31,294 bases of DNA from IMG/VR virus record IMGVR_UViG_3300044614_000737, positions 1 to 31,294 of that record; one strand, given 5' to 3'. The notes below the pieces were generated by a model. That model did no database searches, was not told the origin of the DNA, and worked only from the letters and a program-made list of their open reading frames with translations. The stretch comes from a virus. Below are positions 1-31,294 of the stretch, in pieces. Made by a program: the position numbers and the translations under genes. Position 1 is the stretch's first letter, and every line of letters starts with the position of its first letter.

Positions 1-40
1 AGAACGCCTGCAATTGCAGGCAGCACGGCAAGGAGGTTGA
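1..40 (+). CDS. C-terminal end of an upstream gene (partial, possibly portal)
   Basis: The frame beginning at base 2 is open from the left edge and stops with TGA at 38-40, giving a tail that reads ERLQLQAARQGG. The stop lies two bases before the next ATG, matching the tight packing of the rest of the window, so this is probably the end of a real gene. A portal gene commonly precedes scaffold and capsid in podoviruses and its C-terminus is often Gln-rich. Only twelve residues are visible, so the product is inferred from position only. Confidence 0.45.
   Translation, partial: ERLQLQAARQGG
6..21. repeat. 16-bp perfect palindrome upstream of the first complete gene
   Basis: Bases 6-21 read the same on both strands: two 6-bp arms around a central AATT. 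As RNA it gives a 6-bp hairpin ending about 10 bases before the AAGGAGG ribosome binding site at 30-36. No U-run follows, so it is not a convincing terminator. It lies inside the end of the upstream reading frame and may be chance or a weak translational control element. Confidence 0.4.
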
Positions 41-41
41 T

Positions 42-290
42 ATGCCGCTCAAACGTGGCTCAAGCCAAAAGACGATTAGCTCAAACATTGGTGAGATGGT
101 CAGCTCCTTCAAAAAGAAGGGCAAGATCGGCACCAGCAAGCCTAGCAGCGTGAAGCAGGCCACCAAGCAGGCGGCAGCCATTGCGTATTCGAAGGCCGGC
201 AAGTCGCGCAACATGAGCAAGGGCGGCGTGATGGGCCCTGCCAAAGTCGTAAAGAAGAAGGACGGCAATCGCCCAGTCAAGATTTATTAA
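42..290 (+). CDS. Small basic phage protein (DUF6496-like)
   Basis: An 82-residue, strongly basic protein. The opening (MPLKRGSSQKTISSNIGEM) and the later AAAIAYSKAGKSR segment resemble the small DUF6496-type proteins common in environmental phages, a family recognised here from memory. The Lys/Gly-rich tail includes MSKGGVMG, a motif that recurs in other small proteins here. The start is set by an excellent AAGGAGG site six bases upstream. No enzymatic motif is visible; nucleic-acid binding is plausible from charge alone. It opens the head module, two bases after the preceding stop. Confidence 0.8.
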   Translation: MPLKRGSSQKTISSNIGEMVSSFKKKGKIGTSKPSSVKQATKQAAAIAYSKAGKSRNMSKGGVMGPAKVVKKKDGNRPVKIY

Positions 291-344
291 GTTGAAGCGC
301 TTCAGGGGGTGCGCAAAACCCCTTGCTTTTCATGGAACCCCACC

Positions 345-536
345 ATGCTTGAATTTGCAGAAGCAGTACTGAAAGAAATCAGAAAGCTCCGTGAGAGCTC
401 TGAGAGCATCGTCCTTAACGGCAGCATTGCCGACATGGAGCGTTATCGCTTCATGATGGGTCGTCTCGAAGGGTTAAAGCTGGTTGAGGATTCCGTGCGG
501 GATTTGCTGAAGAAGCACTCAGATGACCGGTTTTAA
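345..536 (+). CDS. Small conserved phage protein, likely head-module accessory
   Basis: A 63-residue helical protein starting MLEFAEAVLKEI and carrying RYRFMMGRLEGLKLVEDSV. This pattern is common in short phage proteins encoded between portal and scaffold genes, but no function is known to me. A GTG at 309 in the same frame would add twelve residues (RKTPCFSWNPT), which look unlike the family; both starts have weak ribosome sites, so the start is uncertain. The charged residues and heptad-like spacing suggest a small helical bundle or dimer. Confidence 0.75.
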   Translation: MLEFAEAVLKEIRKLRESSESIVLNGSIADMERYRFMMGRLEGLKLVEDSVRDLLKKHSDDRF

Positions 537-551
537 CCTGACAGGAGACTT

Positions 552-1019
552 ATGAGCACGAAAGTCAAAGAGCTGACCGCTTTAGAAAAGAAGTGGCAGG
601 AAGAAGAAGCCACCAGAGTTCCGACTCTGGAGGATGCGTACACCAGCGAAGGCCTGAAGCCGGAGAAGTTGGACGAGTCCGTGTTGGACCGCATTCCAAC
701 GCCGACCGGTTGGCGTATCGCCATTCTCCCGTACCGTGGTGCGGATAAGACGAAGGGCGGTATCGCGCTTGCCGAGGAAACTCAGCGCAAGCAGCAGGTC
801 AGCACGGTGTGCGGCTACGTCCTGAAGGTAGGTCCGCTCGCTTACAACGACGAGTCGAAGTTCCCCACCGGCCCGTGGTGCGCGGTCGGTGATTGGATCA
901 TCTTTGGCCGTTACGCCGGCGCGCGTATTCCTATCGACGGGGGCGAGATTCGCCTGATCAACGACGACGAGGTGCTCGGCAAGGTTGCCGATCCCGAAGA
1001 CGTCCTTCACATGTGGTAA
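552..1019 (+). CDS. GroES-like co-chaperonin
   Basis: A 155-residue protein. Residues 1-50 are a charged helical extension. Residues 50-145 match the Cpn10/GroES fold: a PTGWRIAILPYR first strand, a mobile-loop-like stretch GADKTKGGIALAEE (63-76), GYVLKVGP, VGDWIIFGRYAG and the final LINDDEVLGKV. GroES caps GroEL and closes the folding chamber; phage versions such as T4 gp31 adapt host GroEL to fold the capsid protein. Placement upstream of scaffold and capsid genes fits that role. No GroEL is encoded in the window, so it would have to work with the host chaperonin. The dedicated role in capsid folding is inference. Confidence 0.85.
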   Translation: MSTKVKELTALEKKWQEEEATRVPTLEDAYTSEGLKPEKLDESVLDRIPTPTGWRIAILPYRGADKTKGGIALAEETQRKQQVSTVCGYVLKVGPLAYNDESKFPTGPWCAVGDWIIFGRYAGARIPIDGGEIRLINDDEVLGKVADPEDVLHMW

Positions 1020-1031
1020 CGGAGAGATCGT

Positions 1032-1937
1032 ATGAACGAACAGCTAGAATTTAACGTTGGCGAGGACGAAGTTCCTGCCACCGTGGAAGTGGCTGAGACA
1101 GGCGAGGCGAAGGTCGTTGAAGAAACGTCCGAGCCGGTCAAAGCCGAGTCGGCCGCCCCGGAGAAAGAGCTCGATCAGTACAGCGATAACGTCAAGAAGC
1201 GTATCGACAAGCTGACCGCGCGCCTGCGCGAGACGCAGCGCCGTGAGCAGGCAGCCTTGGAGTATGCCAAGCAGGTGCAATCTCGTGCGCAGCAGCTTGA
1301 GCAGCAGTATCTCAAGAGTGACGAAGAGCGTTTGACGGAGGCCAAGGGCCGCGTTGAGACGCAGGTCGTGGCGCTCAAGCAGATTATCCGCAAGGCCCGT
1401 GAAGAGGGCGACGTGGATACGGAGACCGAAGCCCAGCAGCGCCTGGCGTCTTTGACGTACGAGCAGAACCAGATCGATCGCGCCAATCAGGAGCGCGCAG
1501 CGTGGGCCGCGCAGCAACAAGCGGCTGCCCAGCAGCCGGCTCAACAACCTGTCCAGCAACAGCAGCGTCAGGTCGATCCTCGCGTCGAGGAGTGGGCTGA
1601 GAGAAACAAGTGGTACGGGCGAGATAACGTCATGACCCACGCCGCTTGGGGAATTCATCGTCAGTTGATCCAAGTTGAGGGATTTGACCCGAGCTCGGAC
1701 GAGTACTATGATGAACTTGACAAACGTATCAGAGAGTCGTTTCCGCATAAGTTTGCGGAAAACAATGCTGGTACGCAGAGGGCTACGAGATCCGTGCAGA
1801 CCGTAGCACCCGCCTCCCGTTCAACCGGGGTAAACAATGCTGCACGCCGCACTGTCAAGTTGACCCCTAGTCAAGTGGCAATTGCTAAAAAGCTGGGCGT
1901 TCCCCTTGAGGAATACGCCAAGTACGTGAAGGAGTAA
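1032..1937 (+). CDS. Capsid scaffolding protein
   Basis: A 301-residue hydrophilic protein with scaffold-like architecture: an acidic Glu/Val-rich N-terminus (1-47), a long predicted coiled coil (about 48-155, with KKRIDKLTARLRETQRREQ), a Gln/Ala-rich linker (about 160-178), a conserved-looking WAERNKWYGRD segment, and a basic C-terminus ending in a small helical motif (TPSQVAIAKKLG). Scaffolds guide procapsid assembly through a basic C-terminal capsid-binding region and are then lost. It is two genes upstream of the probable minor head protein and three upstream of the major capsid gene, the usual arrangement. Start chosen at the ATG following GGAGAG. Confidence 0.85.
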   Translation: MNEQLEFNVGEDEVPATVEVAETGEAKVVEETSEPVKAESAAPEKELDQYSDNVKKRIDKLTARLRETQRREQAALEYAKQVQSRAQQLEQQYLKSDEERLTEAKGRVETQVVALKQIIRKAREEGDVDTETEAQQRLASLTYEQNQIDRANQERAAWAAQQQAAAQQPAQQPVQQQQRQVDPRVEEWAERNKWYGRDNVMTHAAWGIHRQLIQVEGFDPSSDEYYDELDKRIRESFPHKFAENNAGTQRATRSVQTVAPASRSTGVNNAARRTVKLTPSQVAIAKKLGVPLEEYAKYVKE

Positions 1938-1943
1938 GGAACT

Positions 1944-2423
1944 ATGAGCGACGTTAAAACCCTTAATCGCACTTCCCGAGAAGCTGATGCTCGTGGAAAG
2001 TCTGCGCGACGTAAGCCATGGGCTCCGCCTTCTCGCTTGGATGCGCCTCCGGCCCCTGTAGGTTACAAGCACCGCTGGATCCGAGCTTCGGCAGGTGGGG
2101 TAGAAGATCGTACGAACATCGCAGGTCGTCTCCGTGAGGGGTACGAGCTGGTTCGTGCGGATGAGTACCCTGACTTCCCGGTTCCAACGTCGGACGATGG
2201 TCGACATGCTGGCGTGATCAGCGTGGGAGGCCTTCTTCTTGCTCGTATTCCCGAGGAAACGGTCGAAGAGCGCAATGCGCATTACCGAGGCAAGGCGAGC
2301 GACCAAATGCAGGCTGCTGATAACGAGCTCATGAAAAGCAATGCTCATTCGAGCATGGTCATTGAGCGACCGAATCGCAGATCCCGTGTTTCATTCGGCG
2401 GTTCCAAAGGAACCAGTGAATAA
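1944..2423 (+). CDS. Conserved head-module protein of unknown function
   Basis: A 159-residue Arg/Pro-rich protein. It has a disordered basic start, then YKHRWIRASAGGVED, a segment reading YELVRADEYPDFPVP, and GGLLLARIPEETVEERNAHY near the middle. The last 40 residues are Ser/Arg-rich. I have seen this layout in environmental phages between scaffold and capsid genes, but no biochemical role is known to me. It could be a minor head protein or an assembly factor. It starts six bases after the scaffold stop and ends 21 bases before the next gene. Confidence 0.75.
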   Translation: MSDVKTLNRTSREADARGKSARRKPWAPPSRLDAPPAPVGYKHRWIRASAGGVEDRTNIAGRLREGYELVRADEYPDFPVPTSDDGRHAGVISVGGLLLARIPEETVEERNAHYRGKASDQMQAADNELMKSNAHSSMVIERPNRRSRVSFGGSKGTSE

Positions 2424-2444
2424 CTTTTTCAGAGGATTAATCAA

Positions 2445-3023
2445 ATGGCAAACGTAGATAAAGCCTTTGGTTTCCGTCCTCTCGGCAATCTGTCTGCGAC
2501 TGGAGCCCAGAAGCAGTACGGTTACGAGATTGCGGACAATCAATCAGGTGCGATTTTCCAGGGCGACCTGGTGACGATCGTGAACGGTTATGTCGTTAAG
2601 TTCGCTCCGGCTACGCACGCTGCGGCGCTGGGGGTGTTCAACGGCTGCTTCTATGTCGACCCGACCACGGGCAAGCCGACTTGGAAGAACTACTATCCGG
2701 GCAGCGTCAACATCACCTCCGGCAAGATCGTTGCCGACGTGCTTGACGACCCGAGTCAGTTGTTCATTGTCCAGGCCGACGAGGACATCGAGCAGGCCGA
2801 TATCGGCAAGAACGCTGACGTCGTTGGAACGGGCGGCAGCACCACCACGGGCGTGTCGACGATGGAATTGGATTCGTCCACCATCGCTGATACGGCGGCA
2901 CTCAACCTCAAGATCGTTGGTCTCTGGAATGTTCCGGGCAACGAGCTGGGGAACTTTGCCGTGGTCGTTGTGAAAATCAACGAGCACCTGTACGGCAGCA
3001 CCGGCGTCAAGGCCGTAACCTGA
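2445..3023 (+). CDS. Virion protein, probable minor head or decoration protein
   Basis: A 192-residue beta-rich protein beginning MANVDKAFGFRPLGNLSATG. Openings of the form MANV...FGFRP are common among phage structural proteins encoded just before the major capsid gene. A barrel-like stretch (GAIFQGDLVTIVNGYVVKFA) and the VFNGCFYVD segment fit a small surface-binding protein. Cementing or decorating the capsid is inferred from position and fold style; no catalytic motif is visible. A good AGAGGA site precedes the ATG. Confidence 0.75.
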   Translation: MANVDKAFGFRPLGNLSATGAQKQYGYEIADNQSGAIFQGDLVTIVNGYVVKFAPATHAAALGVFNGCFYVDPTTGKPTWKNYYPGSVNITSGKIVADVLDDPSQLFIVQADEDIEQADIGKNADVVGTGGSTTTGVSTMELDSSTIADTAALNLKIVGLWNVPGNELGNFAVVVVKINEHLYGSTGVKAVT

Positions 3024-3041
3024 TTTATAGGGGCATAAAAA

Positions 3042-3950
3042 ATGGCTATTTCACGTGCACAATTAGTCAAGGAACTCGAGCCGGGCTTGAATGCTCTGTT
3101 CGGCCTTGAGTACAAGAACTACGAAAACGAGCACGCCGAGATCTACTCGGTGGAGACCTCGGATCGTGCGTTCGAAGAAGAGGTCATGGAGTCGGGCTTC
3201 GGTGAAGCTCCGGTGAAGACGGAAGGCGCTGGCGTTGCATACGACCAGGCGCAGGAAGTCTACACCTCGCGCTACACCCACGAGACCGTCGCTCTGGCGT
3301 TTTCGCTCACCGAGGAAGCCGTTGAGGACAACCTCTACGACAAGCTCTCGGCGCGTTACACCAAGGCGCTGGCTCGTTCGATGGCTCAGACGAAGCAGAT
3401 CAAGGCTGCCAGCGTGCTCAACGGCGCGTTCGACACCTCGATCGGCGGCGACGGAAAGCCGCTGTGTGCGCTCGATCACCCGACCCTCTCGGGTCCGGAT
3501 CTGAAGAACGAGCTCACCACGGCTGCTGACCTGAGCGAGACCTCGCTTGAGCAGGCTTTGATCGACATCGCTGCGTTCATCGACGAGCGCGGCCTGAAGA
3601 TCGCTGTTCAGGGCTTGAAGCTCATCATCCCGAAGGAACTCATGTTTACGGCTGACCGTATCCTCAAGTCGACGCTGCGCGTTGGCACTGCGGATAACGA
3701 CATCAACGCCGTGAAGAACATGGGCATGGTGCCGCAGGGCTACACCGTGAACCACTTCTTGACCGACCCGGACGCTTGGTTCATCAAGACCGACGCCCCG
3801 AACGGCATGAAGATGTTCCAGCGTGTTGCCATCAAGACTGGTTTCGAGGGCGACTTCGATACCGGCAACGTGCGGTACAAGGCTCGCGAGCGCTACAGCT
3901 TCGGCTTCAGCGACCCGCGTGGCATCTTCGGATCGCCTGGCGCTGCCTAA
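3042..3950 (+). CDS. Major capsid protein (Mu gpT-type, HK97 fold)
   Basis: A 302-residue protein matching the gpT-type major head subunits. Recognisable segments are VYTSRYTHETVALAFSLTEE, the LARSMAQTKQIKAASVLN helix, DLSETSLEQALIDIAAFIDE, GLKLIIPKELMFTADRILKS, YTVNHFLTDPDAWFIKTDAP, and the terminal ERYSFGFSDPRGIFGSPG. It forms the icosahedral shell. The length is normal for the family and there is no obvious delta domain, consistent with a separate scaffold gene upstream. The AGGGG ribosome site and the strong terminator just after the stop fit a highly expressed gene. Confidence 0.93.
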   Translation: MAISRAQLVKELEPGLNALFGLEYKNYENEHAEIYSVETSDRAFEEEVMESGFGEAPVKTEGAGVAYDQAQEVYTSRYTHETVALAFSLTEEAVEDNLYDKLSARYTKALARSMAQTKQIKAASVLNGAFDTSIGGDGKPLCALDHPTLSGPDLKNELTTAADLSETSLEQALIDIAAFIDERGLKIAVQGLKLIIPKELMFTADRILKSTLRVGTADNDINAVKNMGMVPQGYTVNHFLTDPDAWFIKTDAPNGMKMFQRVAIKTGFEGDFDTGNVRYKARERYSFGFSDPRGIFGSPGAA

Positions 3951-3960
3951 AAAGCAGACG

Positions 3961-3984
3961 AGAGGGGGCCGCAAGGCCCCCTTT
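3961..3984 (+). terminator. Rho-independent terminator after the capsid gene
   Basis: A seven-pair G+C stem (3964-3970 with 3975-3981) closes a GCAA tetraloop. A-T pairs extend it (3963 with 3982, 3961 with 3984), and a T-rich tail TTTCTCT follows. It sits 14 bases after the capsid stop and is the strongest terminator-like structure I found. It would separate the head operon from the small-protein genes downstream, or limit read-through so that capsid message dominates. Confidence 0.85.
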
Positions 3985-4010
3985 CTCTATGCACGTTATT
4001 CACGTATAGT
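3982..4010 (+). promoter_or_regulatory. Possible sigma70-type promoter after the terminator
   Basis: TATAGT at 4005-4010 differs from the -10 consensus by one base. Seventeen bases upstream, 3982-3987 (TTTCTC) is only a weak -35 and overlaps the terminator tail. A start near 4017 would place the transcript 5' end at the beginning of the structured leader. The location directly after a terminator supports the idea, but the poor -35 keeps confidence low. Confidence 0.3.
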
Positions 4011-4017
4011 CAAATTT

Positions 4018-4078
4018 CCGGGGATATTCCGGTGCGTCTGACAGCCTCCCCGGCTGACGACATGCAGACAGCCGCACC
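4018..4078 (+). promoter_or_regulatory. Structured 5' leader upstream of the small virion-protein operon
   Basis: The 152-base gap between capsid and the next gene contains nested complementarity. 4031-4036 pairs with 4073-4078, 4037-4040 pairs with 4065-4068, and an inner hairpin pairs 4042-4046 with 4052-4056 around the loop TCCCC. CCGGGGA at 4018-4024 is exactly complementary to TCCCCGG at 4047-4053, so it could form an alternative stem or a pseudoknot with that loop. The element ends 24 bases before the ATG at 4103. It resembles a cis-acting RNA, but no known riboswitch class is recognised. Confidence 0.45.
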
Positions 4079-4102
4079 GAACTCGCATGTGAGGACAATT
4101 CG

Positions 4103-4444
4103 ATGGCGAATACAACTTTTTCCGGTCCGGTAATCTCGACCAATGGCTTCATCGCCGGTTCCGGTACCACCGTCGTTACCGCTGTTTTGACGGCGACTTC
4201 GACGATCGACTTTACTTCTCTTTCGGCCAACACCACCGCTGACTCGTCTGGCATCACCGTGACTGGCGCGGCCGTGGGCGACGTCGTGATGGTCGGCCCT
4301 CCGGCTGCAATCGAGTCGGGCCTTGTTGTGACGGGCTACGTCTCTGCTGCGAACACCGTTAAGGTTCGCGTTGCTAACGTGACGGCTTCTCCGATCGACC
4401 CGGCCTCTGGCTCCTTCCGAGTCACCGTTCTCAAAGTAGCCTAA
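4103..4444 (+). CDS. Small beta-rich virion protein
   Basis: A 113-residue Thr/Val/Ala-rich protein starting MANTTFSGPVISTNGF, with a single beta-sandwich-like domain (GITVTGAAVGDVVMVGPP, then VTGYVSAANTVKVRVANVT and a final FRVTVLKV strand). This pattern is widespread in phage virion proteins close to the capsid gene, where head-fibre or decoration roles are usually suggested; that role is inferred. The ATG follows a GAGGACA site. It is the first gene after the terminator and structured leader, so its expression may be set separately from the capsid operon. Confidence 0.75.
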   Translation: MANTTFSGPVISTNGFIAGSGTTVVTAVLTATSTIDFTSLSANTTADSSGITVTGAAVGDVVMVGPPAAIESGLVVTGYVSAANTVKVRVANVTASPIDPASGSFRVTVLKVA

Positions 4445-4457
4445 TAGGAGGCTCGCC

Positions 4458-4760
4458 ATGAGCTTCGCTAGTGACGTTAAGGCAAAAACCGTTGTCGCTA
4501 CCGGCGACGCGGTGAATGGCCGCACACGCGTGCAAGGCGTGTACTTCACCAACACAGGTACGGCATCAGGCTTCACCCTTAAGACGGGTGGGGTCAGTGG
4601 CACGACGATCCTTGACATCAAGACTCCGGCATCTGCCGGAGCCTATGACCTCATCATTCCAGATGACGGGATCCTCGCCACCGACGGCGTGTACGTAACG
4701 CTTGCCGATGCGCAAGTGTTGAGCGTCACCGTGCTGTACGTGGGTGGAGCGCCAGCCTAA
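4458..4760 (+). CDS. Small virion-associated protein
   Basis: A 100-residue beta-rich protein (MSFASDVKAKTVVATGDAV..., GVYFTNTGTASGFTLKTGG, LIIPDDGILATDGVYVTLAD). It looks like a short jelly-roll or immunoglobulin-like module of the kind found in phage accessory virion proteins. A strong ATAGGAGG site precedes the ATG. The stop TAA shares its last base with the next ATG (TAATG), implying translational coupling. Similar in style to the protein at 25870-26196. No function is recognised beyond probable structural use. Confidence 0.65.
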   Translation: MSFASDVKAKTVVATGDAVNGRTRVQGVYFTNTGTASGFTLKTGGVSGTTILDIKTPASAGAYDLIIPDDGILATDGVYVTLADAQVLSVTVLYVGGAPA

Positions 4761-5083
4761 TGCCTGGTTGCATGGGGGTGGCTATGCGTGGCGGCGGCGC
4801 TGTACGCAAGGGCATGGGCATCAAAACTTCGGTCAAGAGCGGTAACTTCCGCCCGACGAAGCAAGGTGCCGGCATGACCAAAAAAGGCGTTGCCGCCTAT
4901 CGCAAAGCCAATCCCGGCAGCAAACTTCAGACGGCCGTGACGGAATCGAATCCGGGCCCTGCTCGGGCAAAGCGACGTAAGTCGTTTTGTGCACGTTCCG
5001 CCGGCCAGATGAAGATGTACCCAGAAGCGGCCAAGGATCCAAACAGCCGGATCCGGCAGGCCCGTCGGCGATGGAAGTGTTAG
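4760..5083 (+). CDS. Small basic protein with DUF6321-like domain
   Basis: A 107-residue, very basic protein. The N-terminus (CMGVAMRGGGAVRKGMG) is Gly-rich and resembles the N-terminus of the protein at 5504. From about residue 34 it matches the pattern I know as DUF6321: GAGMTKKGVAAYRKANPGSKLQ, then RAKRRKSFCARSAGQM and a closing RQARRRWKC. The domain is common in phages and some bacteria but functionally unknown. Charge suggests nucleic-acid contact. Its start overlaps the previous stop by one base. Confidence 0.75.
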   Translation: MPGCMGVAMRGGGAVRKGMGIKTSVKSGNFRPTKQGAGMTKKGVAAYRKANPGSKLQTAVTESNPGPARAKRRKSFCARSAGQMKMYPEAAKDPNSRIRQARRRWKC

Positions 5084-5086
5084 TCG

Positions 5087-5335
5087 ATGGAAATCATGAT
5101 CTGGAACATCATCCTGTCAGCGATAGTGACCGGGATGGGATTCATGCTAAAGGGTAAGTTTGATGAACTGGCTCGGCTGAATATTTTGCTCAACCGGACC
5201 CGTGAGGAGATTGCGAGAGATCACATTACTCGCAGAGAAGTGGACGATAGAATCGAGAAGTTTGTCGCGCATGTTGACCAACGATTCAATCGTCTTGAAG
5301 CTAAACTTGACGAAATTCGTACTACGAGGGATTAA
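5087..5335 (+). CDS. Small membrane-anchored coiled-coil protein
   Basis: An 82-residue protein with one predicted membrane segment at residues 4-20 (MIWNIILSAIVTGMGFM). A charged helix runs to the end (RREVDDRIEKFVAHVDQRFNRLEAKLDEI), likely a coiled coil. The topology suggests an inner-membrane or virion-associated helper, but no family is recognised. It starts three bases after the preceding stop with a poor ribosome site, so it may depend on coupling. Confidence 0.65.
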   Translation: MEIMIWNIILSAIVTGMGFMLKGKFDELARLNILLNRTREEIARDHITRREVDDRIEKFVAHVDQRFNRLEAKLDEIRTTRD

Positions 5336-5337
5336 CA

Positions 5338-5502
5338 ATGCCTGGCAAACTCAAGATGGTCATGAAGGGCGGTAAGAAGGTTCCTTCTTTCGCTGCTGAT
5401 GGCGTCGGTAAGATGAAGAAGGGTGGTATGGCCGATAAGAAAGGCCGTGCCATGAAGAGCAACAGCAAGGACGCGCGCGGTCGCGCGATGCGGGGTAAGT
5501 AA
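5338..5502 (+). CDS. 54-residue Lys/Gly/Met-rich basic protein
   Basis: A short frame starting MPGKLKMVMKGGKKVPSF and containing MKKGGMADKKGRAMK, ending RGRAMRGK. A GAGGG ribosome site lies seven bases before the ATG. It fits exactly between neighbours (two bases after the previous stop, one base before the next ATG), and composition and motif match the next gene, so it is very likely real despite its size. Function unknown; a DNA- or capsid-binding peptide is one possibility from its charge. Confidence 0.7.
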   Translation: MPGKLKMVMKGGKKVPSFAADGVGKMKKGGMADKKGRAMKSNSKDARGRAMRGK

Positions 5503-5503
5503 C

Positions 5504-5755
5504 ATGGCCGGACGTGGCATGGGCGCAGCCGTTCGCGGTGGTGGCGCTGTTGGAAAAGGTCCCAAAAACCACATGGTGTCGGAGCCCAGCATGAAGACCG
5601 GTAAGGTCGTCATGGCCTCTAAGGGCGGTGCTATCAACCAGCACAAAGAGATGGCCATGGGCATGATGGGCGGCGGCATGGCTCGCGGCTACAAGAAGGG
5701 CGGCATGGCCAAGAAGAAGGTCAAAAAGATGCGCTACGGCGGATCTTGCGGCTAA
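5504..5755 (+). CDS. Small Gly/Met/Lys-rich basic protein
   Basis: An 83-residue low-complexity basic protein: GRGMGAAVRGGGAVGKGPK at the start, a central MGMMGGGMARGYKKGGMAKK, and a closing KKVKKMRYGGSCG. The start resembles the N-terminus of the protein at 4760, and the KKGGMA core is shared with the 54-residue neighbour, suggesting local duplication. It begins one base after the upstream stop. No known domain. It could be a disordered virion peptide or nucleic-acid binder; this is inference from composition. Confidence 0.7.
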   Translation: MAGRGMGAAVRGGGAVGKGPKNHMVSEPSMKTGKVVMASKGGAINQHKEMAMGMMGGGMARGYKKGGMAKKKVKKMRYGGSCG

Positions 5756-5758
5756 TCG

Positions 5759-6424
5759 ATGCCTACCTCCGGCACAACAGACTTCAACCTATCGATTGAT
5801 GATTTGGTTGAAGAAGCATTTGAGCGTTGCGGCATGCGGCCGACGAGCGGCTATCAGCTCAACTCCGCACGTCGCTCGCTCAATTTGCTGTTTCTGGATT
5901 GGGCCAATCGTGGCTTGAATCTTTGGACCATTGAGCAGGCCACGTACACCCTGACTCAAGGCACCAATGAGATCGCTCTGGCGGCTGATACGGTCAATGT
6001 CTTGGAGGCGATTATTCGCCAAAACAACCAAGGCATTAACACCGATGTGTACATCGAGCGTATCAGCCGAGAAGACTGGTTGAACGTCCCTGACAAGACA
6101 ACACAAGCTCGTCCGGCACAGTTCTATGTCCAACGCACCAACATCCCTAAAGTGTTCTTCTACCCGGCGGCCGACCAGACATACACCTTTGTCTACTATC
6201 GGATTCGTCGGATTCAAGACGCTGGCGCGTACACCAATGATGCGGACATTAATTTTCGCTTCCTGCCGTGTCTTGCGTCGGGACTGGCTTACCAGTTGTC
6301 GTTGAAGTTTGCGCCGGATCGTACGGCGGCACTCAAGGCGATTTACGAAGAGGACTTCAACCGCGCCGCCATGGAAGATCGGGATACTGCCAGTGTGCAG
6401 TTCATCCCAGACATGGGGGTCTAA
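5759..6424 (+). CDS. Head-tail connector/adaptor-like virion protein
   Basis: A 221-residue protein with a helical N-terminus (IDDLVEEAFERCGMRPTSG, then ARRSLNLLFLDWANRGLNLW). A beta segment follows (TYTLTQGTNEIALAADTVNV), with a later YTFVYYRIRRIQDAG and a C-terminal helix (AALKAIYEEDFNRAAMEDRD). Helical adaptors of this sort, for example P22 gp4-like or T7 tail-tubular-A-like proteins, bind below the portal. Assignment rests on general resemblance and position before the SU10-type adaptor at 6772. It follows the previous stop by three bases. Confidence 0.65.
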   Translation: MPTSGTTDFNLSIDDLVEEAFERCGMRPTSGYQLNSARRSLNLLFLDWANRGLNLWTIEQATYTLTQGTNEIALAADTVNVLEAIIRQNNQGINTDVYIERISREDWLNVPDKTTQARPAQFYVQRTNIPKVFFYPAADQTYTFVYYRIRRIQDAGAYTNDADINFRFLPCLASGLAYQLSLKFAPDRTAALKAIYEEDFNRAAMEDRDTASVQFIPDMGV

Positions 6425-6775
6425 GTGGCCTACGCAACCGGCAAATTCTCCTACGGTCTGTGCGACTATTGTGGGCAGCGATATGCCTACAACACCCTGC
6501 GCAAGAACTGGCAGGGGTACATGGTTTGTCCGGACGACTACGAGCCGAAAGAGCCGCAGCTTGAGCCGTTGCGTTACCGTGGTGACGCGATCGCTCTGCG
6601 CGATCCGAGGCCCGATCGCATTGAACCTGTTTCCGTGTACGTTGGCGCGCCCGGCTTTACGGCTTTTCAGAGTTACGGCTCTGCTCGTAACACGAACGAT
6701 ATGCGGCCTTACATCGAGGGCCAGGCTTTGATCGCTCAAGGCGTAGTGGGGTCAGTTCTGGTGGCTACATCATGA
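6425..6775 (+). CDS. Small protein with CxxC metal-binding-like motif
   Basis: A 116-residue protein from a GTG start immediately after the preceding stop, with a GGGGG ribosome site. Cys13, Cys16 and Cys35 (GLCDYCGQRY ... MVCPDDYEP) form a zinc-ribbon-like half-site with one ligand less clear. Similar short proteins with the NWQGYMVCPDDYEPKEPQ pattern occur among phage connector genes. The remaining 75 residues are Gly/Ala/Val-rich without a known fold. It is likely a virion or assembly protein; metal binding is a prediction from Cys spacing. Confidence 0.65.
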   Translation: MAYATGKFSYGLCDYCGQRYAYNTLRKNWQGYMVCPDDYEPKEPQLEPLRYRGDAIALRDPRPDRIEPVSVYVGAPGFTAFQSYGSARNTNDMRPYIEGQALIAQGVVGSVLVATS

Positions 6776-7428
6776 CGTACGACGAATTAGTCACGAACAT
6801 TCGGAACTACACCGAGGTGAACTCTAACGTGTTCACCAATGCGGTGATCAATACGTTCATCACGATGGCGGAGAACCAGATTCTTCGCGAGATCGACCTT
6901 GACGTATTCAAGCTCGAAGCCACCGCCAACATGACATCGGGCAACAAGTTCCTGTCTGCCCCGAGTGACATCCTGACCCATCGGTACATGATGATCACGT
7001 CGAACAACAACCAGATCTTCCTGGATTTCCGTGATACGTCGTTCATGAAGGAATACTGGCCGAACGGCAACACGACTGGCGTGCCCAAGTACTACTCGGT
7101 GTGGGATCAAAACACGTTCTACATCGCGCCCACTCCAAACTTAAACTACGTGGTGGAGCTAGGCTACATCTACCGCCCGGCGCAGTTGTCGCCGGCGACC
7201 CCGACGACCTGGATCAGCACGAATGCTCCGGAAGCCCTGCTTTATTCCTGTTTGATTCAGGCCTACAGCTACACCAAGGGCCCGGACAACATGCTCCAGT
7301 ACTTCCGCAATTCGTATCGCGAAGCGATACAGGGCCTGGGCATCGAGCAGCAGGGACGCCGCCGCCGCGACGAGTACCGCGATGGTATGATTCGTATGCC
7401 GCTTAAATCGGAGTCGCCCGGTCCATGA
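6772..7428 (+). CDS. Phage adaptor protein (SU10 adaptor-like)
   Basis: A 218-residue protein matching the SU10-adaptor style: an opening helix (MTYDELVTNIRNYTEV), FITMAENQILREIDLDVFKL, a beta region with DILTHRYMMITSNNNQIFLD, FMKEYWPN, the YYSVWDQNTFYIAPTPN strand pair, and a C-terminal helix. Adaptors bind the portal and form the upper part of the short tail. It overlaps the upstream gene by four bases, suggesting coupled expression. The family is recalled, not searched. Confidence 0.75.
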   Translation: MTYDELVTNIRNYTEVNSNVFTNAVINTFITMAENQILREIDLDVFKLEATANMTSGNKFLSAPSDILTHRYMMITSNNNQIFLDFRDTSFMKEYWPNGNTTGVPKYYSVWDQNTFYIAPTPNLNYVVELGYIYRPAQLSPATPTTWISTNAPEALLYSCLIQAYSYTKGPDNMLQYFRNSYREAIQGLGIEQQGRRRRDEYRDGMIRMPLKSESPGP

Positions 7429-7712
7429 TCAATGTTTCATCGCCCGTCCTAGTCGGCGGAGTACAAGTCCAAACTACCCAGTTCCGTGGGTGGTCGGCGG
7501 AAGAGCTTGCCCAGCGAGCGGCTGACAAGATCGTCTATGTTGGCGATCAGTCTCACCCAGCCATTCGGGAGCAGGCGATAGCGTTCAAAGAGAGCGTGAG
7601 ACAGGTGGTCGCCTTCTATTTGAAGGAGGCCGTCGAGCAGGACCGAATCACGGTAGCCAATAAGCTCCGTGAGGCGGGACACCCAGAGCTGGTCCATTTG
7701 TTAGGAGAATAG
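7425..7712 (+). CDS. Conserved small phage protein
   Basis: A 95-residue protein beginning MINVSSPVLVGGVQVQTTQF, with EELAQRAADKIVYVGDQ, a long helix around REQAIAFKESVRQVVAFYLK, and a C-terminal LREAGHPELVHLLGE. This is a familiar small protein in environmental phages next to connector genes, with no established function that I know. The helix-rich architecture would suit an assembly chaperone or connector accessory. Its start overlaps the adaptor stop by four bases. Confidence 0.7.
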   Translation: MINVSSPVLVGGVQVQTTQFRGWSAEELAQRAADKIVYVGDQSHPAIREQAIAFKESVRQVVAFYLKEAVEQDRITVANKLREAGHPELVHLLGE

Positions 7713-7714
7713 AG

Positions 7715-8152
7715 ATGGCATTTTCAGGCAACTTTATGTGCACCAGCTTCAAGGTGGAGCTGATGCAGGCCGTGCACAACTTTACTGCAAGCACGGGCAA
7801 CACCTTCAAGCTCGCGCTGTACGACAACAGTGCGTCGTTCACGGCGGCGACTACCGCTTACACCGCAACAAACGAAGTGGCGAACTCAGGTTCGTACACG
7901 GCCGGTGGCGGTACGTTGACGAACGTCACGCCGACCTCGAGTGGCACGACGGCGTTCACGGACTTCGCGGATTTGTCGTTCACGAGTGCGACCATCACTG
8001 CTTACGGTGCGTTGATCTACAACGACACGGCGGCTGGCGATCCGGCGGTGTGTGTACTGGACTTCGGTGGTGCGAAAACCTCGACCAACGGCACGTTCAC
8101 GATCATCTTCCCGACGGCTGACGCGACGAACGCAATTATCCGTATCGCTTAA
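7715..8152 (+). CDS. Virion structural protein, tail region
   Basis: A 145-residue Thr/Ala/Ser-rich beta protein: MAFSGNFMCTSFKVELMQ, FKLALYDNSASFTAATTAY, TNVTPTSSGTTAFTDFADLS, ITAYGALIYNDTAAGDP, and the final FTIIFPTADATNAIIRIA. I know this pattern from phages, where it lies between adaptor and fibre genes and is taken as a structural protein. A role near the tail tip or fibre attachment is inferred. It begins two bases after the previous stop and has a TTAGGAGAAT ribosome site. Confidence 0.7.
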   Translation: MAFSGNFMCTSFKVELMQAVHNFTASTGNTFKLALYDNSASFTAATTAYTATNEVANSGSYTAGGGTLTNVTPTSSGTTAFTDFADLSFTSATITAYGALIYNDTAAGDPAVCVLDFGGAKTSTNGTFTIIFPTADATNAIIRIA

Positions 8153-8163
8153 CGGGGGTCGAC

Positions 8164-8679
8164 ATGGCCCTTGTCCTTAAGGATCGCGTTCAGGAGACCA
8201 CGACTAGCACTGGCACGGGAACAATAACCCTGGCCGGTGCTGTCACCGGTTTTCAGTCGTTCGCTGCTATTGGTAACGGCAACGAGACCTACTACGTCAT
8301 TGCCGCTCAGACGGGCGGTCAGTGGGAAGTGGGCGTGGGCACGTATACGTCGTCAGGTACTACCCTGTCGCGAACCACGGTGCTGTCGTCCAGTAACTCC
8401 GGTTCGCTGGTGGATTTCTCTGCCGGCGTAAAGAACGTCTTCGTCACCTATCCGTCTGAGAAGTCGGTCAACGAGGATCTGCTGGGCGACGTCACGGTAG
8501 CTGGCTCGATCACGGGCGAGGAGTTACTGGCCTCTAACGGCATTGTGCTCAACAAAGACATTTCTGCCAGCAACTATACGTTTCCCGCTGACTACAACGG
8601 CTTGACCGTCGGTCCGCACACCGTCTCCTCTGGAGTGGCCATCACGGTCGCTGCTGGCCAGCGCTGGGTAGTGATATGA
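8164..8679 (+). CDS. Tail-fibre region protein, possible fibre anchor
   Basis: A 171-residue protein. Residues 1-100 (MALVLKDRVQETTTSTGTG, TLAGAVTGFQSFAAIGNGNE, then YYVIAAQTGGQWEVGVGTY) match a domain often found at the start of phage tail-fibre proteins. The C-terminus (YTFPADYNGLTVGPHTVSSG ... AAGQRWVVI) resembles the capping segment of fibres. It is much shorter than a whole fibre, so it may be a separate anchor or collar piece for the paralogous fibres downstream. Its stop overlaps the next ATG (ATGA). Confidence 0.65.
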   Translation: MALVLKDRVQETTTSTGTGTITLAGAVTGFQSFAAIGNGNETYYVIAAQTGGQWEVGVGTYTSSGTTLSRTTVLSSSNSGSLVDFSAGVKNVFVTYPSEKSVNEDLLGDVTVAGSITGEELLASNGIVLNKDISASNYTFPADYNGLTVGPHTVSSGVAITVAAGQRWVVI

Positions 8680-10103
8680 GTACGATTAACGCAGGCTCTA
8701 CGACACCAACAGCGCTCACGCTGACGGGTAACACTGACGGTACGCTTGATTTTGCGACCGGCGGTACGATTCGTTTGACGCTGACCTCTGGCGGCAACCT
8801 GAACTTTGCGGGTACTGGCCAGCGCATCACGGGCGACTTTAGTAACGCCACTACCGCCAATCGCCTTGCGTTTCAAACCAGCACCACAAATGGCGCAACG
8901 GTTGTTGGAGCGATTCCTAACGGCACAAGCAACGAATCGCGTTTTGTCGTTTATTCAACAAGCGATCCAAATAACAGCTCAATCGGTCAGGTAATGTTTT
9001 CTGGAACGAGTGACTTTTCAATTCGTTCTGGACTGCAAGGTACCGGCAGTAACCTCCCGATGACCTTCTACACCGGGGGCAGTGAGCGGGTAAGGATAGA
9101 CTCATCCGGCAACGTCGGCATTGGGACGGCTTCGCCGGGTGTAAAATTAGATGTTAGTGGCAGCGTTAGATCAACCGCAGTCGGTGTTTCCCTTGATAAC
9201 GGCGTTAACTTTAATTCGTTTGGAGACACTAACAGCCTAATAAAAGCAAACTCCGTCTCTGGCGCAATGGAGTATTACGGATTCAACGGCCATCAATTTA
9301 TTACGACAAACGGTGGTGCGAATACTCGCGTAACCATTGCCTCTTCCGGCAACGTCGCGATCGGCGGAACGCCAAGTGCGTGGGGCAGCGACACTCGGGC
9401 ACTGCAGATCTTCAATAGGACATCCTTATCCGATCTGCAAAGCACAACTCAACTAACTAATAACGGATACTGGACCGGTAGTGGTTGGATTTACTTGCAA
9501 ACTGCCGCAGCAGGTAACTACAACATCAACGGCAACACGCATATTTGGCGCTATGCCGCGTCGGGTACGGCCGGAAACGCCATAACGTGGGCAGAGGCAA
9601 TGCGCATTGACTCCTCCGGCAACGCCATGATCGGCACCGCCAGTCAATACGGCAGTGCAAAGTTAAGCGTTGCTGGCTCTGTGGTCGCAACGGGCGGATG
9701 GGACGGAACTAACAGTTCTGCTGGAAAGCTCGGCGGAGTTGTCCAGTCGTTTGCTTGTGAGAGAAGCGGCACGGGCGCTTCTGGTCAGGTAATGTCTTTC
9801 GGTAACGGTGCAGCGGCCGGTAAAGGTCTTCGAATGCCATTTGCTGGCAAGGTGTTAGTGGCGACGTTAGCAGGTACCGGCATTGATGGCACTGTAACCA
9901 TTGATGTCTACAAGAACGGTGCTACGAACACCAGCTACCGCTTGACAGCAACCAACGTTGGCGCTGCCGATGTAGGAGTCACGCAGAACTGGAGCAGTTC
10001 TCCACTGACGTTTGCCGCAGGAGATACCATCGGATGGCATCAGACGGTAGTTCCCACGGCCGCCATCACGTACAACGTTTCGTTTTACGTGATCTTTGAT
10101 TAG
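8676..10103 (+). CDS. Tail fibre protein, paralog 1
   Basis: A 475-residue fibre. The N-terminus (MSTINAGSTTPTALTLTGN) shares a TINA-type opening with the genes at 10133 and 12912. A GTGQRITGDFSNATTANRLA segment and LPMTFYTGGSERVRIDSSG follow, with GNVGIGTASP-type turns. The C-terminal domain, from about residue 385 (GLRMPFAGKVLVATLAGTG to YNVSFYVIFD), is a beta-sandwich without resemblance to the other paralogs and is the likely receptor-binding tip. There is no S74 chaperone. Coupled to the gene at 8164 by an ATGA overlap. Confidence 0.8.
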   Translation: MSTINAGSTTPTALTLTGNTDGTLDFATGGTIRLTLTSGGNLNFAGTGQRITGDFSNATTANRLAFQTSTTNGATVVGAIPNGTSNESRFVVYSTSDPNNSSIGQVMFSGTSDFSIRSGLQGTGSNLPMTFYTGGSERVRIDSSGNVGIGTASPGVKLDVSGSVRSTAVGVSLDNGVNFNSFGDTNSLIKANSVSGAMEYYGFNGHQFITTNGGANTRVTIASSGNVAIGGTPSAWGSDTRALQIFNRTSLSDLQSTTQLTNNGYWTGSGWIYLQTAAAGNYNINGNTHIWRYAASGTAGNAITWAEAMRIDSSGNAMIGTASQYGSAKLSVAGSVVATGGWDGTNSSAGKLGGVVQSFACERSGTGASGQVMSFGNGAAAGKGLRMPFAGKVLVATLAGTGIDGTVTIDVYKNGATNTSYRLTATNVGAADVGVTQNWSSSPLTFAAGDTIGWHQTVVPTAAITYNVSFYVIFD

Positions 10104-10132
10104 GCGCTGCTGTAGGTAATTAGGAGTTATAA

Positions 10133-11284
10133 ATGGCTAGTACCATCAACGCCACTGGCAGCGGTGTAGTTATCACTGGCGACTCTAGTGGCGCATTAAA
10201 CCTGCAAGTTGGTGGGTCAAACGCTATTCAGATCTCTTCGGGCGGCGCGACCACGATCAGCAGCCTCAGTACCACGGGCAGCACCATTTCGTCCGGCAAC
10301 CTGGCCTTCACGGGCACAGGACAACGGATCACGGGCGACATGAGCACGACCACGTTTGTGGATCGTTTGTCGTTTCAGACAACCGTGACAAACGGAGTCA
10401 CATCAATATCGGCACTGCCAAACGGCACTGCCACCGGATCAAATGCTAATTTCTACAATAACAGTGACCCTACAAACTCCGGGTTGATGCTAGTTGGCGC
10501 GCTTTCGTCAGAAGCAATCATTAACTCAACCATTCGCGGTACTGGCTCCTACCTTCCAATGACCTTCTACACAGGGGGCAGCGAGAGGGTTCGGCTAGAT
10601 ACGTCTGGAAACCTGCTTGTCGGTACTTCCACAACTATTGGAACATCCAACGCTACCCTACAGGTTCTAAGGTCTGCTAGTAGTTCTATCACGATCGCGA
10701 CGTCAACCATTCCTGTAAATACGGCAAGTTTTGCTGGTATAGACGGCTGGGGGTTTGACGGCTCTACGTACTTTGCTGCCGGAACACTTAACTTCCGAGC
10801 TGCCGAAGGCTGGTCAACTACAAACCACGGCTCTGATATCCAATTCCGTACCACCGCCAGTGGCTCTGGAGGCGCTTTATTTGAGGTAATGCGTCTGACC
10901 TCTACCGGCGCTTTAGCCTTTAATGGCTCAACTAATTACGGCTCTTCCGGGCAGGTACTAACGTCTAACGGTAATGCGCCCCCGACTTGGCAGTTGCCGG
11001 CTGGCCTTCCGACGATGAACATTGTCAGCGGCACTACGCAGGCCGCCGTTGCCAATAACCATTATGTTTTGACGAACGCTTCGGCTACTACCGTAACCTT
11101 GCCTGCTTCTCCATCCGCCGGAGCCGTGGTATGGGTAACCGTAGCAAACGGGCGGGTAGACAACGTAATCGCTCGTAACGGGTCAAACATTAATAGTCTT
11201 GCTGAAAACATGACTATTGATAGCGCATATGCAGGCGTACAGCTTCGCTATGCTGACGCAACAAGAGGTTGGGTGTTCACATGA
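10133..11284 (+). CDS. Tail fibre protein, paralog 2
   Basis: A 383-residue fibre that aligns by eye with the 12912 protein over its first half: GGATTISSLSTTGSTISSGN, TGTGQRITGDMS, then GTGSYLPMTFYTGGSERVR. After about residue 210 it diverges. The C-terminal 110 residues (GLPTMNIVSGTTQAAVANNH, VTLPASPSAGAVVWVTVANG, ending ADATRGWVFT) look like a capping beta-domain. A receptor-binding role is inferred. It has a TAGGAG ribosome site, and its stop overlaps the ATG of the glycine-rich gene at 11281. Confidence 0.8.
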   Translation: MASTINATGSGVVITGDSSGALNLQVGGSNAIQISSGGATTISSLSTTGSTISSGNLAFTGTGQRITGDMSTTTFVDRLSFQTTVTNGVTSISALPNGTATGSNANFYNNSDPTNSGLMLVGALSSEAIINSTIRGTGSYLPMTFYTGGSERVRLDTSGNLLVGTSTTIGTSNATLQVLRSASSSITIATSTIPVNTASFAGIDGWGFDGSTYFAAGTLNFRAAEGWSTTNHGSDIQFRTTASGSGGALFEVMRLTSTGALAFNGSTNYGSSGQVLTSNGNAPPTWQLPAGLPTMNIVSGTTQAAVANNHYVLTNASATTVTLPASPSAGAVVWVTVANGRVDNVIARNGSNINSLAENMTIDSAYAGVQLRYADATRGWVFT

Positions 11285-12027
11285 GTACATTGAGTCAATT
11301 TGTAGGTGGGCCTGCCCGAGTAACCACTTACACCAGCGGTAGTGGGACATTCACGCCGCTTAGTACAACGAAGTCGTTTGCTCGCGTCACGGTAGTGGGC
11401 GGTGGCGCAAGTGGTGCTGGTGGAGCAAACGGTAGCTTCAATGGCGGCGCTGGCGGCGGTGCCGGTGCAACCAAAGAGATGTGGGTAAAGCTAACTGAAG
11501 CATCGTATTCGTACAGTGTTGGGGCAGGTGGTGCTGCTGTTGGCACTCAAATAGCTGGAAATAACGGTTCGAAGTCTGTTTTTGGCTCTATCGTTGCAAA
11601 CGGTGGGGCTGGTCCCGGTTGGTCCGGGGGAGGTACCGTTCAGGGCGGAACGGGTGGCGGCGTTACATCAGGAGACGGCGTAAGAATTGGAGCTTCTGGG
11701 GACAGTGGCGGTTGTGGTGGAGGAATCGCGTCGGCTGTAGGCCATCCCGGATTTGCTATTGGATTTCCTGCTGCTGGCAGCAGTGGCGGCACCGGCACAT
11801 CGTCAGCGGGTTCGTCCACTGGGTCAGAATCTGGTGGCGGCGGCGGTGGTGACAGCGCATACGGAAGAGGCGGAAACGGTGGCAACGCTCCCGCAGGAAA
11901 TGGGACTGCCGGAAGTGGGTATGGCTCTGGCGGCGGCGGTGGCGGTGGCAATGCTAGTGGAGCAGGGGGCAGCAGCGGCGCAGGATCTGGCGGAATCATT
12001 ATTATTGAGGAGTATCTGGAAGGATGA
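11281..12027 (+). CDS. Glycine-rich adhesin-like tail protein 1
   Basis: A 248-residue protein. Residues 1-35 form a short beta head (MSTLSQFVGGPARVTTYTSG). From about residue 40 it is extremely Gly-rich, with GGGGGG runs and GxGG spacing, closing with a short IIIIEEYLEG strand. This resembles phage glycine-rich domains and, in general architecture, T-even gp38-type adhesins built of polyglycine-II helices. The likely role is at a fibre tip binding the host surface. The ATG at 11281 is preferred because it overlaps the upstream stop; an upstream TTG in frame is less likely. Confidence 0.75.
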   Translation: MSTLSQFVGGPARVTTYTSGSGTFTPLSTTKSFARVTVVGGGASGAGGANGSFNGGAGGGAGATKEMWVKLTEASYSYSVGAGGAAVGTQIAGNNGSKSVFGSIVANGGAGPGWSGGGTVQGGTGGGVTSGDGVRIGASGDSGGCGGGIASAVGHPGFAIGFPAAGSSGGTGTSSAGSSTGSESGGGGGGDSAYGRGGNGGNAPAGNGTAGSGYGSGGGGGGGNASGAGGSSGAGSGGIIIIEEYLEG

Positions 12028-12440
12028 ACAGGTACGCACTAATTAAAAACGGCAGCGTTGATTTGATCGTTGAACAAGACGACACGCCTGTGCTGCCTGG
12101 AACTTGGGTCGAAGTAACCGGAATGAATGTAGGACCGTTAGATCTGTATGACGGGGCTACGTTTACAAAATATGTTCCGCCGTTGCTCCCGAACATCATT
12201 ACCAAGGCGGCTTTTCGGTTTCGGATGACCGACGATGAATACGTCGAAATTTTGTCCGCAGCGAAAACGGACGTTGAGGTCGCCGCATGGGTCGAAACCT
12301 TTAACATGGTTTCTACGATCAACCTCGATGATCAGCGTACGAAGAGTGGCGTTGAGAAGTTAGTTAGTAAGTCGTTACTAACAGAATCGCGCGCTAACGA
12401 GATACTGAACGATCCTGTACAACCTAACGAAATACCATAG
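12024..12440 (+). CDS. Fibre accessory protein or assembly chaperone, putative
   Basis: A 138-residue protein. Residues 1-55 form a small beta domain (MNRYALIKNGSVDLIVEQDD, a pattern seen in fibre-assembly proteins). Residues 65-138 are helical with FRFRMTDDEYVEILSAAKTD, VETFNMVSTINLDDQRTKSG and a closing ANEILNDPVQPNE. Placement directly after an adhesin gene with an ATGA overlap suggests a dedicated assembly factor or tip cap, comparable to Tfa-like proteins. Family membership is not certain. Confidence 0.6.
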   Translation: MNRYALIKNGSVDLIVEQDDTPVLPGTWVEVTGMNVGPLDLYDGATFTKYVPPLLPNIITKAAFRFRMTDDEYVEILSAAKTDVEVAAWVETFNMVSTINLDDQRTKSGVEKLVSKSLLTESRANEILNDPVQPNEIP

Positions 12441-12450
12441 GAAGCAACTA

Positions 12451-12765
12451 ATGATCACTTGGAAAATTGAAAGCATGAGTGTCAAGCCCCAAGAGGGCTC
12501 GTACACGGACGTTGTGGTGACTGCCGCCTGGCGCTGCATCGACAGCAGTGGTGAGTTCACCGCCAGCAACTACGGCAGCGTTGGCTTTGTCGGCCCCGGC
12601 GACAGCTTCGTGCCTTATCAAGATCTGACGGAAGACGAGGTTCTTGGTTGGGTGTGGGCGAACGGCGTGGACAAAGACGCGGTTGAGGCGAACGTGACGC
12701 AGGAGTTGAATGCGCTCGTTAATCCTCCGATCGTTACGTTGCCGCTGCCCTGGAGCGCAACATGA
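12451..12765 (+). CDS. Small phage protein (DUF7936-like)
   Basis: A 104-residue protein: MITWKIESMSVKPQEGSYTD, a Val-rich strand with WRCIDSSGEF, PYQDLTEDEVLGWVWANG in the middle, and a closing VNPPIVTLPLPW. I associate this WKI...LTEEQVLxWV...P..LPW pattern with DUF7936-type proteins, often encoded near tail-fibre genes of aquatic phages. No role is established to my knowledge. A GGAAGCA site precedes the ATG, and the stop overlaps the following start (ATGA). Confidence 0.65.
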   Translation: MITWKIESMSVKPQEGSYTDVVVTAAWRCIDSSGEFTASNYGSVGFVGPGDSFVPYQDLTEDEVLGWVWANGVDKDAVEANVTQELNALVNPPIVTLPLPWSAT

Positions 12766-12908
12766 TCAAACTAGACCTATCCATTGAAGAAGTGAACGCT
12801 ATCCTGCAAGTGCTTGGGCAGCTCCCGACGTCATCCGGAGCATGGCCCTTGGTGATGAAGATCAAGGAGCAGGCTGAAGCGCAGGTACCGAAGCCCGAGG
12901 AAGAGTAA
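12762..12908 (+). CDS. 48-residue acidic helical protein
   Basis: A short frame: MIKLDLSIEEVNAILQVLGQ, then LPTSSGAWPLVMKIKEQAEA, and an acidic tail ending PKPEEE. The start overlaps the upstream TGA in the ATGA manner and the stop lies three bases before the next ATG, so it tiles perfectly between two genes. Similar mini-proteins with an IEEVNAILQxLGQLPxxxA pattern are frequent in aquatic phages near tail genes. Function unknown; a small helical assembly cofactor is possible. Confidence 0.75.
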   Translation: MIKLDLSIEEVNAILQVLGQLPTSSGAWPLVMKIKEQAEAQVPKPEEE

Positions 12909-12911
12909 GTC

Positions 12912-14909
12912 ATGGGAACCATTAACGCCGCCGTAGACGGCATCGAACTGACCGCAGATGCGACTACCGCCCTGAACATTCAGTCTGGCGGCGTTAATGC
13001 CATTCAAATCGCTGCTGGTGGGGCTACCACCATCAGCAGCCTTACCACTACCGGAAGCACCATCTCGTCCGGCAACCTCACGTTCTCCGGCACCGCCCAG
13101 CGCATCACGGGCGACATGAGCAATGCGACGTTGAGCAATCGCTTGGCGTTTCAAACGAGTACGGCGAACAGTAACACCACAATTGGCGTTCTTCCAAACG
13201 GAACAGGGCAGACGGGGCAACTAAATCTGTATGGGAGTTCTGACCCCGCAAATACGTCCGTTTTTGCAATACTGTCATCAACGTCTTTGAGTGAGGCTAG
13301 GCTTGCGTCAGTGCTAACCGGCACCGGCTCCTACCTCCCGATGACCTTCTACACCGGAGGCAGCGAGAGGGTCAGGATAGATACGTCGGGCAACGTCGGT
13401 ATTGGGACGGCTTCGCCTACATCAAAACTGGGGGTTTCATCGTCGGGAAATTTTGCCGATATATTGATGAAAACTGCGTCGGTTACGCAGGGAATTTGGG
13501 CAAATGAGTCAGGTGGCATTGGTGTTGTAGGAACGGTTACAAACCACCCTCTTGCGCTGTATACCAACAACGGCGAACGGATGCGTATTGACTCCTCCGG
13601 CAACGTCGGCATTGGGACGGCTTCGCCGAACCAAAAACTTGTGGTAGGCGGAAATGTTTACTGCAACACCGGAAATTTTATTGCTAACAGAGGGGGCGGT
13701 GGCGCTAACACCTCTGGCAGTGGTGTTGAGTTACAGATAGACGGAACTACATACGCAGCCATTCGCCAGCCAGCAGCAGAAACGCTGGCGTTTTACAGAG
13801 GCAGTGGCGGAACCACGGAGACGATGCGCATTGACTCCTCCGGCAACGTCGGCATTGGGACGGCTTCGCCTGCTGTAAAACTTCATGTTTACTCGTCGGC
13901 TGCTGCATTAAGGGTTGAAAGCAGTTCAACGGGACAGCCGATTTATCAGACTTTTTATAACGGCGCTGCAAACCAAACTTATTTTGGTATTGAATCAAGT
14001 TCCGGCACTGGAATTATTGGAACCGGCGCTGCTTATGCAACGCTTCTTTCAACGGTTTCAACAACCCCTCTTGTATTTGGCACTAACAGCGCCGAACGGA
14101 TGCGTATTACCTCCGCCGGTAACGTCGGTATTGGCACAACTTCGCCCAGCACCGCTCTCCAAGTCAGCGGCACAATCACTACGACCGGCTTGACCGTTAG
14201 CAATACGATCAACGGAAGCATCTCTGGCAACGCCGCAACCGTCACTGACGGGATGTATTTGGCTTCAAATCAAACATCCACTGGGAGAAAGTTGTTCTCT
14301 GCAAGTCAAAACGTAGGAACAATGTTGACTGCAACAGGCAGTCTTGGTGGCCTTGAGGCTGTAAATCCGGGCGGTGCTAATGCTGCATTTATGTCGTTCC
14401 ACCGCGCTGGTGCGTTCGCTGCGTATTTCGGTCTTGATACTGATAACCAATTCGCTGTTGGTGGTTGGAGTTCTGGCGCTGCACTTTCCAATTTCAAGTG
14501 CAATAGCCTTGGTGTTGGCACTGCCGCGTCAGGCACGACCGGCGAAATTCGCGCAACTAACAACGTCACGGCCTACTACTCCGACGCTCGCCTCAAAGAC
14601 TTCAAGGGCAAGATCGGTGATGCGCTGTACAAAGTCAGCCAGTTAAACGGTTACTACTACACCGAAAACGAGAAGGCCGAAGAGTTCGGGTTTAACAACA
14701 AGGAACTCCAAGTTGGTGTCTCGGCGCAGGAAGTGAAAGCGATCCTGCCAGAAGTTATTGCTCCTGCTCCGTTTGATATGGATGCAGAGAACAAGAGCAA
14801 GTCTGGTGAGGACTACATGACCGTCCGGTACGAGAAGTTGGTGCCGCTCTTGATCGAAGCCATCAAGGAGTTGAAGGCGGAGGTCGAAGCACTCAAGGCC
14901 GCGAAGTAA
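12912..14909 (+). CDS. Tail fibre with S74 intramolecular chaperone domain, paralog 3
   Basis: A 665-residue fibre. The N-terminal 170 residues parallel the 10133 protein. A middle part has four GNVGIGTxSP-type turns. The C-terminal 109 residues form a peptidase S74 domain starting SDARLK. Ser557 and Lys562 are the expected self-cleavage pair, spaced as in endosialidase chaperones, followed by LNGYYYTENE, QVGVSAQEVKAILPEV and a final coiled-coil helix. S74 domains promote fibre trimerisation and then cut themselves off after Ser. It is the only one of the three paralogs with this domain. Confidence 0.85.
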   Translation: MGTINAAVDGIELTADATTALNIQSGGVNAIQIAAGGATTISSLTTTGSTISSGNLTFSGTAQRITGDMSNATLSNRLAFQTSTANSNTTIGVLPNGTGQTGQLNLYGSSDPANTSVFAILSSTSLSEARLASVLTGTGSYLPMTFYTGGSERVRIDTSGNVGIGTASPTSKLGVSSSGNFADILMKTASVTQGIWANESGGIGVVGTVTNHPLALYTNNGERMRIDSSGNVGIGTASPNQKLVVGGNVYCNTGNFIANRGGGGANTSGSGVELQIDGTTYAAIRQPAAETLAFYRGSGGTTETMRIDSSGNVGIGTASPAVKLHVYSSAAALRVESSSTGQPIYQTFYNGAANQTYFGIESSSGTGIIGTGAAYATLLSTVSTTPLVFGTNSAERMRITSAGNVGIGTTSPSTALQVSGTITTTGLTVSNTINGSISGNAATVTDGMYLASNQTSTGRKLFSASQNVGTMLTATGSLGGLEAVNPGGANAAFMSFHRAGAFAAYFGLDTDNQFAVGGWSSGAALSNFKCNSLGVGTAASGTTGEIRATNNVTAYYSDARLKDFKGKIGDALYKVSQLNGYYYTENEKAEEFGFNNKELQVGVSAQEVKAILPEVIAPAPFDMDAENKSKSGEDYMTVRYEKLVPLLIEAIKELKAEVEALKAAK

Positions 14910-14912
14910 GCC

Positions 14913-15914
14913 ATGACACTTCCGGTTAATAACCTATCGATGTCCCAAGTGAACGTTGAACTTGGGTTGGCAGCGACTACGCAGATCTCGCTTAACCAAG
15001 CGAACGTGCGCACGCTTGCCGGTGTTCCGAGTGGGCAGATATCGATGAGCAATCTACTTGGCAAGTCCGCTTATAACGGGCCTCCCACCGTTGAATACCT
15101 AGTTATTGCCGGTGGCGGTGGCGGAGGATACGGTAGATACGCTTATTACGGACCCGGCGAATATGGCGTTGGAAACTCTGGTGGTGGTGGCGCAGGCGGA
15201 TACCGGACAAGTTCAACTGCGGTATCGCAGGGAACAACATACACAATAACTGTTGGCGGCGGAGGCGCTGGTGCACCCTTTTACGGCGCAGCCAGTAACG
15301 GGGGCAATTCGGCATTTGGCGGCATTGTTTCGACAGGCGGCGGAGGCGGCGGTTCTACAGATGACTTCAACTTAATATCAAACGGCGGAAGCGGCGGCTC
15401 TGGCGGTGGTAACTCTGTCGAGTGGTATATATTTAGTTACGGCATGTATAAGTGCGGCCAGACAGCGGCCGGCTTGGGAACTGCCGGCCAAGGAAACAAC
15501 GGTGGCACCGGATACGGCTGTCCGCAACAAGATGCCGGTGGAGGCGGTGGCGCAGGAGGCGCTGGCGGTGTTGCGACGGGAGGCGCACCCGCATCTTCTT
15601 CAATAACCGGAGCCTCTGTTGCCAGAGCAGGTGGTGGTGGAGCAGCGTATGGCGGCTTTGGCGGTGGCGGTGGCGCGGGTAATGCTTACCCATATAGTCC
15701 TCGTTCCGCTACAGCTAACACCGGCAGTGGTGGTGGTGGCGGCCGTGAATATAGCCCTCCAAACACAGGAAACGGGGGGTCTGGTGTTGTCATCATTCGA
15801 CATGCGGATACTTACACAACCGGAACCACTACGGGGTCCCCGTCTATAACGACGAGCGGTGGATATAAAATTTATGTGTTCAACGGATCTGGTTCTGTTG
15901 TTTGGAACTCTTGA
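14913..15914 (+). CDS. Glycine-rich adhesin-like tail protein 2
   Basis: A 333-residue protein. Residues 1-55 (NNLSMSQVNVELGLAATTQ, LAGVPSGQISMSNLLGKS) match a short N-terminal module widespread in phage surface proteins. From about residue 62 (VEYLVIAGGGGGGYG) to 295 it is Gly-rich with scattered aromatic residues. It closes with GSGVVIIRHADTYTTGTT and a small beta cap ending VVWNS. The architecture resembles glycine-rich adhesin or fibre-tip domains. It shares style with the 11281 protein but has a different N-terminus. It starts three bases after the S74 fibre. Confidence 0.75.
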   Translation: MTLPVNNLSMSQVNVELGLAATTQISLNQANVRTLAGVPSGQISMSNLLGKSAYNGPPTVEYLVIAGGGGGGYGRYAYYGPGEYGVGNSGGGGAGGYRTSSTAVSQGTTYTITVGGGGAGAPFYGAASNGGNSAFGGIVSTGGGGGGSTDDFNLISNGGSGGSGGGNSVEWYIFSYGMYKCGQTAAGLGTAGQGNNGGTGYGCPQQDAGGGGGAGGAGGVATGGAPASSSITGASVARAGGGGAAYGGFGGGGGAGNAYPYSPRSATANTGSGGGGGREYSPPNTGNGGSGVVIIRHADTYTTGTTTGSPSITTSGGYKIYVFNGSGSVVWNS

Positions 15915-15916
15915 TC

Positions 15917-16456
15917 ATGGCTCATTTTGCAAGAATTGACGAAAACAACCTTGTCGTTGACGTTGTTGCTATTAGTAACGATGCAATCGAAGAGCTTCCG
16001 TTTCCAGAGTCGGAGCCCGTCGGGGTTGCTTTTTGTAGAGCCTTGTATGGGGACAGCACTGCTTGGAAACAAACAAGCTACAACGGATCTTTCAGGAAAA
16101 ACTTCGCCGGTGCCGGGTTTAGTTACCGCCAGGACATAGATGCATTTGTTCCGCCTCGGCCAATTAGATATCCGTCATGGGTGGTAAGTCCAACAACTGC
16201 TCTTTGGGAGCCTCCTATTCCTAGGCCCCCTGATTCCGTGTATCGCTGGGACGAGTCAACTGTTTCTTGGGTAAGTGTGCCAAAACCATACCCCTCTTGG
16301 TATTTTGATCCGTCCCAGGATCCACCAACGTGGATGCCACCAAAGCCGTTTCCCCCTGATCGAATACCTTTTGGAAACAAGCGGTATGAATGGAACGAGG
16401 CTCTTCAGGAGTGGATTTACGTTCCGTCCGCAGGCGAGGGCGGGGAGGAGCCGTAA
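15917..16456 (+). CDS. Tryptophan/proline-rich tail-associated protein with duplicated module
   Basis: A 179-residue protein. Residues 1-70 follow a pattern common in marine phages: AHFARIDENNLVVDVVAISN, then WKQTSYNGSFRKNFAGAGF. The second half has two copies of a Trp/Pro module: YPSWVVSPTTALWEPPIP with YRWDESTVSWV, then YPSWYFDPSQDPPTWMPPKP with YEWNEALQEWIYV. The ATG at 15917 is chosen over an upstream in-frame TTG because it begins just after the preceding stop. Position after an adhesin suggests a tip or assembly accessory. The stop overlaps the next start (TAATG). Confidence 0.7.
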   Translation: MAHFARIDENNLVVDVVAISNDAIEELPFPESEPVGVAFCRALYGDSTAWKQTSYNGSFRKNFAGAGFSYRQDIDAFVPPRPIRYPSWVVSPTTALWEPPIPRPPDSVYRWDESTVSWVSVPKPYPSWYFDPSQDPPTWMPPKPFPPDRIPFGNKRYEWNEALQEWIYVPSAGEGGEEP

Positions 16457-17019
16457 TGCTTTTTCACAAGCCCACCAAAACAGCGTTTGTACTGCCAACC
16501 CGAACGGGAAGCACAAGCACTTGCAATTACTTGGTTGCACTCGGTTTTAAGTATGTTCCGTACTTAAATACAACAGAACCGAGAATGCATCACATGTTTC
16601 CGACCGAGGCGTTCGATGTATTTCCTAACCTAAAAGCCTACAAGCTATACGGGTTTTTCAGAAATCCACTAGATCGTTATTTAAGTATTTGCAGGATGTT
16701 CAATCGATTTGGTCAGAGGGTAACACCAGCACACATAACCGACAGCAGTGTCGCCGATAACATCCAGCTCGCTTATATCCTAAAAGCCAGGCAGGTTGAG
16801 TGGCTAGATGTCCCAAACATGACTGTTTTGGATTTTGATAATTTTTCGTCTGAGTTAAAGGCGATTGGAAGCAACTACGACGATCCGGGCCACGAGGTTA
16901 TGCACATTAATGCTGGTCGAGGGGTCGCAGAAGCTACTCCAGAAGTCATCGAGTTTGTCCGCGACTATTACGCTGCCGACTACGAGTTTGCGAAGAGGAC
17001 ACTAGGTAAGGAATACTAG
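16456..17019 (+). CDS. Sulfotransferase-like protein
   Basis: A 187-residue protein with both PAPS-binding signatures of the sulfotransferase fold. Residues 11-21 (FVLPTRTGSTS) form the 5'-phosphosulfate loop after a beta strand. Residues 63-78 (KLYGFFRNPLDRYLSI) contain the 3'-phosphate site, with Arg69 and Ser77 spaced as expected. TVLDFDNFSSEL (123-134) and a C-terminal EFVRDYYAADYEFAKR helix fit the same family. Sulfotransferases move sulfate from PAPS to a hydroxyl or amine, often on sugars. At 187 residues it is compact, and the acceptor cannot be read. It lies among fibre genes in a locally AT-richer region and may be an acquired gene. Confidence 0.75.
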   Translation: MLFHKPTKTAFVLPTRTGSTSTCNYLVALGFKYVPYLNTTEPRMHHMFPTEAFDVFPNLKAYKLYGFFRNPLDRYLSICRMFNRFGQRVTPAHITDSSVADNIQLAYILKARQVEWLDVPNMTVLDFDNFSSELKAIGSNYDDPGHEVMHINAGRGVAEATPEVIEFVRDYYAADYEFAKRTLGKEY

Positions 17020-17022
17020 CGA

Positions 17023-18114
17023 ATGCTCGGCTTTACCCCATTTGCATCGGCTCCCTTTGCATCCGCAGGGGCAGTCGACGTTGCTGTCAGCCTCACTGGG
17101 GTACAAGCTACCGGCCAGGTGGGCGCGGCTGCGGTCACAGGATCCGCAAACGTCACGCTTACTGGCGTTCAGGCAACGGGGCAAGTTGGTACCGTAGCTG
17201 TCGCTGGCGCGGCTAACGTATCGGTCACCGGAGTTTTTGCCACTGGCGAGGTCGGATCGGTCGCCGTTAACGCGTCAACCGACGTGTTTGTTACCGGTGT
17301 CTTCGGAACTGGAGAGGTCGGCACCGCTGCCGTCACCGGTACCGCGAACGTTCTTGTTACGGGGGTGTTCGGTACCGGAGAGGTCGGCACCGTCGCTGTG
17401 GCGGCGGGAGCAGAGGTCCCTGTCACCGGGCTGTCGGCTACGGGACAGGTTGGCACCGTCGTCGTTGCAGCAAACGCAGATGTTCTTGTCACCGGAGTCT
17501 TTGCAACAGGTCAGGTTGGCGTTGCAGCGGTTACGGGCGACGCCAACGTCCTTGTCACCGGCGTTGTGGCCACCGGCGAAGTTGGCTCTGTTACGGTGCT
17601 TCCGTCGGTCGAGGTCTTCGTTACCGGGGTTCAAGCCACTGGACAGGTTGGCGTTGCTGCCGTCGCCGCCAATGCGGATGTCTTCGTCACCGGGGTCTTC
17701 GCCAGTGGCGAAGTCGGCTCGGTTGTTGTTACGGCAGGCACCAACGTACTAGTTACCGGCGTATCTGCAACGGGACAGGTCGGGGCTGCTGCTGTTACAG
17801 GAACGGCGAATGTTCTTCTGACTGGGGTTCAGGCCACCGGCGAAGTCGGCACCGTCGACGTCGAAGTTGTCACCAACGTCTTCGTCACCGGGGTTTCGGC
17901 TACCGGTGCCGTGGGTGCGGTGGCCGTCGCTGCAAACGCCGACGTCTTCGTAACTGGCGTACAAGCGGTCGGACAGGTCGGACAGGTCACTGTTTGGAGT
18001 AATATTATCCCTGGCCCGACCGGCCCGTGGACCGTGGTCGATGACGCGCAGGGCGGTATTTGGACGCCCGTGGATGATTCGCAACCGAATATTTGGACGC
18101 CGATAGCGGCATAG
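17023..18114 (+). CDS. 22-residue tandem-repeat virion protein with Trp-rich tail
   Basis: A 363-residue protein. Residues 1-23 are a short lead (MLGFTPFASAPFASAG). Residues 24-324 are about fourteen consecutive 22-residue units of the form VTGVxATGQVGTVAVxxxANVx, the last partial. The tail (325-363) has WTVVDDAQGGIWTPVDDSQP and a repeated W-x-x-V/I-D-D pattern seen in other phage proteins. Regular V/T/G spacing predicts a beta-solenoid or stacked-strand rod. It sits between the sulfotransferase and an S74 fibre, so it may be a spacer rod or surface fibre. Function unknown. Confidence 0.75.
   Translation: MLGFTPFASAPFASAGAVDVAVSLTGVQATGQVGAAAVTGSANVTLTGVQATGQVGTVAVAGAANVSVTGVFATGEVGSVAVNASTDVFVTGVFGTGEVGTAAVTGTANVLVTGVFGTGEVGTVAVAAGAEVPVTGLSATGQVGTVVVAANADVLVTGVFATGQVGVAAVTGDANVLVTGVVATGEVGSVTVLPSVEVFVTGVQATGQVGVAAVAANADVFVTGVFASGEVGSVVVTAGTNVLVTGVSATGQVGAAAVTGTANVLLTGVQATGEVGTVDVEVVTNVFVTGVSATGAVGAVAVAANADVFVTGVQAVGQVGQVTVWSNIIPGPTGPWTVVDDAQGGIWTPVDDSQPNIWTPIAA
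17092..17994 (+). repeat. 66-bp protein-coding tandem repeat, about 14 units
   Basis: Every 66 bases the coding sequence repeats a 22-codon unit, thirteen full copies plus a partial last one. Invariant positions are the TGV and the Gly-Gln/Glu-Val-Gly core. Variable positions cluster at the residue after TGV (Gln, Phe, Ser, Val), at Gln/Glu before Val-Gly, and at the last residues of each unit. DNA identity between neighbours is far from complete, so the array is not a recent slippage product. Confidence 0.85.
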
Positions 18115-18125
18115 AGGATCGAGAA

Positions 18126-20153
18126 ATGCCTAGTAGTTACAGCACAAACCTTGGCCTGGAGCTCATGGTGACGGGCGAGAAGTCCGACACTTGGGGCGAC
18201 ATTACCAATAGTAACCTCGGAACGCTGCTGGAGCAGGCCGTATCGGGCTACGTCACGCAGGCGGTTGCCACGGGAACGGACACGACGATCACCATCCCGG
18301 ATGGTTCGACTGGCGTTGCTCGAAACATGTACATCGAGCTCACGGGCACGGGCGGTGCGGCCACAAACCTGATTGTTCCGGCCAAGAGAAAGCTGTACTT
18401 CATCTACAACAACACCGCTTCTGGGCAGGTCACCGTCAAGGTGTCGGGCCAGACGGGTGTTTCTGTGGCCAATGGCAAGAAAGTCATTCTGGTCTGTGAC
18501 GGCACGGACGTGGAGCTTGCGACGAGCTATCCCACGACGCCGGTTGCGGTGACAGACGGCGGTACAGGCGTCACGACGAGCACCGGTACGGGCAACGTCG
18601 TTCTCTCGACTTCGCCGACACTGACAACGCCGAATCTAGGCACGCCGTCGGCTTTGACGCTCACGAACGCGACGGGGCTGCCTCTTACTACGGGTGTCAC
18701 CGGTACACTGCCGGTAGCCAATGGCGGCACGGGAGTTACGAGCAGCACCGGATCAGGAAGCGTGGTGCTTTCTACGTCTCCCGCGCTCACGACTCCGAAC
18801 CTCGGCACTCCGTCTGCGGCGACTCTGACGAACGCCACTGGATTGCCGTTGACCACGGGCGTGACGGGCACGCTACCTGTTGCCAATGGTGGTACTGGCG
18901 TTACGAGCAGCACTGGTTCTGGCAGCGTGGTGCTTTCCACGTCCCCTGCTTTGACGACTCCAAATCTCGGCACGCCGTCTGCGGCAACGCTGACCAATGC
19001 GACGGGCTTGCCGCTCTCGACGGGCGTCACCGGAACGTTGGCCGTGACCAACGGCGGTACGGGCCAAACGAGCTATACCAACGGTCAGTTGCTGATCGGT
19101 AACACGACCGGCAATACGCTGAACAAGGCGACGTTGACCGCAGGCACAGGCATCACTATTACCAATGGCGCTGGCTCAATCACGATCTCCGCCGCTGGCA
19201 CTGGAGATGTTGCGGGTCCCGGCTCGGCAACGGATAACGCTATTGCTCGTTTTGACGGAACAACTGGAAAGCTTATTCAAAACTCCGGCGTCACCATCAC
19301 CGATGGCGGCGTGTTAACGACGACCGCTAACGTTTCAGTCAATGGCGTTACGATCGGCAAGGGAACAGGCACCGGCACAAGCAACCTCGCTATCGGCGCG
19401 ACCGCTGGCGACAGCATGACGACCGGCAGGCAGAACACTTTTGTCGGTGTCGACGCAGGTACCGCTGTTACTAGCGGAGAAGACAATACGTTTGTTGGTT
19501 ATGGCGCTGGTGATCAGGCGTCATCCTCTAGCGACAACACTTGTCTTGGCAAATGGGCTGGAATTCAGATCAGCACTGGAAGTTTTAATACGGCTATTGG
19601 ATCCGGGGCATATGCGGGAGGCGGCGCATACAACAACTCCACGTGCATCGGATATAGCTCGCAGATCACCGGAGGTGATCAGCTTCAGTTAGGCAACTCG
19701 TCAGTAACGACCTACGTATATGGGTCAGTGCAGGATCGCTCGGACGCACGAGACAAGACGGACATCCAAGACACGGATCTTGGGTTGAACTTTGTCCTTG
19801 CTCTTCGTCCCCGTAAATTTAGATGGGACATGCGCGAGGATTACCGCACTCCGCGTCCGCCGCCGGATGCTCCGAAGGACGTCCTTGATGCGTGGATCGA
19901 GGCCAATAAGTTTAGCAACCTGCAGCATGACGGCACGCACAAGCGTAATCGTTTCCACCAGGGCCTGGTTGCGCAAGAAGTCAAAGCTACGATGGACGCG
20001 ATGGGCATCGACTTTGGCGGCTATCAGGATCACAAGGTCAAGGGCGGAGAGGATGTCTTGTCGCTGGGCTATGAAGAGATGATTGCCCCGTTGATCAAGG
20101 CTATCCAAGAGCTCAAGGCCGAGTTCGATGAGTACAAGAGGACGCACCCATGA
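18126..20153 (+). CDS. Tail fibre with S74 chaperone domain and 55-residue repeats
   Basis: A 675-residue fibre. The N-terminal 140 residues (MPSSYSTNLGLELMVTGEKS, DTWGDITNSNLGTLLEQAVS, then a beta domain) form a domain widespread at the start of phage fibres. Residues 145-309 are three 55-residue repeats (GGTGVTSSTGSGSVVLSTSP ...). A beta-helical stretch follows, with GxNTFVGxxAG-type units. The C-terminal 137 residues are an S74 self-cleaving chaperone beginning SDARDK, with Ser539 and Lys544 as the catalytic pair. The ATG at 18126 has a GAGGATCGAG site and is preferred over an upstream in-frame ATG that would overlap the previous gene. Confidence 0.85.
   Translation: MPSSYSTNLGLELMVTGEKSDTWGDITNSNLGTLLEQAVSGYVTQAVATGTDTTITIPDGSTGVARNMYIELTGTGGAATNLIVPAKRKLYFIYNNTASGQVTVKVSGQTGVSVANGKKVILVCDGTDVELATSYPTTPVAVTDGGTGVTTSTGTGNVVLSTSPTLTTPNLGTPSALTLTNATGLPLTTGVTGTLPVANGGTGVTSSTGSGSVVLSTSPALTTPNLGTPSAATLTNATGLPLTTGVTGTLPVANGGTGVTSSTGSGSVVLSTSPALTTPNLGTPSAATLTNATGLPLSTGVTGTLAVTNGGTGQTSYTNGQLLIGNTTGNTLNKATLTAGTGITITNGAGSITISAAGTGDVAGPGSATDNAIARFDGTTGKLIQNSGVTITDGGVLTTTANVSVNGVTIGKGTGTGTSNLAIGATAGDSMTTGRQNTFVGVDAGTAVTSGEDNTFVGYGAGDQASSSSDNTCLGKWAGIQISTGSFNTAIGSGAYAGGGAYNNSTCIGYSSQITGGDQLQLGNSSVTTYVYGSVQDRSDARDKTDIQDTDLGLNFVLALRPRKFRWDMREDYRTPRPPPDAPKDVLDAWIEANKFSNLQHDGTHKRNRFHQGLVAQEVKATMDAMGIDFGGYQDHKVKGGEDVLSLGYEEMIAPLIKAIQELKAEFDEYKRTHP
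18558..19052 (+). repeat. Three 165-bp in-frame repeats in the S74 fibre
   Basis: Units at 18558-18722, 18723-18887 and 18888-19052 each encode 55 residues from GGTGV to the next GGTG. Units 2 and 3 are identical over their first 43 residues, yet by hand count 24 of those 43 codons differ synonymously. The fourth GGTGQT marks the exit from the array. The pattern suggests old duplication under protein-level constraint. Confidence 0.85.
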
Positions 20154-20635
20154 TGACAATGGTCAGTACTTTCCTGTCCTTCCTCGCAGGCGGACTGCCA
20201 AAGATCCTTCAGATCTTCCAAGATCGGCAGGACAAGAAGCATGAGTTGGCCCTTGTGGCAGCGCAAAAGGAGCGTGAGCTCGCTTTGGCCGAGCGGGGCT
20301 TTCTCGCGCAGGCGCGCGTGGAGGAGATCAAGCTAGAGCAGATCCAAACGCAGACCGCAGCCGAAGAGCGTGTGGCGCTGTACCAGCACGACATGGAGAT
20401 CGGCAAAGGCGCAAGCCAGTGGATGATCAACCTGCGCGCTTCGGTGCGTCCGGTTGTGACTTACATCTTTGTTCTGGAACTGGTCGCTATCAACATCGCC
20501 GGAGTCTGGTACGCCTATAACACGGGCGTACCGTTTGCGGCTGCCATGGCGGAGGTGTTCTCTGAGGACGAGATGCTGATCCTGTCCTCGATCATCGCCT
20601 TCTGGTTTGGAACGCAGGCATTCGGTAAGAAGTGA
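20150..20635 (+). CDS. Three-TM-type holin
   Basis: A 161-residue protein with a hydrophobic N-terminal helix (MVSTFLSFLAGGLPKILQIF), a long charged coiled coil (about 24-82), and the SVRPVVTYIFVLELVAINIA segment typical of the three-TM holins linked to gene-transfer-agent release (GTA_holin_3TM type). A second membrane helix (about 141-156) and a KK terminus follow. Holins open the inner membrane at a set time so the endolysin can reach peptidoglycan. It overlaps the S74 fibre stop and is followed directly by the lysozyme gene, supporting the call. Confidence 0.75.
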   Translation: MMTMVSTFLSFLAGGLPKILQIFQDRQDKKHELALVAAQKERELALAERGFLAQARVEEIKLEQIQTQTAAEERVALYQHDMEIGKGASQWMINLRASVRPVVTYIFVLELVAINIAGVWYAYNTGVPFAAAMAEVFSEDEMLILSSIIAFWFGTQAFGKK

Positions 20636-21123
20636 AAGTCTCCAAGGCCGCCATTGAGATGATCAAACATCATGAGGGCGTCAGAACGCGCCCTTATCGG
20701 TGTCCGGCCTTGTTGTGGACCGTGGGCGTTGGACATGTCATCGAGCCGACTCACACTGCGGTGAAGTATGAGGAACGTCGCCATTTACCGATACCCGCAG
20801 GGTGGGATCGCACTCTCACGATGGACGAGGTGGACCGGATACTTGCTGAAGACCTTCGTCGGTTTGAGCGTGGCGTGGTTCGACTTTGCCCTGCTGCTGT
20901 TGGCCGTCAAGGAATCTTCGATAGTCTCGTTAGTTTTGCCTTCAACGTGGGCCTCGGCAATCTCCAACGCTCTTCCCTTCGGATGAAGACGAACCGAGGT
21001 GATCTCGAAGAGGCCGCTGATGAGTTTTTGAAATGGACCAAGGCTGGTGGTCGTGTGCTACCTGGGTTGGTCAAACGGCGCAATGATGAGCGCGCCATGT
21101 ACCTATCAGGAGTGCATCAATGA
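20632..21123 (+). CDS. Endolysin, GH24 lysozyme
   Basis: A 163-residue muramidase of the T4/P22 lysozyme family. The catalytic triad has the standard spacing: Glu15 in HHEG, Cys24 eight residues on, and Thr30 after five more (E-8-C-5-T), followed by VGVGH. Cys in the middle position is a known variant. FDSLVSFAFNVGLGNLQRSS and the closing GLVKRRNDERAMYLSG complete the family pattern. It cuts peptidoglycan at lysis. No signal peptide or membrane anchor is present, so export depends on the holin. GTG start overlapping the holin stop by four bases. Confidence 0.9.
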   Translation: MKVSKAAIEMIKHHEGVRTRPYRCPALLWTVGVGHVIEPTHTAVKYEERRHLPIPAGWDRTLTMDEVDRILAEDLRRFERGVVRLCPAAVGRQGIFDSLVSFAFNVGLGNLQRSSLRMKTNRGDLEEAADEFLKWTKAGGRVLPGLVKRRNDERAMYLSGVHQ

Positions 21124-21335
21124 AAGTTACCCTTGAACCACGGACCACGGACCTTGGACTGGTCGAGCCTGCGCACACCGTAGAAGTCTACTGCGGGTCC
21201 TGCGGGTACGATCTGGATGAGGCAGAACTCAGCGCCGACACGTGTTCCGACTGTGGGCAGCCGCTGAACCTGAAGCAGCATGTGTCCATTCAGGTCACAA
21301 CGATCCCTGCTGCCACGGGAGCGACGTTGCGATGA
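21120..21335 (+). CDS. Small zinc-ribbon protein
   Basis: A 71-residue protein with two clean CxxC knuckles: Cys25/Cys28 (YCGSCGYDL) and Cys42/Cys45 (TCSDCGQPL), spaced as in a four-Cys zinc ribbon. The rest is short beta-forming sequence. Zinc binding is a confident structural prediction; the biological role is not. Similar small ribbons are common in phages near lysis and packaging genes. It overlaps the endolysin stop (ATGA) and is itself overlapped by the next gene. Confidence 0.7.
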   Translation: MKVTLEPRTTDLGLVEPAHTVEVYCGSCGYDLDEAELSADTCSDCGQPLNLKQHVSIQVTTIPAATGATLR

Positions 21336-21517
21336 AGAAGGCCAAGAGCAAAGTGAACGCTGCCGGCAACTACTCGAAGCCGAGCATGCGTAAGCAGTTG
21401 TTCGAATCTATCAAGGCGCGTGCGGTTCAGGGCACCAAAGCAGGCCAGTGGTCCGCGCGCAAGGCACAGCTATTAGCGAAGAAGTACAAGGAGAAGGGCG
21501 GTGGATACCGGGACTGA
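21332..21517 (+). CDS. 61-residue basic phage protein (QWSARKAQ type)
   Basis: A small basic protein: MKKAKSKVNAAGNYSKPSMR, KQLFESIKARAVQGTKAGQW, SARKAQLLAKKYKEKGGGYRD. This VNAAGNYxKPxxRKxLF ... GQWSARKAQxLAKxYKxxGGGYR pattern is very common and highly conserved in environmental phages and has no known function to me. The ATG at 21332 is chosen because it overlaps the previous stop and matches the usual start of the family; the frame is open 90 bases further upstream. Its tail overlaps the next gene. Confidence 0.75.
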   Translation: MKKAKSKVNAAGNYSKPSMRKQLFESIKARAVQGTKAGQWSARKAQLLAKKYKEKGGGYRD

Positions 21518-21914
21518 TCTCGAATTGTTCAAGGCACAGGTCCAAGCCGAACTGAATCGGCTTGAAGCCAAGTCGTCTGCCAAGGAAGTGGCCGGAAAGG
21601 CCATCGGCAAGGACGGCTTGAAGTACATCACGGCGATTGTCGTGATCGGTGTGCTGTCGAGCCTTGCGCTTGACGGGGAGAAGATCGCTGCGGTGATGGG
21701 CCTTCTTGGCGCGTCGCTCACGGCTCTTATCTCAATGCTGGCCAGCATCGCTGGTGCCAGCGAGAAGGAAGAGAAGCCTGAGTTTGGCGTGATCAAGGAT
21801 TTGATCGCGAAGCTCGACAAGCTCGATCGTAAAGAACAGCCCATGCGCGTGGATGTCGAAGGCGACCACGTGACTGTGACCAAGGGCGATGACGTTGTGC
21901 AGGCCAAGCGATGA
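21501..21914 (+). CDS. Two-TM protein in the lysis region
   Basis: A 137-residue protein from a GTG start overlapping the preceding gene by 17 bases. Residues 1-40 are a charged helix (TDLELFKAQVQAELNRLEAK), then two hydrophobic helices (about 42-56, YITAIVVIGVLSSLAL, and about 62-84, IAAVMGLLGASLTALISMLA). A charged C-terminal tail with VDVEGDHVTVTKGDDVVQAK follows. The topology suits a second holin, an antiholin or a pinholin-like helper. No spanin signature is present. Position close to holin and lysozyme supports a lysis role, but this is inference. Confidence 0.65.
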   Translation: MDTGTDLELFKAQVQAELNRLEAKSSAKEVAGKAIGKDGLKYITAIVVIGVLSSLALDGEKIAAVMGLLGASLTALISMLASIAGASEKEEKPEFGVIKDLIAKLDKLDRKEQPMRVDVEGDHVTVTKGDDVVQAKR

Positions 21915-22144
21915 AGGCCCCGCAACAGTCACTGAGGAACTGGACCGCTCAAAAGTGGAGGACAAAAAGTGGTAAACCGTCTAGCAAAACTGGTGAGCGA
22001 TACCTTCCAGAAGCTGCGATCAAGAGTCTCAGCCCTCAAGAATACGCTCGTACAACGGCTGCGAAGCGCCGTGGCAAAGCTAAAGGGAAGCAATTCGTAA
22101 AGCAGCCGAAGTCGATTGCTCGCAAGACAGCGCAGTACAGGTGA
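21911..22144 (+). CDS. Small basic conserved phage protein
   Basis: A 77-residue basic protein: APQQSLRNWTAQKWRTKSGK, TGERYLPEAAIKSLSPQEYA, and a closing RGKAKGKQFVKQPKSIARKT. The W-x-x-x-KWRTKSGKPS ... GERYLP pattern is highly conserved among aquatic phages and was recognised from memory without a functional name. The high charge suggests nucleic-acid or polyanion binding. Its ATG overlaps the preceding stop in the usual ATGA arrangement. Confidence 0.7.
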   Translation: MKAPQQSLRNWTAQKWRTKSGKPSSKTGERYLPEAAIKSLSPQEYARTTAAKRRGKAKGKQFVKQPKSIARKTAQYR

Positions 22145-22147
22145 GTC

Positions 22148-22585
22148 ATGGCCAGCGTTAAGAAGGATGCGATTGGGCAGGAGATCCGCAAGTCGTACGA
22201 GCGCGGCCAGAAGGGCTGCCCGGAAGCGACGATGGACATCCACATCAATCTCAAGAACCGAAACAATGCGATCAAGGAGTATGGGTACGGTCCGCTGAAC
22301 CCAGAGGCCGAGTCGCGTGCGTTTTGGGACAAGAAGGCCGAACTCTGGTCGACCACAGTGCGGGAAGCCAAGAAGGCACGCTGTGGCAACTGCGCCGCGT
22401 TCATCCAAACCCCGAAGATGCTGACCTGTATCGAGAACGGCATCGAAGACCCCAGCGAGGAACACGAAAACTATGCCCCGGATGTGGTCGCGGCAGCCAA
22501 TTTGGGCTACTGCGAGCTCTTTCACTTCAAGTGCGCTGGCGACCGGACGTGTGACGCGTGGCTCGTCGGCGGCCCAATCAAGTAA
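22148..22585 (+). CDS. Cys-rich conserved phage protein, putative metal or cluster site
   Basis: A 145-residue protein. The N-terminal half is charged and helical. The C-terminal half has seven Cys counting Cys24, with a conspicuous set at 79, 82, 94, 122, 129 and 135: RCGNCAAFIQTPKMLTC, then GYCELFHFKCAGDRTCDAWL. This CGNC ... GYC ... FKC ... RTCDAW pattern is known to me from phage proteins without assigned function. The spacing could bind zinc or an iron-sulfur cluster, or form disulfides if secreted. It sits between small basic proteins and the tail protein at 22595. Confidence 0.65.
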   Translation: MASVKKDAIGQEIRKSYERGQKGCPEATMDIHINLKNRNNAIKEYGYGPLNPEAESRAFWDKKAELWSTTVREAKKARCGNCAAFIQTPKMLTCIENGIEDPSEEHENYAPDVVAAANLGYCELFHFKCAGDRTCDAWLVGGPIK

Positions 22586-22594
22586 CATGCGGTC

Positions 22595-24448
22595 ATGGCA
22601 TACTTCAGACTCTTTCTCAAGCCCGGTGTAGACAAGCAAAACACCGAGTACGGCGCAGAAGGCGGGTGGATCGACAGCGATTACATCCGTTTTCGGTATG
22701 GCCTGCCTGAAAAGATCGGCGGATGGACCGCGTTTGGCGGTTCGTTGACCTACTTGGTCGGTATGCCAAGTGAAGTGTTCTCGTGGAACAGCCTGGACGG
22801 CGCTCCGTACCTCGTGGTGGGCACTTCGAAGAAGGTTTATATCTCGTACGGCGGTAGTTGGGGCGATATCACCCCGATTCGAGACACTGGTACGGTTACC
22901 TTTAGTACAACCAACGGCAGTACGACCGTCGTAGTCAACGACGTCGCCCACGGGGCCATCGAAGGCGACTTTGTGACCTTTAGTAGCGCCACGGGAAACC
23001 CCGGTGGCGTGACCAATGCGACCTTGAACAACGAGTTTGAGGTAGGACAGGTCATTAACCCCAACAGTTACCAAATTACTGTCCCAACCCCGGCTACATC
23101 AACCGTAAGCGGTGCTGGTAGTGCGACTGCGGCCTATCAGATCAACGTCGGTTCGGATATCAGCTATTTCGACTACGGCTGGGGTGTCGGTGCCTGGGGC
23201 CTTGGCACGTGGGGCACGCCACGTACCTCTGGTGTCGGCATCGCGTTGTACTCGCGAGTGTGGCAGTTCGACAGCTTTGGCGAGAAGCTCATCATGCAGC
23301 TCGTCAATGGCGGGATCTATCAATGGGATCCCGATCCGCTCAATCTGACCACTCGTGCTACGGCCATTAGTGGCGCTCCGACCAAGAGCAATTACGCTCT
23401 GGTGTCGACTCCCGATCGCCATCTTGTCTGCTTTGGAACGGAAGGCACTATCGGAACTCCTGCAACACAGGATCCGATGTTTGTGCGGTTTTCTAACCAA
23501 GAGGACATCAACACCTTTGTCGCTACCGCTACGAACACGGCCGGTGGACAACGGCTCACGGACGGTAACGAGATCATCTCTGCGCTGCGTTCACGTGGTC
23601 AGATCCTGATCTGGACGGACACGTCGCTGCACGGTATGCAGTACGTCGGTCCCCCGTATACCTTTGGCTTCCAGCAGTTGGGGGCTAACTGCGGCCTGAT
23701 CGGCCCCCATGCCTCTGCCGACGTGAACGGCGTGGCGTATTGGATGAGCAAGGACGCGTTCTTCGTGTTCGACGGTACTGTTAAGAAGTTACCGTGTAGC
23801 GTGCAGGACTACGTGTTTAAGGACTTGAACACGGTTCAGTCTCAAAAGGTGCATGTTGGCATTAACACCCAGTTCAACGAAGTAACGTGGTGGTATTGCA
23901 CTGCTAACAGCAATTTCATCAACCGCTTTGTGACGTACAACTACCTTGAGAACGTGTGGTCCGTGGGCACTATGGCTCGCACTGCGTGGCAGGATCTTGG
24001 CGTGTACGCCAAGCCAATTGCTTCGGATTACGACCCCACAAGCACTGCGGCGACCATTTCGACGATCTACGGCCTGACTGCCGGCAGAGCCGTTTTGTAC
24101 AACCAAGAAGATGGCGTCAATGCCAACGGATCAGCGATCCTGGCGTACATTAAATCGGGTTACTTTGACATCGGCGACGGCGATCAGATGCTGTACATGC
24201 GCCGATTTATCCCAGACTTTAAGAATCAGGTAGGAGACCTCACGGTCCGATTGCTATTGCGCCCCTATCCGCAATCTTCTGCTGTCCCGAGCTCTTTGGA
24301 TCCTTATGTGATCACTCCTACGACGGATAAAGTCGACACTCGGGCGCGTGGACGGCAGATTAGTTTGCAGATCGAGAGCGATGCCGTAGGCACAAACTGG
24401 CGCTTCGGCACCATGCGCGTTGATATCCAGCCGGACGGCTTGCGATGA
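22595..24448 (+). CDS. Tail protein, P22 gp10-like
   Basis: A 617-residue beta-rich protein starting AYFRLFLKPGVDKQNTEYGA, EGGWIDSDYIRFRYGLPEKI, then GGWTAFGG. This opening is characteristic of podophage proteins compared to P22 gp10 and T7 gp12, which form the tail tube or nozzle. Repeated beta blades with PYLVVGTSKKVYISYGG, then LVCFGTEGTIGTP, and YVGPPYTFGFQQLGANCGLI suggest a propeller. The C-terminus has GDQMLYMRRFIPDFKNQVGD. The size fits. It probably plugs or extends the short tail, under the adaptors encoded at 5759-7428. Confidence 0.7.
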   Translation: MAYFRLFLKPGVDKQNTEYGAEGGWIDSDYIRFRYGLPEKIGGWTAFGGSLTYLVGMPSEVFSWNSLDGAPYLVVGTSKKVYISYGGSWGDITPIRDTGTVTFSTTNGSTTVVVNDVAHGAIEGDFVTFSSATGNPGGVTNATLNNEFEVGQVINPNSYQITVPTPATSTVSGAGSATAAYQINVGSDISYFDYGWGVGAWGLGTWGTPRTSGVGIALYSRVWQFDSFGEKLIMQLVNGGIYQWDPDPLNLTTRATAISGAPTKSNYALVSTPDRHLVCFGTEGTIGTPATQDPMFVRFSNQEDINTFVATATNTAGGQRLTDGNEIISALRSRGQILIWTDTSLHGMQYVGPPYTFGFQQLGANCGLIGPHASADVNGVAYWMSKDAFFVFDGTVKKLPCSVQDYVFKDLNTVQSQKVHVGINTQFNEVTWWYCTANSNFINRFVTYNYLENVWSVGTMARTAWQDLGVYAKPIASDYDPTSTAATISTIYGLTAGRAVLYNQEDGVNANGSAILAYIKSGYFDIGDGDQMLYMRRFIPDFKNQVGDLTVRLLLRPYPQSSAVPSSLDPYVITPTTDKVDTRARGRQISLQIESDAVGTNWRFGTMRVDIQPDGLR

Positions 24449-25860
24449 GCAAGATCACTAACGTACGTCTGCCGAACGCCGCGCCGGTTCAATACAGCGC
24501 GGAGTCGTTCGACCAGCTCGTGCGTTCGCTCGAACAGGTCATTTTTCAGCTTAATAACACCTATTCGCCAGCCGTTACCGAAGACAAAGATTCAGCCTAT
24601 GCCTGGTATGGCGATGGTGGAGGATTTACAGACATGAGCGGAACACCGGTCCCTGTTTCACTTGGTGGAACGAACCTAGACGCCTTCGGTCGGTTGCGTG
24701 TCAGTCAGCCATACACTCTTTTTGACTCACAGCAGCGGTTCGCGGCCGACAACCAGTTCGACACAAGCACTGTGAACGGTGCTTCAACGTCGTACCTAAC
24801 CAATGAGTCTGCTCTTCTGATGTCGGTAGATAGCACCACCAACTCAGAGGTGGTACGGCAGTCGTTTCGTTCTATGTCTTACCAGCCCGGCAAGGGGCTG
24901 TTGGTGCTTGCCACGTTTGCCATGAATACGCCGACGGCGAATATTCGTCAGAGAGTCGGTTACTTTAACACCCAAAATGGCGTGTTTTTCCAAGTTGACG
25001 GCACTACAAAGTCGATGGTGTTGCGATCTAATTCCATCCCGACGCCAGGCACGCCGAGCGATGCTCGTACGATTACCCAGGCTAACTGGAATGGCGATAA
25101 GTTAGACGGCACTGGCCCGTCCGGTATCACGCTCGATGTGTCCAAAACACAGATTTTTTGGTGCGACTTTGAGTGGCTCGGTGTTGGTTCTGTCCGCACT
25201 GGGTTCGTGATCAACGGCCAATACATCGTCTGCCATACGTTCGATAACGCTAACGACAAGACGACGACCTACATGACCACCGCCATTCTGCCGGTGCGTT
25301 ATGAGCTCAAGAACCTGTCTAACGCCACAACGGCGAGCATGAAGCAGATCTGCTCAAGCGTTATGTCGGAAGGCGGATACGAGCAATATTCACCAAGTCA
25401 TTTGGCGCGTCGCACAACTAAGTTATCAAACATCCAACTGACCTTTAAGCCCATTGTCTCTATTCGTCTGGCCTCAACCGCGCTGGGAGCCGTTGTGGTA
25501 CCGGGCCGTATGCAGGTGCTGCCTATTGCAAGCCAGTCCTACGAAGTGGCGCTCTTTTTTAACAGCACATTGACTGGAGCCTCATGGGCGGCTGTTGACA
25601 CAGATGCCAACGTAGAAATGGACACATCTGCCACGGCCATGACAGGAGGAACTCTGGTTCAAACGGACTACGTAACCTCGAGTGGCTCAGGCGGAATTCA
25701 GCCTCTCGTTGATCCTTCCGGATACAACTGGGCGTTGCAATTAGGCGTGTCCTTGGCCGGAGCAAGCGACGTGTTAACGCTGGCTATTCGTACGGTGGAC
25801 TCAGCAACCCCACAGGGCGAGTGTTACGGAACCATCGCGTTTTGGGATCTGACGCAGTAG
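24445..25860 (+). CDS. Large virion protein, putative receptor-binding or tail-tip component
   Basis: A 471-residue protein. Residues 1-45 (ITNVRLPNAAPVQYSAESFD, QLVRSLEQVIFQLNNTY) resemble an anchor segment shared by several phage tail proteins. GRLRVSQPYTLFDSQQRF and RSMSYQPGKGLLVLATFAM belong to a beta-sandwich core seen in cyanophage-like tail proteins, followed by WCDFEWLGVGSVRTGFVING. A C-terminal domain (about 350-471) is another beta module. A tip or receptor-binding role is inferred. It overlaps the upstream stop by four bases. Confidence 0.65.
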   Translation: MSKITNVRLPNAAPVQYSAESFDQLVRSLEQVIFQLNNTYSPAVTEDKDSAYAWYGDGGGFTDMSGTPVPVSLGGTNLDAFGRLRVSQPYTLFDSQQRFAADNQFDTSTVNGASTSYLTNESALLMSVDSTTNSEVVRQSFRSMSYQPGKGLLVLATFAMNTPTANIRQRVGYFNTQNGVFFQVDGTTKSMVLRSNSIPTPGTPSDARTITQANWNGDKLDGTGPSGITLDVSKTQIFWCDFEWLGVGSVRTGFVINGQYIVCHTFDNANDKTTTYMTTAILPVRYELKNLSNATTASMKQICSSVMSEGGYEQYSPSHLARRTTKLSNIQLTFKPIVSIRLASTALGAVVVPGRMQVLPIASQSYEVALFFNSTLTGASWAAVDTDANVEMDTSATAMTGGTLVQTDYVTSSGSGGIQPLVDPSGYNWALQLGVSLAGASDVLTLAIRTVDSATPQGECYGTIAFWDLTQ

Positions 25861-25869
25861 GGGTGAGCC

Positions 25870-26196
25870 ATGGCCAACAAGTATTTTAGAAAAGCCAGTA
25901 TCCCAACCGCCGCAACCCCCGCGACGCTATATACCGTTCCGGCGGCTAATGCGACGATCGTTCGTTCTTTGCGGGTTACTAACGCCGGGACCGGGGTGGC
26001 CGCAATCACGGTGACTCACATTGGGACTGGCACAACCTATTACCTACAGAAGTCTCGATCGCTTTCGGTGAACTGCACGTTTGACGTGTTTAACGGCATC
26101 CCTTGTGTGCTTGAGGCAGGGGATTCGATTCAGATCGAATCGAGCATAGCCGCCGTTACTTTTTACCTGTCCTACTTGGAGACTGACCGCTCGTGA
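25870..26196 (+). CDS. Small beta-sandwich virion protein
   Basis: A 108-residue protein: ANKYFRKASIPTAATPATLY, VPAANATIVRSLRVTNAGTG, ITVTHIGTGTTYYLQKSRSL, ending FYLSYLETDRS. Regular strands with TGVAAITVT indicate a single beta-sandwich like the accessory virion proteins at 4103 and 4458. It follows the 24445 gene by nine bases and is the last gene before the intergenic region at 26197, suggesting the end of a transcription unit. The function is unknown beyond probable structural use. Confidence 0.65.
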   Translation: MANKYFRKASIPTAATPATLYTVPAANATIVRSLRVTNAGTGVAAITVTHIGTGTTYYLQKSRSLSVNCTFDVFNGIPCVLEAGDSIQIESSIAAVTFYLSYLETDRS

Positions 26197-26200
26197 CAAG

Positions 26201-26230
26201 TGGACAACGCTTGACAACTTGGCTCATAAT
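26201..26230 (+). promoter_or_regulatory. Sigma70-type promoter candidate
   Basis: In the 108-base gap after 26196, TGGACA (26201-26206) and CATAAT (26225-26230) each differ from consensus by one base and are 18 bases apart. A start near 26237 would give a leader of about 68 bases before the ATG at 26305. GACAA is present three times (26195, 26203, 26213), which could reflect a protein-binding site. This is the best host-type promoter I can see in the window. Confidence 0.5.
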
Positions 26231-26262
26231 CCCCGCCATATCCGCGTCCTTTCCCGGCGCGC

Positions 26263-26282
26263 GACCCCTTGTTGGGTCTTTG
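26263..26282 (+). promoter_or_regulatory. Leader hairpin before the internal-protein genes
   Basis: GACCC (26263-26267) pairs with GGGTC (26274-26278) around a six-base loop, followed by TT at 26279-26280. It lies downstream of the promoter candidate and 23 bases before the GGAAAGGA-led gene at 26305. The stem is short, so it could be a weak attenuator, a processing site or chance. It is not strong enough to call a terminator. Confidence 0.3.
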
Positions 26283-26304
26283 GCACAAACCGGAAAGGAC
26301 ACCT

Positions 26305-28338
26305 ATGGAAGATGAAGGCATCATGGGCCTGCCTCCGGGGCAAGCCATGCAAAATCCGGCTCCTCCCCAGCAGCCTGTGGTATCCAGCGCGGACTCCTAC
26401 GACGCTGCTCTTTCTGGTTTAGGCCTGTCGCAAAACGGTCCGGGCCAGGTCTCAGACGTTAAGCGCGCTGTTCAAGACGCCATCGGGGACCTCGACCTAA
26501 GCGCGAGTGAAGTTGCTGCACTGCTCGATGTCCTCGAGTACATGTCGCAGAACCCCGACGAGTACCCGCAGCTCCGTCAGCGCCTGATCGATTCGGGCAT
26601 GATGGACGATGACGATCTGCCGCCGGCGTACGATCCGGAGTATCTCGGCATGGCGATCATGGTGCTCAACGAGTACCGTGACATGCGTTCGGCTGGCGCT
26701 CAAGCGCCCATGCAGATGGCACCAGAGGTCGAGAACCTCGGACCAATGCCCATGGCCGAAGGCGGTCTGGCCGATGTTGCCTCGTATCTGGCCTCACAGG
26801 GCCGCAATGGCGACACGATGCTGGCGCACATCACGCCGGCCGAAGCCCGTCTGCTCAAGGCAATGGGCGGATCTGGCACCATCAATCCCCGCACGGGATT
26901 GCCTGAATTCTTCCTCAAGAAGATCTTCAAGAAGGTCAAAAAGGCGGTTAAGAGCCTCCTTAAGAACCCAATCGTCCGCGTCATTGCCACTGTTGCATTG
27001 GCCACGGTCCTCGGCCCAGCAGCCGCGTCTATTGGTATGTCGACCGCTGCCGCTACGGCCACCGCTTCGGTGGCGTCGTCTGCTGCTGTCAGCGCCATGG
27101 CCGGCGAGAAACTCAACGCCAAGAACCTCCTGATCAACGCCGCGACGAGTTACTTCGGTGCCGGCGGCACGATCGGGGGCGTGAACCCTGTCTCCAGCAT
27201 TGCGAAGCTTGCAAGCCGCATCCCCGGCGTCACCGAGGGCGGCAAGCTCGCGCAGGGCATTGGCTCTGGCTTGACGAGCGCGGCGATCGGCAAGGCTTCG
27301 GGCATGAGCACCGAAGAGGCGTTGGGCATGGGCCTCCAGCAAGGCGTCATGACGGGGCTCACGTACAAGCCAGAGCAGACTCCTGTTGAAAGCGCCACGG
27401 GCCAAGGACCAACACAAGCGGCTCCGGGTCAACAAGCTCCTATCCAACGCGGCATTGGCGAACTGCCACCGAGTGACTACGTTGCCGCTCCGGAGCAGGT
27501 TGCGACGACTGCTCCGGGAGCCGTGGGCACCGCTGCCTCTGGCGAGGTGGCCGGCAAGAGCTTCTTAGATCGCCTAAACCCCTTCAGCAAACTCCCTGAT
27601 GACTATCCGGTGGATGCGGCTACAGGTGCGCCCGTTAACCCTGCCCAAACATTCACGGGCCGGTTGAACGAATTTGCCAACATGCCGTCGTTCCAGACGT
27701 TTAAGGACGCGTTCCTCGTCAATCCGTACGCCAAAACAGAGCTTGGTAAGTTTGTCCCTGCCGCGCTCACTACAGTGGGCGTTGGCGCATTGACGGGTGG
27801 GTTTAAAGCCACTCCAGCAAACGAAAATCCGCTCTTTAATCGTAATTACACTGGCGCGGACTACATCCGCGATAACCCGAACCTCTTCGGCGGTACATTG
27901 GGTCGCGTTGAGGGCATGCCGCAATCGTACGATCCGTTCGTGCGCACGCAATCACCAAGCATGGCCCCCGGATCACAGATCCCGATATACACGCCGCGTG
28001 GTGCTACGATGATGCCCACCGGCGTCCCGCAGCCATACAATGTGGCAGGACTTTATGGCGTCCCTGACCTGTCGGCCCCCGTGCAACAGCCGACCTATCC
28101 CGTGCCGGGATACGCAAAGGGTGGCGATCCGAAACCAACGCATTTCCCCCGTAAAACAGGCCCAATCAACGGTCCTGGAACGGGCACTTCTGACTCGATT
28201 CCGGCGATGTTGTCGGATGGTGAGTTCGTATTTACGGCTAAAGCCGTTCGCAATGCCGGAGGCGGTAGCCGCCGCAAAGGCGCAAAACGCATGTACGCCT
28301 TGATGAAAAAGCTCGAAGGCGGACCGGTGAAGGGGTAA
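26305..28338 (+). CDS. Large virion protein, probable internal or ejection protein 1
   Basis: A 677-residue protein. The Pro/Gln-rich head is followed by helices (51-130), MAEGGLADVASYL (150-162), and GDTMLAHITPAEARLLKAMG with a TINPRTGLPEFF element that I know from many phage virion proteins. A Lys-rich amphipathic stretch (204-220) runs into a hydrophobic Ala-rich zone (223-270), suggesting membrane interaction. The C-terminal 79 residues have GPGTGTSDSIPAMLSDGEFV, a domain widely spread in phage large virion proteins. Start at 26305 has a GGAAAGGA site; the in-frame TTG 36 bases upstream lacks one. Confidence 0.7.
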   Translation: MEDEGIMGLPPGQAMQNPAPPQQPVVSSADSYDAALSGLGLSQNGPGQVSDVKRAVQDAIGDLDLSASEVAALLDVLEYMSQNPDEYPQLRQRLIDSGMMDDDDLPPAYDPEYLGMAIMVLNEYRDMRSAGAQAPMQMAPEVENLGPMPMAEGGLADVASYLASQGRNGDTMLAHITPAEARLLKAMGGSGTINPRTGLPEFFLKKIFKKVKKAVKSLLKNPIVRVIATVALATVLGPAAASIGMSTAAATATASVASSAAVSAMAGEKLNAKNLLINAATSYFGAGGTIGGVNPVSSIAKLASRIPGVTEGGKLAQGIGSGLTSAAIGKASGMSTEEALGMGLQQGVMTGLTYKPEQTPVESATGQGPTQAAPGQQAPIQRGIGELPPSDYVAAPEQVATTAPGAVGTAASGEVAGKSFLDRLNPFSKLPDDYPVDAATGAPVNPAQTFTGRLNEFANMPSFQTFKDAFLVNPYAKTELGKFVPAALTTVGVGALTGGFKATPANENPLFNRNYTGADYIRDNPNLFGGTLGRVEGMPQSYDPFVRTQSPSMAPGSQIPIYTPRGATMMPTGVPQPYNVAGLYGVPDLSAPVQQPTYPVPGYAKGGDPKPTHFPRKTGPINGPGTGTSDSIPAMLSDGEFVFTAKAVRNAGGGSRRKGAKRMYALMKKLEGGPVKG

Positions 28339-28344
28339 TAAAAT

Positions 28345-30108
28345 ATGTCAGCTACCGCAAGTGACGTTCAACAAGGAATCGTACGTGAAGCTCCTGAGAT
28401 CGAGGCCTATAAACTTGACCTGTTGAAACAGGCGCGGGACTTGGCGTTTAACGTCAAGCGCGACGCAGCCGGCAACGTTATCGGTACGACAACCCCGCTC
28501 GCGCAGCAGCTTCCGGCCTATCAAGTCGCTGGCTTCTCGCCTGCTCAGTTGGCCGCGATGCGTGCCGCCGAGGCACAGGGCGTTGGCTCTTACATGCCGT
28601 ATATACAGGCAGCCAACCAAGGCGTTGGCGCTGGCATGCAGACCACTGCCGAAGCTGCCGACGTTCTTCGTGGTGCGGACACCCGAGCTCAGTTCACCGA
28701 TGCACAGCAGGCCATGCGCAATGCCGCTCTGGCCGGACAGGGCATCACCTCTGGCGTTGGCCAACTTGGCGTTGGCCTTGGGTACCTTGACGAAGCGGCT
28801 CGCCGTGCTGGGATGTCGGACGTTTCTGGCCGTCTCGGCGGTGCGTACCAAGACGTAGAGACGGGCCTCGGCGCGTTGGCCACGGCTCAGAACATGGCGG
28901 CGCTTTCGTCGCAAGCCGACCTGCAACCGGCCACGGCCGCGATCGGACAGGGCTTTGCGGGACTGACTGGTGCGCAACAGCTTGCGCTTGGCGCTGCCGG
29001 TGCGGACTTCGCTGGCTCACAGGGGCTTTTAGGTGCGGGTATCGGCGGCTTCCAGCCTGGCCAAGAGACCGCTGCCTTCATGAACCCGTATCAACAGTCG
29101 GTGATCGACGAGACGATGCGTCAGATCAACCGGCAGGGCCAGATCGCCCAGCAGGGGCTTTCGGCGCAGGCCGTTCGCTCTGGTGCGTTCGGTGGCGAGC
29201 GCGAAGGCGTGCAGCGTGCCGAGCTTGAGCGCGGTTTGATGGAGCAGAAGGCAGGCACGATCGCCAATCTTTTGAACCAGGGCTATAACCAAGCGCAGGC
29301 CAATGCGATGGCCTCGTTCGAGCAGCAGCAACAGCGTCGTATGCAGGCCGGTCAAACGGTCGGTCAGCAGGCCGCGCAACAGGCGCAGCTAGGACAGGCC
29401 GCAGCAGGGCTTTACGGCAATCTCGCGCAGAACCAAGTCGCCGCAGGCCAAGGCCTTGGTCAGTTAGGCGTGCAGCAGGCACAGCTTGGCCAATCGGCGT
29501 CGGGACTCTATCAACAGGCCGCTCAAAACTACGGCAACCTCGCTTCGCAAACGGGTGCGCTTGCTGGCCAAGAAGCCAACATGCAGCAGAACATCGCCAA
29601 TCTTTTGGCGGCGCAAGCGGGACAGCGTGGCCAGATCGCACAGACTGCTGCTGGCATTTACGGCCAGCAGGCCGGCACGTATCAAAACCTTGGACAAGGC
29701 ATCGGCGCGTTGGCCGGCCAGCAGTTCGGCATCGGCCAAAACATGGCCCAGGGCCTTGGCGCGTTGGGCGGTCAGCTTGGCCAACTTGGCGTACAACAGG
29801 CGGCTTTGGGCCAGACGGCGCAGGCCATGAACCAAGGCGACATCAACTTCCTCTACAACGTTGGTCAGTCGCAACAAGCACTGGCGCAGCAGGGCATCGA
29901 TGCGCAGCGTGCAACGCAGCTTCAGCAGATCTATGCTCCGTACCAGCAGGTTGGATTTTTGTCCGACGTTTATCGCGGCGCACCGTCGACGCAGATGTCG
30001 ACGCAGGTCTCCAGTGTTCCGTCAGCAAGCCCGTTCCAACAAGCCGTAGGCATTGGACTTGGCGCAGTAGGCACCTTGGCGGGTGCCAAGAAAGCCGGAC
30101 TTTTCTAA
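28345..30108 (+). CDS. Ala/Gln/Gly-rich internal virion protein 2
   Basis: A 587-residue protein dominated by Ala, Gln and Gly helices. The N-terminal 60 residues are charged (EAPEIEAYKLDLLKQARDLA). At residues 247-330 NPYQQSVIDETMRQINRQGQ, then VRSGAFGGEREGVQRAELER and a Gln-rich continuation form the best-conserved part, familiar from other phage internal proteins. The last third has imperfect repeats with QLGVQQAxLGQxA twice and LAGQ/LYGN units. Proteins of this type are packed inside the head and ejected to span the cell envelope in podoviruses; that role is inferred from composition and position. Confidence 0.7.
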   Translation: MSATASDVQQGIVREAPEIEAYKLDLLKQARDLAFNVKRDAAGNVIGTTTPLAQQLPAYQVAGFSPAQLAAMRAAEAQGVGSYMPYIQAANQGVGAGMQTTAEAADVLRGADTRAQFTDAQQAMRNAALAGQGITSGVGQLGVGLGYLDEAARRAGMSDVSGRLGGAYQDVETGLGALATAQNMAALSSQADLQPATAAIGQGFAGLTGAQQLALGAAGADFAGSQGLLGAGIGGFQPGQETAAFMNPYQQSVIDETMRQINRQGQIAQQGLSAQAVRSGAFGGEREGVQRAELERGLMEQKAGTIANLLNQGYNQAQANAMASFEQQQQRRMQAGQTVGQQAAQQAQLGQAAAGLYGNLAQNQVAAGQGLGQLGVQQAQLGQSASGLYQQAAQNYGNLASQTGALAGQEANMQQNIANLLAAQAGQRGQIAQTAAGIYGQQAGTYQNLGQGIGALAGQQFGIGQNMAQGLGALGGQLGQLGVQQAALGQTAQAMNQGDINFLYNVGQSQQALAQQGIDAQRATQLQQIYAPYQQVGFLSDVYRGAPSTQMSTQVSSVPSASPFQQAVGIGLGAVGTLAGAKKAGLF

Positions 30109-30117
30109 GGGGTCGAT

Positions 30118-31294
30118 ATGGCAAAGGCAAGAGAAATGTTGGACGACGTGGAAAACGTCGGCATCATGCAGGGCTTCCTCGACGAGGCAGACGATGCCGT
30201 GGAGATGGAAGACGAGATGGAGGAAGAGGAGGATGCGGACGAGGAAAACTCGGCTGCTAAGGTCCTCGATCGCCGTCCCAATTCGCCTGAGATCCTCATG
30301 AACAATCTCCGTGGCGACATGCGCTCCGTCGATGCGCGTCGCGAAGAATTGGCTGACCTCGTGGGCTACCCGGCCGCTGCCGAGACCCCCGACTCTGTGC
30401 TTGCGATGCTCCAGCCGGTGCTGGCGCAAGGCGCTGGGCTTGGCGCGTTGCCGCAATCACAGCCCATGGCCCAAGGGCCACAGCCTCCAATGCCGCCGCC
30501 TCCGGGAGCTGCCATGGGAGCTCCGCCTCCTGGCGCTCCGCCACTTCCTCCTGGCGCAGCCGCGCCGCCACCCGGCGATATGGCCGCGCTTCTTGCCGCC
30601 GCCGGTCCTGCTCCCGGAGGCGGTATGGCTCCTGGCCCGATGATGGGGCCTGATGGTCAGCCGATCCCGCCGGAAGGCATGCCGCCGATCCAGATGAAGG
30701 ATGGTGGGTACGTTCAACGTTTTCAGGACGGGTCCGATGAGGAAGGCGTGACCCCATACGATGAGGACACTTCCTCCCTCGGTATGCGTCTGCCACCAGA
30801 GCTTCTTGAGTATGCCAGGACGGGCTACTCCAAGATGCTGACGCAGCCGACCTCTGCGATGCCTGACCTTAAGGCAACAACGATGGAGCGCGAACAGATG
30901 TATCGCGATCTGCTTGGCGAGGACAAAGAATCCCGTCAGGCGCAGTTGCTGTTAATGCTCGGCCAGAAGGGCTTACAGCTTGCCGGCAACGTCGATGCGC
31001 AGGGCCGTCCTTTGCGCGGTTCAACACTGAGCCGTCTTGCGACCGTTGCCTCGGAGGTTCCGGGTGCAGTGGGTCAATTCATTGCTGAAGAGGACAAGAA
31101 CAAGCGCGCGATCCGCATGGCGGCGATCCAAGCTGCCGAGAAGGAGCGTGAGCAGGTTCGCGAGGGCAATATCAAGCTCGTCGAGTCGCAGCGCAAGGCG
31201 TTCGGCGACATCCTCAAAAATTCTGGCAAATCCGCAAGCAGCATGTTCGGCAAAGGCTCGTGGGACTGGAGCGTGGTCAATGCTCCTGGACTCT
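30118..31294 (+). CDS. Internal virion protein 3, Pro-rich, cut by window end
   Basis: The frame runs from the ATG at 30118 (with GGGGTCG upstream) to the right edge without a stop: 392 codons and one base. Residues 19-43 are very acidic (EADDAVEMEDEMEEEEDADE). About 140-215 is Pro/Gly-rich with PPPPGAAMGAPPPG and similar runs. MKDGGYVQRFQDGS (212-225) repeats the Gly-Gly motif of other proteins here. From 240 it is helical (PELLEYARTGYSKML; AIRMAAIQAAEKEREQ) and reads like a phage internal virion protein. The C-terminus lies outside, so size and final domains are unknown. Confidence 0.75.
   Translation, partial: MAKAREMLDDVENVGIMQGFLDEADDAVEMEDEMEEEEDADEENSAAKVLDRRPNSPEILMNNLRGDMRSVDARREELADLVGYPAAAETPDSVLAMLQPVLAQGAGLGALPQSQPMAQGPQPPMPPPPGAAMGAPPPGAPPLPPGAAAPPPGDMAALLAAAGPAPGGGMAPGPMMGPDGQPIPPEGMPPIQMKDGGYVQRFQDGSDEEGVTPYDEDTSSLGMRLPPELLEYARTGYSKMLTQPTSAMPDLKATTMEREQMYRDLLGEDKESRQAQLLLMLGQKGLQLAGNVDAQGRPLRGSTLSRLATVASEVPGAVGQFIAEEDKNKRAIRMAAIQAAEKEREQVREGNIKLVESQRKAFGDILKNSGKSASSMFGKGSWDWSVVNAPGL

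Follow-up and report, generated by a model that had tools for sequence, protein, structure and literature searches.

A predicted sulfotransferase gene coupled to a tail-adhesin module in a phage genome fragment

The product encoded at positions 16456–17019 of the window, the whole 31,294-nucleotide stretch of viral DNA analyzed here (IMG/VR record IMGVR_UViG_3300044614_000737), is, with high probability, a sulfotransferase of the Sulfotransfer_2 kind that depends on PAPS, its catalytic activity being predicted from motifs and fold. In all likelihood the enzyme belongs to a tail-adhesin module. Enzymes of this class are known and phage sulfotransferases are in print as annotations; the tail-adhesin setting is the new part. 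Our best reading, which we hold tentatively and at somewhat less than an even chance, is that this enzyme of an exchangeable module sulfates the tail tip, perhaps on tyrosine.

Sequence motifs and family conservation

The gene (plus strand) is a 187-codon open reading frame in which T15-R-T-G-S-T-S21, Arg69 and Ser77 lie where the original prediction had placed its PAPS-binding signatures. The ORF listing opens the same frame earlier, at 16390 (209 amino acids); position 16456 was taken as the start because it is common to the relatives. The family set comprises 34 non-identical proteins, the window protein included, collected from scans of uncultivated viral contigs. Identical copies and L186, a truncated copy of L244, were left out, and near copies such as L023/L217 and L154/L183 remain within the 34.

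Residues 15–21 (TRTGSTS, 16498–16518, plus strand) form the predicted PAPS 5′-phosphosulfate-binding loop, a motif of established role. Position 16 is Lys in 29 and Arg in five of the 34 sequences, the window protein being among the Arg carriers; Gly18 is present in 33/34, and position 19 is Ser or Thr throughout. The predicted 3′-phosphate-binding segment, Arg69–Ser77 (RNPLDRYLS, 16660–16686, plus strand), has the Arg and Ser eight residues apart that characterize this feature. Arg69, Pro71 and Ser77 are invariant in 34/34, and the proposed search for loss of the Arg/Ser residues in homologs thus found none. Gln113 and Asp175 are likewise present in 34/34 and Asn152 in 33/34. His46 (16591–16593, plus strand), which is His in 33 sequences and Tyr in one, is a candidate catalytic base, presumably by analogy with heparan-sulfate 2-O-sulfotransferase (2-OST), whose His spacing we take to resemble that conserved in the window family.

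Conservation along the chain is uneven. The mean entropy is 2.3–2.5 bits in residues 31–57, 81–110 and 132–165, compared with 1.3 in residues 58–80, and the three variable segments are where acceptor binding would presumably be expected. The C-terminal tail, residues 166–187 (16951–17016, plus strand), is unusually conserved, with a mean entropy of 1.31 bits and, over 16 sequences, an amino-acid identity of 0.80 vs 0.48 for residues 1–30, 0.36 for residues 31–165 and 0.61 for residues 60–77. Its sequence is FVRDYYAADYxFAKxxLGKEY, and its conservation, which exceeds that of most other parts of the enzyme, is seen chiefly in the amino acids. The tail was considered as a recombination junction and this was rejected: synonymous change is frequent (codon identity given the same residue is 0.55, vs 0.42–0.50 elsewhere), and the constraint is therefore mostly on the amino acids. 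A block common to the window, L003 and L004, apparently of recent origin, runs into the next gene.

Profile searches gave a divided result. The PHROGs family phrog_3347 (“Galactose-3-O-sulfotransferase”) matched residues 8–80 only, with an E value of 1.9e-5 (25.7 bits) and no curated cut-off for this collection. The window protein had no Pfam match even at E 10 and no NCBIfam match at E 0.01, and the PF03567 (Sulfotransfer_2) profile matched nowhere in the window. The PF03567 cut-off of 22 bits is exceeded by two relatives, L182 at 26.0 and L186 at 28.7 bits, and further relatives give weak matches; because the window protein itself has none, the link to PF03567 runs via the relatives only. 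A sequence search of the Protein Data Bank (PDB) returned nothing notable, the sulfotransferase 3rnl appearing only at E 0.85. Searches of the phage records with the window protein, L182 and L020 brought up no relative, and the genome contigs scanned yielded none either.

Predicted fold and known sulfotransferases

An AlphaFold2 model calculated from 18 sequences had a pLDDT of 89.9 and a pTM of 0.87; an earlier structure prediction from four sequences (pLDDT 54) was not used. Foldseek ranked the bacterial sulfotransferase 3rnl first (E 8.5e-4, the sole PDB match at or below 0.001), followed by 3-O-sulfotransferases and NDST. In a second look with VIA-align 2 the best 50 PDB matches listed were all sulfotransferases (Z 8.0–11.8), headed by human NDST1 with a Z score of 11.8 and RMSD of 3.8 over 182 aligned positions. 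The absence of TPST among these best 50 PDB fold matches listed rules nothing out. The fold check thus agrees with the phrog_3347 match and the conserved motifs, and the predicted sulfotransferase identity stands.

The heparan-sulfate sulfotransferases (NDST1, 9f6z/1nst; 3-OST; 2-OST, 4ndz; 6-OST, 5t05) share the fold over residues 5–187 with Z scores of 8.9–11.8, and they also have the PAPS loop and the Arg/Ser segment. The window protein differs from them in its length of only 187 residues, in sequence (10–17% identity) and in its hypervariable middle, and it is known from sequence and model. Within phages, the 205-residue “Galactose-3-O-sulfotransferase” of Synechococcus phage ACG-2014f, whose phrog_3347 membership was taken from its name, matches relative L004 at E 8e-3 and gives a fold match at E 6.9e-5. 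Its gene lies ~1.8 kb upstream of a tail-fiber gene, inside a glycosyltransferase/epimerase cluster, whereas the window gene has no such cluster around it and is coupled to a tail accessory gene.

That carbohydrate sulfotransferases are the best-ranked solved folds, and that the ACG-2014f protein is encoded among glycosyltransferase genes, favors a glycan acceptor. Late in infection the enzyme might sulfate a glycan of the host surface, or the precursor of one, and thereby keep progeny from re-adsorbing to debris or make the cell resist superinfection; the block to superinfection is a role that the original prediction had raised. The enzyme would then travel with the adhesin module since it has to be specific for the receptor that the adhesin binds. 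The location of the presumed acceptor side in the enzyme's variable part suits this explanation. The window offers it less support, as the sulfotransferase gene stands among structural genes and none of the 41 listed window genes matched a glycosyltransferase in Pfam and PHROGs scans, the window being a fragment and most matches being to unknown families. We regard receptor sulfation as a substantial possibility that falls short of likely.

A description of phage-encoded sulfotransferases as rare is too strong, since papers on phages and viral contigs report them and seven of the nine fold matches with E ≤0.001 in BFVD are so named; gp5.1 of Roseobacter phage SIO1 is also one of the nine. In the excerpts available, which demonstrate no role for any of them, sulfotransferases are counted among auxiliary metabolic genes (PMC12285232, PMC8290583, PMC10829341), one is named among replication genes (PMC13299392), and a paper on OM43 phages states that sulfotransferase function in phage genomes remains unclear (PMC10580990). 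An excerpt of PMC10829341 also mentions, citing another source, sulfotransferase-based nucleotide modification in phages. Among the excerpts of open-licence papers searched, none described a sulfotransferase in combination with a tail-adhesin module.

The upstream tail-adhesin module

The sulfotransferase gene lies in the tail-fiber region directly behind a small tail-accessory gene, MAHFA (phrog_7759, 15917–16456, plus strand; E 4.3e-42 over residues 1–121). MAHFA ends in ...EEP-stop and overlaps the sulfotransferase start by TAATG; this location and coupling, described in the original prediction, are present in the sequence. Before MAHFA lies the gene of a glycine-rich, putatively adhesin-like tail protein (PF21722, 14913–15914, plus strand; E 2.6e-13), whose first inter-glycine loop, YGRYAYYGPGEYGVGNS (15129–15179, plus strand), is tyrosine-rich.

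The proposed search for the same gene next to fiber genes elsewhere found it beside tail genes in other phages. In every one of the 33 testable members, a glycine-rich gene lies upstream of the sulfotransferase at a distance of at most four genes (L009 was scored on L012, as the two encode the same protein, and L182 is cut off too soon). Directly before the sulfotransferase, 27 of the 34 members have MAHFA, a call made from truncated ends for L009 and L182; six have a different small family and one has the glycine-rich gene itself. A one-base overlap with the preceding gene occurs in 26/34 members, as TAATG in 24 and TAGTG in two, the overlap of L166 being counted from the printed sequence. 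Nine loci, among them L217, which nearly duplicates L023, were found after the pattern had been noticed; all nine have the glycine-rich gene upstream and eight have MAHFA directly upstream. Where the ORF in front of MAHFA encodes 100 amino acids or more (76 loci), it is glycine-rich in 50. As the pair is common without the enzyme, the synteny shows the enzyme's place and not that those genes require it. Since its relatives accompany the same tail-tip genes, the enzyme probably modifies either the host-recognition apparatus or the host receptor that it binds.

Positions 11269–12440 contain another glycine-rich gene (PF21722) and, behind it, a small accessory gene of the family that replaces MAHFA in L048 and L154. 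The window therefore contains two pairs of glycine-rich and accessory genes, only one of them with an enzyme.

The gene preceding the sulfotransferase ends in a Pro codon at the stop in 32/34 members, the junction in the window lying at 16451–16458. For MAHFA this ending is found in 26/27 genes before a sulfotransferase vs 10/97 others; it occurs in 8/34 of the other MAHFA genes that overlap a next start and in 5/134 TAATG-overlapping pairs without a sulfotransferase. It may reflect slow termination that helps re-initiation, or a C-terminal docking tail. The view that the ending spans three unrelated upstream families was abandoned, as the 131- and 151-residue partners are one family. Because this family ends in Pro without a sulfotransferase in 9/13 cases, the Pro-stop remains only a MAHFA-level association.

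Downstream genes and the rest of the window

A repeat protein (VTGVxATGxVG repeats, 17023–18114, plus strand) begins 3 bases past the sulfotransferase stop. The statement that the sulfotransferase is followed directly by a repeat protein is correct for the window; it does not extend to the relatives, in which the downstream gene is, depending on the phage, a repeat protein, the gene before the endolysin, a DUF7936-like gene, a MADTKIS-type protein or another. Because of this variation the repeat protein is a neighbor and not the enzyme's conserved partner, and the earlier suggestion of the repeat rod as a substrate finds no support, the glycine-rich and accessory genes upstream being the ones kept.

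Beyond the variable tail region lies a conserved pair (20150–21123, plus strand), consisting of a phrog_6637 gene at 20150–20635, for which “holin-like” is a guess, and an endolysin at 20632–21123 (PF00959). Relatives of the endolysin occur in at least 595 stretches; the best 80 are 86–99% identical, with mosaic adjoining tail genes. Elsewhere in the window, positions 552–1019 encode a phage GroES-like co-chaperonin (phrog_3188, E 3.1e-17), and 5759–6424 and 6772–7428 both match the SU10 adaptor family PF24175, a possible duplication.

Exchange and covariation

The mean identity between sulfotransferase loci is 0.90 for the endolysin, 0.95 for the gene before the endolysin and 0.40 for the sulfotransferase. 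In 116 pairs with endolysins at least 0.85 identical, the sulfotransferases have a mean identity of 0.39 (range 0.27–0.97). When 80 loci were drawn by the endolysin, with copies kept in, 42 of the 80 had at least 5 kb upstream and 14 of these 42 bear a sulfotransferase, which is therefore an optional part of the exchanged tail region.

These data bear on the proposal that the enzyme acts on a small molecule or on nucleotides, or has decayed, and is linked to the tail genes by chance. The Arg in place of the loop Lys in 5/34 proteins, that of the window included, and the nucleotide modification mentioned for phages would be consistent with it. Lys or Arg at position 16, Arg69 and Ser77 are nevertheless invariant across divergent copies, the reading frame is kept open at a mean identity of 0.40, and the gene holds a fixed position behind the module while the gene downstream varies, all of which make such an auxiliary or inactive enzyme quite improbable.

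Over 16–17 loci, the sulfotransferase distances correlate with those of MAHFA (Mantel r 0.52, p 0.0005) and, over 17 loci, with those of the glycine-rich protein (r 0.45, p 0.0005); the correlations with the endolysin (r 0.06, p 0.22) and with the gene before the endolysin (r −0.01, p 0.53; 16–17 loci) are close to zero. With 24 loci the values are 0.49 for MAHFA and 0.35 for the glycine-rich protein. Thinning at 65% identity to 17 loci leaves the MAHFA link in place (r 0.30, p 0.024). The covariation with the glycine-rich protein, which an enzyme–substrate pair might show, is lost on this thinning (r −0.19, p 0.93) and was discarded; its loss speaks against sulfation of the tail. Joint exchange of adjacent genes could come from linkage alone, and sulfation of the receptor would lead one to expect covariation with the tail module equally.

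The sulfation target, or a docking subunit, could also be MAHFA and not the glycine-rich adhesin. MAHFA is the closest partner, directly upstream in most members, its covariation with the enzyme runs deepest, and its Pro-stop is concentrated before the sulfotransferase. We consider this improbable: seven members follow either the other small accessory family or the glycine-rich gene, MAHFA is widespread without a sulfotransferase, and the Pro ending recurs both in the other accessory family without the enzyme and in those other MAHFA genes that overlap a next start.

2OG-Fe(II) oxygenases in the same neighborhood

Ten enzyme-like ORFs adjoining MAHFA elsewhere, chosen by eye, all matched PF13759 or PF13640 above cut-off. 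2OG-Fe(II) oxygenases of these two Pfam families were seen beside MAHFA or the sulfotransferase in L139, L143, L168, L198, L067, L098, L118, L240, L243 and L244. They resemble the sulfotransferase in occupying the same neighborhood, beside the glycine-rich and MAHFA genes, and differ from it in their chemistry. In a set of 111 distinct MAHFA loci, a 2OG oxygenase was located no more than 4 kb away in 39, a sulfotransferase was present in 20, and two had both. In this first set the enzymes appeared to avoid one another (an oxygenase at 2/20 sulfotransferase loci vs 37/91 others, p 0.009), but three of nine held-out loci have both (L240, L243 and L244, where the adjacent oxygenase was confirmed as PF13759), and mutual exclusion is therefore not claimed. 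The two enzymes can co-occur and are neighbors in kind, not strict alternatives.

Tyrosine content of the glycine-rich partner

Tyrosine makes up 5.0% of the glycine-rich proteins that precede a sulfotransferase (n = 19), compared with 2.8% of those with a 2OG oxygenase (n = 33) and 3.6% of those with neither (n = 69). Fourteen residues were compared in this set; relative to the last group, Tyr is enriched (p 0.0002) and Thr depleted (p 0.001). Within the same phage group only, the Tyr difference is weaker (12 vs 18 proteins, p 0.04). In held-out loci, from which L217 was dropped beforehand as a near copy of L023, the Tyr content was 4.94% (n = 8) vs 3.36% (n = 102), with a one-sided p of 0.002. 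The base set for this test had been chosen by means of a profile that was itself seeded from sulfotransferase loci. The test was repeated without L246, which at 189 residues falls under the base-set limit of 200, and gave 4.36% (n = 7) vs 3.36% (one-sided p 0.006); restriction to proteins of 250–420 residues gave 4.67% (n = 6) vs 3.81% (n = 60), with a p of 0.007. All these p values are optimistic because the loci share ancestry and so are not independent.

In the first set, the first inter-glycine loop has at least three tyrosines in 12/17 vs 1/53 proteins, one L024 loop being overlong as cut by the script. As a general mark the tyrosine-rich first loop was not retained: it was found in 1/4 held-out cases (p 0.14), with no clear replication, whereas the overall Tyr content did replicate. 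The tyrosine enrichment of the partner is not predicted by receptor sulfation. The lower Thr content beside the enzyme and the frequency of the glycine-rich and MAHFA pair without it count against sulfation of the tail.

Discussion

Sulfation of the tail tip would proceed as follows. The sulfotransferase would be made by translational coupling with the tail gene, late in infection and in the cytosol, as the modifying enzyme of an exchangeable module that also supplies a glycine-rich adhesin and a small accessory protein. Most likely it would take sulfate from host PAPS and attach it, ahead of assembly, to a tail-tip protein encoded in the module, the favored acceptors being tyrosines in exposed loops of the glycine-rich adhesin, and the modification would tune receptor binding and thereby adsorption.

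Two described systems make parts of this scheme plausible. In the gp38 adhesin of T2-type phages, according to an excerpt of PMC12892980, glycine-rich motifs flank variable loops, and these loops serve receptor binding, which makes the tyrosines in the partner's loops plausible acceptors. The glycine-rich partner differs from gp38 in matching PF21722, and the likeness is one of description, not of sequence comparison. RaxST of Xanthomonas provides a bacterial precedent in which enzyme and target come from one gene cluster: the available excerpts tie it to tyrosine sulfation of a peptide of that cluster (PMC6637879, PMC4216712). RaxST is not a phage protein, and here too the likeness is by description and not by sequence comparison.

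With respect to the acceptor, a virion protein is a tentative choice, just under an even chance, and tyrosine as the modified residue is possible and on balance doubtful. Between the virion and the receptor as the target of sulfate, the evidence gives a modest lean to the virion; receptor sulfation fits nearly as well. A still broader proposal is that the tail-tip adhesin is sulfated post-translationally, probably on loop tyrosines, by the enzyme of its own module, and that sulfotransferases and 2OG-Fe(II) oxygenases form a pool of adhesin modifiers that change receptor-binding chemistry without a change of adhesin sequence. We put this forward as a speculation that is more doubtful than its parts.

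The enzyme's fixed place in a tail-adhesin module makes the question a direct one: does the sulfate end up on the receptor or on the tail? In the latter case an enzyme and the host's PAPS supply could help to set the host range, beyond the adhesin sequence, and this would matter for the prediction of host range from genomes.
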